Part shown: in pieces, positions 1 to 64,000 of the stretch
Layout of the letters: the number at the start of each line of letters is the position of its first letter
Numbering within the stretch: position 1 is the first letter of the stretch
From: an uncultured Lachnospiraceae bacterium
GTDB lineage: Bacteria; Bacillota; Clostridia; Lachnospirales; Lachnospiraceae
Length of the DNA: 64,000 nt
NCBI GenBank assembly: GCA_902779395.1
Contig: CACZBK010000006.1
Location: 62,001 to 126,000 of the forward strand
Direction of reading: 5' to 3'
Program-made: the position numbers and the translations under genes
The notes under the pieces: model-generated
Seen by the model: the letters and a program-made list of their open reading frames with translations, nothing else
What the model was told of the DNA's origin: nothing
Database searches by the model: none

Positions 1-301
1 GCTTATCCGTCAGTTTACGCAGCCGGCTTATGTAGCCGTCATCTTCATCGCCATGCAGCTGGATCAGATCGATCACATCTGTGTTTGCCAGCTCTGCGAC
101 GGTTTCGGGTATTTCATTTACGAATACTCCCACAGCTTTGATTCCGGGATCGAGCATTTTTTTCAGCTCTTTTGCCTCTTTGCCTGATACGTAACGCTTT
201 GACGGCTCCCAGATCACGAACCCGATATAATCAGGCTTAAGTTCGTTCACCGCGGCAATGTCCTCAGGGCGGCTCATGCCGCAGAGTTTGATCCGGCTCA
301 T
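1..301 (-). CDS. trpF: Phosphoribosylanthranilate isomerase, partial (C-terminus off the left edge)
   Basis: The first 100 codons of TrpF, which isomerises N-(5'-phosphoribosyl)anthranilate in tryptophan synthesis (cytoplasmic TIM barrel). Visible motifs are the N-terminal IKLCG with the catalytic Cys at residue 7 and QLHGDE at 81-86, both diagnostic of the family. The start codon at 301-299 overlaps the trpC stop as ATGA, so translation is probably coupled. The gene continues beyond base 1; trpB and trpA would be expected next but cannot be seen. The assignment is secure from motifs and operon position. Confidence 0.95.
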   Translation of the reverse strand, partial: MSRIKLCGMSRPEDIAAVNELKPDYIGFVIWEPSKRYVSGKEAKELKKMLDPGIKAVGVFVNEIPETVAELANTDVIDLIQLHGDEDDGYISRLRKLTDK

Positions 302-1110
302 GAGCGCTCACCCAGACCACGGGGACCGTCCCCATGGTTTTTTAATTCGGCAAGCTTCTTTGTTTTATCTTCTGCACGCATTAGCGCCTCTCCTACCAGT
401 ACGGCATCAACGCCTGCTGCTTTCAGCGCGGCCACATCTTCTGCCGTACTTACACCGCTTTCCGATACAAATATCCTGTCGGAAGGTATCAGACTGCGAA
501 GCCTCCTGCTGTTAGATGTATCCACGGAAAAATCCTTTAAATTACGGTTGTTGACACCTATTATGCGTCCACCCGCATCCAGGGCCATTTCCGCCTCCGT
601 CTCATCATGGGTCTCCACAAGTGCCGAAAGTCCCAGTGAATCACTTATCGCAATATACTCTTTTATCTGCTCTTTATCAAGAATGGAACAGATAAGAAGG
701 ACTGCTGCGGCTCCCAAAGTCTTTGCCTCGTAGATCATATACTCATCTACGGTAAAATCTTTTCTGATGCAGGGAAGGGATACTGCCTGCGCTATCTCCT
801 TCAGGTACTCATCACTGCCAAGGAACCACTTAGGCTCGGTGAGGACGGATATCGCATCGGCACCTGCGGCCTCATAATCCTTAGCTATCTGAAGGTAGGG
901 AAAGTCCGGTGCTATCAGTCCTTTTGAAGGTGATGCTTTCTTGCATTCGCAGATAAAGCTGATGCCCGGCTTTCTGAGCGCCTGCTCGAAAGCAAACTCT
1001 CCTTTGGGAAGAGACTCTGCCCTGCGGCGAAGCTCTTTAAGACTTATATTCATTTTAGCTGCTGCCCCGCGCCTGCGGGCGTGGTCAGCTAATTCATCTA
1101 ATATCGTCAT
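298..1110 (-). CDS. trpC: Indole-3-glycerol phosphate synthase
   Basis: TrpC closes the indole ring of indole-3-glycerol phosphate. Residues 53-64 (ICECKKASPSKG) carry the catalytic Glu55 and Lys57, and the barrel ends with VGEALMRAED as usual. The start at 1110 is chosen because AGAGGA lies just upstream; an in-frame extension to 1176 would only translate the inverted repeat at 1129-1206. About 270 residues. The last 14 residues (KNHGDGPRGLGERS) go beyond the normal family end and are encoded by a second copy of the GGGGAC repeat core (316-338), so the C-terminus seems to have been rewritten by a repeat insertion. The stop overlaps the trpF start. Confidence 0.95.
   Translation of the reverse strand: MTILDELADHARRRGAAAKMNISLKELRRRAESLPKGEFAFEQALRKPGISFICECKKASPSKGLIAPDFPYLQIAKDYEAAGADAISVLTEPKWFLGSDEYLKEIAQAVSLPCIRKDFTVDEYMIYEAKTLGAAAVLLICSILDKEQIKEYIAISDSLGLSALVETHDETEAEMALDAGGRIIGVNNRNLKDFSVDTSNSRRLRSLIPSDRIFVSESGVSTAEDVAALKAAGVDAVLVGEALMRAEDKTKKLAELKNHGDGPRGLGERS
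316..338. repeat. Short palindrome, GGGGAC-type repeat core, inside trpC 3' end
   Basis: A 23-bp imperfect palindrome (ACCAC-GGGGAC / GTCCCC-ATGGT) that shares the GGGGACNGTCC core with the larger inverted repeat at 1129-1206. It lies in the trpC reading frame and encodes the extra C-terminal residues. I infer a decayed copy of the same dispersed element. Confidence 0.6.
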
Positions 1111-1128
1111 TTTTATATTCCTCTGATG

Positions 1129-1206
1129 TGAGGACACGGGGACGGTCCTGTTGTCCTCACTTTTTGCTTCGCTCATGAGGACAGCAGGACCGTCCCCATG
1201 TCCTCA
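1129..1206. repeat. 31-bp inverted repeat pair between trpD and trpC
   Basis: Two 31-nt arms, 1129-1159 and 1176-1206, are inverted copies of each other with two mismatches, separated by 16 nt. Each arm also begins TGAGGACA and ends TGTCCTCA, so the structure is nested. The core is GGGGACGGTCCTG. The element starts exactly at the trpD stop codon and ends about 12 nt upstream of the trpC ribosome site, so it fills the intercistronic gap. In RNA it would form a strong hairpin. It resembles the small non-autonomous palindromic repeats scattered through Clostridia genomes; that identity is inference. Confidence 0.8.
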
Positions 1207-2220
1207 GCGATTACTTACTTCTATCACTTTCTCAAGTGTTTCATATGCTTTGCCGCTGTCGATGATCTCTGCTGCCAGCCTGATACCGTCAACCATACTG
1301 CCGGCTTTGCCGCCTATATAGAATGATGCGCCTGCATTCATGAGAACGGCATCACGCTTGGGTCCCTTCTCACCTCTAAGTATAGCCTTTGTTATCTCTG
1401 CATTCTCTTCAGGAGTACCGCCCTTTAAGTCTTCGCGTGTGCATCTGGTAAAGCCGAAATCTTCAGGTTTGATAACATAGGATTTATACCATCCGTCCCT
1501 GATCTCGCTTATTGTGGTAGGAGCGCTCATTGATATCTCATCCAGCTTATCCTGTCCGTACACGACCATACCGCGTTTTATGCCAAGGCTTATGAGCACC
1601 TGTGTAAGAGGCATTACCAGATATTCATCATAAACGCCTAAAAGCTGCATCGAAGGTCTTCCCGGATTGGTAAGAGGCCCTAAGATATTGAAAACGGTAC
1701 GGAATCCAAGCTCCTTGCGGATAGCACCTACATACTTCATCGAGGTATGATATTTCTGTGCAAAGAAGAAGCACATGCCTGCTTCCTTAAGGAGCTCGAT
1801 GCATTTTTCCGGCTCCTGCTGTATATTCACACCCAGTGCTTCAAGACAGTCTGCGGTACCGCAGAGCGAAGAGGCTGCACGGTTTCCGTGCTTTGCTACT
1901 TTCATTCCGCCAGCTGCCGCCACCAGAGCAGAAGTAGTGGAAATGTTAAAGCTGCCTGCATTATCACCGCCGGTACCTACTATCTCAAAGATATCCATTC
2001 CGGTATCAACTCTTGTAGCATGCTCACGCATTGCAGCGGCGCAGCCTGCTATCTCATCGGTGGTCTCTGCTCTTGCGCTCTTGGTGGAAAGTGCGGAAAG
2101 AAATGCGGCATTCTGTGTCGCGGAAGTCTCACCGCTCATTATCTCATTCATTACCGCATAAGCTTCATCATAAGTCAGGTCTTCTTTGTTTACGATCTTT
2201 ACTATTGCTTCTTTGATCAT
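1204..2220 (-). CDS. trpD: Anthranilate phosphoribosyltransferase
   Basis: TrpD transfers phosphoribose from PRPP to anthranilate. The 338 residues match the family length. Seen: GTGGD at 82-86 (PRPP loop), NIST at 92-95 and KHGNRAASS at 110-118, in the correct order after the helical N-terminal domain. The start ATG at 2220 follows AGGAGG with an 8-nt spacer. It is the third gene of the trp operon, 31 bp after trpG. The stop codon lies within the outer end of the inverted repeat at 1129-1206. Confidence 0.97.
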
Positions 2221-2251
2221 TGTTTTTTCCTCCTGAATGATCCTATATATT

Positions 2252-2815
2252 TTAAGATAAAAAGTTCTTAAGCATCTGCTTTCCTTCGGGGGTCATTATG
2301 GATTCCGGATGGAACTGCACCCCGTATACGGCTTTTTCCTTATGCTCTACGGCCATCACCTCACCGTCCTCTGTGCGCGCTGTTACCTTAAGGCATTCCG
2401 GCATGGTGGCGGGATCAGCTGCCAGCGAATGGTAACGTGCCACCGGACTCTTCCCGGAACAGCCCTTAAACAGAAGGCTGTCCGTATCAAGCTCTGCCAC
2501 CGACTGCTTGCCGTGCATAAGCTGCTTTGCATAGGTTACCGTAGCGCCGAAAGCTGCGCAGATAGCCTGATGCCCAAGGCACACGCCGAGGATCGGGATC
2601 TCACCGCCCAGTTTCTTTACACAGTCGATTATAACGCCTGCATCCTCAGGCCTTCCGGGACCCGGCGATAATATGATGCGTTCAGGTTTTAATGCCCTGA
2701 TCTCTTCCACTGTCATATCATCATTTCTTATCACCTTTATGTCAGGGTTTATCTCACCCACCAGCTGATAAAGGTTATATGAAAAACTGTCATAATTATC
2801 TATCAGAAGTATCAT
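2252..2815 (-). CDS. trpG: Anthranilate synthase glutamine amidotransferase subunit
   Basis: Class I glutamine amidotransferase that supplies ammonia to TrpE. The triad is visible: Cys79 in GVCLGHQ, and His169 and Glu171 in VQFHPES; the PGPGRP loop is at 51-56. The length of 187 residues is that of a stand-alone TrpG. The trpE stop TGA overlaps the ATG at 2815 (TGATG). A GTG three bases earlier (2818) is also in frame, but ATG is better spaced from GAGGTG. Overlap with trpE fits equimolar production of the two subunits. The same enzyme could serve folate synthesis; position in the trp operon decides the name. Confidence 0.96.
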
Positions 2816-4296
2816 CACAGCACCTCACTTTCCGCAGTCTTAAGTGCCTTTACCACTGCTCCTGCCTTATTGATGCTTTCTTCGTATTCTTTCTCAGGTA
2901 CGGAATCGGCCACTATACCGGCGCCGCTTCTTATGAATACCCTGCCGTTTTTCTTATATGCGATGCGGATCGCAATACAGGTATCCATGTTTCCTCCGAA
3001 ATCTATATAACCTATGGCACCTCCGTAGATACCGCGCTTGTTGTTCTCAAGCTCACCTATCAGCTGGCAGGCCCTTATCTTGGGTGCGCCTGAAAGTGTC
3101 CCTGCCGGAAGTACCGCTTCTATGGCATCTAAGGCATCCTTATCTTCCCTTATCTCACCGCGTACGGTAGAACCTATATGCATTACGTGGGAGTATCTCT
3201 CTATGGAATGAAACTTCTCTACCTCTACGGTACCGAACCTGCTTATCCTGCCCAGATCGTTACGTCCCAGATCTACAAGCATATTATGCTCCGCAAGCTC
3301 TTTCTCATCGGCCAGAAGTTCTTCCTCAAGAGCCTTATCTTCTGCATCATCCTTTCCGCGGGGGCGGGTTCCTGCAAGCGGGAAGGTATGGAGTATGCCG
3401 TCCTCAAGCTTAACAAGCGTTTCCGGTGAAGCCCCTGCCACCTCCACATCAGTCCCGGAAAAATAGAACATATACGGTGAAGGATTGATGGTACGCAGGC
3501 AGCGGTATGTGTTCAATAAACTTCCCTCAAACGGAGCGCTTAATCTGTTGGAAAGTACTATCTGGAAGATGTCTCCTTCACGGATATAACTCTTTCCGCG
3601 TTCTACCATATCGCAGAACTGCTCTTTATCAAAAAGCGGCTCTACCTCTCCCAGGAGCTTACCGGGCTTTTCCGGCTTCCTTTCACCGCTTTTCAGAAGC
3701 TGTACCATGTTCTTTAATTCCTCACAGCCTCTGCTGTAAGACTCTTCCGCATCGTCAAGCTTTATATTCACGATAAGGATCAGCTTCTGCCTTACGTTAT
3801 CAAATGCTATCACCTTATCAAAAAGCATCAGGTCCATATCCTGAAAACCTTCGCTGTCCTTCGCATTGCAGCGCGTTGTGGGTTCGCTGTAGTTGAGATA
3901 ATCAAATGCAAAGTATCCTACAAGGCCACCGGTAAACGCAGGCAGCCCTTCAAACTTAGGACTTTTATAATGTGAAAGGAGTTCTCTTAAATAAGCCGAA
4001 GGATCAGGCATGTCGATCTCCTCTTTATCTCCGTTTATGTGCTCGACCATGCCCTTAGAATCCCTGCAGCTCACAGCCAGCCTGGGTTCGTAGCCGAGGA
4101 ACGAATAGCGTCCCCACCTGTCAACCGACTGGGCGGATTCCAGAAGGTAGCAGTGCTTTGATACACCCTTAAGGATCCTTAACGTTTCAATAGGTGTGGT
4201 AAAATCGGAGAGTATCTCTGTGCTCAAAGGCAGCACATCGAACTTGCCTTCCTTCGCATAACGCCTTACCTCTTCAATGTCCGGTGTAATGTTCAT
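2815..4296 (-). CDS. trpE: Anthranilate synthase component I
   Basis: TrpE makes anthranilate from chorismate with ammonia from TrpG. The protein (493 residues) has the tryptophan feedback motif LLES at 51-54, NPSPYMFY in the middle, and the chorismate-binding region with GTLSGAPK and RSGAGIVADS near the C-terminus. The start at 4296 is chosen because AAAGGAG lies 7 nt upstream; the frame stays open for 54 codons further, but those run through the T-box antiterminator and terminator and are not coding. First gene of the operon, controlled by the leader at 4297-4630. Confidence 0.97.
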   Translation of the reverse strand: MNITPDIEEVRRYAKEGKFDVLPLSTEILSDFTTPIETLRILKGVSKHCYLLESAQSVDRWGRYSFLGYEPRLAVSCRDSKGMVEHINGDKEEIDMPDPSAYLRELLSHYKSPKFEGLPAFTGGLVGYFAFDYLNYSEPTTRCNAKDSEGFQDMDLMLFDKVIAFDNVRQKLILIVNIKLDDAEESYSRGCEELKNMVQLLKSGERKPEKPGKLLGEVEPLFDKEQFCDMVERGKSYIREGDIFQIVLSNRLSAPFEGSLLNTYRCLRTINPSPYMFYFSGTDVEVAGASPETLVKLEDGILHTFPLAGTRPRGKDDAEDKALEEELLADEKELAEHNMLVDLGRNDLGRISRFGTVEVEKFHSIERYSHVMHIGSTVRGEIREDKDALDAIEAVLPAGTLSGAPKIRACQLIGELENNKRGIYGGAIGYIDFGGNMDTCIAIRIAYKKNGRVFIRSGAGIVADSVPEKEYEESINKAGAVVKALKTAESEVL

Positions 4297-4630
4297 GTTC
4301 GGTCTCCTTTCCCGATTCAGTACTGAAAACGGCTCTGCGATAATAAAAAATCCCTGACAGAAAAATACATTTCTGCCAGGGACGAATACTCTTATAATAT
4401 CCGCGGTGCCACCCTGTTTTATGACAATACTGCCATACTCTTTGCGGGATACCAGCATATCCCCGGCAACTGACGTATGCCTACACGTTGCAGAATACTA
4501 AGCATATAGCCTTTCCCTGCACCCTCCGCGGCCCATTATGACGAATTGTTTCCCATCCGGCTCTCACCTTCCCGGACTCTCTGTGGAGGCATCATCGCCT
4601 TTACTTCCGCATCAATGGTTTATCAAGCTG
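4297..4630 (-). promoter_or_regulatory. T-box leader of the trp operon
   Basis: The leader carries the T-box core AACAGGGTGGCACCGCGG (4401-4418, minus strand), preceded by Stem I elements including an AGAGAG stretch and the conserved GGUGAGA. It is followed by a competing terminator at 4345-4382. Uncharged tRNA pairs with the specifier and the T-box bulge to favour the antiterminator. A UGG triplet followed by G at 4535-4533 lies where a specifier is expected, matching tRNA-Trp; a second UGG at 4555-4553 is less likely by position. The tryptophan assignment is supported by the downstream genes. Confidence 0.93.
4345..4382 (-). terminator. T-box attenuator terminator upstream of trpE
   Basis: On the minus strand TCCCTGGCAGAAA and TTTCTGTCAGGGA-like arms form a hairpin followed by TTTTTT. 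It starts 19 nt after the T-box core, the usual arrangement for the default-off terminator of a T-box riboswitch. Confidence 0.9.
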
Positions 4631-4636
4631 TGTTGA

Positions 4637-4665
4637 ATTCTATCACTGCATTTTTTAGATGTCAA
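4637..4665 (-). promoter_or_regulatory. trp operon promoter
   Basis: TTGACA (4665-4660) and TAGAAT (4642-4637) with a 17-bp spacer, a near-consensus vegetative promoter. Transcription would begin near 4630, at the 5' end of the T-box Stem I. The -35 box lies only 7 bp past the stop codon of the antiporter gene. Confidence 0.88.
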
Positions 4666-4672
4666 TATTTTT

Positions 4673-5620
4673 TTAATTACCGAAAAACAGATATACAAAA
4701 TATCCGGCATACCCAAGCAGCATGACCGCTCCGCCCAGACGGCCGAGTTTCTTTTTCGGCAGCACACATACAAACAGAAGTACAATAGCGATAATGGCCA
4801 CTATCGTATCTACCATAAAGCCGGCGCTGTACGGTACAGGAGTTATCAGGGCTGTAGTGCCGGCAACAAAAAGGATATTGAATATATTGCTTCCCACGAT
4901 ATTTCCGATCGCGATATCCGATTTGCCCTTTAACGCCGCTGTAGCACTGGTAACCAGCTCGGGAAGCGATGTACCGAAGGCTACGATAGTCAGGCCTACA
5001 AGCCTCTCCGACATTCCGAATGCCAGCGCTATCCTGCTTGCGGCATCAACGGTGAAATTACCGCCCAGCACTATAAGCACGGCCCCCACAATGATCATAA
5101 CGATCATCTTGATCACCGATTCGTTCTCACCTGCTGTCTTGCCTTCCTCAACCGCATCCTTGTCGGTTTTTGATATCACGAAAAGATATATCAGATAAAC
5201 GATCATGAACGCCCAGAGTATCACGCCTTCAAGACGGTTTACCTTTTCATCCAGAAGTCCCAGCACAGCTATCAACACTGTGATAGCTATAGTGAAGGGT
5301 ATCTCATAACGTATGGTGTTCTTCTTAACAGGTATAGGGCGTATGAGAGAAGTGATCCCAAGGATCAGAAGCACGTTTGCGATATTGCTTCCCACAACAT
5401 TACCTATGGTTATATCAGCCGCACCTTTTAAAGCAGCCGAAATACTTACCGATGCCTCGGGAAGCGAAGTTCCCATGGCACATATCGTAAGACCTATTAC
5501 TATCTGCGGGATCCCAAACCGGTCCGCGACTTTTGATGCTCCCTCCACGAACCAGTCCGCGCCCTTGATTAGCATTACAAAACCGATCACCAGAAGCAAT
5601 ACCTGAAGTAAAATCTCCAT
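4673..5620 (-). CDS. Calcium/sodium antiporter, CaCA family (YrbG-like)
   Basis: Integral membrane cation exchanger of 315 residues with two homologous halves. Seen: the alpha-1 repeat GTSLPEAS (50-57) with GNVVGSN (73-79), and the alpha-2 repeat GTSLPELV with GNIVGSN in the second half. These repeats line the ion pathway in the family. An acidic loop separates the halves, and about ten hydrophobic segments are visible. The ATG at 5620 follows GGGAGGAAAA; an upstream in-frame TTG at 5632 overlaps that site and is rejected. Whether it moves Ca2+/Na+ or Ca2+/H+ cannot be told from sequence. Confidence 0.92.
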   Translation of the reverse strand: MEILLQVLLLVIGFVMLIKGADWFVEGASKVADRFGIPQIVIGLTICAMGTSLPEASVSISAALKGAADITIGNVVGSNIANVLLILGITSLIRPIPVKKNTIRYEIPFTIAITVLIAVLGLLDEKVNRLEGVILWAFMIVYLIYLFVISKTDKDAVEEGKTAGENESVIKMIVMIIVGAVLIVLGGNFTVDAASRIALAFGMSERLVGLTIVAFGTSLPELVTSATAALKGKSDIAIGNIVGSNIFNILFVAGTTALITPVPYSAGFMVDTIVAIIAIVLLFVCVLPKKKLGRLGGAVMLLGYAGYFVYLFFGN

Positions 5621-5641
5621 TTTTCCTCCCAAAACAGAAAG

Positions 5642-5679
5642 CTCATCCTGCCATCTTCACAAACAGATCGCAGGATGAG
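5642..5679 (-). terminator. Hairpin between aminotransferase and antiporter genes
   Basis: Perfect 10-bp arms CTCATCCTGC / GCAGGATGAG with an 18-nt loop, followed on the minus strand by CTTTCTGTTTT. The U-tract is imperfect, so it may be a weak terminator or an RNA-stability hairpin. Confidence 0.55.
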
Positions 5680-5685
5680 TATTTC

Positions 5686-6849
5686 TCATGCACGTAATTT
5701 TTTTATAAACTTCTCCATGCGTTCCAGAGCGGCTTTAAGCGCCTCTATGGAATAAGCATATGATATACGCAGATATCCTTCGCCGCAGTCACCGAAAGCT
5801 GTGCCCGGCACAACAGCCACGTGTTCTTCCTGTACAAAACGCATTGCGAAATCATCCGAACTAAGACCGAATTCCTTTATGCAGGGGAACACATAAAATG
5901 CTCCGTACGGTTCAAAACACTGAAGGCCCATCTCCTTAAAGCGTTCCATAAGGAAGCGTCTGCGCTGGTTATAGGCATCCCGCATCTGAGCCACATCATC
6001 ATCGCCGTTCTTCAGTGCCTCTATGGCCGCATACTGGCTCGTAGTAGGTGCACACATGATCGCAAACTGGTGGATCTTTAACATCTGCTTTAATATCAGC
6101 GCAGGAGCACAGGCATATCCAAGCCTCCATCCTGTCATCGCATATGCTTTTGAAAAACCATTGATCAAAACCGTCCTGTCCCGCATACCCGGAAGCTGTG
6201 TTATGGATACATGATCGCCTTTATAGGACAGCTCGGAATAGATCTCATCACTTATGACATACAGATCATGCTTCTCGATGACTGCAGCGATCGCTTCCAG
6301 ATCATGTTTTTCCATTATCGCCCCTGTCGGGTTATTGGGAAAAGGCAGTACCAGAAGCTTCGTTTTATCGGTGATGGCTTCTTCAAGTTCTTCGGCAGTA
6401 AGTCTGAATTCGTTTTCTTCCTTAAGATTTATTATCACGGGCTTACCGCCTGCAAGCAGACAGCAGGGCTCATACGAAACATAGGACGGCTGCGGGATGA
6501 GCACTTCATCTCCCGGATCCAGCATCGCACGCATTGCTACGTCGATACCTTCCGATCCGCCTACAGTCACCATGATCTCGTTATCGGGATCGTAGGATAC
6601 TCCTATACGCCTGGTCAGATAATTATTGATCTCCGTACGCAGTTCCTTAAGTCCGGTATTCGAAGTATAAAAAGTACGTCCTCTTTCAAGGGAATATATA
6701 CCCTCATCCCTGATATGCCAGGGAGTATCGAAATCCGGCTCACCAACACCAAGTGAGATAACATCCTTCATCTCGCTTGCTATATCAAAGAATTTTCTTA
6801 TGCCTGAGGGCTTGATGCCCTTTATAACATTTGATAAGGGATCTCTCAC
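5686..6849 (-). CDS. Class I/II pyridoxal-phosphate aminotransferase (aspartate/aromatic type)
   Basis: Fold-type I aminotransferase of 387 residues. The cofactor lysine is Lys234 in NGFSKAYAMTGWR; NNPTG (172-176), Asp201 and Tyr204 (SDEIY) and a C-terminal LRISY arginine motif for the substrate carboxylate are present. The overall pattern fits the AspC/PatA group that acts on aspartate and often aromatic amino acids; exact substrate not determinable. It starts inside the stop codon of the Lrp-type gene (ATGA), so the pair is translationally coupled. Its place two genes from trp is consistent with aromatic amino acid metabolism, but that is only context. Confidence 0.9.
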   Translation of the reverse strand: MRDPLSNVIKGIKPSGIRKFFDIASEMKDVISLGVGEPDFDTPWHIRDEGIYSLERGRTFYTSNTGLKELRTEINNYLTRRIGVSYDPDNEIMVTVGGSEGIDVAMRAMLDPGDEVLIPQPSYVSYEPCCLLAGGKPVIINLKEENEFRLTAEELEEAITDKTKLLVLPFPNNPTGAIMEKHDLEAIAAVIEKHDLYVISDEIYSELSYKGDHVSITQLPGMRDRTVLINGFSKAYAMTGWRLGYACAPALILKQMLKIHQFAIMCAPTTSQYAAIEALKNGDDDVAQMRDAYNQRRRFLMERFKEMGLQCFEPYGAFYVFPCIKEFGLSSDDFAMRFVQEEHVAVVPGTAFGDCGEGYLRISYAYSIEALKAALERMEKFIKKLRA

Positions 6850-7331
6850 GGCGTGATCACCTGCCTCTCATCAGCTGCCTTCTTAGCCATGATGGTACCA
6901 TGGTCTTTATACTTTTTAAGTATAAAATGTGTAGCGGTGCTGAGTACATTCTCAAGAGTGGAGAGCTTATCCGACACAAAACTGCTCACTTCCTTGATAG
7001 ACTTTCCTTCAAGCGTAACCAGAAGGTCATACCCGCCACTGATAAGATAAACACTCTTTACCTCGGGATACATATAGATACGCTCTGCTATGCGGTCGAA
7101 TCCCTGTCCTCTCTGAAGCGTACATCTCACCTCGATAAGTGCCGTAACACTCTCCATCGAAGTCTTCTCCCAGTCTATCATTGTATGATAACCGCAGATA
7201 ATGCCTTCTTCCTCCATCTCCTTCATCGAAGAGGCCACTTCCTCATCCGCCGCTCCAAGGCGTACCGCCAGCTCATGTACATCAACACGGCTGTCCCTTT
7301 CTATATTTTTCAGAATTTCTTCACGTAACAT
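6846..7331 (-). CDS. Lrp/AsnC-family transcriptional regulator
   Basis: 161 residues: a winged helix-turn-helix in residues 1-55 and an alpha-beta RAM effector domain over about 60-140 (ALIEVR, VKSVYLISGGYDLLV). Lrp/AsnC proteins sense amino acids and form octamers. The ATG at 7331 follows AGGAGG, with a possible TATAAT at 7355-7350. The overlap with the aminotransferase start suggests that the regulator controls, or responds to the substrate of, that enzyme. The C-terminal 20 residues (KKAADERQVITP) extend beyond the usual domain end. Confidence 0.9.
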   Translation of the reverse strand: MLREEILKNIERDSRVDVHELAVRLGAADEEVASSMKEMEEEGIICGYHTMIDWEKTSMESVTALIEVRCTLQRGQGFDRIAERIYMYPEVKSVYLISGGYDLLVTLEGKSIKEVSSFVSDKLSTLENVLSTATHFILKKYKDHGTIMAKKAADERQVITP

Positions 7332-7361
7332 AGTTTATACCTCCTGTTAATTATAGAATCC

Positions 7362-7877
7362 TTATGAATGAAGCGACGAATTATCTTTACCGCTCCGGGT
7401 AAGAAAGCGTTCTACTTCCCCGTATGTGATAAGCCTTTTCTTATCGCTGCTCGTATGCCCGATAAGGGCTGCATCTTTAAAACCTGCTGTCTTAAGCTCG
7501 CTTACCACGGCCAGTCCGCATTCCGCATATATCAGATACACACCTTTTGAATCAAGTATATACGGATCTTTATCAAGAGTATTGCATATCTCTATCGTAT
7601 CCTGAAATACCGGGATATCATACAGCCCTATCCTGAGTCCGCATTTTAACTCTTCGGCTGTATCCCAGAGTGCCGCATTTATCCCGCCTTCACCCAGTTC
7701 CCTGACCAGCACCGCTCCGTTTATCGTCGGAAGCTTAAGCTTATCAGCTGTCCTTTTTTCAGCCTTATCTATATATGCGGGAGCATATCTCTTAAGGAGC
7801 TCTTCTCTGCACTCCTTTGCCATAAGAGCCGCTGATGCGGCTGCTATACACCCGCTCACCACCAGATCATAAATCAC
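7362..7877 (-). CDS. AIR-synthase-like C-terminal domain protein (orphan half)
   Basis: 171 residues. Residues about 50-160 resemble the C-terminal ATP-binding half of the PurM/HypE/ThiL superfamily: a GEGGINAALWDTAEEL helix, a GLYDIPVFQDTIEIC segment, then PYILDSKGVYLI and a terminal IG motif. The N-terminal substrate and metal-binding half of these enzymes is missing, so the normal dimer active site cannot be complete. Start codon ATG overlaps the preceding stop (ATGA at 7877-7874), linking it to the membrane protein gene upstream. Function unknown; possibly a regulatory remnant. Confidence 0.65.
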   Translation of the reverse strand: MIYDLVVSGCIAAASAALMAKECREELLKRYAPAYIDKAEKRTADKLKLPTINGAVLVRELGEGGINAALWDTAEELKCGLRIGLYDIPVFQDTIEICNTLDKDPYILDSKGVYLIYAECGLAVVSELKTAGFKDAALIGHTSSDKKRLITYGEVERFLTRSGKDNSSLHS

Positions 7878-8698
7878 TCCGTCACAGCCTCCTCTGCGGC
7901 AGCTGCCGCCTCAGCCTCTGCAGCCGTTACTAGCTCATTGATCCCCGGATAATCCTCATAGCCTTCCGGTACAGACGCCGGGTAAAGCGCCTCAAGAGGC
8001 AGATTAAACACGCTCTCCCCGTTATTTACAAAATCATATCCGCCATTCATAAGCCAGGCTGCCGCTTCAGAAAGATTCAGTGTCTGTCCTACCCTGCCAA
8101 GCTTAACTTTCGTGATGCCGCCTTCCGTGACCAGCTCCGATCCCGTCATCTCTATATCATAAATACTGCAGTTTAACTGCAGCCAGTTCATGGCCGCTTC
8201 CTTATCAAGGCTGATCTCAAGCGGTATATCAAGGCCGCTCAGTTCAATATCCTTATCCAGGGTGTAACTTGCTACCACATCACGTCCGTCTCTTAAATGA
8301 GCTGCCTCCTCTATAGCTTCCGGATTTACCCAGTATGCAGAAAGTTCTCTCAAACTGGTCTGTACTTTTTTATCCTGCGCCACACACAGCATAAAAGGAG
8401 TATCAAAGATCTTATCCAGATGCTCCGTGACTTTTGCTTTTGCCTCTGCCACGGTCAGATCCGAAACATCTATATCACCGACTCTGGTATTATCAAACAA
8501 AAGCATATCATCGACGGCATCTTCTGCCATCGCATTTTCAACACGGCGGGATGTATCCACCTCCTTAACGTGTGTTCGTATGGCATACCAGATGATCAGC
8601 CCCAGACACAGCGATGCCATGACAATTGCAACAACGATGTTACTCATACGCTCAGGATCATATTCCGGAGCGACCCGCTTACTTTTCTCTGTCCTCAT
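7874..8698 (-). CDS. Single-pass membrane protein with VanW/peptidoglycan-binding-like repeat
   Basis: About 274 residues: a basic N-terminus, one transmembrane segment (about residues 20-42), then an extracellular part. The stretch VGDIDVSDLTVAEAKAKV resembles the GIDVSGMTxxEA motif that starts the peptidoglycan-binding domains found before VanW and L,D-transpeptidase domains. There is no catalytic domain. The C-terminus is a run of Ala and Glu (AEAEAAAAAEEA). The ATG at 8698 has AAGGTG 5 nt upstream, better than the ATG at 8713. It probably sits at the cell wall; exact role unknown. Confidence 0.6.
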   Translation of the reverse strand: MRTEKSKRVAPEYDPERMSNIVVAIVMASLCLGLIIWYAIRTHVKEVDTSRRVENAMAEDAVDDMLLFDNTRVGDIDVSDLTVAEAKAKVTEHLDKIFDTPFMLCVAQDKKVQTSLRELSAYWVNPEAIEEAAHLRDGRDVVASYTLDKDIELSGLDIPLEISLDKEAAMNWLQLNCSIYDIEMTGSELVTEGGITKVKLGRVGQTLNLSEAAAWLMNGGYDFVNNGESVFNLPLEALYPASVPEGYEDYPGINELVTAAEAEAAAAAEEAVTE

Positions 8699-8737
8699 TT
8701 CGACACCTTGCATCCTGTCCGAAAATGATTTAAACTA

Positions 8738-8839
8738 TCATGAGCCGAGAGCCGCTGCGATCGTAGGCAGCACCATGGCCAGAGTAAGTATGATTATGAT
8801 GATCGTGGTAAAAACTTTACGGTTTTTGTTATTGAACAT
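8738..8839 (-). CDS. 33-residue single-pass membrane peptide (Prli42/DUF4044-like)
   Basis: A tiny gene: MFNNKNRKVFTT followed by an IIIIILTLAMVLPTIAAAL hydrophobic helix. GAGGTG lies 7 nt before the ATG. Such basic-then-hydrophobic miniproteins (DUF4044, Prli42) are common in Firmicutes, where Prli42 anchors the stressosome in Listeria; similarity here is by shape only. It lies 39 bp upstream of the membrane protein at 7874-8698 and is likely cotranscribed with it. Confidence 0.6.
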   Translation of the reverse strand: MFNNKNRKVFTTIIIIILTLAMVLPTIAAALGS

Positions 8840-8872
8840 TTTATTCACCTCGCATTTCGGAGTATATTTTAA

Positions 8873-9487
8873 ATGTTTATGCCGGTTTTAGCAAGCTGTT
8901 TTATACTTGTGATCGCCATCGCCATTGCAGGCAAAAAAGGCGAGCAAAGTATGAAAGACAAGCTTGAAAAATTTCAGGAACGGGAACGCGCCGCCAATGA
9001 AGTACGAAGGCAGCCCATAGATGATCTGGATTATCTTTCAATACCCGAAGAATTCTTCGATCTTCCCACAGATGATTCGTCGCGCGATGCAGCAGAAGCA
9101 CGGCGTATTCTCGAAACTCTAAGGGAAGAGAAGATCGTTAACCTTACGGGAATAAGCAATACTGATCTGAAACTCCGCTATGGGGTGGCAAATCTCCCCG
9201 ATCTTATGAACTTTGACCAGAACTTTACCTCTCTGGTACGTGCCCTGCAGATGTATGCGGCATATCTTAATGAAGCAGGATACTATAAGGAAGCCATATC
9301 GGTTCTTGAATATGCAGTAAAGATAAAAAGTGATGTAAGCGCATCATACAGACTACTCGGTAAACTCTACATGAAAGAGGATCAAAGCGATAAGATCGAA
9401 GGACTGATCTCTAAAGCACGGGCGCTCAACTCCCCCTTATCCGATCCCATAGTCCGAAGCCTGACCGCACTCATATCAAAGGACTAG
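8873..9487 (+). CDS. Membrane-anchored TPR-like protein
   Basis: 204 residues. An N-terminal transmembrane helix (about 3-19) is followed by a charged coiled-coil stretch (KGEQSMKDKLEKFQERERA). The C-terminal half has helical pairs of tetratricopeptide type (YKEAISVLEYAVKIKSDVSASYRLLGKLYM). TPRs bind partner proteins. A GGAG lies 10 nt before the ATG; the second ATG at 8879 is also possible. It diverges from the 33-residue peptide gene and ends with a 17-bp tail-to-tail overlap with the PfkB-like gene. No specific partner is evident. Confidence 0.6.
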   Translation: MFMPVLASCFILVIAIAIAGKKGEQSMKDKLEKFQERERAANEVRRQPIDDLDYLSIPEEFFDLPTDDSSRDAAEARRILETLREEKIVNLTGISNTDLKLRYGVANLPDLMNFDQNFTSLVRALQMYAAYLNEAGYYKEAISVLEYAVKIKSDVSASYRLLGKLYMKEDQSDKIEGLISKARALNSPLSDPIVRSLTALISKD

Positions 9488-10394
9488 GTCCCCATATCAG
9501 ATTTCTCCACTGCTCAAGCTGCTCTACTGTCAAAAAACCCATTGATGTCCCTACATAGCCAATCTTGTATGAAGCAAACAGCATCGCATCCTTTATCGCG
9601 GATGTAGAATCCCCGGTTTCCATATAAAAATGCATGAAGCAGGCCAGAAGGGCATTTCCGGCGCCTGCGGTATTAACAACTTCATTTGTTTTTACGGTAT
9701 TATAGTGAACATTTATATTTCTCTTCCTGTCATAAAGGACAAGACCCTTTGCACCCTGTCCGAGTATTATTATCTCGGTACCGTATTTATCCGCTATGCT
9801 CCTGACAAAAGTGAAAGGATCCTCGGTTATCGTATCATCACTGAAGTAGAGCACTGATGCCGCATTCAGAAAATCTTCATTATACTGTTCTTTTTCACGT
9901 CTGAACTCATGGATGTTCACAGTCAGCGGTTTACTAAAACGTGATGCCACTTCTATGAACGGACGGCAGAAATTCGCATTGGAAAGCATTACCATATCAC
10001 TCTGCGCAACGCAGGGAGGCACCATCGACATATCATAGCTGATCTCTCTCAGATCCTTTATATCCTCAAAGATCTGCTGTTTTCTTTCCCTGTCGCACAG
10101 AATAACCTGCATGGGGATATGTTCAACCAAAGGCAGGATATAATCCGTAGATATACTGAACTTACGTTCTTCAGGATTGATCAGGCTCATATCCTGATGT
10201 CTGCCCACAACAGACATCAGCTTTACATCATCCCCCAGCCAGGTAAGCGCAAGGGCTTCATTATAAGCATCTCCGCCCGCAGAGATATGAATGGAATTAG
10301 GCGCGCTCGTCATCGGAACATACCCCACGGGGATCTTATCAACATTGACTATCGTTTCGACCTGCGTTATGCCCGCTACAACAAACCTGCTCAT
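9471..10394 (-). CDS. PfkB-family carbohydrate kinase homologue with altered active site
   Basis: 307 residues with the ribokinase fold: N-terminal SAGGDAYNEALALTWLG (38-54) matches the substrate-binding glycine signature, and NTAGAGNALLACF (241-253) is the C-terminal signature. In active kinases this reads DTxGAGDA, where the second Asp is the catalytic base. Here both acidic positions are Asn (241 and 247). The anion-hole AGAG is intact, so it may still bind sugar and ATP without normal catalysis. It may be a sugar sensor or a pseudokinase. Neighbours give no pathway clue. Confidence 0.8.
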   Translation of the reverse strand: MSRFVVAGITQVETIVNVDKIPVGYVPMTSAPNSIHISAGGDAYNEALALTWLGDDVKLMSVVGRHQDMSLINPEERKFSISTDYILPLVEHIPMQVILCDRERKQQIFEDIKDLREISYDMSMVPPCVAQSDMVMLSNANFCRPFIEVASRFSKPLTVNIHEFRREKEQYNEDFLNAASVLYFSDDTITEDPFTFVRSIADKYGTEIIILGQGAKGLVLYDRKRNINVHYNTVKTNEVVNTAGAGNALLACFMHFYMETGDSTSAIKDAMLFASYKIGYVGTSMGFLTVEQLEQWRNLIWGPSPLI

Positions 10395-10424
10395 AATATC
10401 GCCCCTTTCCCTGCCTGTATTGCT

Positions 10425-12368
10425 TTAATACATATCCAGCATATCAAAAGTACTTCTCATCTCTTCAGCGCTTTCATCCGGAAGTCCCAGTGTCTCAAGC
10501 GCATCAACTAATTTATTGAGATCACAGTCTCCAAGATAAGGAAGTATTTCCATTGTACTGTTGATCTTCACGCTCTGCTTGTTGGTAGGGAATTCTATAT
10601 CACCGGCTTTCGAAAGCTTGATATTATAGCTGATCCCTATCTGCCTGTCTCCTTTTTTCTCTATATACATCTCATTCTTTACATCAAGATCGTTTCTTTG
10701 AGTGCTGATAACAAGGTCTCCTTCCAGAATGTCCATGATATCATCTGCCACATCATCATTTGCTTTATCACGGATAAAGTCGCAGACAGGTTCCATATCC
10801 ATACGGAAAGTACCGCCCTTGTCACTGATATTCTCGACTGAAAAAGGCACTTCTATCTCTTCGTCATCATTTATCATGATGGTACCTTCCATGCTTATGC
10901 CGGACACTCCTGCTTTGCCTGTACCGGTAAATGCAAAAAGATCTTTTTTGCCGGACGTACCGCTGAACTCAAACCATACCTTGGTACCTTTCCGTATATA
11001 CCCTGCTAATAGTTCATCTTTAGACTCTACTGCACTGATACCTATGATATTGCCCTTATTATCCACATAGATATACAGATCAGGTTCAGCATCAGCTTCA
11101 AAATCATCCAGTTTCTGCTCTGCATTTTCCAGAGATTCTATCATCTCATCCCACATTTCATCAGGATCGACATCCTGTCCCATGGAAGCCTCTTTCACGA
11201 AATTGTAGAACATATCTTCAAGATCATCGTCATTCCTGATCTCATCGATGAGAGCTAATGTTATTGCTTTCTGAAGCTCCTCATCCATAGTAAAACTCAG
11301 CACTGTACATTTAATGCTCTCCCCGTTTACAGTAAAGGTGTCATTGCTCATATCCACATCTTCTATCTGGTCGAGCATGGCATCTATGTACCTGTGATAC
11401 ATGCTCTTCATAACCTTTGGTGAAGGGAGAGAATTCACAGTTTTATTCCCGCCGCCGAGTAACTGATTTACCATATCAAGTTCATCGTCTTTAAGGAAAT
11501 TGCTGAGCTTCACCGATGCATAATCTTCATTGACCTGCGGCATACGTAAATAAGCCGTCGATTTGGCAGTATCATACATCTCCTCTATGGTAAGTATCGG
11601 CTCCTTATCCTTAAGCTGGACTGCCTGCATAGCGCTTAATCCGCCATCCCCCTGCTGGAATTCAAACTTAAGTGCTATATCACGCCATGCATCAAGACGA
11701 ATATCGTCAAGCTCATCATCATCCCAGTAATATGAATATCTTCTGGCTGATTTGATCGCCTCGGTAATACCGTCTTCAGCCACTTCAAGCATATCTTCAG
11801 ACATCTGAAGACGTATTTCGCCTTCCGTCTTCATATCTCCAAGCTCATTCATCTGCTCAAAAGCAGCTTCGTAACCGTCAAAAGCCTTATCCCAGGGCTG
11901 TTTATCCACTACGTATTTCAGATACTCTTCAGGAGTTTTGCTGGATTTGGCGATATTATTTGCGATAACATCCCTCATCAGGAATGTGATCAATCCCCCG
12001 GCTATAAGAAGCAGCACAACAAGAGCCACCACAAGAGGCCATATCTTTATCTTTTTCTTAGGTGGTTCCTCTGCCGGCGGAGTCGGCATAAATACAGGCT
12101 GCATATACTCCGAACGATCGCCCGTATCATTTGAAAACAAAGGCTTCACCGGAGCCGTTCCCTGATCCTGCGCTCCCATGGGCCCAGACGTTACCCCCTG
12201 TCCCGTAACTGCACCCCCGGGCGCTGTCATGCTCTGATCTGCAATACCTGACATCTCCGGTGCTGCCGGTACGGCAGGTATATCCGTTGCTGCGGATACG
12301 TCCGGTGCATCAGGCACAAGCGGATCCTGCGGTGTATTGGTCATATTCTGATCTTCAAAATTTTCCAT
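10425..12368 (-). CDS. Large membrane-anchored protein of unknown function
   Basis: 647 residues. Residues 1-100 are a disordered Pro/Ala/Met-rich cytoplasmic tail (repeated PDAPDVS, PAVPAAPEMS), followed by a lysine patch KKKIKIW, one transmembrane helix (about 110-131) and a roughly 515-residue extracellular domain rich in Asp/Glu and beta strands. I do not recognise the outer domain. The layout (disordered Pro-rich part, TM, large outer domain) recurs in clostridial proteins annotated only as hypothetical. The ATG at 12368 has GGGAGG 8 nt upstream; an upstream ATG at 12440 has none. Confidence 0.65.
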   Translation of the reverse strand: MENFEDQNMTNTPQDPLVPDAPDVSAATDIPAVPAAPEMSGIADQSMTAPGGAVTGQGVTSGPMGAQDQGTAPVKPLFSNDTGDRSEYMQPVFMPTPPAEEPPKKKIKIWPLVVALVVLLLIAGGLITFLMRDVIANNIAKSSKTPEEYLKYVVDKQPWDKAFDGYEAAFEQMNELGDMKTEGEIRLQMSEDMLEVAEDGITEAIKSARRYSYYWDDDELDDIRLDAWRDIALKFEFQQGDGGLSAMQAVQLKDKEPILTIEEMYDTAKSTAYLRMPQVNEDYASVKLSNFLKDDELDMVNQLLGGGNKTVNSLPSPKVMKSMYHRYIDAMLDQIEDVDMSNDTFTVNGESIKCTVLSFTMDEELQKAITLALIDEIRNDDDLEDMFYNFVKEASMGQDVDPDEMWDEMIESLENAEQKLDDFEADAEPDLYIYVDNKGNIIGISAVESKDELLAGYIRKGTKVWFEFSGTSGKKDLFAFTGTGKAGVSGISMEGTIMINDDEEIEVPFSVENISDKGGTFRMDMEPVCDFIRDKANDDVADDIMDILEGDLVISTQRNDLDVKNEMYIEKKGDRQIGISYNIKLSKAGDIEFPTNKQSVKINSTMEILPYLGDCDLNKLVDALETLGLPDESAEEMRSTFDMLDMY

Positions 12369-12474
12369 GATCATCTCCTCCCAAAATTTTTGACTCCGGT
12401 GACCACAATATATGTAAATCATCAAAATACAATAGTCCATATAATTATATGCTTGCGAAAAAACCTTGTCAATC

Positions 12475-12503
12475 TTGCAGTACAGACAGCTTTATGTTAG
12501 AAT
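12475..12503 (+). promoter_or_regulatory. Promoter of the DUF1858 gene
   Basis: TTGCAG (12475-12480) and TAGAAT (12498-12503) with a 17-bp spacer, 43 bp before the start codon. Confidence 0.7.
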
Positions 12504-12545
12504 GTGATTCCGTTGAGATACAGAATAAAGAAAGGATTTAATGAT

Positions 12546-12839
12546 ATGTTCGGTTTCGGTAAAAAAAATGAGAAAAAAACTGTTGAAAACGAAGTGAAGA
12601 ATGACGATCAGAAAACCGGTGATGAAAAGGTCGTTATCACAAAAGATATGCTCGTTACTGATGCCATGATGCTCAATCCGAATCTTGCTCCGGTACTCAT
12701 GGAGGCAGGAATGTACTGCTTTTCCTGTCCCGCATCCATGGGCGAGACAATAGAAGAGGCTGCCATGGTTCATGGCTTTGATGTTGACGATATCCTTGAG
12801 GCGGTAAACAGGCTGGATAAAGAAGCCGCAGAAGAGTAA
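12546..12839 (+). CDS. DUF1858 domain protein (redox disulfide type)
   Basis: 97 residues. After a charged linker (1-30), the DUF1858 domain follows, with the signature GMYCFSCPAS (Cys58 and Cys61), METI-like helix and HGFDVDDILEAVN. Such domains occur alone and in ScdA-type repair proteins and hybrid-cluster proteins, where the CxxC pair is thought to be redox active. The start at 12546 is chosen because AAGGA lies about 10 nt upstream. Monocistronic: its own promoter before, a terminator after. Confidence 0.85.
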   Translation: MFGFGKKNEKKTVENEVKNDDQKTGDEKVVITKDMLVTDAMMLNPNLAPVLMEAGMYCFSCPASMGETIEEAAMVHGFDVDDILEAVNRLDKEAAEE

Positions 12840-12887
12840 AAGCATTTTTCATTTTTTAATCTTAATACAGGATTTCAGAATAATAAA

Positions 12888-12914
12888 AGCTGTATCTTAC
12901 GATACAGCTTTTTT
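12888..12914 (+). terminator. Terminator after DUF1858 gene
   Basis: AGCTGTATC-TTAC-GATACAGCT, a perfect 9-bp stem with a 4-nt loop, followed by TTTTTT. Confidence 0.9.
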
Positions 12915-12991
12915 ATACTATACATATATATGACACTTACGTTAGATCGACAGCTTACTTACTGCATTCCGGAAATAACCGGATGATCAGA

Positions 12992-13540
12992 TCACTTTTT
13001 CTTTGCAGCGGGCTTCTTTGCAGCAGGCTTTTTTGCAGCGGGTTTAGCTGCTGTCTTTGCGGGTTCTGCCTTCTTCTCAGCAGCCTTTACAGGTTCAGCT
13101 TTCTTCTCTTCTGCCTTGAGAGCTTCCTTTACAGGCTCTGCCTTCTTCTCAGCAGGTTTAGCTGCTGACTTTGCAGGAGCCTTCTTTGCGGCAGGCTTAG
13201 CTGCTGCCTTTGCAGGAGCCTTCTTCTCAGCAGGCTTAGCTTCTGCTTTGCTTACAAGTTCCTTGATAACTGCAGCTTTTTCAACATCACCGATGATATT
13301 GATAACGCTCTCATCAGCTTTTCCATCCAGATAAGCAATGAAATCATTACCGTCAGCTACTACCTTTGCATCATGGTCAAAATACTCATAAGGAGCAACT
13401 TCGATCTTGCCTTCCTTAACTGCAACATAAAATGCGCCTTCACCTTCGCCGGTAATATCTACCTGAACTGCGGCTTCACTCTTGGCCTTTAACTTTGTGG
13501 CCTTCTTGCTAACATAGCTCACAATCTCTTCGTAAGTCAT
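12992..13540 (-). CDS. SCP2-domain protein with histone H1-like tail
   Basis: 182 residues in two parts. Residues 1 to about 90 look like an SCP2 sterol/lipid-carrier domain (GEGAFYVAVKEGKIEVAPYE, then VVADGNDFIAYLDGKA). Residues about 95-182 are almost only Ala, Lys, Pro and Glu in repeats of PAEKKAPAK and EKKAEPVK, ending PAAKKPAAKKK, like bacterial histone H1-like proteins that bind DNA or RNA. The tail region is repetitive at DNA level and may vary in length by slippage. GGGAGG occurs 14 nt before the ATG. The fusion may tether a lipid or CoA binder to the nucleoid; that is inference. Confidence 0.8.
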   Translation of the reverse strand: MTYEEIVSYVSKKATKLKAKSEAAVQVDITGEGEGAFYVAVKEGKIEVAPYEYFDHDAKVVADGNDFIAYLDGKADESVINIIGDVEKAAVIKELVSKAEAKPAEKKAPAKAAAKPAAKKAPAKSAAKPAEKKAEPVKEALKAEEKKAEPVKAAEKKAEPAKTAAKPAAKKPAAKKPAAKKK

Positions 13541-13726
13541 AGTCTTCTACTTTTCCTCCCTTAAAAAACCTCATGCGCCGTGCTATGGCACTACCGGCAC
13601 CCTCATATTACCTGTAACAATATAACGCTTTTTTCTCATATCGTCAAGATTTTCTTAAATTTTTGTAAAATTTCACCAATAAAAACAGATATGTTACCAT
13701 AGCCCATGATCATATTGTAAGCATAG

Positions 13727-13754
13727 AAAAAGCTCTCCCCTTTAAGGAGAGAGC
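13727..13754 (-). terminator. Terminator after the ferredoxin gene
   Basis: On the minus strand GCTCTCTCC and GGGGAGAGC arms (one mismatch) with a short AT loop, followed by TTTTT. It lies 22 bp past the ferredoxin stop. The rest of the 13541-13776 gap shows nothing else beyond AT-rich DNA. Confidence 0.8.
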
Positions 13755-13776
13755 CTTCATCTGATCTCCTGTTTTC

Positions 13777-13947
13777 TTACTCTTCGGAAATAGCCCCTAC
13801 AGGACATACACCTGCGCAAGAGCCGCAACTGATGCAGGTATCGGGATCTATCTCATACTTTCCGTCTCCTTCATTGATAGCACCTACAGGGCATCCGCCT
13901 GCACAGGTACCACAGGAAACGCAACTGTCATTGATCACAAAAGCCAT
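13777..13947 (-). CDS. 2[4Fe-4S] ferredoxin
   Basis: 56 residues with two CxxCxxCxxxCP clusters: Cys9-12-15-19 (CVSCGTCAGGCP) and Cys38-41-44-48 (CISCGSCAGVCP). This is the standard clostridial ferredoxin, a low-potential electron carrier for pyruvate:ferredoxin oxidoreductase, hydrogenases and the like. AGGAGG lies 8 nt before the ATG. Single gene with its own terminator. Confidence 0.97.
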   Translation of the reverse strand: MAFVINDSCVSCGTCAGGCPVGAINEGDGKYEIDPDTCISCGSCAGVCPVGAISEE

Positions 13948-14066
13948 TTTTCTTACCTCCTGTTTTTATTATCCACCGCTGTATACGGTCATATATCACA
14001 TTTGCTATTCTATCATAAGCATTATGGTTAGTGGTACAAAATCATTGTTAGCAGTTTTTAACCGGT

Positions 14067-14834
14067 TCATCCCTCCGGATTTATCTCTTCACGGCGCTTT
14101 CGCACTCCGTCCAGTATTACCTTTTTCTTCTCTATGGCTTCGGCCTGTGTCATCGCCGGAACATCCTTAAGCCTGTACTCGATGCCCAGTTTTTCGTACT
14201 TCGGAATACCCATTGTATGATAAGGGAGCACATCCAGGGCTTTCAGATTGCTGAGACCGCCGATAAAATAACCAAGGTCATAGAGATACTTATCATCATC
14301 AGTGATACCCGGTACAAGTACATGACGGATCCATACATCAACATGTTTTTCATCAAGATATTCTGCAAAGGCAAGTATCCCGTCATTAGGCTGTGCGGTA
14401 AGCCACTTATGCTTTTCAGGATCGATATGCTTGATATCGAGCATCACCAGGTCTGTCTTCTCCATAAGCTTATCCAGAGTTTTATTATACTCCGTATCCC
14501 CCGGATGATACATTATACCCGATGAATCGATGCAGGTATGTATGCCTTTTTCTTTTGCCAGTGTGAAAAGCTCCAGGAGAAAATCCACCTGCATAAGAGG
14601 CTCCCCGCCCGTAACCGTGATGCCTCCGCCTTCGTAAAAGCCCTTGTTCCTTTCATACTGTTCTATCAGTTCCGAGGCTTCCGTAGGCGTTCCGCCCGTA
14701 GGATCCCAGGTATCGGGATTATGGCAATATGCACACCTCATCGGGCATCCCTGCAAAAATATCACAAAACGGACACCCGGTCCGTCAACCGTTCCGAAAC
14801 TCTCTGTTGAATGTATCCTTCCCTTTATACTCAT
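14067..14834 (-). CDS. pflA: Pyruvate formate-lyase activating enzyme
   Basis: Radical SAM enzyme that puts a glycyl radical on pyruvate formate-lyase under anaerobic conditions. Cys30, Cys34 and Cys37 in GCPMRCAYCHN hold the 4Fe-4S cluster; GGITVTGGEPLMQ is the SAM-binding GGE motif; DGPGVRFVIF is typical of the family. About 255 residues from the ATG at 14834, which overlaps the preceding stop (ATGA) and has GAGGTG upstream. pflB is not adjacent; instead the gene is coupled to a cellobiose epimerase, an uncommon pairing. It could activate another glycyl-radical enzyme, but the length without extra ferredoxin domains favours PflA. Confidence 0.92.
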   Translation of the reverse strand: MSIKGRIHSTESFGTVDGPGVRFVIFLQGCPMRCAYCHNPDTWDPTGGTPTEASELIEQYERNKGFYEGGGITVTGGEPLMQVDFLLELFTLAKEKGIHTCIDSSGIMYHPGDTEYNKTLDKLMEKTDLVMLDIKHIDPEKHKWLTAQPNDGILAFAEYLDEKHVDVWIRHVLVPGITDDDKYLYDLGYFIGGLSNLKALDVLPYHTMGIPKYEKLGIEYRLKDVPAMTQAEAIEKKKVILDGVRKRREEINPEG

Positions 14835-16006
14835 TCCACACCTCTTTTTATGATTTCTATGCACATGCGTCCGTTATGATAAGGGCATTTCCACGGCTCG
14901 ACTATAGGCCGTTTTGCGGGGTCGGGATCTCCGTCCGGACTCACCGCCGAAAACCACTCACTGCCCTGTCTGTGGTCTATGGAATATGTTTTTATGAATT
15001 CCCATTCAGCCAGTGCCGCATCAAGAAAATCTCTCTGCGAACTGTCTTTCTGATATGCATTGACAAAGCCGATAAGCGTTTCCGCCTGTACCCACCATAT
15101 ACGATCGGTATTGACCACACCTCTGTCACATTCATTTGCCAGAGAACGCCCGTCAAATGCCGTTTTCTTTACATTACGGGCAAGGTCCTCCGTGATGGGA
15201 CTCAGCTTATCCGTATACTCACGGTCATTAAGTATCTCAAGTCCCCTGTCTATAAGCCAGGATGTCTCTATATCATGACCATATGAATACAGATCTATCA
15301 GGGAATTGTATTCATGATCAAAGAACACTTCCTGTCTGTGAAGCCCGGGGTTATAGATCTTCCGGGCAAAACAGTCCAGGATCCGGCGCAGACACTCTGC
15401 CACTTTTTCGTTCTTATCTACCCGGTACAGCTCCGTATAGGCTTCAAAAACATGGAGCAGCGTATTCATGGTACGTTCTGCCATAACACCGTTTTCGGAA
15501 AGCTTATCATTGCCGGCAGGTCTGAAGCACTCATCAAAAGCTTCAAGATAACCGCCCTCATCACGGCATCTGTTTTCTATTATATCAAATAAGCCGTATG
15601 CTTCCTTAAGCGCCTGTTCATCACCGCAGGCATCATAATAGGAAGAAAGCGCATATATGGCAAAAGCCTGATTATATGTATGCTTTGTGGTATCCACCGG
15701 TTTTCCGTCGTAGCTCATCGACCAGTACACACCGCCATTTGTTCTGTCAAGGCAGTGATCACGGAGAAACTCGTAACCGTGGCGTGCCTCATCCAGAAGC
15801 GATTCGTCTTTTAAGCACATATAAGCATTGGAAAAAAACCAGGTTATACGGTTATTAAGTATACAGCCCTTTACCGCTTTCTTATCAAGGTTCAGATCAA
15901 AGTCAAGCCAGCCGTAATAGCCGCCATACTCATCATCTCTTAATCCTTTCCAGAAAGGGATTATGTGGTCTGTAAGCTCCTTTTTTACTTCAGCGATCAT
16001 TGACAC
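14831..16006 (-). CDS. Cellobiose 2-epimerase (AGE superfamily)
   Basis: 391 residues of the (alpha/alpha)6-barrel N-acylglucosamine 2-epimerase superfamily. It epimerises the reducing-end glucose of cellobiose to mannose, as in beta-mannan use by Ruminococcus albus. Key segments are present: TKHTYNQAFAIYALSSYY, SYGHDIETSWL, WWVQAETLIGF and EPWKCPYHNGRMC, which hold the catalytic histidines. The start is GTG at 16006 (GAGG 9 nt upstream, inside the previous gene) or ATG at 16000. It fits the fibre-degrading lifestyle also suggested by the GH39 enzyme. Confidence 0.88.
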   Translation of the reverse strand: MSMIAEVKKELTDHIIPFWKGLRDDEYGGYYGWLDFDLNLDKKAVKGCILNNRITWFFSNAYMCLKDESLLDEARHGYEFLRDHCLDRTNGGVYWSMSYDGKPVDTTKHTYNQAFAIYALSSYYDACGDEQALKEAYGLFDIIENRCRDEGGYLEAFDECFRPAGNDKLSENGVMAERTMNTLLHVFEAYTELYRVDKNEKVAECLRRILDCFARKIYNPGLHRQEVFFDHEYNSLIDLYSYGHDIETSWLIDRGLEILNDREYTDKLSPITEDLARNVKKTAFDGRSLANECDRGVVNTDRIWWVQAETLIGFVNAYQKDSSQRDFLDAALAEWEFIKTYSIDHRQGSEWFSAVSPDGDPDPAKRPIVEPWKCPYHNGRMCIEIIKRGVE

Positions 16007-16011
16007 GTCAG

Positions 16012-17298
16012 TTATCCTCTCTCCTCATAAGTCCTTACGAAGCGGTCATTCTGTCCCGTCAGCTTAAACGAACCCTGTACCATATAATGCTTTGCTTCGG
16101 TCTTATTATGTGCGACCATAGATGATTTAGCGGATGATACCCTGATAAATGCAATGATCAGCGATAACACAGCTGCGCCTATCAGGAATACCGGATCGGA
16201 ACTCATGATAAATACAGCCGCAAGCTCTGTGATTATAAGTGAAATGATCAGTGTGATCATGAACATTTTGGATGCCTTGCCCTGATCCACAGGCATATCG
16301 CCCGTAACCTTACCGGTCTGTCCGTTAACGGCAAAGGTATACTGTCCGCCGTTCCAGCGTGTGGTGAGCATCCATACGGGAAGCATGCAGTAGCTTATAT
16401 TACCGTTACTGATATGGACATTGCAGGACTCGGTATTAACACTGTCATAATTCTTGACGGTTTCACGCACCGCCTGCTCTGTAGTATTGCGGATACGTTT
16501 ATCCACCCTCTCTTTTACATCATCCGGCGATTCATCATATTTGTTAGCCAGATATCCCGAAAAATATGCCGAATTGTAATTTGTTATCTTGGAATAATCA
16601 AAGGGTTCGATGGAATCCATGTATTCATCCTTCATCTCCTTTGCACCGTCTGCAGGTACTTTTTCGTAACGCATCTTGGCAGAACGGCTTACCGCATACT
16701 CTTCCACTTCTTTCCAGTTTTCGGTCTTCTCGGTCCCGTTATCGTTCACTTTCTTTGTGAAAGTCCTTTTTACTTTTGTTGCCTTATAAAAACCGTTCCC
16801 CTGTACATCACAGTCGAAAAGCCAGAAAGGAACATAGACACCCTGGATCTTTTCCATACGGTTGTTGCTGACAAATTCATCCGGTATAAGCTGCTTGCCG
16901 CTGTAGAATTCCTTCATCTTGTTCATTGCGGTATCTTTATTTACAGAGAACGGTATGATACCGTCCGGAAGGTTCATACCCTCAAACGTAGACTGGACTA
17001 TAGCAGGGTTGCCGCAATAAGGGCATTCCGTAGCTCCCACCTGGCCGTCACTTACCATCACGGCACCACAGGCTTTGCATTCCCACTCTGCCATTCCCTG
17101 GGCACCCGCATCCAGAGTCTGTCCCTGGACCTGTGACCAGTCCGTCTTCTCCTCTTTTTTCATGTCGTTTGCGGAAAACTGCGACATATCAAACTCGCTC
17201 TCGCAGTATACGCAGACCATCTTCTGTACATCCCCGCGGAATTCCAAAGGTCCCGTACAATTCGGGCACTGGTATTCCTGTAATTTATTTTCTGCCAT
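16012..17298 (-). CDS. Zinc-ribbon membrane protein (TFIIB-type ribbon annotation)
   Basis: 428 residues. Two N-terminal zinc ribbons, CPNC...CVYC (about 11-32) and CKAC...CPYC (about 74-96), precede a long soluble part and two transmembrane helices near 345-388. The pattern is that of conserved Firmicutes proteins usually labelled TFIIB-type zinc-ribbon protein, of unknown function; the ribbons look structural, not transcriptional. AAAGGAGG lies before the ATG. It is the first gene of a unit with the epimerase and pflA (5-bp gap and overlap). Confidence 0.75.
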   Translation of the reverse strand: MAENKLQEYQCPNCTGPLEFRGDVQKMVCVYCESEFDMSQFSANDMKKEEKTDWSQVQGQTLDAGAQGMAEWECKACGAVMVSDGQVGATECPYCGNPAIVQSTFEGMNLPDGIIPFSVNKDTAMNKMKEFYSGKQLIPDEFVSNNRMEKIQGVYVPFWLFDCDVQGNGFYKATKVKRTFTKKVNDNGTEKTENWKEVEEYAVSRSAKMRYEKVPADGAKEMKDEYMDSIEPFDYSKITNYNSAYFSGYLANKYDESPDDVKERVDKRIRNTTEQAVRETVKNYDSVNTESCNVHISNGNISYCMLPVWMLTTRWNGGQYTFAVNGQTGKVTGDMPVDQGKASKMFMITLIISLIITELAAVFIMSSDPVFLIGAAVLSLIIAFIRVSSAKSSMVAHNKTEAKHYMVQGSFKLTGQNDRFVRTYEERG

Positions 17299-17342
17299 GT
17301 TCCCCTCCTTTTGATCTTATATAAGATAAAATCACCTTGATT

Positions 17343-17372
17343 ATCATACCATAATTGCCCAAAAAGTGTAAA
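17343..17372 (-). promoter_or_regulatory. Promoter for the zinc-ribbon/epimerase/pflA unit
   Basis: TTTACA (17372-17367) and TATGAT (17348-17343) with an 18-bp spacer. It diverges from the promoter at 17383-17411. Confidence 0.65.
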
Positions 17373-17382
17373 CAAAAAACAT

Positions 17383-17411
17383 TTGCAAATTCGTCGTATA
17401 CGATATAGAAT
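17383..17411 (+). promoter_or_regulatory. Promoter for DUF4250-gpmI
   Basis: TTGCAA (17383-17388) and TAGAAT (17406-17411), 17-bp spacer, 51 bp before the DUF4250 start. Confidence 0.7.
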
Positions 17412-17461
17412 GTTAGCGTTAACGAACCGGTGATACAGTGAACAAAACATGGAGGTGCACT

Positions 17462-17638
17462 ATGCCGAAGGATCCGAACATGCTGTTAAGCTTTGTAAAC
17501 ACACAGCTGCGGGATAATTATGAAAATCTTGAAGACCTTGCAGCGGCGTACGGGACCGATCCCGGAGAGATAAGTGAGAAGCTTTCATCCATCGGCTATA
17601 CATATGACGAGGCACTCAAACGCTTCATCACCAAATAA
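17462..17638 (+). CDS. DUF4250 small protein
   Basis: 58 residues starting MPKDPNMLLSFVNTQLRD and ending in a YTYDEALKRF motif. This matches DUF4250, a small clostridial family with a helix-turn-helix-like layout and no known function. GGAGGTG lies 5 nt before the ATG at 17462, which rules out the earlier in-frame ATG at 17438. It is followed 17 bp later by gpmI and is probably cotranscribed. Confidence 0.88.
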   Translation: MPKDPNMLLSFVNTQLRDNYENLEDLAAAYGTDPGEISEKLSSIGYTYDEALKRFITK

Positions 17639-17655
17639 AATTAAGGAGAAAAAAA

Positions 17656-19248
17656 ATGAAACAAAGACCTGTTGTATTAATGGTACTCGACGGCTACGGA
17701 CTTTCCGACAATAAAGAAGCCAATTCCATAGCCATCGCCAATACTCCCGTAATGGATAAGCTCGAAGCCGAATGCCCCTTTGTCAAGGGTTATGCTTCCG
17801 GCCTTGCAGTCGGACTTCCCGACGGGCAGATGGGTAATTCCGAAGTAGGCCACATGAACATCGGTTCCGGCCGCATCATCTATCAGGACCTTACCCTTAT
17901 CACCAAATATATCGAGGATGGCGTATTCTTTAAGAACGAGGAACTGCTCCGTGCGATCGATAACTGCAAAAAGAACAATTCCGACCTGCATGTATGGGGT
18001 CTGTTATCCGACGGCGGTGTCCATAGCCACAATACACATCTCTATGCCATACTTGAGCTCTGTAAAAAGGAAGGTTTCGAGCGCGTTTATCTTCATCCTT
18101 TCTTTGACGGACGTGATACCCCTCCGGCATCCGGAAAGGATTATCTCCAGGAACTTGTAGATAAGACAAAAGAGATAGGTGTCGGAAAAGTAGCTTCTCT
18201 TTCCGGCCGCTATTATGCAATGGACCGTGATAACAACTGGGATCGTATCCAGAAAGCCTATGACAGCCTTGTACTTGGAGAGGGCGTAAAGGCTACCGAT
18301 CCCGTGGCTGCCATGCAGGCTTCATATGATGAAGGCGTGACTGACGAGTTTGTTCTGCCGACGGTTATCACCGATGAGGCAGGAATGCCCCTTTCACTGG
18401 TAAAGGCCAACGATTCCGTGATCTTCTTCAACTTCCGTCCGGACCGCGCAAGAGAGATCACAAAAGCTTTCTGCTTTACCGATGACGATATCGCTGCCCA
18501 GAGCGGAGATGCTTCCGATACAAAATGCATCAAGTTCTTAAAGCGCGCAAACGGCTTCATGCCCCTTACCTATGTATGCTTTAAGGATTATGATGAAACC
18601 ATCCCCAACAAATATGTCGCATTTAAGAAAGAAGAGATCGTTAATACCTTCGGTGAATACCTTGCAAACAACGGTCTTAAGCAGCTGCGTATCGCGGAAA
18701 CCGAAAAATATGCCCATGTAACCTTCTTCTTTAACGGCGGTATCGAGGAGCCCAACAAGGATGAAGACCGTATTCTTGTCAATTCCCCTGCTGTGGCAAC
18801 TTATGACTTAAAGCCCGAGATGAGCGCTCCCGAAGTAAGTGAAAAACTGGATGAGCAGATCACCTCCGGAAAATACGATGTGATCATCATAAACTTCGCT
18901 AACCCCGACATGGTAGGACACACCGGCGTTCTGGATGCTGCTGTAAAAGCCGTGGAACGTATCGATCAGTGTGTAGGCGCTGCAGTGGAAGCTGTAAAGA
19001 AGATGGACGGCGTACTCTTCATATGCGCGGATCACGGAAACTGTGAACAGATGATAAATTACGAAACTGGTGAACCTCACACGGCTCATACAACCAACCC
19101 CGTGCCTTTCATCCTTTACAATTACGATCCCGCTTATACGCTTCGTGAAGGCGGACGTCTCTGCGACATAGCTCCCACCCTGCTTCAGATCATGGATCTG
19201 CCCCAGCCCAAGGAGATGACAGGAGAATCATTACTTATAAAGAAATAA
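17656..19248 (+). CDS. gpmI: Cofactor-independent phosphoglycerate mutase
   Basis: Interconverts 3- and 2-phosphoglycerate in glycolysis, using two Mn2+ ions. The alkaline-phosphatase-type core is intact: Asp12 in LDGYG, the phosphorylated Ser62 in MGNSEVGHMNIG, and downstream metal ligands in DMVGHTG, CADHGNCE and HTAHTTNPVP. The length of 530 residues is typical (about 510). AAGGAG precedes the ATG. A strong terminator follows. Confidence 0.97.
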   Translation: MKQRPVVLMVLDGYGLSDNKEANSIAIANTPVMDKLEAECPFVKGYASGLAVGLPDGQMGNSEVGHMNIGSGRIIYQDLTLITKYIEDGVFFKNEELLRAIDNCKKNNSDLHVWGLLSDGGVHSHNTHLYAILELCKKEGFERVYLHPFFDGRDTPPASGKDYLQELVDKTKEIGVGKVASLSGRYYAMDRDNNWDRIQKAYDSLVLGEGVKATDPVAAMQASYDEGVTDEFVLPTVITDEAGMPLSLVKANDSVIFFNFRPDRAREITKAFCFTDDDIAAQSGDASDTKCIKFLKRANGFMPLTYVCFKDYDETIPNKYVAFKKEEIVNTFGEYLANNGLKQLRIAETEKYAHVTFFFNGGIEEPNKDEDRILVNSPAVATYDLKPEMSAPEVSEKLDEQITSGKYDVIIINFANPDMVGHTGVLDAAVKAVERIDQCVGAAVEAVKKMDGVLFICADHGNCEQMINYETGEPHTAHTTNPVPFILYNYDPAYTLREGGRLCDIAPTLLQIMDLPQPKEMTGESLLIKK

Positions 19249-19274
19249 ATAAGGGACCCTGTCCCTGTAAAAAA

Positions 19275-19308
19275 GGTGCCTGATCACTAATATCAGGCAC
19301 CTTTTTTT
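19275..19308 (+). terminator. Terminator after gpmI
   Basis: Perfect 10-bp stem GGTGCCTGAT / ATCAGGCACC with a 7-nt loop, followed by TTTTTTT. Just upstream (19252-19266) is a small palindrome AGGGAC-CCT-GTCCCT that recalls the repeat core in the trp operon. Confidence 0.93.
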
Positions 19309-19332
19309 GTATGCAGACTATCTGCCGTACAA

Positions 19333-19364
19333 AGTAAAAATGACAGTGATTAAACTGTCATTTT
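19333..19364 (-). terminator. Probable terminator after rsuA
   Basis: AAAATGACAG / CTGTCATTTT, a perfect 10-bp stem with an 8-nt loop; read on the minus strand it ends in TTTTTAC. It lies about 120 bp downstream of rsuA. The rest of 19309-19481 is AT-rich and holds no gene I can see. Confidence 0.55.
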
Positions 19365-19481
19365 CAGAGAAGGTATTTCTTTCTAATGGGGTTATAGCAA
19401 AAAACTATAAAATGTATTGGGGGTTACATGTTGCATTATATCAAATATAAGGATTTAGTCTATTCTCAAAAATCACAAATT

Positions 19482-20198
19482 TTACAATAGATTTGACCTT
19501 TTTTTGTGTAAAAGTTGCAATTCTTCTTCGCTAAGTTCTCTGTACTCCCCTTCAGACAGGCTTCCGTCAAGCTCAAGAGCGCCTACCGACAGGCGTTTCA
19601 AGTATATTACCTCCTTGCCGCGGGCAAGGAGCATTCTCTTTATCTGGTGATATTTTCCCTCGTTTATAGTGATGACGGCCTTACAAACATCATCCAGGTC
19701 TATCTCTAAAACCGCCGGTTTAAACGCCGTACCATCCGATAATACAAGTCCCTCTCCGAAAGCTTTTACATCATCTTCATCCATCGGCTTATCCGTACAG
19801 AGAAGATATCGTTTGTCTACATGATGCGAAGGTGCCATAAGTTCATGACACAGAGCACCGTCATCGGTTATAAGCAGCAGACCTACGGTATCCTTATCAA
19901 GCCTCCCCACAGGAAACAGCTTTTTCCTTATCTTTTCCGGAAAAAGATCCAGTACGGTCTCCTGCTTATCATCCTCTGTTGCAGTGATAAGCCCTCCGGG
20001 CTTATTCAGCATAAAATAAAAATGATCCCGATACGTAACGGGATCACCGTTACATTCAACCGTATCGTGATCATTTACAGCCATAGAAGGATCGGACGCT
20101 TTATTTCCGTTTACCCTTACCAGTCCTTTTCTTATCAGCTGCTTCACCTGAGAGCGGCTTCCCACACATGCATCCGCAAGATACTTATCAAGCCTCAT
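19482..20198 (-). CDS. rsuA: 16S rRNA pseudouridine synthase (RsuA family)
   Basis: 238 residues: an S4 RNA-binding domain (1-60) and a pseudouridine synthase domain whose GRLDKDTVG motif carries the catalytic Asp101. The KYHQIKRML motif near the C-terminus is typical of RsuA/RluB/RluE/RluF. RsuA modifies U516 of 16S rRNA; the exact site here is inferred from family resemblance. The start ATG immediately follows the ftsH stop codon, so the two genes are likely one unit. Confidence 0.88.
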   Translation of the reverse strand: MRLDKYLADACVGSRSQVKQLIRKGLVRVNGNKASDPSMAVNDHDTVECNGDPVTYRDHFYFMLNKPGGLITATEDDKQETVLDLFPEKIRKKLFPVGRLDKDTVGLLLITDDGALCHELMAPSHHVDKRYLLCTDKPMDEDDVKAFGEGLVLSDGTAFKPAVLEIDLDDVCKAVITINEGKYHQIKRMLLARGKEVIYLKRLSVGALELDGSLSEGEYRELSEEELQLLHKKRSNLL

Positions 20199-22007
20199 TT
20201 AAGCCTCCTTAAAGAGCGCCTCGAATTCCTCCCTGTTTATACGTTCCTTCTCTATAAGAAGCGCTGCACAGGAATGGAGTATATTCATATTCTCTTCAAG
20301 TATGCGTCTGGCTTCGGTATAGCATTCATCAACTATACGCTTGACTTCGGCATCTATCTCAGCAGCCTTTTTCTCGCTGGTCGTCTTGGCATGGGCAAGA
20401 TCCCTGCCTATGAAGACCTCATTATCATCATCCTCATAACATATAGGTCCAAGCGATGACATACCAAAGCGGGTTACCATGCTGCGGGCTATCTTTGTAA
20501 CCTTCTTGATATCCGCCGAGGCACCGGTGGATACATCTTTAAAGATGATCTCCTCAGCTATACGTCCGCCTAAGGATACCATAAGCTGCTGGCGGAGCTG
20601 CTCCTTCGTCTGATGCATATCGTCATTATCAGGTACAGGCATCATATATCCCGCTGCACCTTCACCGGTAGGGATCACGGATACGGTATATACGGCACCG
20701 GTCAGCGGCAGGAGATGCATAAGGATCGCATGTCCCGACTCATGATAAGCCGTGATCTTTTTATCCCTCTCCGTGATAACGTGACTGCGCTTTTCAGTTC
20801 CTATACCTACCTTTATAAAGCTCTTTTTTACATCCTCATCATTTAAGAAGGCTCTGTTCTCCCTTGCAGCTTTTATCGCAGCCTCATTAAGAAGATTCTC
20901 AAGATCGGCACCGGAAAAACCTGAGGTGCTCCTTGCAACCTGCTTAAGGTCTATATCATCTCCTATGGGCTTGTTCTTCGCATGAACCTTAAGTATCTCC
21001 TCACGTCCCTGCACATCAGGCAGGCTGACGGTGATCTTACGGTCAAAACGTCCCGGACGCAGGATGGCCGGATCAAGGATATCAACACGGTTTGTAGCCG
21101 CCATGACTATAATGCCCTCATTAGCTTCAAAACCGTCCATCTCAACAAGCAGCTGGTTCAGCGTCTGCTCACGCTCATCATGGCCGCCACCCATTCCGGC
21201 TCCACGCCTGCGCGCTACCGCATCTATTTCATCAATGAACACTATACAGGGTGCATTTTTCTTCGCATCGGCAAACAGATCCCTTACACGGCTGGCACCC
21301 ACACCAACAAACATCTCAACGAAATCGGATCCCGATATGGAAAAGAACGGTACCTTTGCTTCACCTGCGATAGCCTTGGCAAGAAGCGTCTTACCTGTAC
21401 CCGGACGCCCTTCCAAAAGAATTCCCTTTGGTATCCTTGCTCCCAGAGCCGTATATTTTCCCGGATCCTTTAAGAAATCCACAACCTCATCGAGGTCATC
21501 TTTCTCTTCTTTCAGCCCCGCTACATCTTCAAAAGTAACCTTTGATTCCGTTACCATCTGGGCACGGCTCCTGCCGAAGTTCATCATCCTTGCATTTGCT
21601 CCGCCACCGCCGGCATTCTGACTGCTCATCATGTTACTGAAGAAGAATACAAAGATTATCAGAACGATAAGGCTTGGAAGAACATACATCACAAACCAGT
21701 TATCCTCCGGTACATCTTCTATCTTTACGTTGATACCCTTGCTGCGTGCCTCCTTTTCTATCTCCCGGACGTCCGTAGCATTAAAGCTGCGCGTAACATA
21801 GTCACTGGTGAGAACATATACCGTACCGGTAGGAACTTCTTTGTTCTGCTCAATGGTAAGACTTATCACTTTGCCTTCATTAACAGATCTTACATAGTCA
21901 TCATAGGTATAATTACTCCCTCTCTTGGTAGAGAAACTGATCCATATGGCACCTGCCAGCAAAATAATGATAAACAAGAAAATCAAACTATAACCAGATC
22001 TTTTCAT
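20199..22007 (-). CDS. ftsH: ATP-dependent zinc metalloprotease FtsH
   Basis: Membrane AAA+ protease of 602 residues that degrades misfolded membrane proteins and short-lived regulators. Order: TM (8-24), short outer domain, TM (104-124), AAA module with Walker A GRPGTGKT (200-207), Walker B VFIDEID (256-262), arginine finger region RPGRFDR, then the M41 protease with the zinc motif HESGH (422-426). The Walker A normally reads GPPGTGKT, and the Pro-to-Arg change at 201 is odd but leaves the catalytic GTGKT. The start at 22007 is at the usual distance before TM1; the frame is open for 29 more codons. Confidence 0.95.
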
Positions 22008-22169
22008 TATCCTGTATATACTCCTGAAAATGCTTATAATACCGACAAAAACATTGCCTATTATATACGTAATTGATATTTTTCGCAAGTGCAAAAGGAT
22101 TCACCGGACATGTGCAGGGCAATTCTTATATATAGATTTTATTATCTGTTTTCATACTATATGCTGTGG

Positions 22170-22199
22170 TTGACAGTACAAGTTTAAACGGTTTATTAT
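22170..22199 (+). promoter_or_regulatory. Promoter for divIC-tilS
   Basis: TTGACA (22170-22175) and TATTAT (22194-22199), 18-bp spacer, 31 bp before the TTG start of divIC. Confidence 0.75.
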
Positions 22200-22230
22200 A
22201 TCTGTATATTATGTAAACGGAGGGTATTCT

Positions 22231-22557
22231 TTGGCTTCATCCCGCAAAAAAAAGAATGATGTCGCTTTCCGGCGTGAAAAAAAAGGCGGACGACTGGGAA
22301 TACTGATGGCCCTTTTTATTTTCGGTACCTTCGTTTCCATGTTCAGCTATAACAGTTATACCCTTGAAAAACAGCAAAAACAGCTTGACCGCGAGATGGC
22401 TCTGCTCGAAGAGAAGCTGAACTCCGAAAAAGAACGCGAGATTTATCTGGCGGAATTCGAGACCTATACCCACACAAAAAAATATGCGGAACAGGTTGCC
22501 AAAGAAAAGCTGGGCTATGTTTACAAAGGCGAGATAATCTTTAAGAAGGATAAATGA
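22231..22557 (+). CDS. divIC: Septum formation initiator, DivIC/FtsB family
   Basis: 108 residues: a lysine-rich cytoplasmic start, one TM helix (about 23-41) and an extracellular coiled coil (LEKQQKQLDREMALLEEKL), ending with the family motif AKEKLGYVYKGEIIF. DivIC pairs with FtsL in the division complex and supports septal peptidoglycan synthesis. Start codon is TTG at 22231 with GGAGGG 8 nt upstream. It overlaps tilS by ATGA; the divIC-tilS order is well known in Firmicutes. Confidence 0.92.
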   Translation: MASSRKKKNDVAFRREKKGGRLGILMALFIFGTFVSMFSYNSYTLEKQQKQLDREMALLEEKLNSEKEREIYLAEFETYTHTKKYAEQVAKEKLGYVYKGEIIFKKDK

Positions 22558-23561
22558 TAATGGATCTGAAGGATAGAGTCCAAAGATTCATCGATGAGCA
22601 GGGGCTTATCGGAGCGGACGATACCGTTTTATGCGGGGTGTCCGGCGGTGCCGATTCCCTCTGCTTATTTATTTTACTGCATGAATTATACAAAGACAGC
22701 AGTGTTTCTCTTCATGTGATGCATATCCACCACCATTTAAGGGAAAGCGCCGATGCCGACGCGGATTTTGTCCGCTGTATGTGCAATGATCTGTCAGTAC
22801 CGTTCAGCCTTAAAGATGTGGATGTCGAAAGCTTTGCCCGTGAGATCCGCGGCTCAACCGAGGAAGCTGCCAGGATACTGCGTTACAGGGCTTTCGAGGA
22901 TAAACTAAAGGAGCTCGAGAGCAGGCCTTCAAAACGCTGCCTTGCCGTTGCACACAATATGAATGATGACGCAGAGACAGTTCTGCACAATCTTTTCCGC
23001 GGAAGCGGCCTTAAAGGTTTAGGCGGGATACGTCCGATGCAGGATAAGGGGGAATACAGGCTTATACGCCCGCTGCTTGATATCCCCCGCAACGATATCG
23101 AAGAATTTCTCAGAAATAAGGGCATTGCATGGTGTACGGATGAGACAAATCTGGGTGATGATTATGCAAGAAACCGCATCAGACACAATCTTCTGCCACT
23201 GGCTGTCTCACAGATAAACGAAGGTGCTGTTTTGCATATCCATAAGGCAGCTTCCACCCTCTCATCGGCTGAAGACTACATCTCCATTCAGCTCGATGAA
23301 GCTTTCCGCTCCTGTATCGAAGATTGCGCCGACGGGATAAGAATAAACAGGGCTGCTTTTTCAGACCTGCATCCTTACCTTAAGAAACGTCTGGCCCTTA
23401 AATGTCTGGAATATGTCAGCGGCTATGCAAAAGACATCACCGGAACACATGTAGAACTGCTGTGCGGTCTGTTTTCCCTTCCTGCAGGCAAGATGCTGGA
23501 TATGCCCCATAAACTGCATGCGCTGCGGTATAAAGAGTATGTGGAACTGGTCAGGAAGTGA
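22554..23561 (+). CDS. tilS: tRNA(Ile)-lysidine synthase, short form
   Basis: TilS converts C34 of tRNA-Ile(CAU) to lysidine so that it reads AUA. The N-terminal ATP-pyrophosphatase domain is clear: SGGADS at 30-35, then HIHHHLRESADADADF and VAHNMNDDAETVLHNLFRGSG. At 335 residues it is much shorter than the usual 430-470 and appears to lack the C-terminal TilS_C domain, as in some short bacterial forms. In Firmicutes the order is usually tilS-hpt-ftsH; here hpt is absent and ftsH is on the other strand. It ends with an 11-bp tail-to-tail overlap with rqcP. Confidence 0.93.
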   Translation: MIMDLKDRVQRFIDEQGLIGADDTVLCGVSGGADSLCLFILLHELYKDSSVSLHVMHIHHHLRESADADADFVRCMCNDLSVPFSLKDVDVESFAREIRGSTEEAARILRYRAFEDKLKELESRPSKRCLAVAHNMNDDAETVLHNLFRGSGLKGLGGIRPMQDKGEYRLIRPLLDIPRNDIEEFLRNKGIAWCTDETNLGDDYARNRIRHNLLPLAVSQINEGAVLHIHKAASTLSSAEDYISIQLDEAFRSCIEDCADGIRINRAAFSDLHPYLKKRLALKCLEYVSGYAKDITGTHVELLCGLFSLPAGKMLDMPHKLHALRYKEYVELVRK

Positions 23562-23796
23562 TATATTCGAACATATTATCCGCATCTTCCTTGCGGATAC
23601 TCTCCTGAATACTTAAAACCTTTACCTTTGTCTCCCTGTTTCCGAAGGCTATGCATATCACATCTCCTTCTTTTACCTCAGCAGAGGCTCTGGCCACTTT
23701 GTCATTTATCATAACACGGCCTGCATCGCAGGCCTCGTTAGCCACCGTACGCCGTTTGATAAGTCTAGATACTTTCAGATATTTGTCCAGTCTCAT
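23551..23796 (-). CDS. rqcP: S4-domain ribosome quality control protein RqcP (YabO/HslR type)
   Basis: 81 residues, essentially one S4 RNA-binding domain: MRLDKYLKVSRLIKRRTVANEAC, then GRVMINDKVARASAEVKEGD. RqcP works with RqcH to add poly-alanine tails on stalled 50S subunits. The start at 23796 is chosen because GGAG lies 6 nt upstream and the family starts MRLDKYL; the frame upstream runs through the HU terminator. Located just after the HU gene, the hup-rqcP order known from many Firmicutes. Confidence 0.92.
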   Translation of the reverse strand: MRLDKYLKVSRLIKRRTVANEACDAGRVMINDKVARASAEVKEGDVICIAFGNRETKVKVLSIQESIRKEDADNMFEYITS

Positions 23797-23821
23797 AATG
23801 ATCTCCGTAGACTCTGTGCAT

Positions 23822-23852
23822 AAAAACAGGGTGCACCAAACGCGCACCCTGC
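23822..23852 (-). terminator. Terminator after hup
   Basis: On the minus strand GCAGGGTGC / GCACCCTG arms form a stem with a GC-rich loop, followed by TTTTTAT. It lies between HU and rqcP and may let only part of the transcripts read into rqcP. Confidence 0.82.
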
Positions 23853-23875
23853 ATAAAAAGCGTTACTATTATCTA

Positions 23876-24148
23876 TCAGCCGATAGCATCCTTGAATGCC
23901 TTGCCTGCCTTGAACTTGGGTGCCTTGGAAGCAGCGATCTTCATGGTAGCGCCGGTCTGGGGATTACGTCCGGTACGTGCGCTTCTCTTGGTAACTTCGA
24001 AAGTACCGAAGCCAACAAGCTGAACCTTGCCGCCCTTCTTAAGCTCCTTGGTAACAGTCTCAGTGAATGCTCCTAATACTGCATCTGCATCCTTCTTTGA
24101 AATGCCGGCCTTCTCTGCGATGGCTGCTACTAATTCTGTCTTGTTCAT
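23876..24148 (-). CDS. hup: DNA-binding protein HU
   Basis: 90 residues of the HU/IHF family: [21 protein letters not shown] helices, [11 protein letters not shown], then the DNA-binding arm [13 protein letters not shown] with the intercalating proline, ending [16 protein letters not shown] bends and compacts DNA. AGGAGG is 9 nt before the ATG and a near-perfect promoter lies upstream, in line with high expression. Confidence 0.97.
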
Positions 24149-24208
24149 TTTACTAAATCCTCCTACAAATGTGTTTATATGTATCCTTCCTCAAAAGGTA
24201 CGTATTCC

Positions 24209-24237
24209 TTTATATTAGTTTTTACCCTATTTGTCAA
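24209..24237 (-). promoter_or_regulatory. hup promoter
   Basis: TTGACA (24237-24232) and TATAAA (24214-24209), 17-bp spacer. The remaining intergenic DNA to 24350 is AT-rich with no further feature. Confidence 0.85.
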
Positions 24238-24350
24238 TACTTTGCTACAACATAATGTGATTTTACGGGCTTTTTTCGCAAGCTATGGTGGTTTTATACT
24301 GTATTTACGGGGATTTTTGTTAAGTTTGCATATTGAAATCCCCGAATTCA

Positions 24351-25832
24351 TCAGCCTATAGGCATCAGCTCCGAGAAGGAGTAATTCACATCCTTCTGTT
24401 CCCCGTCCATGGTAATGGTGTAACTCCTGGTCTGGAAACCTTCCTTACGAAGAGTGACTATACAGCTTCCTTCAGTTTTCTTAAAGGATATCGGAGTAAG
24501 ACCAATATAAACACCATCCTTATACACCTCAACTCCTTCGGGAGCATCGATATACACCCTGTATTCTCCGGGAGTAATGACATTTCCGCTGCTGCCGCCG
24601 TTTTCTCCTTTTCCGTTATCTGAACTCATCCTGCCGTCTTCATATACACTGTTATCTCCGCCCTCCGGAGCGGTCCCATCAGAGGTATTACCTGATGATC
24701 CGTTCTCCGAAGCAGAATCCCCTGAAACGGCAGCGGGAGAAACTTCGGGAGCAGGACTTGGAGAAGGGCTTGGTGAGGGAGACGGTTCCTGTACACTGTT
24801 TTCGGATGCAGCCGCTAAAGAAGGACCGCCCTTTTCAAGAACTACCGATAATCTGGCCGCATCCTGGGCTACACGTATATAGCGTGTCACAGTATTGTAA
24901 CCGTCTGCGCCGGCGATCATCCGGTGTATGCCGTAACTTAAGCTGACATCTTTTGCCGTATCGATCGCGGTTCCGTCGATAAGTATCTGCGCATCCTCCG
25001 GAGTACATACGAACTGCACCTTTCCATATTTGGGAGCACTCACATACCTGGAGATATCCATGCTGACTTCCTGCCCTTTTCCTACGCTTATCTGGAATGT
25101 ACCCGCACTTCCCTTATTGGATACCGTTACATCATATGTACCGACAGGTACGGCAAGCAGCATTTCGTGGCTGATCTGATATACCTTATTATCACCTATC
25201 TCTATAAAGCCGCCGACAAAATACTCATCATTCTCAAGCCGCAGGTAACCATGACCGTTCTGGACGCTTATGGAATATACCGTATGTCCCATACCGCATA
25301 CCATAAGCTTATCCACCGCATTAAGATCCATTGCTTCTCCAGGTCCGTCAGCAGTGAGTATCACGGCATTCTGGTCCATGGTATAATTCTCACCCATTAA
25401 GAAGATCTGTCTGGAACCGTCCGTTACCAGAAGATTTTCCACATCATTATATGCAAAGGCTTCTCCGTTAACCTGCAGGCTGTTTAAACGCTTCCGGCCC
25501 TTCATAAAACTTATATCCACAAGCGATCCGCGTTTCAGCTGATCCAGGGCAATAGGCTGGGCATATTTATCTTGATAAGGAGTTGCCCCGTCATAATTAA
25601 GGGTATAGTATTTCCCCACTTCCATATTATAAAAGCGTATGGTCTTCTGCTCTTTATCACATCCCACATATATAGCCGTATCCAGCGAATCATAATTTCC
25701 GGGCGTAGCAGGCATAAAGCCGGTATCCTCATAACCCGACTGGACTTCTCCGCCGGCACCGGGTACGGTGCAGCCTGAAAAAGCCAGCATAAGGCCAATT
25801 ATGAAAATAACATACCTAAGCTTTCTTTTCAT
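24351..25832 (-). CDS. PEGA-domain lipoprotein
   Basis: About 493 residues. A signal peptide with lipobox LAFSGC places the mature protein on the outer face of the membrane. A beta-rich middle part leads into one PEGA domain (YGKVQFVCTPEDAQILIDGTAI... GADGYNTVTRYI), then a Pro-Ser and Ser/Gly/Asn-rich linker (PSPSPSPSPSPAPE), then a second PEGA domain at the C-terminus (YIDAPEGVEVYKDGVYIGLTP). PEGA repeats are surface or wall-associated modules. The ATG at 25832 overlaps the end of cca; an ATG at 25838 is equally possible. Confidence 0.85.
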   Translation of the reverse strand: MKRKLRYVIFIIGLMLAFSGCTVPGAGGEVQSGYEDTGFMPATPGNYDSLDTAIYVGCDKEQKTIRFYNMEVGKYYTLNYDGATPYQDKYAQPIALDQLKRGSLVDISFMKGRKRLNSLQVNGEAFAYNDVENLLVTDGSRQIFLMGENYTMDQNAVILTADGPGEAMDLNAVDKLMVCGMGHTVYSISVQNGHGYLRLENDEYFVGGFIEIGDNKVYQISHEMLLAVPVGTYDVTVSNKGSAGTFQISVGKGQEVSMDISRYVSAPKYGKVQFVCTPEDAQILIDGTAIDTAKDVSLSYGIHRMIAGADGYNTVTRYIRVAQDAARLSVVLEKGGPSLAAASENSVQEPSPSPSPSPSPAPEVSPAAVSGDSASENGSSGNTSDGTAPEGGDNSVYEDGRMSSDNGKGENGGSSGNVITPGEYRVYIDAPEGVEVYKDGVYIGLTPISFKKTEGSCIVTLRKEGFQTRSYTITMDGEQKDVNYSFSELMPIG

Positions 25833-27219
25833 AAACATAATGCTCCAGAAGATATTGTCTGTCATTGTGTTCCGGCTCATCCAGGACATCCTCAAGCATT
25901 TCTGCCAGGATACGCCCCATATCGGGTCCCGGTTTTATTCCCGCGTCCATCAGGTCATGTCCGCCAACAGCCAGATCCTTTATGCTTATACATTGCTTTT
26001 TAGCCAGTATCAGAGGGTATTGTTCCCTGAGCTTTGCTATACGGGCCAGCTTTTCCTCCCGCATAAATGTACTCTGCGCCAGGCAGTCAGCCTCCTGAAC
26101 ATAAAAGATATACGGAAAACATTCTTCACCCATTCTGTTCATGGCACGCCGCACAGATCTTTCATCCGTATCATAACGGTCCTCATGATTTTCCACAAGG
26201 CGCACCACTTTTTTTATGGTATCGTTATCATATTTAAGACGGCGAAGGATCTCCTCAGCCATCTTTGCACTTCCGTGAGGATGCCCTTTAAAATGTGCCA
26301 CTCCGTCTTCATCAACAGTCTTATATTCCGGCTTTGCTATATCATGAAACAGCATCGTAAGACGCAGTATCCGTAATGCACGCGTATACTCACCGGCAAA
26401 TTCTTTTTTCAGAAGCTCCGTATTGATGCTCATCAGCGAATGAAGAAGATGCTCACCTACGGTATACATATGGTGGGGATTTTCCTGGGTAGCAGTCATC
26501 GTCACATCCCATTCGGGAAGAATGTATTTCGTTAGTCCGCTTTCGTAAAAAAGCTTAAACCTGTACGGATGTTCACTTATCAGCAGCTTTTCCGCCTCAA
26601 CTCTTATACGCTCCGCACTTACAAATCTGATATTCGGTGCCAGCTCCTTAATGGCATTCCAGGTATCATCCTCTATCACTGCATCCAGCTGGGCGGAAAA
26701 GCGTATGGCGCGCATCATACGTAATGCATCCTCCGTAAAACGCTCCTTCGCATCTCCCACACAGCGTATCACACCGGCTTTCAGATCGTCTATACCGCCA
26801 TGCATATCCACAATGCCCGCACCGGGAGAATAAGCCATGGCATTAACGGTAAAATCCCTGCGCTTTAAGTCCTCTTTAAGGCTGGCGGTAAACTCCACTT
26901 CCTTCGGATGTCTGCAGTCCTCATATACACCGTCGATACGATAGGTTGTAACCTCAAAGCCCTGCTGTTCATGGTTTTCCCGCATCAAAACAGTTACCGT
27001 TCCGTGCTGTATGCCGGTATCCACGGTACGCTTAAATACGGCCTTCACCTGTTCGGGAAGAGCCGAAGTCGTGATATCCCAGTCGCAGGGAGTTCTGCCA
27101 AGGATAAGATCCCTGACACATCCGCCCACTATATATGCTTCATATCCGGCATCATTCAGCAGCCCGATTATCTTAAGCGCCCCTGCCGGTATCTTATCAT
27201 CAAAATTATCAAAATTCAT
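25816..27219 (-). CDS. cca: CCA tRNA nucleotidyltransferase
   Basis: Adds CCA to tRNA 3' ends without a template. Class II features: VGGCVRDLILGR (31-42) with the G-G nucleotide anchor, catalytic Asp46 and Asp48 in DWD, the RRDFTVNAMAY motif, and the DALRMMRAIRFSAQL neck. At 467 residues it also includes a C-terminal HD domain (LTMLFHDIAKP, GHPHGSAKMAE, VENHEDRY), which in other family members has phosphatase or 2',3'-cyclic phosphodiesterase activity. ATG at 27219 lies within the end of the preceding aminotransferase gene. Confidence 0.94.
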   Translation of the reverse strand: MNFDNFDDKIPAGALKIIGLLNDAGYEAYIVGGCVRDLILGRTPCDWDITTSALPEQVKAVFKRTVDTGIQHGTVTVLMRENHEQQGFEVTTYRIDGVYEDCRHPKEVEFTASLKEDLKRRDFTVNAMAYSPGAGIVDMHGGIDDLKAGVIRCVGDAKERFTEDALRMMRAIRFSAQLDAVIEDDTWNAIKELAPNIRFVSAERIRVEAEKLLISEHPYRFKLFYESGLTKYILPEWDVTMTATQENPHHMYTVGEHLLHSLMSINTELLKKEFAGEYTRALRILRLTMLFHDIAKPEYKTVDEDGVAHFKGHPHGSAKMAEEILRRLKYDNDTIKKVVRLVENHEDRYDTDERSVRRAMNRMGEECFPYIFYVQEADCLAQSTFMREEKLARIAKLREQYPLILAKKQCISIKDLAVGGHDLMDAGIKPGPDMGRILAEMLEDVLDEPEHNDRQYLLEHYVYEKKA

Positions 27220-28303
27220 TTATTGCCTCGATCACCCTTCCCTGTTCTTCTTCTGTTATCCCGTTATACATAGGGATGGAAAGAACCGTCTTTGCGTATT
27301 CCTCAGTGATCGGAAGGTCCCCTTCCTTATATCCGAGGAAAGCATACGCTTTTGAAAGATGTGGTGGTATGGGATAGTGGATTATGGTATCCACTCCTCT
27401 GTTCTTCAGATGTTCCGCCAGGGCATCCCTTTCCTTACAGCGTATCACATACTGATGATATACATGATCCGCGCCATCCCTTACGGCGGGCTTTATCACT
27501 TTAGGATTATCTATAGCTTTATCATACAATGCGGCAGCGGCTTTTCTTTCCCCAGTAAGTTCTTTTATATGTGAAAGCCTTACTTTCAGCAAAGCTGCCT
27601 GTATCTCATCCAGTCTGGAATTAACACCAAGCTCTTCATTATGGTAACGGACACTGCTGCCGTAGTTCCGCAGCTGTCTGATACGTGCACAGTACTCTTC
27701 ACTGTCCGTTACTACCGCTCCTCCGTCACCGAAGCAGCCGAGATTTTTAGACGGATAAAACGAAAAACATCCGATATCCCCTATCGATCCGCTTATCTTC
27801 TCTCCGGCATAAGCTCCATGTGACTGGGCACAGTCCTCAATGAGCCTGAGTCCGTGCTTATCACACAATGACTTTATCTCTTTCATCCTCGCCGTTTGTC
27901 CGTACAGATGCACAGCCATGACAGCCTTCGTACGCTCCGTTATATGAGGTTCTATCCGGGTCGGATCCAGCTGATAATATTCATCAGGCTCAACGAATAC
28001 CGGCTTTCCTCCGGCGGCGCTGATGCCCATGGCACTTGCAATGAAAGTGTTGCCCTGAACTATCACCTCATCCCCTTCCGAGATGCCTGCTGCCCTGCAC
28101 GCTAAAGTCAGCGCATCAAGACCGTTTCCGCAGCCCACTGCGTATTTGCTTCCTATATATGATGCAAAAGCTTCTTCAAAGCTCTTAAGTTCCTCACCAA
28201 GAATATACCAGCCGCTTCGGAGAACCCTGACAGCCGCTGCTTCAAATTCCTCCTGATACTTAAAGAATCCCCGGTCCAGTCTGTTTGTCATTATCCTTTC
28301 CAT
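27209..28303 (-). CDS. DegT/DnrJ/EryC1/StrS sugar aminotransferase
   Basis: PLP enzyme of 364 residues that aminates nucleotide-linked keto sugars. Lys186 in SFYPSKNLGCFGDGG is the Schiff-base lysine; EDCAQSHGA binds the cofactor; the C-terminal HYPIPPHLSKAY is common in FdtB/WecE-like 3- or 4-aminotransferases. GGAGG precedes the ATG. Unusually, no other nucleotide-sugar or glycosyltransferase gene is near; it is coupled to cca by an 11-bp overlap. Substrate unknown. Confidence 0.88.
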   Translation of the reverse strand: MERIMTNRLDRGFFKYQEEFEAAAVRVLRSGWYILGEELKSFEEAFASYIGSKYAVGCGNGLDALTLACRAAGISEGDEVIVQGNTFIASAMGISAAGGKPVFVEPDEYYQLDPTRIEPHITERTKAVMAVHLYGQTARMKEIKSLCDKHGLRLIEDCAQSHGAYAGEKISGSIGDIGCFSFYPSKNLGCFGDGGAVVTDSEEYCARIRQLRNYGSSVRYHNEELGVNSRLDEIQAALLKVRLSHIKELTGERKAAAALYDKAIDNPKVIKPAVRDGADHVYHQYVIRCKERDALAEHLKNRGVDTIIHYPIPPHLSKAYAFLGYKEGDLPITEEYAKTVLSIPMYNGITEEEQGRVIEAINEF

Positions 28304-28312
28304 AAAACCTCC

Positions 28313-28344
28313 AAAAAAGAAAAACTCCCTGAGTGATCAGGGAG
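28313..28344 (-). terminator. Terminator after acpP
   Basis: CTCCCTGA-TCAC-TCAGGGAG, a perfect 8-bp stem, followed on the minus strand by TTTTTCTTTTTT. Confidence 0.9.
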
Positions 28345-28371
28345 ATTCACATTCAAAAAACATTTCCGGAC

Positions 28372-28611
28372 TTATTCTATGTCTATCCCCTGGGCTCTGA
28401 TATATTCCATAACATCGCCTACAGTCTTCAGGTTCTCAAGCGCCTCGTCCTCAAACTTGATACCGTACTCATCTTCTACAGCAGTGATAAGATCCAGAAG
28501 CTCAAGTGAATCGGCTCTGAGATCCTCCTGAAAAGAAGTATCTTCATTTATCTCTACCCCATCCGAAAGATGAAGCTGCTCTCTTATCATTTCTGCTACT
28601 TTTTCTAACAT
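28372..28611 (-). CDS. acpP: Acyl carrier protein
   Basis: 79 residues, four-helix ACP with Ser35 in ADSLELLDL, the site for 4'-phosphopantetheine. It carries acyl chains for fatty acid synthesis. It stands alone with its own promoter and terminator, not in a fab cluster, so it could be a second specialised ACP; the sequence is typical of the fatty-acid type. Confidence 0.93.
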   Translation of the reverse strand: MLEKVAEMIREQLHLSDGVEINEDTSFQEDLRADSLELLDLITAVEDEYGIKFEDEALENLKTVGDVMEYIRAQGIDIE

Positions 28612-28655
28612 GGTAACCTCCTGATGAAGTGTATTATCTAAGTTTCTAATTAGAG

Positions 28656-28684
28656 AGTATATGCATAGTATTATTGTTTGTCAA
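28656..28684 (-). promoter_or_regulatory. acpP promoter
   Basis: TTGACA (28684-28679) and TATACT (28661-28656), 17-bp spacer. Confidence 0.82.
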
Positions 28685-28728
28685 CAGCATTTTTACAGCC
28701 TTCAGCCACAAAAACACAAATGCCTGCA

Positions 28729-29580
28729 TCAGTTACGATGGACTGCGTCATAAACTTCTCTCTTTGGTATACCGCGGTCAAGAGCCACCTGTTTTAATGC
28801 TGCTTTATGATCCATCCCTTCCTGCTCATATTTTGCCACATGATCGGGTATGGAAATACTGTCCCAGGAAGCCTGCTGCTCCTGCAATAACTCTCCGGCA
28901 TCCCGTCCTTCTATGACCAGCACATATTCACCCCTTGGCTCGTTTTCTTCATAATATCCAACGGCTTCACTGATCGTCATATGCCGCACTTCTTCAAACC
29001 GCTTTGTAAGCTCACGGCACAGCGCCATGCGACGGGCGCCCAAAGCTTCATTCAGCTCAGTGAGCGTATTCTTCAGATGATGCGGTGCTTCATATAAGAT
29101 TATAGTGCGTGTCTCGGTCCTTAATTCTTCCAGGATACGGCGCCTCTCTTTTTTATCTGATGGCAGAAATGCCTCAAAACAAAAACGCCTTGCAGGCAGC
29201 CCGGATAAAGTCAGCGCCGTTATACAGGCAGCAGGTCCGGGCAGGCTGCTTACCCTTATTCCCTCTTCTATGCACATGGCCACCAGGGTCTCTCCGGGAT
29301 CGGATATGCATGGCGTTCCCGCATCGGTGATCAGCGCAATATCGGCCCCTTCCCTCATCTTGGCTATAAGGGTTCTGGCCTTATCATATTTATTGTATTC
29401 ATGATAACTGGTAAGAGGAGTCTTTATCCCGAAATGATTGAGCAGCTTAAGGCTTCCGCGGGTATCTTCGGCTGCTATCAGATCCGCATTTTCCAGTGTC
29501 TCAAGCACCCTTGCCGTGATATCACCCAGATTGCCTATGGGCGTTGCACAAAGGAAAAGCATTCCGCATTCAGAAGCCAT
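28729..29580 (-). CDS. rsmI: 16S rRNA (cytidine-1402 2'-O)-methyltransferase
   Basis: 283 residues of the tetrapyrrole-methylase fold: LFLCATPIGNLGDIT at the N-terminus, AAEDTR, DAGTPCISDPG, LPGPAACITALTLSGL and EAPHHL, all diagnostic of RsmI. It methylates C1402 of 16S rRNA in the decoding centre. It overlaps the end of trmN by 11 bp. Last gene of the yaaR-holB-ricT-trmN-rsmI unit, in the same order as in Bacillus subtilis. Confidence 0.96.
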   Translation of the reverse strand: MASECGMLFLCATPIGNLGDITARVLETLENADLIAAEDTRGSLKLLNHFGIKTPLTSYHEYNKYDKARTLIAKMREGADIALITDAGTPCISDPGETLVAMCIEEGIRVSSLPGPAACITALTLSGLPARRFCFEAFLPSDKKERRRILEELRTETRTIILYEAPHHLKNTLTELNEALGARRMALCRELTKRFEEVRHMTISEAVGYYEENEPRGEYVLVIEGRDAGELLQEQQASWDSISIPDHVAKYEQEGMDHKAALKQVALDRGIPKREVYDAVHRN

Positions 29581-30286
29581 AATCCCTCCTCATCTCTTCA
29601 CTGTATATATCCTTAGCTTCATATAATATAAGCGGTTTTTCAACCTTCATTCCCTTCTTGCCGTCCTTTACCGCCTCAATAAGCACCATAGAAGGCTCCC
29701 GGTCGGCAAAAGGATGTACCATACGGAGTCTCTTAGGCTCCATCCTTCCGGCACTAAGAGTACAGAAGAGTTCAGACAGCCTTTCCGGTTTATGTACCAG
29801 AAACAGACTCCCCCCCTGACGCAGTACGATAAAACTCTGTCTTACGATATCCTCAAAGCAGCAAAGTATCTCATGCCTTGCTATGGCAAGGGGGCCATCC
29901 GGATTGGTAAGCCCCTGTCCGGCTGCCATATACGGCGGATTGGAACATACCACCGAAAAAGAAGCAGGGCCGAAAAGCTTACCTGCTTCCTTTATATCAC
30001 CTCTTACTATCCTGATCTTTTCAGAAAGACCGTTTAATTCAACGCTTCTTGAAGCCATGGCCGCACTCTCTTCCTGTATCTCAAGCCCCACAAGCTCCGA
30101 AGCTTCTGTCTTTGCGGATAAAAGCAGAGGCAGTATTCCCGTGCCAGTACCCATGTCAAGAAGACGCGCGCCCTTTTTTACTTTAACAAAACCCGATAAT
30201 ACCACGGCATCCATGCCAAAGCAGAAACGTTCCGTATCCTGCAGTATCTTTAATCCCGAAAGTTGCAGATCATCCAGTCTTTCCAT
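29570..30286 (-). CDS. tRNA1(Val) (adenine-37-N6)-methyltransferase family protein
   Basis: 238-residue class I SAM-dependent methyltransferase: DMGTGTG (44-50) binds SAM and SNPPYM (115-120) is the NPPY motif of N6-adenine methyltransferases. Equivalent to B. subtilis YabB/TrmN6 in the same gene order. Four bases separate it from ricT. The methylated tRNA is inferred from homologues. Confidence 0.9.
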   Translation of the reverse strand: MERLDDLQLSGLKILQDTERFCFGMDAVVLSGFVKVKKGARLLDMGTGTGILPLLLSAKTEASELVGLEIQEESAAMASRSVELNGLSEKIRIVRGDIKEAGKLFGPASFSVVCSNPPYMAAGQGLTNPDGPLAIARHEILCCFEDIVRQSFIVLRQGGSLFLVHKPERLSELFCTLSAGRMEPKRLRMVHPFADREPSMVLIEAVKDGKKGMKVEKPLILYEAKDIYSEEMRRDYGF

Positions 30287-30289
30287 AAG

Positions 30290-31195
30290 CTAGTCTTCCG
30301 GATTTTCCAGCTTCTTAAGCTCCTGGAGTTCTTCTTTGGAAAGCTTTTCCTGATTCTTATTATCCTTCTTTCCTCCGTGAGACCGTCTGGTAAACTTCAG
30401 CTCATCTACGGGATATTCTTCCATTTCCTTTTCGTCATTAACATCAACAATGACCTGGACCTTCTGATGAAGTACGTCAACACTCTGGACCGTGCCTGTT
30501 GCACCGGACGGAGTAGTTACTTCATCACCGATGCGGGGAAGCCTGCGGTTAAGATATGCATAGGTATCAGCCTCATACTGCAGACAGCACATAAGTCTGC
30601 CGCACATGCCGCTTATCTTTCCGGGGTTCAGGGAAAGCCCCTGTTCCTTTGCCATCTTTATCGATACAGGTATAAAATCCGACATATATGAATGGCAGCA
30701 AAGCACTCTTCCGCAGCTGCCCAGTCCGCCAAGAAGCTTTGTCGCATCACGCACACCTATCTGTCTCAGCTCGATCCTGGTCCTGAACTGGCTTGCAAGA
30801 TCTTTGACAAGTTCACGGAAATCCACACGTCCGTCTGCCGTAAAATAAAAAACAACTTTGTTGCGGTCAAAAGTATATTCCACATCGATCAGCTTCATAT
30901 CCAGCCCGCGTGCACGGATCCTTTCCTTTGCTATGGGAATGGCCAGCTTCTCTTTCTCACGGTTCTCCTCATCGATGGCATCATCCTCGGGAGTCGCTAT
31001 TCTTATGATAGGTTTTAAAGGCTGTGTAAACTTATCATCCTCGATCTGCCTTACATCACCGACAACAGTACCGTATTCAACTCCTCTGGCAGTCTCCACG
31101 ATAACATGACCGCCTCTTTTCAGATCGTGCTCGCCCGGATCAAAGAAGTATACTTTGCCTCCGGTACGAAAACGTATTCCTGCAATGGTCTTCAT
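30290..31195 (-). CDS. ricT: RicT/YaaT, PSP1-domain RNA-processing factor
   Basis: 301 residues with the PSP1 C-terminal domain (residues about 60-150) and the cysteine set GSCGRVLCCHSY and GMCGRLMCCLQYE that binds an Fe-S cluster with RicA/RicF in B. subtilis. The Y-complex stimulates RNase Y maturation of mRNAs, and YaaT affects competence and sporulation there. The C-terminus is a charged Lys/Glu tail. Follows holB by 6 bp. Confidence 0.94.
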   Translation of the reverse strand: MKTIAGIRFRTGGKVYFFDPGEHDLKRGGHVIVETARGVEYGTVVGDVRQIEDDKFTQPLKPIIRIATPEDDAIDEENREKEKLAIPIAKERIRARGLDMKLIDVEYTFDRNKVVFYFTADGRVDFRELVKDLASQFRTRIELRQIGVRDATKLLGGLGSCGRVLCCHSYMSDFIPVSIKMAKEQGLSLNPGKISGMCGRLMCCLQYEADTYAYLNRRLPRIGDEVTTPSGATGTVQSVDVLHQKVQVIVDVNDEKEMEEYPVDELKFTRRSHGGKKDNKNQEKLSKEELQELKKLENPED

Positions 31196-31201
31196 AATAA
31201 A

Positions 31202-32206
31202 TCAACTCTCCTGTATGGTTAAAAGCAGCAGTTCCATGGTAAGCTCATAATTGGCGGAGGAGCGGAGACGGTTCTTAGCCACCTCAAGCGCCCGTATAAC
31301 TTCCTCAATGCCTTCGTAATCACTGTACTGTGCTGCTTTTTTAATACTTGTTATCTCATCCCTGAATATCAGATGGTTCATATCATGCGTGGCCTTAAAG
31401 AGCAGTATATCCCTGTACCACACAGCCATTATATCCAGATAATCATTTATGTCAAAGCCATATTCCCTTATCTGCTTCAATGCTTCCATTACTTCGGAAG
31501 TATCCATATCCTTAATGTTTTTAAGCAGTGAAAGGGCTCCCGTACGTATCTTGTCAAAATCTTCACTCGATGCAAGTGCCTTCGCCCGTCCCACATTGCC
31601 CCGTGCAAAAGCGATACATATCTCTGCCCGGCTCTCGGGTACGTGAAGATTGTTCATCAGGTACTGACGCATGTCATCATCCTGTACCGGACGCATCTGC
31701 AAAACATTGCAGCGGCTGATGATGGTGGGAAGAAGCATCCCCGTTCCGGTAGTAAGCAGTATGAAGACCACATATGCGGGCGGTTCCTCAAGTGTACGAA
31801 GCAGCGCATTCTGCGCCTGCGGCGATAGTTTTTCCGCTTCCTCTATGATATATATCTTATATTGGGAACTGTACGGTTTTATCTGCACAGTCTCACCTAT
31901 GCCCTGACGCACGTCATCAACACCTATGGTGTTGGGTTTTTCATGTGTCACGTATATGATATCAGGATGAGTCACGGCTCTGGCCTGTCTGCATGAATGA
32001 CACTCACCGCAGGCTTCAATACCGCCCTCCGGGGTTTCAACGGGTTTCTCACATAAAAGAGCCTGGGCAAAAGTTTTGGCTACAAATTCTTTTCCGCTCC
32101 TGCTCTCCCCGCATATTATATAGGCGTGGCCGACTTTTTTACTTTTTATCGCCCCCTGCAGCTGTTCTTTTATAAGGCTTTGTCCTACGATGTCCGAAAA
32201 TGCCAT
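31202..32206 (-). CDS. holB: DNA polymerase III delta' subunit
   Basis: 334 residues of the clamp-loader AAA+ family. GESRSGK (33-39) stands in the Walker A position, a zinc module CGECHSC (66-72) follows, and SRC (ISRCNVLQM) is the sensor-1/arginine finger motif. Delta' is the non-hydrolysing stator of the clamp loader, so a weak P-loop is normal. AGGTGGAGA precedes the ATG. Confidence 0.9.
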   Translation of the reverse strand: MAFSDIVGQSLIKEQLQGAIKSKKVGHAYIICGESRSGKEFVAKTFAQALLCEKPVETPEGGIEACGECHSCRQARAVTHPDIIYVTHEKPNTIGVDDVRQGIGETVQIKPYSSQYKIYIIEEAEKLSPQAQNALLRTLEEPPAYVVFILLTTGTGMLLPTIISRCNVLQMRPVQDDDMRQYLMNNLHVPESRAEICIAFARGNVGRAKALASSEDFDKIRTGALSLLKNIKDMDTSEVMEALKQIREYGFDINDYLDIMAVWYRDILLFKATHDMNHLIFRDEITSIKKAAQYSDYEGIEEVIRALEVAKNRLRSSANYELTMELLLLTIQES

Positions 32207-32245
32207 ATCTCCACCCCCCTGTTACGATACTCTGCCGTGATCAGC

Positions 32246-32689
32246 TCATGTAAACAGATCCAGAAGAAGGCCTCTTATCTCACCTATCTTTGCCAGTATC
32301 TCCATATTATCCTTTTCATCTTTGCACAGCTCCTGTGCCAGTGCATCAAGGTTTTCATCCACAAGCCGAACTATCCCGTAAACACGGTGACGTCCGCGCT
32401 TATCCAGAAAGTTTTCTCTCGAGAACTCATGCGAACGGTTCACTACCTCGTTTAAAAACTCTTTTATAAGTCCGCGGTAGCGCTTCATATCCCGGATATC
32501 CTTACGTTTGCTGAGACGCTCTCCCTGAGTGGTGATCTCACTCATGAGCGATGTCAGTTTTTCCTGAAGCTCTGTCTCCTGGATATTGCTGGTCAAAATA
32601 AACCTGAAGCTGTCATCCCTGGCCTGTTCAGGAGCGGCAGCTTCTGCAGGTACGGCCTGATTTATCTGAGCTATGCGGATAGGATCCAT
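32246..32689 (-). CDS. yaaR: YaaR-family protein (DUF327)
   Basis: 147 residues, nearly all helical, with the DUF327 pattern [24 protein letters not shown]... LYGIVRLVD-like core (here [19 protein letters not shown]). It always accompanies holB and ricT in Firmicutes; function unknown. Its start overlaps the 3' end of the guanylate-kinase-like gene by 19 bp. Confidence 0.9.
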
Positions 32690-33255
32690 TCAATGATCTC
32701 CTTAAGACATGTGTCCATATCTATGTTAACAAAACGCCTGTCTATGCCGGCAAGCCGGAGTTTTTCTTCCGAAAAATCATCACAGTCCGCCAGAAAACGG
32801 CGGCACATTTCCTTATACTTTGGCTCTTTCTGGGCTCTTTCACGTTCAAGGGCACGTGAAAGCCTCAATCCGTCCTCCACTTCAATATATATCGGATGAA
32901 CATGCTCCGCGCCGTAGTATGCCTTAAGTTTTGAAAAAGCCTCCGGTGTGGATATCACCAGATAATTTTCCTTACGGATATCCGTACTTCCGTCATCAGC
33001 GGTAAAATAATACCAGTCTCCGTGAACGGTATGGTATACACGGGATTCTATGATAAGCCCTTTTTCTTCCAGAGCCTTCATACCTGCTATATCCGTAAAG
33101 TGATACTCTGCGCCTTCATGTTCTCCCTCCCTGATGGGACGGGTAGTATAAGTTACCAGAGGCTTCATATCAAGCCTATCCGTTTTAAACAGCATCCGGT
33201 AAAGGCTGTCCTTACCGCTGGCACTTTTTCCCATAAGACAGTATAATCCACCCAT
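32671..33255 (-). CDS. Guanylate-kinase-like protein at the tmk position
   Basis: 194 residues. P-loop GKSASGKDS (9-17), then [18 protein letters not shown], which is the GMP-binding signature of guanylate kinases (TTRxxRxGExxGxxYxF). The rest is shorter and less conserved than a housekeeping Gmk. In Bacillus this slot holds tmk, so this may be a paralogue with another role. The ATG has no Shine-Dalgarno site; an extended -10 TGATATAAT lies 9 nt before it, so the mRNA may be leaderless or nearly so. A later start would delete the P-loop. Confidence 0.8.
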
Positions 33256-33264
33256 AACCGTATT

Positions 33265-33273
33265 ATTATATCA
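33265..33273 (-). promoter_or_regulatory. Extended -10 promoter for the gmk-like/yaaR/holB unit
   Basis: TGATATAAT on the minus strand, with no good -35. Predicted transcription start near 33258, two or three bases before the ATG at 33255. Confidence 0.6.
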
Positions 33274-33318
33274 TATTTTTAAGGAAAACACCACCGTATA
33301 AGCGGTTTTTGAACGATA

Positions 33319-34398
33319 TTATGCCTTATGTCCGCATTCGCGGCAGAATTTCCCGCCATCAAGTGCAGCCCCGCATTCAGTACAGAATTTCGGGATCATT
33401 TTAGCAGTATCAACGGCTTTAGTGTCTGCTGTATTTTGAGAAACAGTATTATTAACGGCAGAAACAGCCGCCACTCCCATCATAGCTCCGGCGCCATTCT
33501 CTGCAGCTGCAGTCAGAGCATGCGCGGAAGCAGCTGCAAGAGCGGCTTTAGCCATCTCAGGATCCTTAAGAACCGCCGTCTGCTGGATATTTCTTATGAT
33601 ACCCGATTCTTTTTCCGTCAAACAAAAACCTGTAACAAAGAAGGATACAAGTTCTATGCCTCTTTTTTCATACAGCTTTTCCTTCGTAAGCTCCCTTACC
33701 TTGTTCTCTATCTCAGGCAGCTTTTCTGCTATCTTTGAAGCCCTCATCCCATCTGCGCTTACCATTCCGAATGCCTCAAGGATAATAGCCTTCACCTCGG
33801 CAGTCATCACTTTCAGCAGATATGACGCTCTGTAAACCCCCTCTATATTTCCTATCATCTGTTTATATATGACCTTGGGGTTTGCCACGCGGTATGTATA
33901 CCCCCCGGATACGGAAAGGGTACAGTCTATATCAAGTCCGGTATTATCATCCTTGATGCGAAAAGGTATATTGGCTCCGCTGAAAGAATCTCCCGGCATC
34001 TCTTTTGTATTAAAATAATAAACTCTATGTACTACTCCGGGTGTATCACCGCCAAATGAAAAACGTTTTCCGAATTCTTTCCCCAGTGTACCGAGATTTC
34101 CGCCGGAAAACACACTGCCTGTATCACCGCTAGTAAAAGTATGCGGTCCGGACTCCTTATATTCGGCTATTACCTTACCGTTGCTCACAACTATGGCATA
34201 TTCTCCGTCAGCCACGGCTATGATCGAGCCGTCAGTCACAATGTCATCGCTCCCTTTATTGTCCGAACGTTCAGAGGACATTTTGAATGCCCTTTTCATG
34301 ATTATATCAGCCGGGATGGCATCACAGTAAAAGTATTCTTTATACTGATCCCTTGCCATACTGTCAGCCGAAGCAAATGCCGCTTTTATTATCCCCAT
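33319..34398 (-). CDS. SPFH/band-7 domain protein with C-terminal zinc ribbon
   Basis: 359 residues. Residues about 50-260 form an SPFH domain of the YdjI/virion-core type (VADGEYAIVVSNGKVIAEYKESGPHTF... SVSGGYTYRVANPK). An Ala-rich helix follows (AALAAASAHALTAAAENG), then a zinc ribbon (CTEC...CREC, about 337-356). Relatives form cytoplasmic or membrane-associated oligomers linked to membrane stress in B. subtilis. No TM helix is seen. Confidence 0.85.
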   Translation of the reverse strand: MGIIKAAFASADSMARDQYKEYFYCDAIPADIIMKRAFKMSSERSDNKGSDDIVTDGSIIAVADGEYAIVVSNGKVIAEYKESGPHTFTSGDTGSVFSGGNLGTLGKEFGKRFSFGGDTPGVVHRVYYFNTKEMPGDSFSGANIPFRIKDDNTGLDIDCTLSVSGGYTYRVANPKVIYKQMIGNIEGVYRASYLLKVMTAEVKAIILEAFGMVSADGMRASKIAEKLPEIENKVRELTKEKLYEKRGIELVSFFVTGFCLTEKESGIIRNIQQTAVLKDPEMAKAALAAASAHALTAAAENGAGAMMGVAAVSAVNNTVSQNTADTKAVDTAKMIPKFCTECGAALDGGKFCRECGHKA

Positions 34399-34413
34399 TT
34401 TCCATCCTCCTGT

Positions 34414-35589
34414 TTATGCCCGGTCCATACTCTTTTCAGCTTTTTTCCCTGAAATAAGCTTTCTGACCAGATTGCCGCAATACTTCATGATCAGCGCCGA
34501 AGCCAGTCCAAGCGCAAATACCACTGTCACAAAAACAGCATTATTCCGGATGTAATACAGACTCCTGTATTTTTCATCAAAATGATGTGCAAACATCTCT
34601 ACATAAAGCCCGTGTATAAGGTAAAACTCCAGGGTGACAGTACCCATCAGTTTAAGAAACGGATTCCCCAGCTTCATCTTCATCCCCAGAAGGAAGAACC
34701 AGAATACCACATCAGATGAAAACAGTATCTCTGCCAGAAGACACACAAGGCGCCTCAGCATTCTATGTGAAGCATTGGAATATTCCCCGTAATATGAAAA
34801 AACCGCTTTTGTGAATTCACTTAAGCCGAAAAGCACGGGTATAAGGATAAGCCCCGCAATAAAATATATGGTGTAGTATTTCTTGAGGTGTGCAACTATC
34901 CTTTCTTCATTCATCGCAAAGAAGATACCAACCGCAAAAAGGTGAATGGAATTATACCACCATTCTCCGCGGACCCACCAGTCATTATGGTCAAGTGAGG
35001 CTCCGAAAAGCTGATAAGCAACGGTAAACAGCAAAACCGCGAGCAATGCGGTCTTCTCATTTTTTATGAATTTAAAAGCCAGGAAGAAACACAGATAAAA
35101 AAACGGTATCACTATCACATACCAGCCATTGGGGTTACAGAGCTGTACTCCGCTCACGTAATAGATCAATTGTCTGCTGCTTATATTATGCCCCAGGAGA
35201 TATCTTGCCAGCAGAAAGATCATCGAAACCACGTATCCGGTGATGATTATCGGAAGGATACGATGTACGATGAACTTCCCGCTGAGATAATCTTTTTTAT
35301 TCTTTAAGCTTTTATACAGGCCGTAACCTGAACAAAAGGTAAAAAATGCAACCAGTACATAACCTATCGGGACGAAAAATTCCAGCCCTGCCACATAGTA
35401 TCTTTTATCCATCCAGGATGCACAGGTCCTCTGTCCGCAATGGTGAAACATGATGATAAATGCTATAAACCCCTGCAGGGCTTTCATCTGTCCCAGCGAA
35501 AAGGCATCATCATTCCATTTGCCTTTCCCGTATAAGTGACTTCCAAGCAGAAACACAATTATTACCAAAGGATATACCAAATATATCAT
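34414..35589 (-). CDS. Membrane acyltransferase (acyltransferase_3 family)
   Basis: 391 residues with about ten TM helices. LQGFIAFIIMFHHCGQR holds the catalytic-type His, and the SGYGLY loop and C-terminal TLEFYLIHGLYVE fit the family that O-acetylates surface sugars or peptidoglycan. Target unknown. It follows the SPFH gene's promoter-distal side by 15 bp on the same strand (it is the upstream gene), so the two may be cotranscribed. Confidence 0.85.
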   Translation of the reverse strand: MIYLVYPLVIIVFLLGSHLYGKGKWNDDAFSLGQMKALQGFIAFIIMFHHCGQRTCASWMDKRYYVAGLEFFVPIGYVLVAFFTFCSGYGLYKSLKNKKDYLSGKFIVHRILPIIITGYVVSMIFLLARYLLGHNISSRQLIYYVSGVQLCNPNGWYVIVIPFFYLCFFLAFKFIKNEKTALLAVLLFTVAYQLFGASLDHNDWWVRGEWWYNSIHLFAVGIFFAMNEERIVAHLKKYYTIYFIAGLILIPVLFGLSEFTKAVFSYYGEYSNASHRMLRRLVCLLAEILFSSDVVFWFFLLGMKMKLGNPFLKLMGTVTLEFYLIHGLYVEMFAHHFDEKYRSLYYIRNNAVFVTVVFALGLASALIMKYCGNLVRKLISGKKAEKSMDRA

Positions 35590-35667
35590 GACACCCGAAT
35601 TTCCTTTATCTTTCTATTCTGTATTTTCATCTGATCAGTTCTTCCGTAACAGTTTCATATTTATGCC

Positions 35668-37170
35668 TCAGTGAAAAGATATCACCTTATCATAATCATA
35701 GCCGCGGTCAGGAGTAAATGATCTCTTTGTCAGGGTAAAATATACAACACCGTTCTTTTTTACCCTGACGTTTACTGCAGCATTTTTATTTTCCGTTTTA
35801 ATGACAGCACTCTCCACCAGAGGCTGAGCGGAGCTTTTTATCAGTTCCGTTTCCGCTTTGGTGGGATATGCCGGTTCACCAATATCATGCCAGAGTTTTA
35901 AAGGATTACAGCAGGTTTCATCAACCGTTTTGCAGACAAGGGTATATTCTCCTCCATCAGGGAAGCCGAATGAATACTCTCTTTCCTCATCTTCCCCGTC
36001 GATATTCCATAAAATACCGGCATAACCATTGTCATTCTTAACGATCACCGCTTCATCATCCCTGTATACACAGTCTGCTCCGAAAAGCTTAAGCTGCTTA
36101 AAGAAATAAAAAGTCCAGAAGGTAGGTTTGGGTATATTTCCGTGAGCGACCATTCCAAACCCTCCGTGGAAGAGTGAATCCGGAACTCCCTGCTCTTCAA
36201 ATACATCACCGAAAGTCCAGTATGAATATGCCTCATTAACATCTCCAAGACCGGAAAGCTGCCTTGCCAGATATGCCGCATTGAGATTAGTATCATGGAT
36301 AACACCATGAGGAGTGTAGGATGTACTGAACTCGGTAAGGTGGATCGGTGTGCCCTTAAATTCCTCATATGAATCTACTATATCTCTTGTAGACTGAAGG
36401 TTGGCAAAACGCATAACCTGATCTTCCAGTTTTGAATAATCATAATGGCCTGTACGCTCAGGAAATTCGACCGTATAATGATGTCTGGTGATACGGTCGG
36501 GATATATGCCTTCCTTACGGCAGAAATCAAGAAAAGCTTTCGTCCATTCAGCATCCCTCACACCGCATATTGCAGGTCCTCCGACCTTGAAACGATCGTC
36601 ATACTTCTTTATGGCCAGGAAGGTTTCCTTAAACAGTTTAAAGTACTCTTCCATGTCCGCTTTAAACCAGAATCCCGGAAGGTTGGGCTCGTTCCATACT
36701 TCTATCGGCCAGGTGGATACTTCGTCACCGTAACGCACTTTCAGATGTTTAAGAAGTGCGATGACCATATCTGTCCATTTTCCGTAATCCTTAGGCGGTG
36801 TGGTATTTCCTTTCCAGTAAAAGATGGTCTGGGTACCGCTGGCAAGCTGCCCCGGCATGAATCCGAGTTCCAGATAAGGTCTTATACCCAGCTTTAGATA
36901 ACTGTCAAATATCCTGTCAATATAAGTATAATTATACTCTACCTTTGTTTCTCCATTCTCTTCATATTCATGATATATTGAGACATCATCAGAAAAGAGT
37001 CCATGTCCCCTGATATATGAAAAGCCTATATGTTCCTGTACAAATGCGAGCTCTTTAAGATATTCCTCCGTAAGAGCCAGGCCCAGACGACCTGTCCCTA
37101 CGCAATAATCAACATTATTATTGAACATGACTTTATTATCGGGATCGATCTTTATCTTTTTACTTACCAT
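35668..37170 (-). CDS. xynB: GH39 beta-xylosidase
   Basis: 500 residues, no signal peptide, so intracellular. The TIM barrel carries Glu161 in VWNEPNLPGFW (acid/base) and Glu280 in HLTEFSTS (nucleophile), the GH39 pair; a beta-sandwich follows. It would cleave xylo-oligosaccharides taken up by the cell. No xylan transporter is nearby. A start ATG at 37170 follows AAAGGAG. Confidence 0.92.
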   Translation of the reverse strand: MVSKKIKIDPDNKVMFNNNVDYCVGTGRLGLALTEEYLKELAFVQEHIGFSYIRGHGLFSDDVSIYHEYEENGETKVEYNYTYIDRIFDSYLKLGIRPYLELGFMPGQLASGTQTIFYWKGNTTPPKDYGKWTDMVIALLKHLKVRYGDEVSTWPIEVWNEPNLPGFWFKADMEEYFKLFKETFLAIKKYDDRFKVGGPAICGVRDAEWTKAFLDFCRKEGIYPDRITRHHYTVEFPERTGHYDYSKLEDQVMRFANLQSTRDIVDSYEEFKGTPIHLTEFSTSYTPHGVIHDTNLNAAYLARQLSGLGDVNEAYSYWTFGDVFEEQGVPDSLFHGGFGMVAHGNIPKPTFWTFYFFKQLKLFGADCVYRDDEAVIVKNDNGYAGILWNIDGEDEEREYSFGFPDGGEYTLVCKTVDETCCNPLKLWHDIGEPAYPTKAETELIKSSAQPLVESAVIKTENKNAAVNVRVKKNGVVYFTLTKRSFTPDRGYDYDKVISFH

Positions 37171-37226
37171 GAAACCAAAACTCCTTTCAATTTTTTTCCG
37201 GTTTTGTTATTTTCTGCTCCGGCGTT

Positions 37227-38648
37227 TTATTCAGCCAGAAGCCCTGCCAGATAATATAATACTGCACATTCATTTTCCTGCCATATGCGATAGCTTCTCT
37301 TAACGGCACATATCAGATATCCGAATATCTTTTCTTTTTTCCTCACCCGTACTGTCATCACCGATTCTAAACCATTGTTCTTAAGCGCCGTATAAAAAAG
37401 AGGCGACTTCTTCTCTATATGGTCCAAAGTGAGGTCTGAAAACACGTCATCATCCGTAAGAAACGATATATCTTCAGCAGCTTCCTCAAAGTTCTTATCA
37501 ATGACTGCCCTCATCCTGCCGTCTCCTCCGATATGATAAAGATCCTCAACCTGAAGAAACTCTGAAATATAAGGCATCACAGCTCTGAGTTTTTCAAGAG
37601 GACCTTCCGTTTTTTCCATATCGTTTTTCAGCCTGCTCATGGCAGTATAAACTCCGTGATTGGCCAGCTTGGTGATCTCGACATCCTTATGCTCGGCACG
37701 ATCGTATATGGTGTAACAATTACGGCCGCTGCTCTTACCCAGATACAGCATCTTATCTGTCAGACTGAATATGTCGTCAAAACTGCCTGCATCCGCAGGA
37801 TACGAGGCTGCACCGGCAGTTGCCGTCACATATGCCGACCCGTTATCAAAATCCACCTTGATCCGGAAGACATTTGAATCCGAATAAAGCCTCTCAAAAA
37901 ACGAACGCTTATCAGCCATTTCTGTGTTGTGCAGATCTATCAGCAGAAGCTCATCTCCTCCGAAACGGCCTGCAAGAGCGAAGCCCTCCGTATACTCCGC
38001 CAGTTCTTTTGAAACGGTAGTGAGCACCTTGTCACCCGCACCATGCCCGAAATTATCATTAAAGAATTTAAAATTATCCAGATCAAGCATGGAAAATGTA
38101 AAAGGCCTGTTCTCATCTATAAGACTTTGTATGAACTTTATCGCATAAGCGCGTGAGAGTATTCCCGTTAACGGATCAAGGATCTCGTCAAGACTTATCT
38201 CATCAATGATCCTGTCAAAAAAACTGTATTTTCTCAGCTTTTCAATAGTATATACCACCTGTGAATTATCATAGCCGTTCCTGCGGCGCAGGACATCGGT
38301 TATATCAACAAAGCTACCTACCAGTCCGACTATCTCATTTCCTTCATAAAGAGGACGTTTGGATGCTATTATATCTCTTTCCTCGCCGCGGATGATACAC
38401 TTGCCCTGAACCTTATAAGTACTCATCCCCGAAAGGACCTTGAGTTCATCCTGTTTAAACGGTTCGGGATCAGAATGCCATCCCATATCCTCGTCATTCT
38501 TTCCTATCAGGATATCCGCAGATTCAAAGCCGTAATAATCCAAAAAAGCCTGATTGACTCCCAGAAAACGCCTGTCCTTATCCTTCCAGAAAACACAGTC
38601 CTGCGAAGTATTGATTATACTGTCAAAAAGTGTGACTGTCATTTCCAT
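37227..38648 (-). CDS. PAS-GGDEF protein (candidate diguanylate cyclase)
   Basis: 473 residues: a PAS sensor (about 8-120, ending in the PAC-type VGSFVDITDV), a helical linker, a GGDEF domain (about 155-315) and a C-terminal GAF-like region (about 340-470). The active-site loop reads RFGGDELLL, so it is GGDEL not GGDEF at 230-234. Acidic residues Asp191 (LDLDNFKFFND) and Glu233 are kept, so c-di-GMP synthesis is possible. No TM helix, thus cytoplasmic sensing. Confidence 0.88.
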   Translation of the reverse strand: MEMTVTLFDSIINTSQDCVFWKDKDRRFLGVNQAFLDYYGFESADILIGKNDEDMGWHSDPEPFKQDELKVLSGMSTYKVQGKCIIRGEERDIIASKRPLYEGNEIVGLVGSFVDITDVLRRRNGYDNSQVVYTIEKLRKYSFFDRIIDEISLDEILDPLTGILSRAYAIKFIQSLIDENRPFTFSMLDLDNFKFFNDNFGHGAGDKVLTTVSKELAEYTEGFALAGRFGGDELLLIDLHNTEMADKRSFFERLYSDSNVFRIKVDFDNGSAYVTATAGAASYPADAGSFDDIFSLTDKMLYLGKSSGRNCYTIYDRAEHKDVEITKLANHGVYTAMSRLKNDMEKTEGPLEKLRAVMPYISEFLQVEDLYHIGGDGRMRAVIDKNFEEAAEDISFLTDDDVFSDLTLDHIEKKSPLFYTALKNNGLESVMTVRVRKKEKIFGYLICAVKRSYRIWQENECAVLYYLAGLLAE

Positions 38649-38695
38649 TTTCTGCTCCGAACCCCTTCCTGTATTATTAATTTCCGCTGTCTTAC

Positions 38696-38842
38696 TTACT
38701 CGAAAACGATCTCATCGATCTCATCGGCAGTATAGGCATATTCACCGGATTGTTTCAGCACTGATGCTTCGACTATAAAAATGAAAGCTGCAATAACAAT
38801 AGCAATATTCAGGACGATCTTCAATATCTTATTCAGCTTCAC
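38696..38842 (-). CDS. 48-residue single-pass membrane peptide
   Basis: Starts at GTG 38842 (8 nt after GGAGGAGG) and overlaps the end of the preceding 44-residue gene by 14 bp. It has a hydrophobic helix IVLNIAIVIAAFIFIV and an acidic C-terminus (YTADEIDEIVFE). Unrecognised. Third member of a tight small-gene chain. Confidence 0.55.
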   Translation of the reverse strand: MKLNKILKIVLNIAIVIAAFIFIVEASVLKQSGEYAYTADEIDEIVFE

Positions 38843-38963
38843 TTCCGAACACCTCCTCCATACGGACAGCCATACCTGTCTCTGACAGCTTAAGGAATTC
38901 ATCCGTCTCTTCATCATTCATTTCCATATAGGTTCTTAACATGGCTCTTATATCCTGATACAT
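38829..38963 (-). CDS. 44-residue acidic peptide
   Basis: MYQDIRAMLRTYMEMNDEE... ending VFGSEAE, helical and acidic. Its ATG lies 4 bp after the stop of the 187-residue gene and its 3' end contains the ribosome site of the next peptide. Unrecognised; the architecture suggests translational coupling. Confidence 0.5.
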   Translation of the reverse strand: MYQDIRAMLRTYMEMNDEETDEFLKLSETGMAVRMEEVFGSEAE

Positions 38964-38967
38964 ATCC

Positions 38968-39531
38968 TCAATACATGCCAGATATACTGTCTTTTTCCAT
39001 TTTCAGCTGCGCTTCATAAGTCTCCATAAAAGCCCGGAGATATCTGCAGGAAGAAGAGATCTCAAGCTCCAGTGAGTCATAATAATCCTCATCCCTTGAG
39101 CGGAGAACTATGGCTTCCATATGTCTGATACATTCATAATAATCTGATACACAGTGATCTACCGAAATATACTTATGATATACATCCTCACCAAAAGGTA
39201 TTCCATGGCTGTATATAAATGCGGCCAGTTCCACATGTGACCGTCTGGCTTCAGATCCGAACAAAACAGCCTGCTCTATCGAATTGATACCTTTTTTATA
39301 CTCATATGCCATATCCCATATTTTTTCGAATTCCTTATACTCTTCTTCATATTCGGGTATAACATGAAGCTCTTTATAAGCAACAAAGCCGGTATAATCA
39401 CCTTCAGAAAGATACCGCCTCATCTCTTCTGAGTATTCCACAGGATTTTTTAAAACATCTTTACGGGCTGACCAATGCGGAAACAGCTTATCCGTAAGAC
39501 CTATCTCAGCCCCGCATTTCAAGCATTTCAT
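38968..39531 (-). CDS. Hypothetical protein with N-terminal CxxC knuckle
   Basis: 187 residues, mostly helical. It starts MKCLKCGAEIG, half of a zinc ribbon, with no second CxxC apparent. Rich in Tyr and Glu. GAGGAG is 8 nt before the ATG at 39531, preferred over an upstream in-frame ATG at 39582. First gene of the chain with the 44- and 48-residue peptides. Function not recognised. Confidence 0.6.
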   Translation of the reverse strand: MKCLKCGAEIGLTDKLFPHWSARKDVLKNPVEYSEEMRRYLSEGDYTGFVAYKELHVIPEYEEEYKEFEKIWDMAYEYKKGINSIEQAVLFGSEARRSHVELAAFIYSHGIPFGEDVYHKYISVDHCVSDYYECIRHMEAIVLRSRDEDYYDSLELEISSSCRYLRAFMETYEAQLKMEKDSISGMY

Positions 39532-39627
39532 ACTACAGGCTCCTCTTTGGCATATGTAAGCGGACATATGGTATTTTATCATCAGAGGGCTTTATGGTAA
39601 ACAAAAAATTCCCATACGGGATACAGG

Positions 39628-40953
39628 TCAGAAATTCATATCACAGGGAATTACCAGGGTCACTTCCATAGAATCTTCTTCAGCCAGGCTTTTCATGAAG
39701 ATATCTCCGCCCAGTTTTTCCGCGATCTTTTTAGATACATAAAGACCTATGCCCTGACCTTCTTTCCCTGAAGCGTTAGATCCGCGCCAGAAGCTTTTGA
39801 ACACATATGCCGTTTCCTCTTCCGACAGCACATTCCCCTTATTCTTAACGCTTATTATCACATCCTCATCCTGTCTTCCCATATGCAGGCTTATCCCCAG
39901 ACCGGACCCGTATTTCACGGCATTATCCAGCAGCTGGGATATTATCTTAAATAAGCCGTCCTTATCGCTGCATATAAGAGGATCATTCTCACATACCGTC
40001 TCAAAAGGGATATGCAGAAGTTCCATGCGACCGCAGTATTCCGCCTTTACGGTATCCATCAGCTCCTTAAGATAAAATGTGCTTATCACCGGAGTATGAG
40101 CACTGCCGGCATCGGCACTGCTTTTCATGATCTCCTTCACAAGCAGTTCAACCTTCTCCACATTTGTCTTTATCTTAGCCGCCGTCTCGGCATCTTTTTT
40201 GTCAGGTGTTTTATTATCGTGATATATGCCTCTTTCTATGGCTTCCGCATAGAGTTTTATATTTGAGAGCGGTGTTTTTATGCCATGAGCTATTGAGATG
40301 ATCATCGTCTGCTTTTCCTTTTCCATGGCGTTTATATTCTTATCCTTAAGATTCATCTCGTCATTAAGCATGTTCATGCCCCAGATATACTTTTTAAACA
40401 GTCCGGAGCTGTTCTGCGGCATGCCGTCGGTAAGCCTTCCCTTCGCTATTTTTTCCGGATATTCCGATAGCGCATTAAAAGGTCTTACCATAAGCCTGTA
40501 CAGCATTATGACCACTGTCACCGCGGCAATATAAGATATAAGAAGTATCACAGCCACCATATGTACTGTAAACTCCTTATCTCTCGAAAAATATGTGATC
40601 TTCAGAAAGCCGGTGATCTTTCCGTCAGAGCCGCTTACCGGACAGATGATCTCATAACCGTAAGGATCCTGTGATAGCTGTTTTTCTGCAGTATCGTATC
40701 GCATCACATCTATGTATTCCACTCTGTCAGGGACATAGCGGCTACCGTATTCATCACGAAGCTTCGCTATATCTGCTTCGTACTTTCCACCCTTTTCCAT
40801 CGTTCTTAGTGCGTCAATGACAATACGGTTGATAACGATATTCATCATACCGTTTTCATCATCATAGTGTTTGTTTATAGCAGGAAAAATAAGCAGCAAA
40901 GCTGCCAGAAAAAAAAGTGACATAAATAAGATGATCCTGACCGTACTTTTCAA
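39628..40953 (-). CDS. Sensor histidine kinase
   Basis: 441 residues: TM helices at about 5-25 and 131-153 flanking an outer sensor domain of about 105 residues, a HAMP-like linker, the dimerisation helix with phospho-His223 (SIAHGIKTPLSNIKLY), then the ATPase domain with DNAVKYG (N box) and GQGIGLYVSKKI (G box). Partner of the OmpR-type regulator it overlaps (ATGA, 40953-40950). With the adjacent ABC transporter this looks like an envelope-stress or peptide-sensing pair; signal unknown. Confidence 0.92.
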   Translation of the reverse strand: MKSTVRIILFMSLFFLAALLLIFPAINKHYDDENGMMNIVINRIVIDALRTMEKGGKYEADIAKLRDEYGSRYVPDRVEYIDVMRYDTAEKQLSQDPYGYEIICPVSGSDGKITGFLKITYFSRDKEFTVHMVAVILLISYIAAVTVVIMLYRLMVRPFNALSEYPEKIAKGRLTDGMPQNSSGLFKKYIWGMNMLNDEMNLKDKNINAMEKEKQTMIISIAHGIKTPLSNIKLYAEAIERGIYHDNKTPDKKDAETAAKIKTNVEKVELLVKEIMKSSADAGSAHTPVISTFYLKELMDTVKAEYCGRMELLHIPFETVCENDPLICSDKDGLFKIISQLLDNAVKYGSGLGISLHMGRQDEDVIISVKNKGNVLSEEETAYVFKSFWRGSNASGKEGQGIGLYVSKKIAEKLGGDIFMKSLAEEDSMEVTLVIPCDMNF

Positions 40954-41630
40954 TTACCGTCACCGAATATATAGCCTTTACGCCATACCGTCTTTATAAT
41001 ACGCGGTTCATTCACATCATCCTCTATACGCTCACGCAGCCACCTGATATGAACATTAAGCGTGGACGGTTCAACAAAAGCATCGCCCCATACCGCATCA
41101 TATAACTCATCCTTAAGCAAAAGCCTTCCGCTGTTTTTCATCATAAACAGGAGCAGATCATACATCTTCCCCCGGATCTCACAGGCTTCACCGTTTTTAT
41201 ATACCTGCCTTTTCCCGGTATCTATCGAGATACTGCCGCAAGTCATGCGTTCTCCCGTAACGGCATTCTTCTCACTCCGGTGCAGAAGTGCCTTGATCTT
41301 CGCGGTAAGTACAGCAACAGAAACAGGCTTGGCAATATAATCATCTGCGCCAAGTTTATATCCCATAAGCTTGCTTTCATCATCATCCCTGGCACTCATC
41401 ATGATCACGGGGATATCCTTATGCTCTCTTATAGCGCTGCAGGCAGTAAAACCATCAATCCCCGGAAGCATAAGATCGAGCAGGATGATCCTGACCGGAT
41501 CTTCCTCAAGGAAAGCCATCCCCTCTTCGGCTGTAGCCACAGCCACGCTCTTATACGCCTCGGCTTCCAGAAAATCCGCAAGAAGCCCGCGCAGTTCATC
41601 ATCATCTTCAATTATAAGGACATCGGTCAT
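40950..41630 (-). CDS. OmpR-family response regulator
   Basis: 226 residues: receiver domain with Asp52 as phosphorylation site (LLDLMLPGIDG), Asp9/Asp10 acidic pocket and Lys101-type lysine (AKPVS), then a winged-helix DNA-binding domain (EPSTLNVHIRWLRERIE). It probably binds the 11-bp direct repeats upstream of the ABC permease gene (46383-46404). Confidence 0.93.
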   Translation of the reverse strand: MTDVLIIEDDDELRGLLADFLEAEAYKSVAVATAEEGMAFLEEDPVRIILLDLMLPGIDGFTACSAIREHKDIPVIMMSARDDDESKLMGYKLGADDYIAKPVSVAVLTAKIKALLHRSEKNAVTGERMTCGSISIDTGKRQVYKNGEACEIRGKMYDLLLFMMKNSGRLLLKDELYDAVWGDAFVEPSTLNVHIRWLRERIEDDVNEPRIIKTVWRKGYIFGDGN

Positions 41631-41730
41631 ACTTATGTTTATCCTTAATATCAGCCTGTATCTGTATCATCCGGGGCCCCAGTCCCCGGGATCATTCATT
41701 AGGATATCATCCCGACGGACTTTTTTCAAC

Positions 41731-43119
41731 TCAGTGCGAAACCTTTGTAAATACGGGATGATCCACCACTCCTTCAGGGCCGGTAAACGCTATATCCAGC
41801 TCACCCGTCGCATAATCATATATGACGATATGATAAGTCAGGTATGAATATATATTCTGCCATCCCGAATCTCTTTGTGTACTCTCTCTGGTAACAATAC
41901 TCTTTATATCGGAAACCGAAAGCTTATCCTTCTCACCCACCCACTCGTTATACTTACAGAAGCGTATATAATTATGTCCGGAAATGGTAAAAGAATCATC
42001 TGCCCCCTCGGATAAAAATGCGTTTACCACGCAAAGACTGTCCGGATCATCCCAGGTGATCCCGTCCAACAGAGGGGTATCTTTATCACGCAGCGTAGAC
42101 ACTCCGGTACTGAATTCAGATGTATCAACGCAATCCTCTGCCACAAAGCAGTCGTTCTTATCAGTCACTACGATGTTATGGGAATAAGTAAAATTCTTGC
42201 TTTCTTCCACCATATGCTCTCCCAGGCTGCGGGCATCATCCATGTCCTCAAGAGCACGCCTTAATTCAAAACTGTAGCACTTCTTTCCTTCACATACATA
42301 ATCATAGCCGCTGCCTGCATCGAGCATAGCCGCAAATACGCCCTTATCATTCAATCCGGTGAGCACATCAAGCATGCCCAGGACTGCAACGGAAGTAAAG
42401 CTGTTTTTGCCTTCCCCCATAACGAAATGTATTACCGCCTGCGCCGTGCACATCTGATTCGTGCTCCCCATCGGCCAGTCCAATGTCCTGCTGATAATTC
42501 TTTCCCCTGTCACACTCTTTTCACCCCATACCGACAACGCGTTGCAATTTGTACCTCTTAGACAATCCGGTACCATGCTTGCCAGAAAAGCTTCCTCATA
42601 ACTAAGCTTTCCGTCTGCGGCCATACCGCTTAAGCCACCGGACAATACCGTGGCAAAGCCTTCCAGCTCCTGCACATACTCCTGCGGTATCTGAGGCTTT
42701 AAGAGATTTATACGATCGAGCACCGGCGCATACTCCCCGTCAAGATTCGGAAATGCGCTGTCTATATTCTCATACAGATACGGTTCCAGTACCCCGGCAT
42801 AATCCACTCCTGTTTCAAGGATCGCTTCTGCATATGCGCATCCCACATCTTTGGGATCGCCCTTATCGTGATACAGCCACACCTCATAATACGAAGGCTT
42901 TTTTTCTATAACACACAGCCCATCCTTTGAAGCAAAGGTTTCAAGCGCCTCTTCAGCTTGCGCTTCTTCTCCTTCGTAACTGTCATATACCAGTGTTGTA
43001 TCAACTTTTTTAAGTCCTTCTGCGGCATTTACCGCGGCAGGGACATTATAGTCCGGTTCATCTGCGCTGCAGGCACAGAGAAGTGTGGATAATATTATTA
43101 GTAAAATATACTTCTTCAT
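41731..43119 (-). CDS. C45-type Ntn-hydrolase lipoprotein
   Basis: About 462 residues. A lipoprotein signal peptide (lipobox LLCAC, Cys17) anchors it outside the membrane. The centre has RGTNCNALSVWG, followed by TGERIISRTLDWP, the Cys-(x)n-DW pattern of the C45/choloylglycine-hydrolase-like Ntn family; Cys192 would be the nucleophile, exposed after removal of the preceding part. Such enzymes cleave linear amides (acyl-amino acids, penicillin V, lactones). It lies between an ABC transporter and a two-component system, all on one strand, which suggests that it acts on the sensed compound. Substrate unknown. Confidence 0.78.
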   Translation of the reverse strand: MKKYILLIILSTLLCACSADEPDYNVPAAVNAAEGLKKVDTTLVYDSYEGEEAQAEEALETFASKDGLCVIEKKPSYYEVWLYHDKGDPKDVGCAYAEAILETGVDYAGVLEPYLYENIDSAFPNLDGEYAPVLDRINLLKPQIPQEYVQELEGFATVLSGGLSGMAADGKLSYEEAFLASMVPDCLRGTNCNALSVWGEKSVTGERIISRTLDWPMGSTNQMCTAQAVIHFVMGEGKNSFTSVAVLGMLDVLTGLNDKGVFAAMLDAGSGYDYVCEGKKCYSFELRRALEDMDDARSLGEHMVEESKNFTYSHNIVVTDKNDCFVAEDCVDTSEFSTGVSTLRDKDTPLLDGITWDDPDSLCVVNAFLSEGADDSFTISGHNYIRFCKYNEWVGEKDKLSVSDIKSIVTRESTQRDSGWQNIYSYLTYHIVIYDYATGELDIAFTGPEGVVDHPVFTKVSH

Positions 43120-43136
43120 CACAATTCCCTTCTTTT

Positions 43137-43898
43137 TTACCATCCCTGTTCCATCAGCCACTTGTTTATCTGTCGCTCTCTTCCGCTCAGGTCAGCTTCA
43201 TCCTTAAGCTTTCCAAGTTCCATACTGCCCACGATATGTCCGTCTATCAGATATATAACCTTATCGCTAGCCGCTGCGACTCTTGCACTATGGGTGACCA
43301 TCATGATCGCTGTTCCGTCCCTGTTTACCTTTACCAGCTCATTTACCACTTCTCCGGCCGCCTTGGAATTAAGCGCTCCGGTAGGTTCATCTGCAAAAAG
43401 CACCTTGGGATGATTGATAAGCGCTCTGCAAAGACACGCTCTCTGGAGCTGGCCGCCCGATACTTCATTTATCTCATTATCGGCGATCTCCATGATGCCC
43501 AGGCGTCTCATAAGCACTTCAGCTTCTTCCCTTACCTTTTTCCGTTCAGCCAGTCCCGCGTGAAATCCCGGCAGCAAAATGTTATCGAGTATGCAGAGTT
43601 TCCTCATCATATACATCTGCTGAAAGATAAAGCCCATGCTCACAAGCCTTATCTTTGCCATCTCGCGGTCATTCATATCCGCGTAGCTTTTTCCCAGAAA
43701 GCAGATATCACCTGCTGTAGCCCTGTCCATACCGCTGACCGTGTACAGCATGGTAGACTTGCCGCTTCCCGAAGGTCCCATGATAGTTACAAACTCTCCT
43801 TCTTTAAGCGTAAAGTCAATATTCCGGAGCACATTATTGCTGTTCTTTTTTATTATATAAGTCTTACACAGTCCCTTTACATCTATTACAGTTTCCAT
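43137..43898 (-). CDS. ABC transporter ATPase (MacB/LolD/BceA type)
   Basis: 253 residues. Walker A GPSGSGKST (41-49), Q-loop FIFQQMYMM, signature VSGGQLQRA, Walker B VLFADEPTGALN with catalytic Glu, and H-loop VTHS. The subfamily with DEPTGALD-like Walker B works with FtsX-type permeases in peptide export, detoxification and signalling. Pairs with the permease 3 bp upstream. Confidence 0.94.
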   Translation of the reverse strand: METVIDVKGLCKTYIIKKNSNNVLRNIDFTLKEGEFVTIMGPSGSGKSTMLYTVSGMDRATAGDICFLGKSYADMNDREMAKIRLVSMGFIFQQMYMMRKLCILDNILLPGFHAGLAERKKVREEAEVLMRRLGIMEIADNEINEVSGGQLQRACLCRALINHPKVLFADEPTGALNSKAAGEVVNELVKVNRDGTAIMMVTHSARVAAASDKVIYLIDGHIVGSMELGKLKDEADLSGRERQINKWLMEQGW

Positions 43899-43901
43899 CC
43901 T

Positions 43902-46331
43902 TTAATCCTCCCGTATGTTCCACAGATTGATACCTTTGATCTTTATCACGCATATCCTCATAACGATCATTCCGATGACGATTATGATCCCGGGGATCAC
44001 CAGCAGGTTCTCAAACAGATCCGGCACGAAATGCTTACCCGTATTCCTGAAGGTTTCAAATACAGCTCCCGCGATTGGATCGACCAGGATATATTCCGCA
44101 AAGTATCCCAATGCTATAGCCACCACAAGTATTATCAGCATTCTTATCATCTGCCATTTTCTCACGTCTTTTACACTAAAGCCCACACATTTTAATATGG
44201 CTATAGCCGGAGTTTCTCCCACCAGATCCACAGTCATATAAAGCATGGTGTTGAGCGCGAGGATCAGTATGATCATCACCGTAAATACTGCCTTAAGCGC
44301 ATCGATCGGATCCACGATATAAGAAAAATTCTGTCTGCTGTATTCCTCAAATATACGGATATTCCTGTCCCCGAACCTGTCCTGAAGACGTTTTATCAAT
44401 GCCGGATGTTCAGACTCAGGCGCGTCAAGATGTATATTAGTCATACACATCATAGGATCATAGGCGCCTTTATATTCGTACCCCGCTATCATTTCAGGAT
44501 AGCCCTCTTCCATCATGTCTATATATCCGGTTATGATGAAATCCTTCTCGGTCTCATGTGTTCCTATCCTGTCATCATCATATTCAAGAAGCTGCAGCCG
44601 CAGGGTATCTCCTATCTTTAATCCTTTTTCTTTTGCCGTATAATAGCTTATGAGCAGCTCATTGTCATAAACCGGAAGCTTCCCTCCCTTTCTAAGCGGA
44701 ATGGCTTCATTGTATGTATCCCCGAACCAGAGTGTGGCACCGATATTTTCCTCCTGATCACGCAGGATCGTTACGGATTGGCCTTTCATATAGCGTACAC
44801 TTACCGGCACGCCTTCCCTGTTCATATCCTCAACAAAAAGCTTTGTAGCACCCTCGCGGTCTCCGCCTTTCTGGTAGTAATAATCTGCAAGCTCATCATA
44901 GAAAAAGAAACAAAAATCCCGTTCAAGCTGCAGAAAGCTTTTCTGATAAGCCCGGCTTAAGATCGTACTTTTCAGATTAAAAACGGTAAGCAGTATTACC
45001 GTTGCCAGCATATAACTGATGATCAGAAAACTGTATTTTGCAAAGCTGTTGGCCATATCAGAAACTGCCAGAAAGGCCGGAACCCTGGTTTTCTTTGAAC
45101 GATAGAGATCCACGCGGCTCACGCCGGTAAAACGTTCACCGTTGTTATTCCCTCGCATCGCTTCTACTACGGATATCTTCTTGATACGTCTCATCATGAT
45201 CGCAGCAAATGAAATGATGAGCAAAACTATTCCCAGTGAAACTATCAATCCGATCTTTTGAATGATATAAGGATCTTTAAGAATGATATTCTTACAGAAT
45301 TTTCTGACCACATATCTCGCCAGCGGCTCTCCCAGCGTAATACCTGCCACTCCTCCGATCACTGCAAAAGTGATATAAGTTGCCGCAAACATCCAGCGAT
45401 AGCGGAAGGAATCAACTCCGATAGCACGCATCATTCCTATTTCTTTTTCTTCCCGCCTGATCGCAGCCAGCATCATATAGCGTATCATTATCATCATGAT
45501 TATAAGGATCATGATACTCATCGCCACCAGAAAGTACGATATCACCACGATGATAGTATATTCCGGATCGATCTCAGGCGTGTATTCATAAGACGAGCAT
45601 GCGCGGACCACCTCTTTGCCGCCCTCCTTAAGCTCGTAGATGTCATCTCTCAAACCATTGGTAAAGCTCAGGTTCCCGGCTCTCAGCAGTAATTTGACAA
45701 GCCTGAACGGATTCTCTTCTTTAAGACTCTCAAAGTCCTCAGCGGAAATGATGAGTTCCTCGCAGTTCATATCAAACGGAGTTTTATAGATCTCTGATAA
45801 GGTAAAACTGTATACCGTTCCCATCTGCGTGGTGATGCGTACCTCATCCCCCCGCTTAAGCCCGGCCATATCAGATATATTATAGCTGAGCGCTATGCAT
45901 CCGCGCCCTACCGAAAAGCGTTCATCTGCATCATTATAAAGCAGATTGACCCTTGATGATGCTGTAGTGAGATGAAAAGTCTTATGCTCCGGAAAGGCCT
46001 CATCCCATGCATATACTCCGTTTATGCATACATTATCATTCGCCAGCTTTACATACTCTTTCAGCTCGCCCTCATCTATCTTCGGGCTCTCTTCCATCCA
46101 TGCTTTTAACGCGTCCTCTTTCTCATAAAGCCCGCCGGCGCCCGTGTTCACATTAAACACTACATTGGCGATATTGCTTACCTTATCCGTCCTGGCTCTA
46201 CCTGCCAGCTCCGTGTACATAAGATTTGCAGCCACCACCGATATGACCGATGCGCTGATGATAAAAATAAAAAGAATGATATTAAGACCCTTATGTGCTT
46301 TCAGGTCATTTTTTAACATCTTAAAAAACAT
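43902..46331 (-). CDS. FtsX-like ABC permease
   Basis: About 809 residues with the MacB/FtsX layout: one TM helix, a large outer domain (about 35-260), then TM helices near 270-400 with the REEKEIGMMRAIGV coupling loop, a second outer domain, and three C-terminal TM helices with VGETPAIAILKCVG, the second coupling loop. The start at 46331 is 7 nt after AGAGG. First gene of a five-gene unit ending with the histidine kinase. Confidence 0.92.
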   Translation of the reverse strand: MFFKMLKNDLKAHKGLNIILFIFIISASVISVVAANLMYTELAGRARTDKVSNIANVVFNVNTGAGGLYEKEDALKAWMEESPKIDEGELKEYVKLANDNVCINGVYAWDEAFPEHKTFHLTTASSRVNLLYNDADERFSVGRGCIALSYNISDMAGLKRGDEVRITTQMGTVYSFTLSEIYKTPFDMNCEELIISAEDFESLKEENPFRLVKLLLRAGNLSFTNGLRDDIYELKEGGKEVVRACSSYEYTPEIDPEYTIIVVISYFLVAMSIMILIIMMIMIRYMMLAAIRREEKEIGMMRAIGVDSFRYRWMFAATYITFAVIGGVAGITLGEPLARYVVRKFCKNIILKDPYIIQKIGLIVSLGIVLLIISFAAIMMRRIKKISVVEAMRGNNNGERFTGVSRVDLYRSKKTRVPAFLAVSDMANSFAKYSFLIISYMLATVILLTVFNLKSTILSRAYQKSFLQLERDFCFFFYDELADYYYQKGGDREGATKLFVEDMNREGVPVSVRYMKGQSVTILRDQEENIGATLWFGDTYNEAIPLRKGGKLPVYDNELLISYYTAKEKGLKIGDTLRLQLLEYDDDRIGTHETEKDFIITGYIDMMEEGYPEMIAGYEYKGAYDPMMCMTNIHLDAPESEHPALIKRLQDRFGDRNIRIFEEYSRQNFSYIVDPIDALKAVFTVMIILILALNTMLYMTVDLVGETPAIAILKCVGFSVKDVRKWQMIRMLIILVVAIALGYFAEYILVDPIAGAVFETFRNTGKHFVPDLFENLLVIPGIIIVIGMIVMRICVIKIKGINLWNIRED

Positions 46332-46360
46332 GCCGCAACCTCTCCTATCCTGATGGAGAG

Positions 46361-46404
46361 ATTGTAGCATGTCCGTATAAAACAAATCTTTAAGAAATCC
46401 TTAA
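46361..46404 (-). promoter_or_regulatory. Candidate response-regulator-controlled promoter
   Basis: Two 11-bp direct repeats in tandem, TTAAGGATTTC (46404-46394) and TTAAAGATTTG (46393-46383), lie over the -35 position of a TACAAT -10 box (46366-46361), with no consensus -35. The 11-bp spacing and position are what OmpR/PhoP-type activators use. It would drive the ABC/C45/two-component unit, giving autoregulation. Confidence 0.65.
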
Positions 46405-46427
46405 AATGCTTTTCAGATAATACCGGT

Positions 46428-47912
46428 CTATGCGCTTATCCTTATAGCCTCATAACGTTCACAGTTTATTACCTGCTTCATGGCCTCAACAGGAGTCAGT
46501 CCTATGCAGCTTAACATCTGCTTAAATACTGCGGCCGACTGTCCGGAGCAAAGCTGTACCCCCTTTCTGCTGCTGTCTGCATGAAACAGATCATGACGGC
46601 TGTTCACATTCCAGAAGATCACATTCGGTATCTCATATCCTGCCTTGCGGTACTTATCACGCATCTTATCATAAAATGTCCATTTTTTGTTACCGCACCG
46701 GTCTATCTCCATATCCGATATCACAATGATGGATCTGACCATATCTTCTTTGGGTGTATGGTTCTTTTGTGCCAGTTCCAGCACTTTTAAAAATGCAGCC
46801 TGCAGATCGGTATTCATACCCCATTTAGACTTTGCTATCGATGAGAGTTTCTGCTGCAGTGTTTCTCCTTTTACCGATATGATCTGCGGCTCGTTTGAAA
46901 AGGTCATGAAAAGATTATGGTAATCTCCCTTATTATGCTCCGCGAAGTACAGCGCCAATCCAAGAGAACTGGCCATCGGACGTCCTATCATAGAACCCGA
47001 TACATCCGCCATTACTATGGCATTGACCCCCTCATCCACATATTCGGGAAGAGCTCTCCACTGAGCTTCAAGAACACCGTTCTCTTCTTTCGAAAGCTTC
47101 GCGATCGTTGCATTCCAGGAAAGAGACAGATACTTTTCAACTATATCATAAGGATACAATGTGGCTGAGTGTATCTTTTCTTCACCTTTGAGCGCATTCT
47201 CCACATAAGTCTTAAAACGTTCTTCGTCATGACGATAAAAAGCCGTACGATATATCATCATTGCACGGGAGGGTACGGATGAATAGCTTATCTGATCCCA
47301 CGCTCCTGCACTCATAAGAGCTTCTACTATACCTATATGTTTACGCATGCGGCGGACTATACGCTTGAATTCATATACCGAATATCCCAGCTTATGGGCA
47401 GTAAGTATACCAAGCTTGCGTGTTTTTTCCGAACTGGCATCGGCAGTCTTTATCCATTTTGCAAGGAGTGATATTGCATGTCCTTCCTCCATGTTACGCC
47501 TGTCTTCCTCAAATTGGAGCTTCATGGCCGCCCACATTTCCGATTCGAGCTGTGTGCCTGTCAGCTCGTAAAGATCATCGTAGCGGCCATAAACACCTAT
47601 CAGATCAAGATTTGCGCGCAGGCTCTCGGGATGATCCTGAGCCATGTATCGTAACAGGATACGGAATGTTCTCCGTTCACCAAGACCTCCCCGCACATCG
47701 CGGCCATAGAAAGCCAGCTTAGTTGCAAAAAGTGCATCTTCTTCATATGCATCGGCAAAGAGACGCTCTATACGTCCTTCATCAGATTCACGCAGTGCAC
47801 CCATACAGCCGAAAAGATCCAGGCATGCATCATTTGTAGTATTGAGTGCCACAGCACCGTTTTCAGTTCGTGTAAATGCCGCTTCTTCCTTAAGTATTTC
47901 TGCAAAACTCAT
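46428..47912 (-). CDS. DUF2828 / Ro60 (TROVE)-like protein with vWA domain
   Basis: 494 residues. The helical N-terminal two-thirds (NGAVALNTTNDACLDLF, FYGRDVRGGLGERRTFR, VYGRYDDLYEL, ISLLAKWIKTADASS) matches DUF2828, which has the layout of the TROVE RNA-binding ring. The C-terminal von Willebrand A domain keeps a full MIDAS: DVSGS (303-307), Thr368 in GMNTDL and ISDMEID. Ro60 proteins bind Y RNAs and misfolded RNAs. AAGGAGG precedes the ATG. The 5' region encodes tRNA-like RNA folds, and WYL regulators diverge. Whether it is a true Ro60 orthologue or a parallel family cannot be decided by eye. Confidence 0.8.
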   Translation of the reverse strand: MSFAEILKEEAAFTRTENGAVALNTTNDACLDLFGCMGALRESDEGRIERLFADAYEEDALFATKLAFYGRDVRGGLGERRTFRILLRYMAQDHPESLRANLDLIGVYGRYDDLYELTGTQLESEMWAAMKLQFEEDRRNMEEGHAISLLAKWIKTADASSEKTRKLGILTAHKLGYSVYEFKRIVRRMRKHIGIVEALMSAGAWDQISYSSVPSRAMMIYRTAFYRHDEERFKTYVENALKGEEKIHSATLYPYDIVEKYLSLSWNATIAKLSKEENGVLEAQWRALPEYVDEGVNAIVMADVSGSMIGRPMASSLGLALYFAEHNKGDYHNLFMTFSNEPQIISVKGETLQQKLSSIAKSKWGMNTDLQAAFLKVLELAQKNHTPKEDMVRSIIVISDMEIDRCGNKKWTFYDKMRDKYRKAGYEIPNVIFWNVNSRHDLFHADSSRKGVQLCSGQSAAVFKQMLSCIGLTPVEAMKQVINCERYEAIRISA

Positions 47913-47935
47913 TTCTTTTTACCTCCTTAGATCCA

Positions 47936-47985
47936 GGACGCTGAATCATAATCCATAATGATCATTTGTTTGCTGAATGCGTCCC
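47936..47985 (-). other. Leader hairpin next to the DUF2828/Ro60-like ribosome site
   Basis: GGACGC (47984-47979) pairs perfectly with GCGTCC (47941-47936), enclosing a smaller AUCAU/AUGAU hairpin. The outer stem ends about 7 nt before AAGGAGG (47928-47922). It could modulate translation or form the 3' end of the RNA region. Confidence 0.5.
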
Positions 47986-47999
47986 ATTTTGTTTCTTCA

Positions 48000-48081
48000 T
48001 GACACATTATTCCTGTATTCCGGATTCGAACCGGTTCTATCAAAATGATATTTACCATGGAATAGTCTGCTGTATGTGTCA
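48000..48081 (-). ncRNA. Structured RNA module 2 with tRNA T-arm mimic
   Basis: 82 nt closed by perfect 8-bp arms UGACACAU / AUGUGUCA. Inside, UAUUCC pairs with GGAAUA (6 bp, stacked on the 3' side, with a 9-nt bulge on the 5' side). The multiloop carries a UAUCA-UUU-UGAUA hairpin and a T-arm copy, CCGG-UUCGAAU-CCGG (48034-48020), whose 7-nt loop is a canonical tRNA T loop. No anticodon arm. All stems are Watson-Crick, which argues for a selected fold. Read as a Y-RNA-like partner of the adjacent Ro60-like protein; that role is inference. Confidence 0.65.
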
Positions 48082-48088
48082 CCTATCA

Positions 48089-48200
48089 GCAGGGGCCGGA
48101 TTCGAACCGGCAACACCGGCGTCTGATCGCATTTTATTTGCTGCAAAGACCACTTACTCATGATCCGTTTCTTCGTGCTCTACCCTTTGAGCTACCCTGC
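48089..48200 (-). ncRNA. tRNA-like RNA module 1 (candidate Y-RNA / YrlA-type tRNA mimic)
   Basis: 112 nt on the minus strand. Acceptor-like stem GCAGGG / CCCUGC (6 bp), linker UA, a D-arm GCUC-AAAGGGUA-GAGC with the conserved GG and flanking A's, and a T-arm GCCGG-UUCGAAU-CCGGC. Together they supply the residues for a normal tRNA elbow. Where anticodon and variable arms should be (about 22 nt) there is a 64-nt segment, probably one or two stem-loops (for example UGGUC / GAUCA). No encoded CCA follows. Bacterial YrlA RNAs carry just such a tRNA-like module and are encoded beside Ro60 genes, as here. Confidence 0.7.
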
Positions 48201-48208
48201 ATGTTCAC

Positions 48209-48217
48209 AAGATAACA
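48209..48217 (-). promoter_or_regulatory. Possible extended -10 promoter for the RNA region
   Basis: TGTTATCTT on the minus strand lies 8 nt before the first base of the acceptor-like stem, so a transcript could start at the RNA's 5' end. No clear -35 is present. Confidence 0.4.
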
Positions 48218-48286
48218 GAAGTCAGGAAAATAATCATTTCAAAAAAGCTGCGAACGTGCTTTATATCCTGATCTTGTCTTTTTTTG

Positions 48287-48315
48287 TTGAAAAGACTTCA
48301 TTCTCATACTACAAT
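48287..48315 (+). promoter_or_regulatory. Promoter giving a leaderless WYL mRNA
   Basis: TTGAAA (48287-48292) and TACAAT (48310-48315), 17-bp spacer. The expected start site, 7 nt after the -10 box, is the A of the ATG at 48322. There is no Shine-Dalgarno site, so the message is probably leaderless. Confidence 0.75.
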
Positions 48316-48321
48316 AATGAC

Positions 48322-49611
48322 ATGTCGGATTTTCAGGAACTTATAAAAAACATAGATAAATGCCGTGATTATGTAAGGGATTTCTTTGTATACGGCTTTA
48401 AGAGCCGGGGGGATTTCCGCGGGAAAAGCGCGCGCACATATGATGATGAACGGCGACGTATCGTCAGCTGGCTGCCGGACCATATACGGGAAGACTTTAC
48501 CGAAGGAGGCAAGTCCAAGAATATTTCTCTTCAGATCGATCAGAAAAAACTGGATACAAATCCGCTCTTTAGTATATGGCAGACAAAAAGTTTCACTTCC
48601 AGGGATCTGAGCCTGCATTTCTTTATATTAAAAATACTGGAACAGGCTGATACTGAGTTTTCGGCAGCCGAACTTACCGATATACTTATGAATGAATACG
48701 CTTATGAGGCAGATCTGCAAAGCGTACGAAGGAAATGCAACGAGTATGTGGAAGAAGGTCTGCTTTCTGTACGTAAAGAAGGAAAGACAACCCTCTATCG
48801 CAGGGAAGTCTGTTTTTCAGAACTGCCCTGTGCAAAAGAACTGCTGGATCTGATATGCTGTTTTCAGATGTATCAGCCGCTTGGCATCATTGGCTATACC
48901 ATTATGGCCGGACAGAACAGGAATAACAGCATCTATCGTGTCAAGCATGGTTTTCCTGCATTTACCCTTGAAGATGAGATACTTCTGTCTCTTCTTTACG
49001 CTATCCATAACAGATACAAAGTCAGAGTACGTATTCAAAGCAACAGGAGAACTGCGGAAGAAAGCAGTCTGAAAACCGGATATCCCTTACAGATCTTTGT
49101 CAGTACACGAAGCGGACGACGTTTTATATGTATGCACACCTCAGGTAAGAAAAAAGCGCATTTCACATGTATGCGACTCGATCAGATCAAGGAAGTGACG
49201 ATACTTTCGGATGAAAAAACTGCAGATAGTTACTTCAATGAGCAGCTGTCTGAATACAAACAATATGTATGGGGCGTATCATTTGCACCTATGATCCCCG
49301 GACGTGCACCACTTCAGAAAGTGATCCTTACGATACATGCAGATGAAAATAAAGAAGCTTATATAATACAGCGTCTGCTGCGTGAAGGTGAAGGCGGTAC
49401 AGTGAACAAAACGGATATAAACACCTTCCGGTATGAAAAAACCGTGAAGGATGCTATGGAAATGTTCCCGTGGATACGCAGTTTTACAGGCAGGATCGCA
49501 GATATGAAAATATATGCGACAGACGGAGAACGCCTGCTTGAGGAGAACAAAACTCTGGAAAAGATCTTCTTTTCGGATCTGGAAAGATCATATCTTTTAT
49601 ATGGGATTTAG
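48322..49611 (+). CDS. WYL-domain transcriptional regulator, first of a pair
   Basis: 429 residues. It begins MSDFQELIKNIDKCRDYVRDFFVYGFK, with an RTYDDERRRIVSWL segment shared by a clostridial WYL subfamily. A winged-helix-like part follows (LKILEQADTEFSAAELTDIL, VRRKCNEYVEEGLL), then the WYL region, where the ligand strand motif is degenerate (GYPLQIFVSTRSGRRFICM). WYL proteins bind nucleic acid or nucleotides and control defence and RNA/DNA damage genes. Start by promoter position and family N-terminus; the in-frame extension from 48160 crosses the RNA region. Divergent from the Ro60-like gene. Confidence 0.8.
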   Translation: MSDFQELIKNIDKCRDYVRDFFVYGFKSRGDFRGKSARTYDDERRRIVSWLPDHIREDFTEGGKSKNISLQIDQKKLDTNPLFSIWQTKSFTSRDLSLHFFILKILEQADTEFSAAELTDILMNEYAYEADLQSVRRKCNEYVEEGLLSVRKEGKTTLYRREVCFSELPCAKELLDLICCFQMYQPLGIIGYTIMAGQNRNNSIYRVKHGFPAFTLEDEILLSLLYAIHNRYKVRVRIQSNRRTAEESSLKTGYPLQIFVSTRSGRRFICMHTSGKKKAHFTCMRLDQIKEVTILSDEKTADSYFNEQLSEYKQYVWGVSFAPMIPGRAPLQKVILTIHADENKEAYIIQRLLREGEGGTVNKTDINTFRYEKTVKDAMEMFPWIRSFTGRIADMKIYATDGERLLEENKTLEKIFFSDLERSYLLYGI

Positions 49612-49619
49612 AAAAATAT

Positions 49620-50582
49620 ATGGAAAAACTTTTTTCGGAAATCTACAACCGGTATTTCCTGATCATAAATCTTCTTTTGTCCAAAAGAGGACCGATCAGT
49701 CAGAAGTTTATTAAGGACACCGTTCAAAAGCACGGCTTCGGAGAAAGCCTGCTCTTTCTTCTTCCAAGACTCTCAGCAAACGAGTGGGAATTATTTGAGG
49801 ATGTAAACGGATCCTTTCATTCAATGATCCCAAACGGAATATCACTTCCTCTCAGCCGCCTTCAAAAACGCTGGTTAAAGGCTGTTTTGAGAGATCCCAG
49901 AGCCGGCTTGTTTTTGAGCACCGATAACATCAACATCCTGAATGAAGCCCTTAAGGATGTTTCACCTCTTTTTTATCAGGAAGATTTTTATTATTATGAC
50001 CGTTTTTCAGATGGAGATGATTATTCCGATACAAATTACCGCATGAATTTCCGTATGATACAAAATACGATCTTTCAAAAAAGCCCGATCCGGATAAGCT
50101 ACGAAACACGAAATGAAAGAATAACCAAACTTACTGTATTGCCTCATCATCTTGAGTATTCCGTTAAGAATGACTGCTTTCGTTTACTTTGCGATGTTTT
50201 GGGACAAAACCGGCCGCAAAAACATATCCTTCGCTTATCCCGCATAAAAAGTATTTCGATCCCGAAAACCGGTATTTGTTCGGATCATGTACACAGTCCC
50301 GAGAAAAAGCCGGAAAAGATCACATTAATGATAACAGATAAGCGTAATGCCCTTGAACGGGTAATGCTGCAGTTTGCCGATTATCAAAAAAACACCGTAC
50401 GCCTGGATGATAGTAATTACCGCTGCGAGATTTTTTACGATAAAGACGATGAAACGGAGCTTCTGATAGAGATCCTTTCCTTTGGGCCTGTGATCCGGGT
50501 GATCGAAAACGATCACTTTATAGAACTTATAAAAGAACGCCTGCGTAAACAGGCGCTCTTATCAGGATCTGAATCCGGCTGA
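49620..50582 (+). CDS. WYL-type regulator, second of the pair
   Basis: 320 residues, 8 bp after the first WYL gene and related to it in layout. Helical N-terminus (IYNRYFLIINLLLSKRGPISQKFI), a central linker, then a WYL-like beta core (IRISYETRNERITKLTVLPHHLEYSVKNDCFRLLCDV) and a C-terminal WCX-like extension. It has no strong ribosome site (only weak AT-rich DNA) and may depend on coupling to the first gene. Paired WYL genes that form heteromeric regulators are known in Actinobacteria (PafBC). Confidence 0.75.
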   Translation: MEKLFSEIYNRYFLIINLLLSKRGPISQKFIKDTVQKHGFGESLLFLLPRLSANEWELFEDVNGSFHSMIPNGISLPLSRLQKRWLKAVLRDPRAGLFLSTDNINILNEALKDVSPLFYQEDFYYYDRFSDGDDYSDTNYRMNFRMIQNTIFQKSPIRISYETRNERITKLTVLPHHLEYSVKNDCFRLLCDVLGQNRPQKHILRLSRIKSISIPKTGICSDHVHSPEKKPEKITLMITDKRNALERVMLQFADYQKNTVRLDDSNYRCEIFYDKDDETELLIEILSFGPVIRVIENDHFIELIKERLRKQALLSGSESG

Positions 50583-50584
50583 TA

Positions 50585-51184
50585 TCAGATCGGGATCCGT
50601 TCACTGATATCATCCCAGTCAGTACATCTGAAATAATTATCTCCGGGCACTTCACATCCTCTGTTCCATGGCCGGTCATATATCATAACTTTTAAATCAG
50701 GCAGATGATCGAAAAACCTGAATGCCAATGGCGAATCCTCAATAGCATAATCAAATCTCATCCTGTAATAATCATCCGGTTCAAGACTGAAATCATTTTT
50801 TTTATAAAAGGATTCCCTCCCATATTTGTTCAGGCAAAAAAGATCTACACGTTTTAATCCATGCTCATCAAGCCAGGATCGCGACACCTCATAAGTACTG
50901 AAGGGACGTCCCGTAATGACACATATCTCATGCCCTTTATCGATCCACTCATTCAGAACACGACCTGCTCCCGGTGTTTCTTCATATGCAGACAACTCCT
51001 CCGGCCGGTGACCTTCTTTCATCAGCAGACTGTATTCTTCGTCTGTAAGTTTAAATGAATCCTGAAGATTAAAAAAATACATCTTATCATACGGAACAGT
51101 TATACCGAACAGTCTTTTTGCCAGCCCCGAGAATGCTCTTGCGGTTTCACACAGACAATCATCATAATCTACATAAAATCTCAT
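50585..51184 (-). CDS. HAD-superfamily 5'-nucleotidase-like phosphatase (NT5C type)
   Basis: 199 residues. Motif I VDYDDC (nucleophile Asp6 and acid Asp8), motif II VITGRP, and motif IV EDSPLAF fit the HAD fold with the small cap of 5'(3')-deoxyribonucleotidases. It is tail-to-tail with the WYL pair (2-bp gap), so it is not in that unit, though a nucleotide phosphatase next to an RNA-repair-like locus is notable. Substrate unknown. Confidence 0.75.
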   Translation of the reverse strand: MRFYVDYDDCLCETARAFSGLAKRLFGITVPYDKMYFFNLQDSFKLTDEEYSLLMKEGHRPEELSAYEETPGAGRVLNEWIDKGHEICVITGRPFSTYEVSRSWLDEHGLKRVDLFCLNKYGRESFYKKNDFSLEPDDYYRMRFDYAIEDSPLAFRFFDHLPDLKVMIYDRPWNRGCEVPGDNYFRCTDWDDISERIPI

Positions 51185-51328
51185 ACTTACCTCTTTATTG
51201 ATCAGCTCCGCTATAGTGTATCATATCTGACAGCGGTCCTCATGGTTTCTTTTCATATCAGAATAATATTTCTCTTATCTGTCCCGGGTGTTTTCAAGTT
51301 CTCTCCTTTTTTCCTTGTTCATCCATAA

Positions 51329-51353
51329 TAAGCGCAATGATCTATTGCGCTTA
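51329..51353. repeat. Perfect inverted repeat in the 51185-51428 gap
   Basis: TAAGCGCAAT-GATCT-ATTGCGCTTA, 10-bp arms. No U-tract on either side, so a clean terminator call is not possible; it could be an operator or a weak bidirectional terminator. The rest of this 244-bp gap holds no gene that I can see. Confidence 0.5.
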
Positions 51354-51428
51354 CTATAATATTTTACCACATACAGCACTCTTTGTGGAGAGCCACAGGT
51401 AAATTCCGGTTCACGGCACCTCTCCCCG

Positions 51429-54017
51429 TCATTCTACCCTGAGCCTGTCAACAATGCTTTTTTTGCTGATCTTCTTTAATGCGATCAGCGGGATACATAT
51501 AACAAGCACTGCCAAAGGCGGAAGACATACCAGCTCGGGTACTAAAGTGAAGTTCCAGTCAAACATCGGGATATTATCCGTAAGAGCCTTTATAAGGGTA
51601 ACACTTAAGACTGATGAAGCTCCAAGCGAAACCAGCACCGACCATACATAGTATATAAGCCCTTCCTTTATAAGCTTTATACTCTGCTGCTTTCCGGTCA
51701 TTCCCACAGCCTCAAGCATAGCCAGCTCTCTGCTCCTTACGATGATGGACGTGATGATAGTATTTGCAAAATTCATGATCCCTATAAGTCCCAGAACAGC
51801 TGCAAGCACAGCGCCAACGACCTTGAACATCCTGCCGAAGGAGGCATATTCTTCCATAATGCTCTCTTTGGAATCATAATCCATGGAAGGATCAGCATTT
51901 TCTGTATAATCTTTCAGCCATTCATTTACATATTCCTCCTTCTGATCCTCTACATCCAGAAGAACTCTCATTGCATTCCAGTCGGCGCCGTTTTGCGCAA
52001 GGAACTTATCTTCAGGAAGTATATAGTTACAATCGAATAAACCGAAATGTCTGATCCCTAAAGCTAAAGGTATTTCAACAACCGCGTAGATCTCATACTC
52101 TTTTACCGGAGCATTTTCAAAACTGATATACTCAAATTCCTCTCCCGACTCACTTACAGATTTTTCTGTTTCACCGTACTGCGGATCGTAACTTCGTATA
52201 GTGATCTTATCTCCGGGATCAAGGAAATTCACTTCATCATCATCCGTTTCAAATCTCGTGATCAGTACATACTCTCCCGAATTAAATGCATTCCAGTCTA
52301 TCTTATCGCTGCCGTCCTTTGATTCCAGAACCTTTAACTTATTAAGCGCAAGCTCCCCCATTCCGTAGGTCTTCCCGTCAAGTGTGCGGTTTTTACCATA
52401 GTATTCCAGATCATCTTTACGCATATCTTCGGTATATCCGTGTTTAGTAAACTTCTCCTCCATCAATTTACTCTGCAGTACGTTCTTTTCTATTTTAGCC
52501 CAGTTTTCCTCATCGAATTCCTGACCTCTTTCATTTAAATATACTGCGCCTACACTGTTCACACCGTCAAGGCTCTTAAGCTCATCCAGCAGATCTTTGT
52601 CTACAGCTTCCGTATTCACATATCTTGCCCCGGGATTGTCAAGTTCTGCATCCTGTATGCTGAAATCTGCTATTATAAGATTCTCAATATAGCTGTCCAT
52701 ACTGAATCCGCTGACAAATCCGAATACGCTGTTTAAAACTACCAGACCAAGGGACAAGGACAGGATCACAACTGCCAGCTTCTTTTTAGGCTTGCCTTTT
52801 TTATCAAATGCTTCTGTATACTTAACTGTTTCAACCGGTGAAACCTTTGCAGCCTTACGGCAGGGCTTTCCGGCACTGAACAGAACCGTCAGATAAGAGA
52901 ATGCCATTGCAGCCAGAAGTATCCATATATTCAGATGCAGACTGCCCTTGCCTACCGTAAGTGTATTGAACTGTCCGGAAATGATCGGCAGAAGATATGC
53001 CGCAACCAATATCCCCAGCCCCGTTCCGACAGGTATTCCTATAAGTGAGATCAGATTTGCTCTCTTCATGACGATCTTTTTCAGCTGTTTCTCTGTAGTG
53101 CCTATAGTCTTCAAAAGACCGAATTCCTGAATATCTGAAACTATGTTGATATCGAAGATATTATAAATGATCAGATATCCGGCAAACATAAATATGACCA
53201 CCAACGCTCCGCATATGATCACCACCGAAGGATCAAGGCTGCTCGCGCCGTATGCCCAGTTGATCCCGTAATTCACATCTTCCCTGAGTCCTGTTCTTGC
53301 GATAAGGGCTTCCACCTTTTTATCTATATTTATGCTGTTGCTGAAATTGAAATCTACCGAGTATCTTCCGGTCAGATCACTGCTCTTTGCCTGTGAATAA
53401 GGAACCGTGGCTTCGGGCGCATACTTTTCCTGAAATGCTTTAGATACATATATCATCTGCGCAGGGCATACAGGATCTGCCTCATAATAACCGCTTACTG
53501 TAAAATCATTGGATATAACCTCCCCGTTGATATCCAGATCAAGCCGGATATTCATTCCGATATCAGCCGGCTCTCCCAACGCCTGAAGGATCCTGTCACT
53601 TACTACAACCTCATTCTCCTGCGCAGGCATTTTACCCTTCACCGGGAAGCTGAAACTCTTTTTAGCATTATCGTCTTCTGCATAATAGCATTCGGAGTAA
53701 AGTTTGGAAAACTCTTTATTATCTCCGGTTCCGACCAGGATCCTGTACGAAACATCTTTGATCTTAGGATCATCCTTAATCTGATCGTATTCGTCTTTGA
53801 TAAGATACTTAAAACCTGCATGATATGTTCCGCCAACCTGTCTCATCGTGGATTCCTGTATCTCATTTACCATGCTTCCTCCGACCGAAAACATGGTTGA
53901 AAAAAGCAGGCTGGTAAGTATTACCGCAAATACAAGCATGACATATTTTTTGATCCCTGATCTGATACCGCTGTATGCAAGATTGTTTACAGCATTTTTA
54001 TTATTTACTTTATTCAT
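51429..54017 (-). CDS. FtsX-like ABC permease, two-repeat type
   Basis: About 862 residues. N-terminal TM helix, a large outer domain (about 60-270), three TM helices (about 270-385) with the coupling motif SDIQEFGLLKTIGTTEKQLKKIV, an AGKPCRKAAKVSPVETVKY linker, then a second TM/outer-domain/TM repeat with SRELAMLEAVGMTGKQ. This is the layout of bacitracin/lantibiotic-response permeases. The ATG at 54017 is preferred to 54023, which is too close to AGGGGA. Partner of the ATPase 44 bp upstream. Confidence 0.92.
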   Translation of the reverse strand: MNKVNNKNAVNNLAYSGIRSGIKKYVMLVFAVILTSLLFSTMFSVGGSMVNEIQESTMRQVGGTYHAGFKYLIKDEYDQIKDDPKIKDVSYRILVGTGDNKEFSKLYSECYYAEDDNAKKSFSFPVKGKMPAQENEVVVSDRILQALGEPADIGMNIRLDLDINGEVISNDFTVSGYYEADPVCPAQMIYVSKAFQEKYAPEATVPYSQAKSSDLTGRYSVDFNFSNSINIDKKVEALIARTGLREDVNYGINWAYGASSLDPSVVIICGALVVIFMFAGYLIIYNIFDINIVSDIQEFGLLKTIGTTEKQLKKIVMKRANLISLIGIPVGTGLGILVAAYLLPIISGQFNTLTVGKGSLHLNIWILLAAMAFSYLTVLFSAGKPCRKAAKVSPVETVKYTEAFDKKGKPKKKLAVVILSLSLGLVVLNSVFGFVSGFSMDSYIENLIIADFSIQDAELDNPGARYVNTEAVDKDLLDELKSLDGVNSVGAVYLNERGQEFDEENWAKIEKNVLQSKLMEEKFTKHGYTEDMRKDDLEYYGKNRTLDGKTYGMGELALNKLKVLESKDGSDKIDWNAFNSGEYVLITRFETDDDEVNFLDPGDKITIRSYDPQYGETEKSVSESGEEFEYISFENAPVKEYEIYAVVEIPLALGIRHFGLFDCNYILPEDKFLAQNGADWNAMRVLLDVEDQKEEYVNEWLKDYTENADPSMDYDSKESIMEEYASFGRMFKVVGAVLAAVLGLIGIMNFANTIITSIIVRSRELAMLEAVGMTGKQQSIKLIKEGLIYYVWSVLVSLGASSVLSVTLIKALTDNIPMFDWNFTLVPELVCLPPLAVLVICIPLIALKKISKKSIVDRLRVE

Positions 54018-54061
54018 CTTCATTCCCCTGTTTGATCATTTTTATTATTTTATGGTTTTTA

Positions 54062-54724
54062 TCATACGATATGGCCGTCTTCGATATGAATGGTCCTGTC
54101 CGCCATCTGCGCGATCTCGTCATTATGGGTTATCATTACGATCGTCTGATTGAACTTTTTCCCGCTCGTCTTAAGCAGCCCCAGAACATCCTGACTGGTC
54201 TTGGTATCCAGATTGCCGGTAGGCTCATCTGCCAGGATTATGGCCGGCTTCGAAGCAAGAGCCCTGGCTATCGCAACTCTCTGCTGCTGCCCACCGGAAA
54301 GCTTTGACGGGAGCACTTTCAGTTTCTTAGATATTCCAAGTGTTTCGATAACATTATCTATATATTCCTTATCAACTTTCTTTCCATCCAGCTGGATCGG
54401 CAGGACTATGTTTTCATAAACCGAAATGGAAGGGACCAGATTAAAGCTCTGGAATATGAAGCCGATCTTTCTTCTTCTGAAGATGCATAATGCATCGCCC
54501 TTAAGCGTCGAAATATCTTTATCATCGATCACGACCCTGCCTTCTGTAGGATTATCAAGCCCGCCGAGCATATGGAGCAATGTTGACTTTCCGCTTCCGC
54601 TGGTTCCTATGATGCTCATAAACTCACCGCGCTCAACCTCTATGCTCACATCATCGAGAGCTTTTACCAGAGTTTCTCCCTCCCCGTAATATTTTTTTAA
54701 ATGTTCTGCGATCAGTATACTCAT
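54062..54724 (-). CDS. ABC transporter ATPase (LolD/MacB type)
   Basis: 220 residues from the ATG at 54724 (TTGGAG 8 nt upstream). Walker [10 protein letters not shown] (40-48), signature LSGGQQQRV, Walker [13 protein letters not shown] and H-loop MITHN, all intact. It powers the following FtsX-like permease. The unit is separated from the two-component genes by a strong terminator, so it must have its own promoter; an inverted CTTTC-AAAAGT-GAAAG lies upstream as a possible operator. Confidence 0.94.
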
Positions 54725-54873
54725 TATTTTTTCTCCAATCTTTATATATTTAATACTCCCTTTTCGAAGCATCTTTCTTTTACAATACGGATAGTAACAT
54801 AGAAATCTTACCAGATAATTTCTGAATTCTTTCACTTTTGAAAGATTCGGACCGGGATGCTACCTTGAGCATG

Positions 54874-54902
54874 AAAAAAGCCGGTTCCCCGGGGGATCCG
54901 GC
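54874..54902 (-). terminator. Terminator after the second histidine kinase
   Basis: On the minus strand GCCGGATCCCC / GGGGAACCGGC-like arms form a GC-rich stem followed by TTTTTT. Confidence 0.9.
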
Positions 54903-54909
54903 CCTGTCA

Positions 54910-55791
54910 TTACTTTCTTAAATATATAATGAATTCTCCGCCTTTTCTTTTGTTGTTTGGAACAACCTTTATGTATCCGTCTTCTTTGGAGAGGATCTCT
55001 CTAGTCAGGTAAAGCCCTATTCCCACTCCCTCTTCCTGCTGAACTTCTTCGGTTCTGAAAAATCTTCCGAATATCCTTGTTGCATCCTCTTCCGTGATAC
55101 CGTTTCCTTCGTCAGTAACATGTATCTGCACATACATATCCGTTTCAGAAATATATACTTCTATTTTCCCGCCCTCGGGCGAATATTTAACGGCATTATC
55201 CAGAACATTTACCAGGGCTTCTGTAGTCCATTTCATATCAAATACAGCTTCTGTCATACTTTCGGAAGGATCGGGGATCACAAATGAAATGTTTCTCATC
55301 TTAGCCTTCTGCTTTACAGCCGCTATCGCCGCCTCAAGCAGTTCACCGACCGGAGATCTCTGCGCCTTAACCTCAAGCGTGCCGCTTTCAAGCCTTGAGA
55401 GCTTGGTCAACGAATCAACAAGAAATTCAAGCCTCTGATCCTGCCGGTTTATTTCATCCGCGTACTTTTTTAATCTGTTCAGGGATTTCTGAATATCCCC
55501 GGAAGCATTACCGTTTAGTTTATCTATCTCTTCACGTAGAAGCTCGGTATACATTTTTATATTTGTCATCGGCGTCTTCGTCTGATGCGATATATCAGAA
55601 ATGAACTGTTCAAGCCTGTGCCTTTCGGCCTCCAGATTCTGAGCGGAGATCGCTGATGTTCCAAGAAATTCTTTCCATTTGGATTCAAGTCTGGACAGCT
55701 TTGTTTCATCATAGTTACTCTCTACAAATCTGCCGTCCATTGCTTCATCCAGCATCTTTTCAAGTCTGTCGATCGTTCTGTTTCCCAGCAT
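54910..55791 (-). CDS. Soluble sensor histidine kinase
   Basis: 293 residues with no TM helix. A helical N-terminus (MLDEAMDGRFVESNYDETKLSRLESKW) leads to phospho-His69 (SDISHQTKTPMTNIKMY), then the ATPase domain (DNAVKYSPEGG, DEGNGITEED, GVGIGLYLTREIL). Relatives normally carry two TM helices before the N-terminal helix; here an in-frame TAA directly precedes the ATG region, so the protein is truly soluble and must get its signal from a partner. Follows the regulator gene by 21 bp. No clear ribosome site. Confidence 0.9.
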   Translation of the reverse strand: MLGNRTIDRLEKMLDEAMDGRFVESNYDETKLSRLESKWKEFLGTSAISAQNLEAERHRLEQFISDISHQTKTPMTNIKMYTELLREEIDKLNGNASGDIQKSLNRLKKYADEINRQDQRLEFLVDSLTKLSRLESGTLEVKAQRSPVGELLEAAIAAVKQKAKMRNISFVIPDPSESMTEAVFDMKWTTEALVNVLDNAVKYSPEGGKIEVYISETDMYVQIHVTDEGNGITEEDATRIFGRFFRTEEVQQEEGVGIGLYLTREILSKEDGYIKVVPNNKRKGGEFIIYLRK

Positions 55792-55812
55792 ATTTATACC
55801 AATACAGCTTTC

Positions 55813-56517
55813 TTATTCGAATTTATAACCCTGTCCATATACAGTACTTATGTGCTTTTCCTTACATCTGGCTTCTATCTTGCTCCGCAGTCTGTTCACG
55901 GTAACAGACAGGGCATTTTCCTCTACGTATTCTCCGCTGTCTCCCCATAGCCTTTCTATAAGCGTATCTCTGGTAAGGATAAGTCCCCTGTTATCTAAAA
56001 AGATCTTTAGAAGTCTCTGCTCATTTACGCTTAAGAATATTTCCTGATCGCCCTTACTGAAGCAGAGCTTATCAAAATCAAAGATCATATCCTCTATCTT
56101 ATATACATTTGAAGATCCTTCCTTATCAGCCGGTGTTTCATGCTGCTGCGAGATCCTGCTTCTTCTTATCAATGCGTTCACCCTTGCTCTTAAAACCGCA
56201 AGGCTGAATGGCTTGGTAAGGAAATCATCCGCTCCGATGGTCAGCCCTGTTACTTCATCTATCTCCAGATCGTTGGCTGTCAGTATCAGCACAGCCACAT
56301 CACTTTTTTCACGTACATATTTGAGATAATCGTATCCTATCCCATCCGGAAGATTCAGATCGAGTATGATAAGACTTAACTCAGTCCCATACTTATCAAA
56401 TCCTTTCTTTGCGTTTCCTATTGTGTGTTCCCTGTAAAAAACATCATCCACATCAGCCAGGGATATGGATATTCCCTCACTGAGTGCTTTATCATCTTCA
56501 ACTATCTGTATTCCCAT
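55813..56517 (-). CDS. OmpR-family response regulator, second system
   Basis: 234 residues. Receiver with Asp53 (ILDLNLPDGIGYDYL) and TKPFSLAVL, then a winged helix (EENALSVTVNRLRSKIEA, VYGQGYKF). Closest in style to BceR/VirR-type regulators that control ABC exporters for antimicrobial peptides, as the neighbouring ABC genes suggest. Confidence 0.93.
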   Translation of the reverse strand: MGIQIVEDDKALSEGISISLADVDDVFYREHTIGNAKKGFDKYGTELSLIILDLNLPDGIGYDYLKYVREKSDVAVLILTANDLEIDEVTGLTIGADDFLTKPFSLAVLRARVNALIRRSRISQQHETPADKEGSSNVYKIEDMIFDFDKLCFSKGDQEIFLSVNEQRLLKIFLDNRGLILTRDTLIERLWGDSGEYVEENALSVTVNRLRSKIEARCKEKHISTVYGQGYKFE

Positions 56518-56546
56518 AGTTCCCTTTCCCTTTACTTTAAACTTTC

Positions 56547-57080
56547 TTATGCTGTAATGAAACCGGTATTTCTTCCTTCCTTGCCGGAAAATGGAGCTTC
56601 CTTCTTAATATACAGCGGAATATCGTATTCATCTTTTCCGTTTTCAGTGAAGCCAAGGGACTTCCAGAATCGGACAGAATCCTCTTTTGTACTGTTGATC
56701 TCATAATACACTGCTCCGTCTTCTTTTGTATATTGTTCCAATATCCGGAAACACTTATGCCCAAGACCTTTATTTCTGAATTCAGGAAACAGCCAAAAAT
56801 CCAGGATAAAACACTTTCCGTCTTTACTGGCATATGTGCTGTACTGGGCAGCGCCTATCTTCTTTCTTCCCTCAACAAAATAGACCATATGATGCCTGTC
56901 AACAGCCCGCTGCATATGCATCTTGATGATCCCACGATACTCTTCACCGGAAAAGTATTCTTTATCTTCTTCGTCACTTATGATCCCGTCCCGAACGAGA
57001 TACTTAAGATGTATATTCCAAAACTCTTCTATCCGTTCAACAGGTATTTCCTCTATAGTTATTTCTCTGCACATCTGCAT
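56547..57080 (-). CDS. GNAT-family N-acetyltransferase
   Basis: 177 residues. The acetyl-CoA region FWLFPEFRNKGLGHKCFRILEQY contains the R/Q-x-x-G-x-G/A motif (RNKGLG), and FWKSLGF near the C-terminus is typical of GNAT enzymes. AGAGGG precedes the ATG. Substrate unknown; its neighbours are a resistance-like group. Confidence 0.85.
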   Translation of the reverse strand: MQMCREITIEEIPVERIEEFWNIHLKYLVRDGIISDEEDKEYFSGEEYRGIIKMHMQRAVDRHHMVYFVEGRKKIGAAQYSTYASKDGKCFILDFWLFPEFRNKGLGHKCFRILEQYTKEDGAVYYEINSTKEDSVRFWKSLGFTENGKDEYDIPLYIKKEAPFSGKEGRNTGFITA

Positions 57081-57153
57081 TATCCCTCTGTGCTATATGA
57101 CTGTTATTTTCTATCTCTTCTTTCTCTTTCCGGTATACAGATGATATGATTTT

Positions 57154-57491
57154 TCATTGCCCGCCGGATTTTCCCTGCGCTAAAACACGTGCAAATGCAT
57201 TCTGACACCATTTGAATACACGCTCATAAGCCCGGTCAAAATCATAATCATCAGGCAGCTCTTCCATAGACAGGATCTATCATAATCCCCGATCTGCTTG
57301 AGCATTTCACGATAGGCATCCATATCCTGTATCGAAAAGTTTTCGATAATGATCATGATATCCAGATCACTGTTCTCACCTGCTTCGCCACGCATATAGC
57401 TTCCCTGCAGACCAACATATATTAATCTGTCCCCGTATATACGCTTACACTCCGATATCAGCTTTTGAGTATAGATTTCAATATCTATCAT
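57154..57491 (-). pseudogene. Decayed nucleotidyltransferase gene
   Basis: Residues 1 to about 70 are a good nucleotidyltransferase start (GLQGSYMRGEAGENSDLDIMIII, with the GS and DxD motif of pol-beta-type enzymes). Then the frame shifts: from about 57270 a different frame reads LPDDYDFDRAYERVFKWCQ to a stop at 57154, which looks like the true C-terminus of such a protein. The middle of the gene, including the expected helical domain, is missing. Frameshift plus deletion make it non-functional. Confidence 0.7.
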
Positions 57492-57599
57492 CGTTCTCCT
57501 CAGCTCATTGTTTCATGTTTAATAATATCCGGTTTCTTTTTCAAGATCACGCAGTCCTTCTTCGTCTGTATCAGGTCCGGAACAGATTTCTTTTTAAAC

Positions 57600-57869
57600 T
57601 CATTCTTTGTCCTTTCTGCGGGCAATTATTATTATCCCTGTCACAAGCAAAATAAAGCCTGCAATTATTGATACATACACCGGAAGCCCAAGCTTTCCGG
57701 CCAGAAAAACAGCCGTCGGGCCATCTGCCCCGCCAATGATCGATATGTTTGATGGTACATTAGATCTGATCTTTAATAATGCTGCCACTCCTGCAACAGA
57801 CGATATGATACCTGCGGCCAGTAAAACAATACCTGAGATCAGTATAACAATACCTGCTGTTTTTTTCAT
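57600..57869 (-). CDS. Small membrane protein with Na+-pump decarboxylase beta-subunit motif
   Basis: 89 residues, two TM helices (about 6-32 and 65-84). Between them lies ISIIGGADGPTAVFLAGKLG, the hallmark GGADGPT motif of oxaloacetate-decarboxylase-type beta subunits, where it contributes to the Na+ channel. The rest of that roughly 400-residue protein is absent. AAAGGA precedes the ATG, so it looks like a real gene, not a remnant. Function unknown. Confidence 0.7.
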   Translation of the reverse strand: MKKTAGIVILISGIVLLAAGIISSVAGVAALLKIRSNVPSNISIIGGADGPTAVFLAGKLGLPVYVSIIAGFILLVTGIIIIARRKDKE

Positions 57870-57931
57870 TATTTATCCTTTCTCAATATCAGAAGCCCTG
57901 ATACAGTCCGGGCATATTTCAGATACATAAA

Positions 57932-59674
57932 TCAATGTGATCTGATCCCCGGTATAATCCGTGCATCCCCGGTCAGAGGATCCCTTTGTGAATAATCAAA
58001 CAACACATAGTATTCTCCAGCTTCCTTCACTTCTTCTTTCAGATCTTCCCATACCGGATAGGAAAACAGCTCGATATGCGTCATCCCTGACAGCGCTTTG
58101 GCATCATGACCGCTCAATCCCGGCAGGTATTTCCTTGTCCTTTCTTCATTCCTGTAAAAGTCGTGTTTAAATGTTTTATATGTATCCGCCGTCAGCGGTC
58201 TGCAGAACGCCGGGCGTGTTTTCATATTTTCCCGCAGATACAGATCGCAGGTTAATGCGTCGGCATACAACACGCTTTTTCCCGGATCATACTTCTCCGC
58301 AAATGCTAACAGCACTTCATAACGATAAGCTCTGGAGGGACTGTTCAGAAAGTAGCCGTTTTGTTCATAGTATTCCGCCAGCGTCTCAAACATCGTAAAC
58401 GGCGAATCAAAAACCCGTGCCAGATACCGCAGGGTATTTACAAACTGATTGCTGTTGTAATACAGTTCCACCATCTCTTCGATCTTTTTCAGACGGATCA
58501 CATCTGCATAAGAAAGCCACTTTGTATATAATACTTCGTAGGGCGGCTTCTTTGTATATGCGATGCCAAACTCTTCTGTCTGCTGCGATATGGGTGTACC
58601 GCTCAGTACTTTCAAAAATCCCAGCTGCAGCTGATCCGGCTGCATCGCATATACCCGATCAAAGGATCTTCTGAAACTCTCATAGTCTTCATACGGAAGA
58701 CCGGCTATCAGATCCAGATGCTGATGGATATTGTGATTCTTTTTTATCGATGCGACCACTTCTTCCAAACGCGCAAGATCCATCCGGCGGCAGATCGCAT
58801 CCAGTGTCTGCGGATTAGCAGACTGCACTCCGATCTCCAGCTGCACCAGCCCCGGCCGCATCTTTGCAAGTAATGTGATCTCATCCTCCCTGAGTATATC
58901 CGCCGATATCTCAAAATGGAAATTCGTTATACCGTTGTCATGCTCACAGATATACTGCCAGATCGCCATCGCATGTTCGTGTACGCAGTTGAACGTCCTG
59001 TCCACAAACTTTACCTGCGGCACCTTGTTTTCCAAAAAGAAATCGAGTTCTTTTTTTACCAGTTCAAGACTCCGAAACCTTAGCTTTTTCTCGATAGATG
59101 ATAAACAATAACTGCACCTGTAAGGGCAGCCCCTGCTGCTTTCATAGTAAATGATACGGTTGCGGAAGTTTTCCGTACTGCTATACAAAAAAGGGATAGT
59201 ATCCAGATCTGTGATATCCCGCTGTGCCGTAAATCCTGTGGAAAGATACAATCCTGCCACCGTTGTAAAGTCTGCTGTATCCCTGCTCTGATATTTCTCC
59301 AGTAATTCCCGGAAAGTAGATTCGCCTTCACCGATCATGATCCCCGTCAGCTGCGGATATTGTTCAAAGATCCGTTCCGGATGGTAACTGACCTGCGGGC
59401 CTCCCAGCCACAGGTCTGTATCCGGCAATATCTTGGGCAGGTCATCCAGCAGTTTTGTGATCATCTCCCAGTTCCATATATAGCAGGACAAGCCGATCAC
59501 ATCCGGTCTGCGCTCATAGATCTGTGCAAGGATATCCTCGCTCCGCTGATTGATGGTAAACTCCGCGATCTCCATGGCATCTGCATATTTATCTTCCGAA
59601 TAGGCATACAGCGAATAGACCGCCGGATTTGAATGTATATATTTTGCATTCACCGCAACCAGTAAAAAAGTCAA
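57932..59674 (-). CDS. B12-binding-domain radical SAM protein
   Basis: About 580 residues: an N-terminal cobalamin-binding-like domain (residues 1-140), a radical SAM core with Cys183, Cys187 and Cys190 (SSRGCPYRCSYC), and a C-terminal DUF4080-like region. This resembles a widespread clostridial family of unknown substrate. The start is TTG at 59674, 6 nt after CGGAGGG; the in-frame TTG at 59695 would put the ribosome site inside the gene. Confidence 0.88.
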   Translation of the reverse strand: MTFLLVAVNAKYIHSNPAVYSLYAYSEDKYADAMEIAEFTINQRSEDILAQIYERRPDVIGLSCYIWNWEMITKLLDDLPKILPDTDLWLGGPQVSYHPERIFEQYPQLTGIMIGEGESTFRELLEKYQSRDTADFTTVAGLYLSTGFTAQRDITDLDTIPFLYSSTENFRNRIIYYESSRGCPYRCSYCLSSIEKKLRFRSLELVKKELDFFLENKVPQVKFVDRTFNCVHEHAMAIWQYICEHDNGITNFHFEISADILREDEITLLAKMRPGLVQLEIGVQSANPQTLDAICRRMDLARLEEVVASIKKNHNIHQHLDLIAGLPYEDYESFRRSFDRVYAMQPDQLQLGFLKVLSGTPISQQTEEFGIAYTKKPPYEVLYTKWLSYADVIRLKKIEEMVELYYNSNQFVNTLRYLARVFDSPFTMFETLAEYYEQNGYFLNSPSRAYRYEVLLAFAEKYDPGKSVLYADALTCDLYLRENMKTRPAFCRPLTADTYKTFKHDFYRNEERTRKYLPGLSGHDAKALSGMTHIELFSYPVWEDLKEEVKEAGEYYVLFDYSQRDPLTGDARIIPGIRSH

Positions 59675-59744
59675 TTGCACCCTCCGAAAATCCAAACTAT
59701 ATGGTATCTCTCATAACCGGCATAATGCATTATTACGCCGGATA

Positions 59745-59753
59745 ATTATAACA
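59745..59753 (-). promoter_or_regulatory. Extended -10 promoter for the radical SAM gene
   Basis: TGTTATAAT on the minus strand, about 70 bp before the TTG start. A palindrome (CCGGC...GCCGG, 59717-59741) lies just downstream of it and could be an operator or leader hairpin. Confidence 0.5.
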
Positions 59754-59785
59754 CAGATCAGAAACATAGTCATTGCAGAGTATAA

Positions 59786-60664
59786 CTATAGTATACGAAT
59801 GCTTTCCGCGTTTACATCCATTTCTTTCACAATATTGAAATATTTGAAACTATTATCAGCTTCCTGCCTGTCAAAAACGAAGCCGCCGTGTTCTGCCACC
59901 CACTTTGAAGTATCATAGAACAATCTGCACATGATCTCCACGGCTTTCCACATGTCATCTGCTGCAGCACTGCAATAAGTATCCAGATAGTTCTTCCATT
60001 CTTCCTCTGACAGCCATTTATTCATATACTTTCCCGATTTTCCTACGCTGACGGAATAAGCGGTCATCTCACCGATCTTCCAGGAGAGCATCGTTTCAAG
60101 CTGCTTTCTGACCACAAAGTTAAGCATATCCTGAGCATATGTCACTTCGTTTCTCCAAAGACCTTTTGCGATATTGTTCAGGCACCACCAGAATTCATTG
60201 CAGACAGCCGCATACTGTTCCTTTGACGGTCGTTTAACAAAATGTGTTTCTTCCGAAGCTTCCGGAACCGCCGGAAGAATACCATCCTTATCAAGCAGTA
60301 TCCTGCACAAGCTGTCTTCCAAAACGTTTTCCTTCGCATGCGATATCGTTTTCACGGTAAGATCCAGCCTGTTCCCATCCGTAAATATCATAAGCCAGCC
60401 ATATGAATTTTCTTTATCACTTGGATAGTCCGGGTGTTCATCCGGGTACTGCATAAAGAATATATCGCTGAATCGGCGGATCCACTCTCTGTCCCGGATA
60501 AATGATCCGGTTTCTTCTACAACATAAACAATGTCATAATCCTGAAAGATATCCTTCGGTGCATTGGGATTGGTTCGTGATCCGTTCATATAAACAGCAC
60601 GGATCCGTAGATCTTCCTCTGCTGTACTCAGGATCAGTTCCATCATTTCTTTCTCTGTTCGCAT
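59786..60664 (-). CDS. Aminoglycoside 6-adenylyltransferase family protein
   Basis: 292 residues of the ANT(6) family. It starts MRTEKEMMELILSTAEEDLRIRAV-like, with NGSRTNPNAPKD and the catalytic acids Asp42 and Asp44 (QDYDIVYVV), and GNRLDLTV supplies the third acid. Related to AadE, which adenylylates streptomycin. Whether it gives resistance here depends on expression and divergence, which cannot be judged. It sits in an accessory-looking zone next to gene remnants. Confidence 0.88.
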   Translation of the reverse strand: MRTEKEMMELILSTAEEDLRIRAVYMNGSRTNPNAPKDIFQDYDIVYVVEETGSFIRDREWIRRFSDIFFMQYPDEHPDYPSDKENSYGWLMIFTDGNRLDLTVKTISHAKENVLEDSLCRILLDKDGILPAVPEASEETHFVKRPSKEQYAAVCNEFWWCLNNIAKGLWRNEVTYAQDMLNFVVRKQLETMLSWKIGEMTAYSVSVGKSGKYMNKWLSEEEWKNYLDTYCSAAADDMWKAVEIMCRLFYDTSKWVAEHGGFVFDRQEADNSFKYFNIVKEMDVNAESIRIL

Positions 60665-60708
60665 TTACTCATTACCCCTCTTCATCTTCTTCGTTTTCAT
60701 TGACTATC

Positions 60709-61518
60709 TTAAAGCAGGCTTTGATCACAGCTTCTTTTTTCTTCAAGGAATCTTTTTCCATCCTCATATCCCATCCTGATACGCCGTTTTGTCAGTTCCT
60801 TCGTCACAAGCATGAAAGCGCCAAGCGTTTCCGAAGGATACAGGTGATACAAGCGTCTTTGGCTTACGGGATCGTGATCCTCATCTGATTCAAGCCTTCT
60901 TTCCTTTGCTTCCTCCCTGGTATTGAGATGAAGTATTATTATTTCATCACAAGCTTGATCGATAAGCGGACGATACGGCGTTTTATCAGAAAAATCACCG
61001 TCTATACAGGTCTTGCCTTTCACATGTCTATGCGGATAAACATACGGTATGGCTGATGAAGCCAGGAGCACATTCTTCATAGCTTTATAAGAAAGATCAT
61101 TCAACAGGATATATCCAGGCCTTCCGGCTTCACGCCGTTTCAGATCTATCCTATCCAAAGTACCGTCCTGTCTGTTTAATACTGATACACAACTGTATAT
61201 CGGCATACCTTTCTGCAGCCCGGACCAGTAATCTTCAAAGCGGTCAATGAGACCGGCATATCCTATCTGTGAAAACAAAGCTTTCCGGTCCAGAAATCCT
61301 CTCAGTTTAAATAGATCTGACTGCCGTAATCCTCTCCAGATATCCTCCGCCAGATCCGGATCACCATAGGCAAATAAAAGCGCATTAAGAGAACCTGCAG
61401 ATGAACCGCTTATCGCTGTTATCTGTTTTTCCATACCGGATTCCCTAAGCGCTCTCCAGAATCCGATCTGATATGCACCGCAGGTTCCACCACCGCTGAA
61501 AACCAAACCGATATTCAT
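60709..61518 (-). CDS. Patatin-like phospholipase
   Basis: 269 residues. Oxyanion loop SGGGTCGAYQ (8-17), catalytic Ser40 in GSSAG (38-42) and the Asp of the dyad in IDGDFSDKTPY. Patatin-like enzymes hydrolyse acyl chains from lipids. No signal peptide, so intracellular or at the inner membrane face. In other genomes such proteins act as CBASS effectors, but no cyclase or sensor is next to it here. Confidence 0.9.
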   Translation of the reverse strand: MNIGLVFSGGGTCGAYQIGFWRALRESGMEKQITAISGSSAGSLNALLFAYGDPDLAEDIWRGLRQSDLFKLRGFLDRKALFSQIGYAGLIDRFEDYWSGLQKGMPIYSCVSVLNRQDGTLDRIDLKRREAGRPGYILLNDLSYKAMKNVLLASSAIPYVYPHRHVKGKTCIDGDFSDKTPYRPLIDQACDEIIILHLNTREEAKERRLESDEDHDPVSQRRLYHLYPSETLGAFMLVTKELTKRRIRMGYEDGKRFLEEKRSCDQSLL

Positions 61519-61546
61519 AATAAGCTTAACCTCTCTTTGTGACTCT

Positions 61547-61693
61547 GATACATTCAGATAATCCTCTGTCCATATGAAGCATTTTTCTGATCCCGAAATA
61601 AGTCTCCCAATGAAACAATAAAATCCAGATCCCTCTTTTGAGCGTTTGCCAATATCTCCTCTATCCGTGCGTCTCCGTCGCTTACTTCATCAT
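61547..61693 (-). pseudogene. Remnant of a metallophosphoesterase gene
   Basis: An open stretch reads LHYDEVSDGDARIEEIL then ANAQKRDLDFIVSLGDLFR and ends at a stop. LHYD and SLGDL fit the first two motifs of calcineurin-like phosphoesterases, but the metal-binding GNHD and later histidines are missing. It has no start codon of its own that makes sense. A fragment of a lost gene. Confidence 0.5.
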
Positions 61694-61810
61694 AGTGCAG
61701 TTTAGTGCATCAGCCATGGATTTGTGCTTCTGCTATTGATTCCGCTTTCTGCTGTAAACTTTAACACACAATAGTCCGGGTCTGTAACCCCTCCCTTATA
61801 GAACTTTGTG

Positions 61811-62005
61811 TCACCTTTCCATCGATCCACCGATGATTGCCCAGCATCCGTTATCACACCTTTTCTGTAAGAGGATCTCACCTTTTTCATTTTCTCTTAT
61901 AACCCCGTTTTCAATACTGATAGCGGTTCCCTGTCCGCTATGATCCGGTTTCAGATAGTATTTCATCTCCTTAGGATCCAGGTAATATTCATATACTTTT
62001 TCCAT
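61811..62005 (-). pseudogene. Truncated Nudix hydrolase
   Basis: 64 codons: an N-terminal part (MEKVYEYYLDPKEMKYYL) and the start of a Nudix fold (NEKGEILLQKRCDNGCWAI, then IGGSMER), stopping just before the Nudix box (GX5EX7REUXEEXGU). A normal enzyme would need about 80 more residues. The window between here and 61694 encodes no continuation that I can recognise. Confidence 0.65.
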
Positions 62006-62051
62006 TCCCCCGGCATGTGCCTTCAGATAAAGCTAACCTGTCTCGGTCAGT

Positions 62052-62528
62052 TCAAATCGTCGCTGTCAGCTGCTCAAGTTGCTCAAGAAGACATCTTTTC
62101 ATTTCTTCAAGCCTAACCTCATCAGGCCTGCTTTCATCAGAATACATTTTTTCCATCGGATACCACCAAACAGGGCCTTTCCCGTTATTTCCATAGTTTT
62201 CTATATCACCAGTGCGTCGTGGATACAAATGCCAGTGAAGGTGTGCGTCACCCATCCCAAGTAACTCATAATTAATTTTTTCAGGCTTAAATGCTCTGTA
62301 AACCGCTTCAGCAACGAGAGACATCTCCTGTAAAAACTTAGTGCGCTCATCCACATCCATCTGAAACAATTCTGTATATTTATGATTTTTATATAAGAAC
62401 AGTGCATATCCTTCAAAATGCTGATTATCACCGATCACAACATAGCCTGTTTCCAATTCCTTTACGAAATATGGATTAGTTCCATTCTTTATCATTTCGA
62501 TTCTGTCACATATTAAGCACATATTCAT
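62052..62528 (-). CDS. HIT-family hydrolase
   Basis: 158 residues from the ATG at 62528 (GGGGGG 5 nt upstream). The histidine triad is present as HLHWHLYPRR (His96, His98, His100), and an N-terminal CLIC pair precedes. HIT proteins hydrolyse dinucleoside polyphosphates or nucleotide adducts. The C-terminus is longer than in Ap4A hydrolases. Confidence 0.88.
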   Translation of the reverse strand: MNMCLICDRIEMIKNGTNPYFVKELETGYVVIGDNQHFEGYALFLYKNHKYTELFQMDVDERTKFLQEMSLVAEAVYRAFKPEKINYELLGMGDAHLHWHLYPRRTGDIENYGNNGKGPVWWYPMEKMYSDESRPDEVRLEEMKRCLLEQLEQLTATI

Positions 62529-62582
62529 TTTCCCCCCACATGCTCCTTGATCAGTCATCCAATCCTTGAATAAGTTATTCAT

Positions 62583-62831
62583 CTCTTAATGCCAACAAAT
62601 GTCGTACGATATCAGGATTCCAGAGCATCATATCCTGAAGTTTTATGCACGGGAATTTCTCAGATATTTTTGTCACAGTCCTTTTTGTTTTTCACACAAA
62701 AAGCCCGAAATTTATCCTACCATAAATAACCCTTGTTTTCAATGAACCCCCGCCTTCTAAAACCTTTTAGCAGATCGTGATATTTGATATAATCATTTTA
62801 CCTCATTCCTTATATAACAAGGGAGCACTAT
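62583..62831. other. Intergenic stretch with a possible gene end
   Basis: On the minus strand, 62583-62679 encodes about 32 residues (KISEKFPCIKLQDMMLW then NPDIVRHLLALRDE) up to the stop 1 bp before the HIT upstream region. This may be the C-terminus of a lost gene; there is no acceptable start. On the plus strand an extended -10, TGATATAAT (62785-62793), lies 38 bp before the next gene. Confidence 0.35.
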
Positions 62832-63641
62832 ATGAACCTTTTTCAGATAACGGATATAAAGATGATATGGTCGTTGGTCCTGTCTGTTCTTTGGCTTGTT
62901 TCAGGAATACTGCTGTATGCTTTTATCGGCGTAAAACATGGTCCCGACGGCGGGCTTGATAAACTCGCAGATGCCTTTGTCCATGTTTTTATATGGCGTC
63001 TTCTCATTTATGGTCCCCCTGTCCTTATTACCTCTGTTGCTTTTGCCCTTTGGCTTATCCAGAATCACATAAAAGCGATCCCCATCGTAGTCATTATTAT
63101 CATCACCCTGATACTGTCCGGACTTCTGTATAAAAAATACTTCAAAAAGATCATATATACTCCGGAAAAGGTTGCCGCCGGACTATGCTCATTCGAAGAA
63201 TGGCACAGTCGTCACGCCGGAGATGTCTCCCGGAAAGATACCGAGCATGATACGATATGCGAATACATCGGATACCTGATCTCCGAAGCACTGAGTGAAT
63301 ATCGCTCAATGCATTTCGAAGATGATGTCAGCTTAAAGACAGCTTTTATCGATGCTGCATTAAAAGCCCACTGTTCCGGACTTTCGCCGGTTGAAAGCTG
63401 GAAATACTTTCCCGATATAAAAAAACTCATCCCGCCACGCAGTGACGGTGATGAGCGTTTTTTACTCAGTAATTCCGATTTCCGCCATATCGCTGATCGC
63501 TACCACAGGACTATGAACCGCGATCACCGGTATGACCGTTATCAGTTTAAAGACTCTGTAATAGCCGAATGGTATTCATGGCTGCCCATGCTCGCCATAT
63601 TCTACAACGACGGTACCATGGATATGGTAATTGCAACATAA
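62832..63641 (+). CDS. Hypothetical membrane protein
   Basis: 269 residues. Three TM helices in the first 105 residues (about 12-33, 48-76, 83-103), then a soluble helical C-terminal region (IYTPEKVAAGLCSFEEWHSRHAG...). Unrecognised. AAGGGAG is 6 nt before the ATG and an extended -10 promoter lies upstream. Confidence 0.65.
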   Translation: MNLFQITDIKMIWSLVLSVLWLVSGILLYAFIGVKHGPDGGLDKLADAFVHVFIWRLLIYGPPVLITSVAFALWLIQNHIKAIPIVVIIIITLILSGLLYKKYFKKIIYTPEKVAAGLCSFEEWHSRHAGDVSRKDTEHDTICEYIGYLISEALSEYRSMHFEDDVSLKTAFIDAALKAHCSGLSPVESWKYFPDIKKLIPPRSDGDERFLLSNSDFRHIADRYHRTMNRDHRYDRYQFKDSVIAEWYSWLPMLAIFYNDGTMDMVIAT

Positions 63642-63677
63642 GCTCTGTCCATTTGTCTTTATGCTGCTTCAGCCGTC

Positions 63678-64000
63678 TTATTCACTATCCCCCTGGAACC
63701 ATTCCCTCATGAATTCCTGATAATCATAAAAATCCCAGTTTTCCACAACATCCCTTGGCAGGCTTATTTCCACGCAGGTATCATCATATGTTTTAAACAT
63801 AAGGGTAAAAGCTCCGTCCTCCTTAAACCTGCCTGCATCGGAATCCCATGTCCCTTCCATTATCAGATAAACAGGCATAAAATTGTAAGAATACTGCAGA
63901 TCGACCATGATCTCGGCATAGTTGTTTTCATCCACAGTGGTATAGTAAGTAAAACCGCCCTGTACGCTCTGGGTTCCTTTTTCCAGGATCTCTTCCCAAT
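63678..64000 (-). CDS. Hypothetical protein, N-terminus off the right edge
   Basis: At least 107 residues of a beta-rich, acidic protein (GTQSVQGGFTYYTTVDENNYAE... FMPVYLIMEGTWDSDAGRF) ending EFMREWFQGDSE. The frame is open to the end of the window, so the start is outside it. Family not recognised. Confidence 0.55.
   Translation of the reverse strand, partial: WEEILEKGTQSVQGGFTYYTTVDENNYAEIMVDLQYSYNFMPVYLIMEGTWDSDAGRFKEDGAFTLMFKTYDDTCVEISLPRDVVENWDFYDYQEFMREWFQGDSE

What the first reader, a model, noticed from the sequence alone, without database searches (positions are those of the whole stretch)
46428..50582. A Ro60/Y-RNA-like module: DUF2828-vWA protein, two tRNA-mimic RNA folds and twin WYL regulators, without RtcB
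Seen: a vWA protein with an intact MIDAS, 265 bp of structured non-coding DNA directly upstream on its strand containing two tRNA T-arm copies, and two WYL-type genes diverging from it. Known: bacterial Ro60 (Rsr) genes are often next to Y RNAs whose YrlA type carries a tRNA-like module, and in some bacteria with RtcB/RtcA RNA repair under a damaged-tRNA-sensing regulator. Inference: this is a clostridial version in which a DUF2828 protein replaces or represents Ro60 and WYL proteins replace RtcR; no ligase is encoded here. It could be an RNA-damage or phage-response sensor.
Basis: partly seen in the sequence, partly recalled or inferred. Interest (0 to 1): 0.9.

Follow-up and report, generated by a model that had tools for sequence, protein, structure and literature searches.

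The report
Ro60-like protein with tRNA-mimic RNA array
Next to a gene for a Ro60-like ring protein, gut bacteria and many phages carry strings of small RNA genes that share one docking motif and often copy parts of tRNAs, an RNA-protein system probably tied to RNA damage that also resembles an unexplained RNA class of slime moulds.

Summary
Window 46428-47912(-) encodes a DUF2828/DUF7788 protein whose model matches Ro60/TROVE: all 10 PDB hits at E<=1e-3. Directly upstream on its strand lie three RNA units, not two. Unit 1 is tRNA-like (RF00005, 39.5 bits, E 1.6e-7), its anticodon arm replaced by a stem with GCAGCAA. Units 2 and 3 are closed hairpins with the same element.

The element (stem, nn-ACAGCAA, 3' U-G) is conserved: ACAGCAA is upstream in 86 of 96 related loci, and 191 of 215 copies have an exact 6-bp partner (controls 18-19%). 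A model from host units finds 139 hits in 63 of 80 viral loci, all on the gene's strand, and none at E<=0.01 at five TROVE loci. Interiors often mimic tRNA arms: anticodon loops in 49 of 189 host and 45 of 131 viral units, shuffles 5 and 4. RtcB is near in 38 of 97 loci.

Best reading: a Ro60-like RNP displaying tRNA mimics in RNA damage and repair, probably decoys or sensors (inferred). It also resembles Dictyostelium Class I RNA: best E 0.003, below gathering.

The parts
46428..47912 (-). DUF2828/DUF7788 Ro60-like ring plus vWA protein, 494 aa
   Evidence: Pfam; AF2 pLDDT 90.9; Foldseek to Ro60; PHROG phrog_850
47920..47929 (-). ribosome-binding site TAAGGAGGTA
   Evidence: sequence
47933..47985 (-). 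RNA unit 3: closed hairpin, stem GGACGC/GCGTCC, TTCAGCAA, ends CCTGG
   Evidence: R1 24.3 bits; RF01414 22.6 bits, E 0.084
47998..48082 (-). RNA unit 2: stem TGACACA/TGTGTCA, ACAGCA, enclosing a T-arm and a GGTAAAT segment, ends ATG
   Evidence: R1 25.7 bits
48020..48034 (-). T-arm of unit 2
48089..48200 (-). RNA unit 1: tRNA-like RNA, 6-bp acceptor stem, D arm, T arm, docking stem in place of the anticodon arm
   Evidence: RF00005 39.5 bits E 1.6e-7; covariation in 8 sequences
48095..48111 (-). T-arm of unit 1
48137..48166 (-). docking element of unit 1, strand order reversed (GATCAT-loop-GTGGTC then GCAGCAA)
48177..48193 (-). D arm of unit 1
48209..48217 (-). extended -10-like TGTTATCTT, kept as TGnTATnnT in L001-L004; start of transcription predicted just before unit 1
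   Evidence: inference from conservation
48232..48255 (-). block upstream of the array; 23 nt identical in L001-L004; candidate regulator site
48322..49611 (+). WYL regulator 1 (ORF open from 48160; start judged from homologues)
   Evidence: PADLOC WYL 2.3e-7; homologues in 52 of 97 loci
49620..50582 (+). WYL regulator 2
   Evidence: PADLOC WYL 8.4e-11; homologues in 49 of 97 loci

Best explanation
A Ro60-like ribonucleoprotein. The DUF2828/DUF7788 protein folds like Ro60 (fold predicted here). It probably binds each upstream RNA unit through a shared element: a 7-8 bp stem, single-stranded ACAGCAA on the 3' side of its 5' strand, and a U-G after its 3' strand (the element is shown by sequence and co-occurrence; binding is inferred). 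The rest of each unit is an exchangeable display part, which in over a third of units copies a piece of tRNA: anticodon stem-loop, T-arm, or the elbow of a whole tRNA (shown). In the window the parts are a tRNA body whose anticodon arm is the docking stem, a T-arm unit and a plain hairpin. The RNAs are probably transcribed with, and just before, the protein gene from a promoter controlled by divergent WYL proteins (inferred). With RtcB next to many relatives, the RNP most likely works in the response to tRNA damage: its mimics act as decoys or sensors for enzymes that cut or handle tRNAs, and cut products are sealed by RtcB (inferred). Phages would use it against host anticodon nucleases (inferred).
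For: Fold: all 10 PDB hits at E<=1e-3 are Ro60/TROVE. Element. A profile made from host units only finds 139 hits (E<=0.01) in 63 of 80 viral loci, 139 of 139 on the gene's strand; it finds units in 8 of 10 annotated phages at E<=1, 7 at E<=0.01, and in the 3.58-Mb own genome only window units 2 and 3 (a close relative of unit 3, from L001, was in the model). Whole genomes: hits in 3 of 131 Lachnospiraceae without the protein and in 8 of 19 with it, always with one beside the gene; but 6 of those 8 gave units to the model. Five TROVE loci have no hit at E<=0.01 but YrlA-like ones at three, one of them weak. Mimics: anticodon loops in 49 of 189 host units (shuffles 5.0, maximum 10) and 45 of 131 distinct viral units (shuffles 4.1, maximum 10); U33 49/45 against 3-10 for other bases; 5-bp stem in 36 of 49; strict form 27 sense against 1 reversed. 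RtcB in 38 of 97 loci. Listeria phage CKA15 (paper, passages): the homologue is in purified particles, and three highly transcribed non-coding regions lie within 2 kb upstream on its strand.
Against: No binding, transcript or phenotype data for this locus. The window's own units carry no anticodon arm. 119 of 189 host units and 82 of 131 viral units show neither a T-arm nor an anticodon arm. The ring match is partial (TM about 0.6, 13% identity). RtcB is absent near the gene here and in 59 of 97 loci, many truncated; RlaP is absent from this genome. 17 of 80 viral loci have no model hit, 11 of 19 genomes with the protein have none at the strict setting, and 8 of 99 host loci have no unit by rule (three of these hold under 170 nt upstream). 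Window units score weakly (24-26 bits). Thr UGU, a prime target of the anticodon nuclease AriB, is not among the viral loops.
Confidence: 0.62

Rival explanations
1. A Ro60/Y RNA quality-control particle without any decoy role: the tRNA parts recruit tRNA-modifying enzymes, RNases such as PNPase, or substrates, and the RNP surveys structured RNA, as described for Deinococcus Rsr and Y RNA.
For: Ro60 fold; permuted tRNA units score as YrlA, under its cut-off (L093 45.7 bits, L195 47.8, LeBron 39.8). The Rsr-PNPase tether is described in a paper seen in passages.
Against: Does not by itself explain anticodon loops with many different anticodons, nor the Lys UUU excess in viral and phage units (16 of 50 loops).
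Confidence: 0.28
2. A cis-acting leader: the structures in the 5' UTR bind the protein and control its own translation.
For: The last unit ends 19-48 nt before the start codon in 39 of 76 loci; no terminator found between array and gene in the window.
Against: Units also lie 3' of the gene in phages (LeBron, HY02, Staphylococcus phage), 37 downstream units in 23 of 80 viral loci, and two lie directly 5' of RtcB in L197; arrays hold up to 7 units.
Confidence: 0.08
3. Decayed tRNA genes with no function.
For: Unit 1 scores as tRNA; arrays often sit near phage tRNA genes.
Against: Changes on both sides in 12 of 24 pairs of unit 1, conserved docking element, strand specificity.
Confidence: 0.02

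Closest known systems
Bacterial Ro60 (Rsr), Y RNA / YrlA and rtcBA operons
   Same: Ro60 ring-vWA fold; adjacent structured RNA with a tRNA-like part; RtcB nearby in many loci
   Different: Protein is DUF2828/DUF7788, not TROVE by Pfam; docking element ACAGCAA; tandem arrays; anticodon-arm mimics; WYL instead of RtcR; window unit 1 is a circular permutation of the YrlA-type order
Dictyostelium Class I RNA (RF01414)
   Same: Short RNA closed by a 6-7 bp stem, conserved CCUUACAGCAA beside the 5' strand (here nnACAGCAA), 3' end C-U-G(U) (here C-N-U-G), variable interior
   Different: Eukaryotic, separate genes with an upstream promoter element; scores here stay below the family's gathering score; the partner described there is Rnp1A, no DUF2828 partner known to me
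'Ro-like RNA binding protein' of mycobacteriophages and phrog_850
   Same: Same protein family (annotated so in GenBank records); Y RNAs in mycobacteriophages were reported before, as cited in PMC12282133
   Different: No RNA feature is annotated at the ACAGCAA units in the 10 phage loci read
Phage tRNAs that counter PARIS (T5 tRNA-Lys)
   Same: Proposed counter to anticodon nucleases; Lys UUU prominent
   Different: Those are full tRNAs that resist cutting (passages); here isolated arms beside a Ro60-like protein gene

Membership tests
Ro60/TROVE | TROVE sequence domain (PF05731) | tested here: not met
   window protein hits only DUF7788, DUF2828, VWA_2 at E<=0.1; own genome has no TROVE match
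Ro60/TROVE | HEAT-type ring plus vWA fold | tested here: met
   Foldseek 2.9e-8, TM 0.60/0.56 to Ro60, nearly full length; predicted model only
Ro60/TROVE | binds Y RNA on the outside, misfolded RNA in the ring | not testable with these tools
   needs protein and RNA
YrlA (RF02553) | gathering score 69 | tested here: not met
   window 14.3 bits; best relative 47.8
YrlA (RF02553) | permuted tRNA: T arm, closed acceptor, D arm inside the protein-binding stem | tested here: not met
   met in some relatives (L093, LeBron, EFGrKN); window unit 1 has the unpermuted order
Dictyostelium Class I RNA (RF01414) | gathering score 41.5 | tested here: not met
   best 29.6 bits, E 0.003 in 1090 nt; window 22.6; host array 20.4
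Dictyostelium Class I RNA (RF01414) | terminal stem with adjacent ~11-nt motif and conserved ends | tested here: met
   against the description in PMC7919456 (passages); first motif letters vary here and the 3' end is one letter longer
Dictyostelium Class I RNA (RF01414) | common descent or a DUF2828 partner in Dictyostelium | not testable with these tools
   no eukaryote genomes held
tRNA (RF00005) | cloverleaf with anticodon arm | tested here: not met
   39.5 bits but 58-nt insertion replaces the anticodon arm
WYL regulators | WYL domain | tested here: met
   PADLOC 2.3e-7 and 8.4e-11; Pfam under cut-off or absent for the window copies
RtcB RNA-repair operon | RtcB adjacent | tested here: not met
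   not beside the gene in the window; near it in 38 of 97 relatives; two RtcB elsewhere in the genome

The most novel reading that the evidence does not exclude
DUF2828 proteins are a second branch of Ro60-like proteins with their own RNA class, shared by bacteria, phages and (as Class I RNA) social amoebae. Its units form a library of tRNA-arm mimics, above all anticodon arms, that bait or sense tRNA-cutting enzymes; Dictyostelium Class I RNAs, whose role is unknown, are the eukaryotic members and bind a DUF2828 protein.
Probability: 0.3. Interest if true: 0.96.

Novelty: new variant of a known kind. Interest (0 to 1): 0.9.

Why it matters
It gives an unnamed protein family a fold, a candidate RNA partner and a testable role; points to an RNA class whose closed units reach no Rfam 15 gathering score in the loci scanned, apart from a tRNA part inside some, present next to the gene in 63 of 80 viral loci; shows tRNA mimicry down to single anticodon loops; and offers a lead outside Dictyostelia for Class I RNAs, published as unique to them. 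Several examples are in laboratory-tractable hosts such as B. subtilis and M. smegmatis phages.

Tried and rejected
T-arm alone as the conserved feature: found sense in 55 of 99 loci and antisense in 0 within 1500 nt (the first count had nine loci in the wrong orientation), but many arrays lack it; the stem-ACAGCAA element is the common part.

Plain decayed tRNA: rejected by covariation. Lenient anticodon-loop rule with reverse complement as control gave 41 against 49: uninformative, because the pattern is nearly its own complement; the strict rule gave 27 against 1.

Covariation on A2 is partly circular, since its units were chosen for complementarity; the fair test is. The genome-wide co-occurrence (p 2e-6) is not a fair test either: 6 of the 8 positive genomes (G016, G020, G033, G089, G092, G143) gave units to the model; only G112 and G129 did not.

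RF01414: none at E<=10 in a 69-kb scan of 15 host loci; one of seven units, 20.4 bits, in one host array; one of the two RF01414 matches (48216-48299, 17.7 bits, E 1.4) lies outside the units. The link is strongest in phage arrays, and units of one array are related, so the seven hits are not independent.

Rows dropped: 28 of 217 host units over 110 nt. In one search the typed list left out 6 of 139 viral hits (copies in L130, L145, L177) and 3 of 26 phage hits; one search repeats the count with all 139. One host pair, L057 and L087, is the same contig (ACAGCAA then 86 of 95).

R1 hits in genomes without DUF2828: G034, G096 (single, weak), G135 (two units 5' of RtcB at a contig end); and G092 contig 220, a hit away from its DUF2828 gene. 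In CKA15 the one transcribed region with printed coordinates, 26,236-26,727, maps by offset to ROOL RNA, not to the units; the other two were not located.
Full report
What is there. The 494-aa protein at 46428-47912(-) matches DUF7788 and DUF2828. Its model (pLDDT 90.9, pTM 0.90, 45-sequence alignment) finds 435 PDB chains at E<=10; the ten at E<=1e-3 are all Ro60/TROVE proteins, aligned over nearly the full length. TROVE itself is not hit by sequence. In viruses the same fold occurs in phages and giant viruses, and 676 of 50,697 phage records encode a relative, some annotated as 'Ro-like RNA binding protein'. So the Ro60 likeness of the protein is already noted in records. A jumbo-phage paper (passages) reports a Ro60-related ORF in its own phage, and a Listeria phage paper (passages) says the same of its homologue.

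The RNA. Upstream on the same strand lie three units. Unit 1 (48089-48200) scores 39.5 bits as tRNA when 131 nt are searched alone, with a 58-nt insertion in place of the anticodon arm. Across eight relatives 24 pairs are 96.8% formed (shuffles 83.7%) and 12 pairs show changes on both sides (shuffles 4.8). The insertion is a stem followed by GCAGCAA. Units 2 and 3 are closed by a stem with the same motif. In the whole genome the model R1 finds only these two at E<=1 (E 0.03 and 0.06 there).

Conservation. 80 GTDB loci (the best 80 of 108) and 19 of 150 Lachnospiraceae genomes were used, 99 loci in all, one pair being the same contig. Of all 7-mers in the 900 nt upstream ACAGCAA occurs in the most loci: 86 of 96 (three of 99 dropped for under 250 nt), antisense 5, downstream 11; 191 of 215 copies have an exact 6-bp partner 10-200 nt downstream, against 19% and 18% in controls. 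A looser rule counts 313 hits in 91 of 99 loci, against 29, 44 and 31 hits in antisense and downstream controls. A stricter rule gives 217 closed units in 76 loci, median 76 nt. R1, built from 63 host units, finds 139 matches at E<=0.01 in viral loci, all on the coding strand of the gene, in 63 of 80 loci; the 80 include four pairs of duplicates. Of 10 annotated phages it finds units in 8 at E<=1 and 7 at E<=0.01; a Vibrio phage (one weak unit by pattern) and a Klebsiella jumbo phage have none. Of 150 genomes 11 have a hit; 8 of them are among the 19 with the protein, in each case with a hit beside the gene, but 6 of those 8 gave units to the model, so what this shows is mainly that hits elsewhere are rare (3 of 131 genomes without the protein). 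At five loci of true TROVE genes there is no R1 hit at E<=0.01 (two at 0.34 and 0.54), but YrlA-like hits, all under cut-off, at three (E 2e-5, 2e-5, 0.06) (the sixth TROVE locus was not fetched with flanks).

Permutation. In unit 1 the order is acceptor 5', D arm, docking stem, ACAGCAA-type motif, T arm, acceptor 3'. In the YrlA-like unit of L093 (1204-1299, 45.7 bits) the order is docking stem, ACAGCA, T arm, acceptor 3', loop, acceptor 5', D arm, docking stem. One is a circular permutation of the other, read by eye from the alignments. This suggests that the three-dimensional arrangement, not the chain order, is kept.

Anticodon arms. Interiors of units hold 7-nt loop hairpins of the form [CU]-U-NNN-R-N, T-loops excluded, in 49 of 189 host units (shuffles 4.95, maximum 10 of 100 runs) and in 45 of 131 distinct viral units (shuffles 4.09, maximum 10); replacing U33 by another base gives 6-10 and 3-9 (the first count gave 49 of 189 and, with phage units and a few rows left out, 50 of 154). 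Random coding segments give 2 of 189 and downstream segments 7 of 181; the strict form gives 27 sense and 1 reversed; an independent unit rule in viral loci gives 25 of 122 sense, 0 reversed. Stems are 5 bp in 36 of 49, and position 34 is A in 4 of 49. Host loops include GUC 7, GAA 6, CAU 5, GCC 4; viral and phage loops UUU 16, UGA 5, GUU 4, UGG 4, GCU 4. T-arms occur in 28 of 189 and 7 of 131, shuffles 0.1. 119 of 189 and 82 of 131 units show neither. The window's units are of the T-arm and tRNA-body kind, plus one plain hairpin.

Neighbours. Of 97 loci analysed (two dropped by the script), WYL-1 is within four genes in 52, WYL-2 in 49, RtcB in 38, RlaP in 5; one RtcB and one RlaP member were checked by Pfam, 17 and 22 of the WYL-type proteins (WYL in 11 of 17; WCX in 21 and WYL in 8 of 22). 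Of 43 loci with 4 kb on both sides: any WYL-like 33, RtcB 23; the window's order (WYL-2, WYL-1 divergent, then the gene) occurs 5 times and the same with RtcB between 9 times.

Dictyostelium Class I RNA. Without prompting, Rfam reported RF01414 for window unit 3 (22.6 bits, E 0.084), and once outside the units (17.7 bits, E 1.4). Of 88 matches in nine phage loci five are RF01414, all at units predicted before. In the Aeromonas phage LAh_6 array, 7 of 16 matches among 4227 families are RF01414, at exactly the seven units predicted, best E 0.003. The published description (PMC7919456, abstract and passages) gives a 6-bp terminal stem, an adjacent 11-nt motif, ends AAG and CUGU, variable interior, and says no such RNA was found outside Dictyostelia. 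All scores here are below gathering, and host arrays score weakly or not at all. I read this as probable kinship of the binding site, not proof of descent. Whether Dictyostelium has a DUF2828 protein could not be tested.

Experiment in print. In Listeria phage CKA15 the protein CKA15_055, the homologue by position and length, was detected in purified particles with 20 peptides, and three non-coding regions within 2 kb upstream on its strand had the most reads; the authors suggest Y RNAs as one explanation (passages). R1 places three units between CKA15_056 and CKA15_055; whether they are among those regions is not settled.

Mechanism. Shown: Ro60-like predicted fold, conserved docking element, tRNA-arm mimics, linkage to WYL and RtcB genes. 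Inferred: binding, expression from the extended -10-like site, control by WYL, and the decoy or sensor role. Enzymes that cut anticodon arms are known; PrrC and AriB cut tRNA-Lys(UUU), and AriB products also include Thr UGU, Asn GUU and, as a probable minor one, Pro UGG (passages of PMC12409363). Lys, Asn and Pro are in the viral list, Thr UGU is not; this is no test.

Print search. DUF2828 is in 4 papers, all on plants (listing); DUF7788 in 1, on proteinases. Listings (15-20 rows each at most) of searches for Ro60/Y RNA/phage, anticodon decoys, Class I RNA and tRNA mimics showed no description of these units that I recognised, apart from the CKA15 suggestion. Burroughs and Aravind 2016, Chen 2014, Sim 2018 and 2020 and Avesson 2011 are not held and may bear on it; the two phage papers cite Chen 2014 and Sim 2018 for Y RNA or YrlA in phages.

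Noticed in passing
L189 1459-2010 (Listeria phage P100): ROOL RNA (86 bits, under its cut-off of 99.1); by coordinate offset it matches the most transcribed non-coding region 26,236-26,727 of phage CKA15, which the passages seen leave unnamed.
   Followed up: partly
L212 3691-5211 (CKA15_055): The DUF2828 protein was found in purified phage particles (paper PMC12282133, passages), hinting at delivery with the phage.
   Followed up: no
L197 5772-5989: Two tandem units directly 5' of an RtcB gene near a contig end, with no DUF2828 match found in that genome.
   Followed up: partly
L104 4069-8883 and L105 1627-5687 (own genome): The two RtcB genes of this genome sit with a macro-domain-like and a vWA protein, and with an AAA ATPase and a vWA-like protein (by eye), without ACAGCAA.
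   Followed up: partly
48287-48324: A good sigma-70-like promoter (TTGAAA-17-TACAAT) ends 7 nt before the likely WYL-1 start codon, so its mRNA may be leaderless.
   Followed up: no
50585-51184: Small 5'-nucleotidase-like protein (NT5C, 25.9 bits) beside the WYL genes.
   Followed up: no
G096:C19:161918-161972 and G034:C43:35779-35847: Isolated weak R1 matches in genomes without a DUF2828 match; possibly chance or trans-encoded units.
   Followed up: partly
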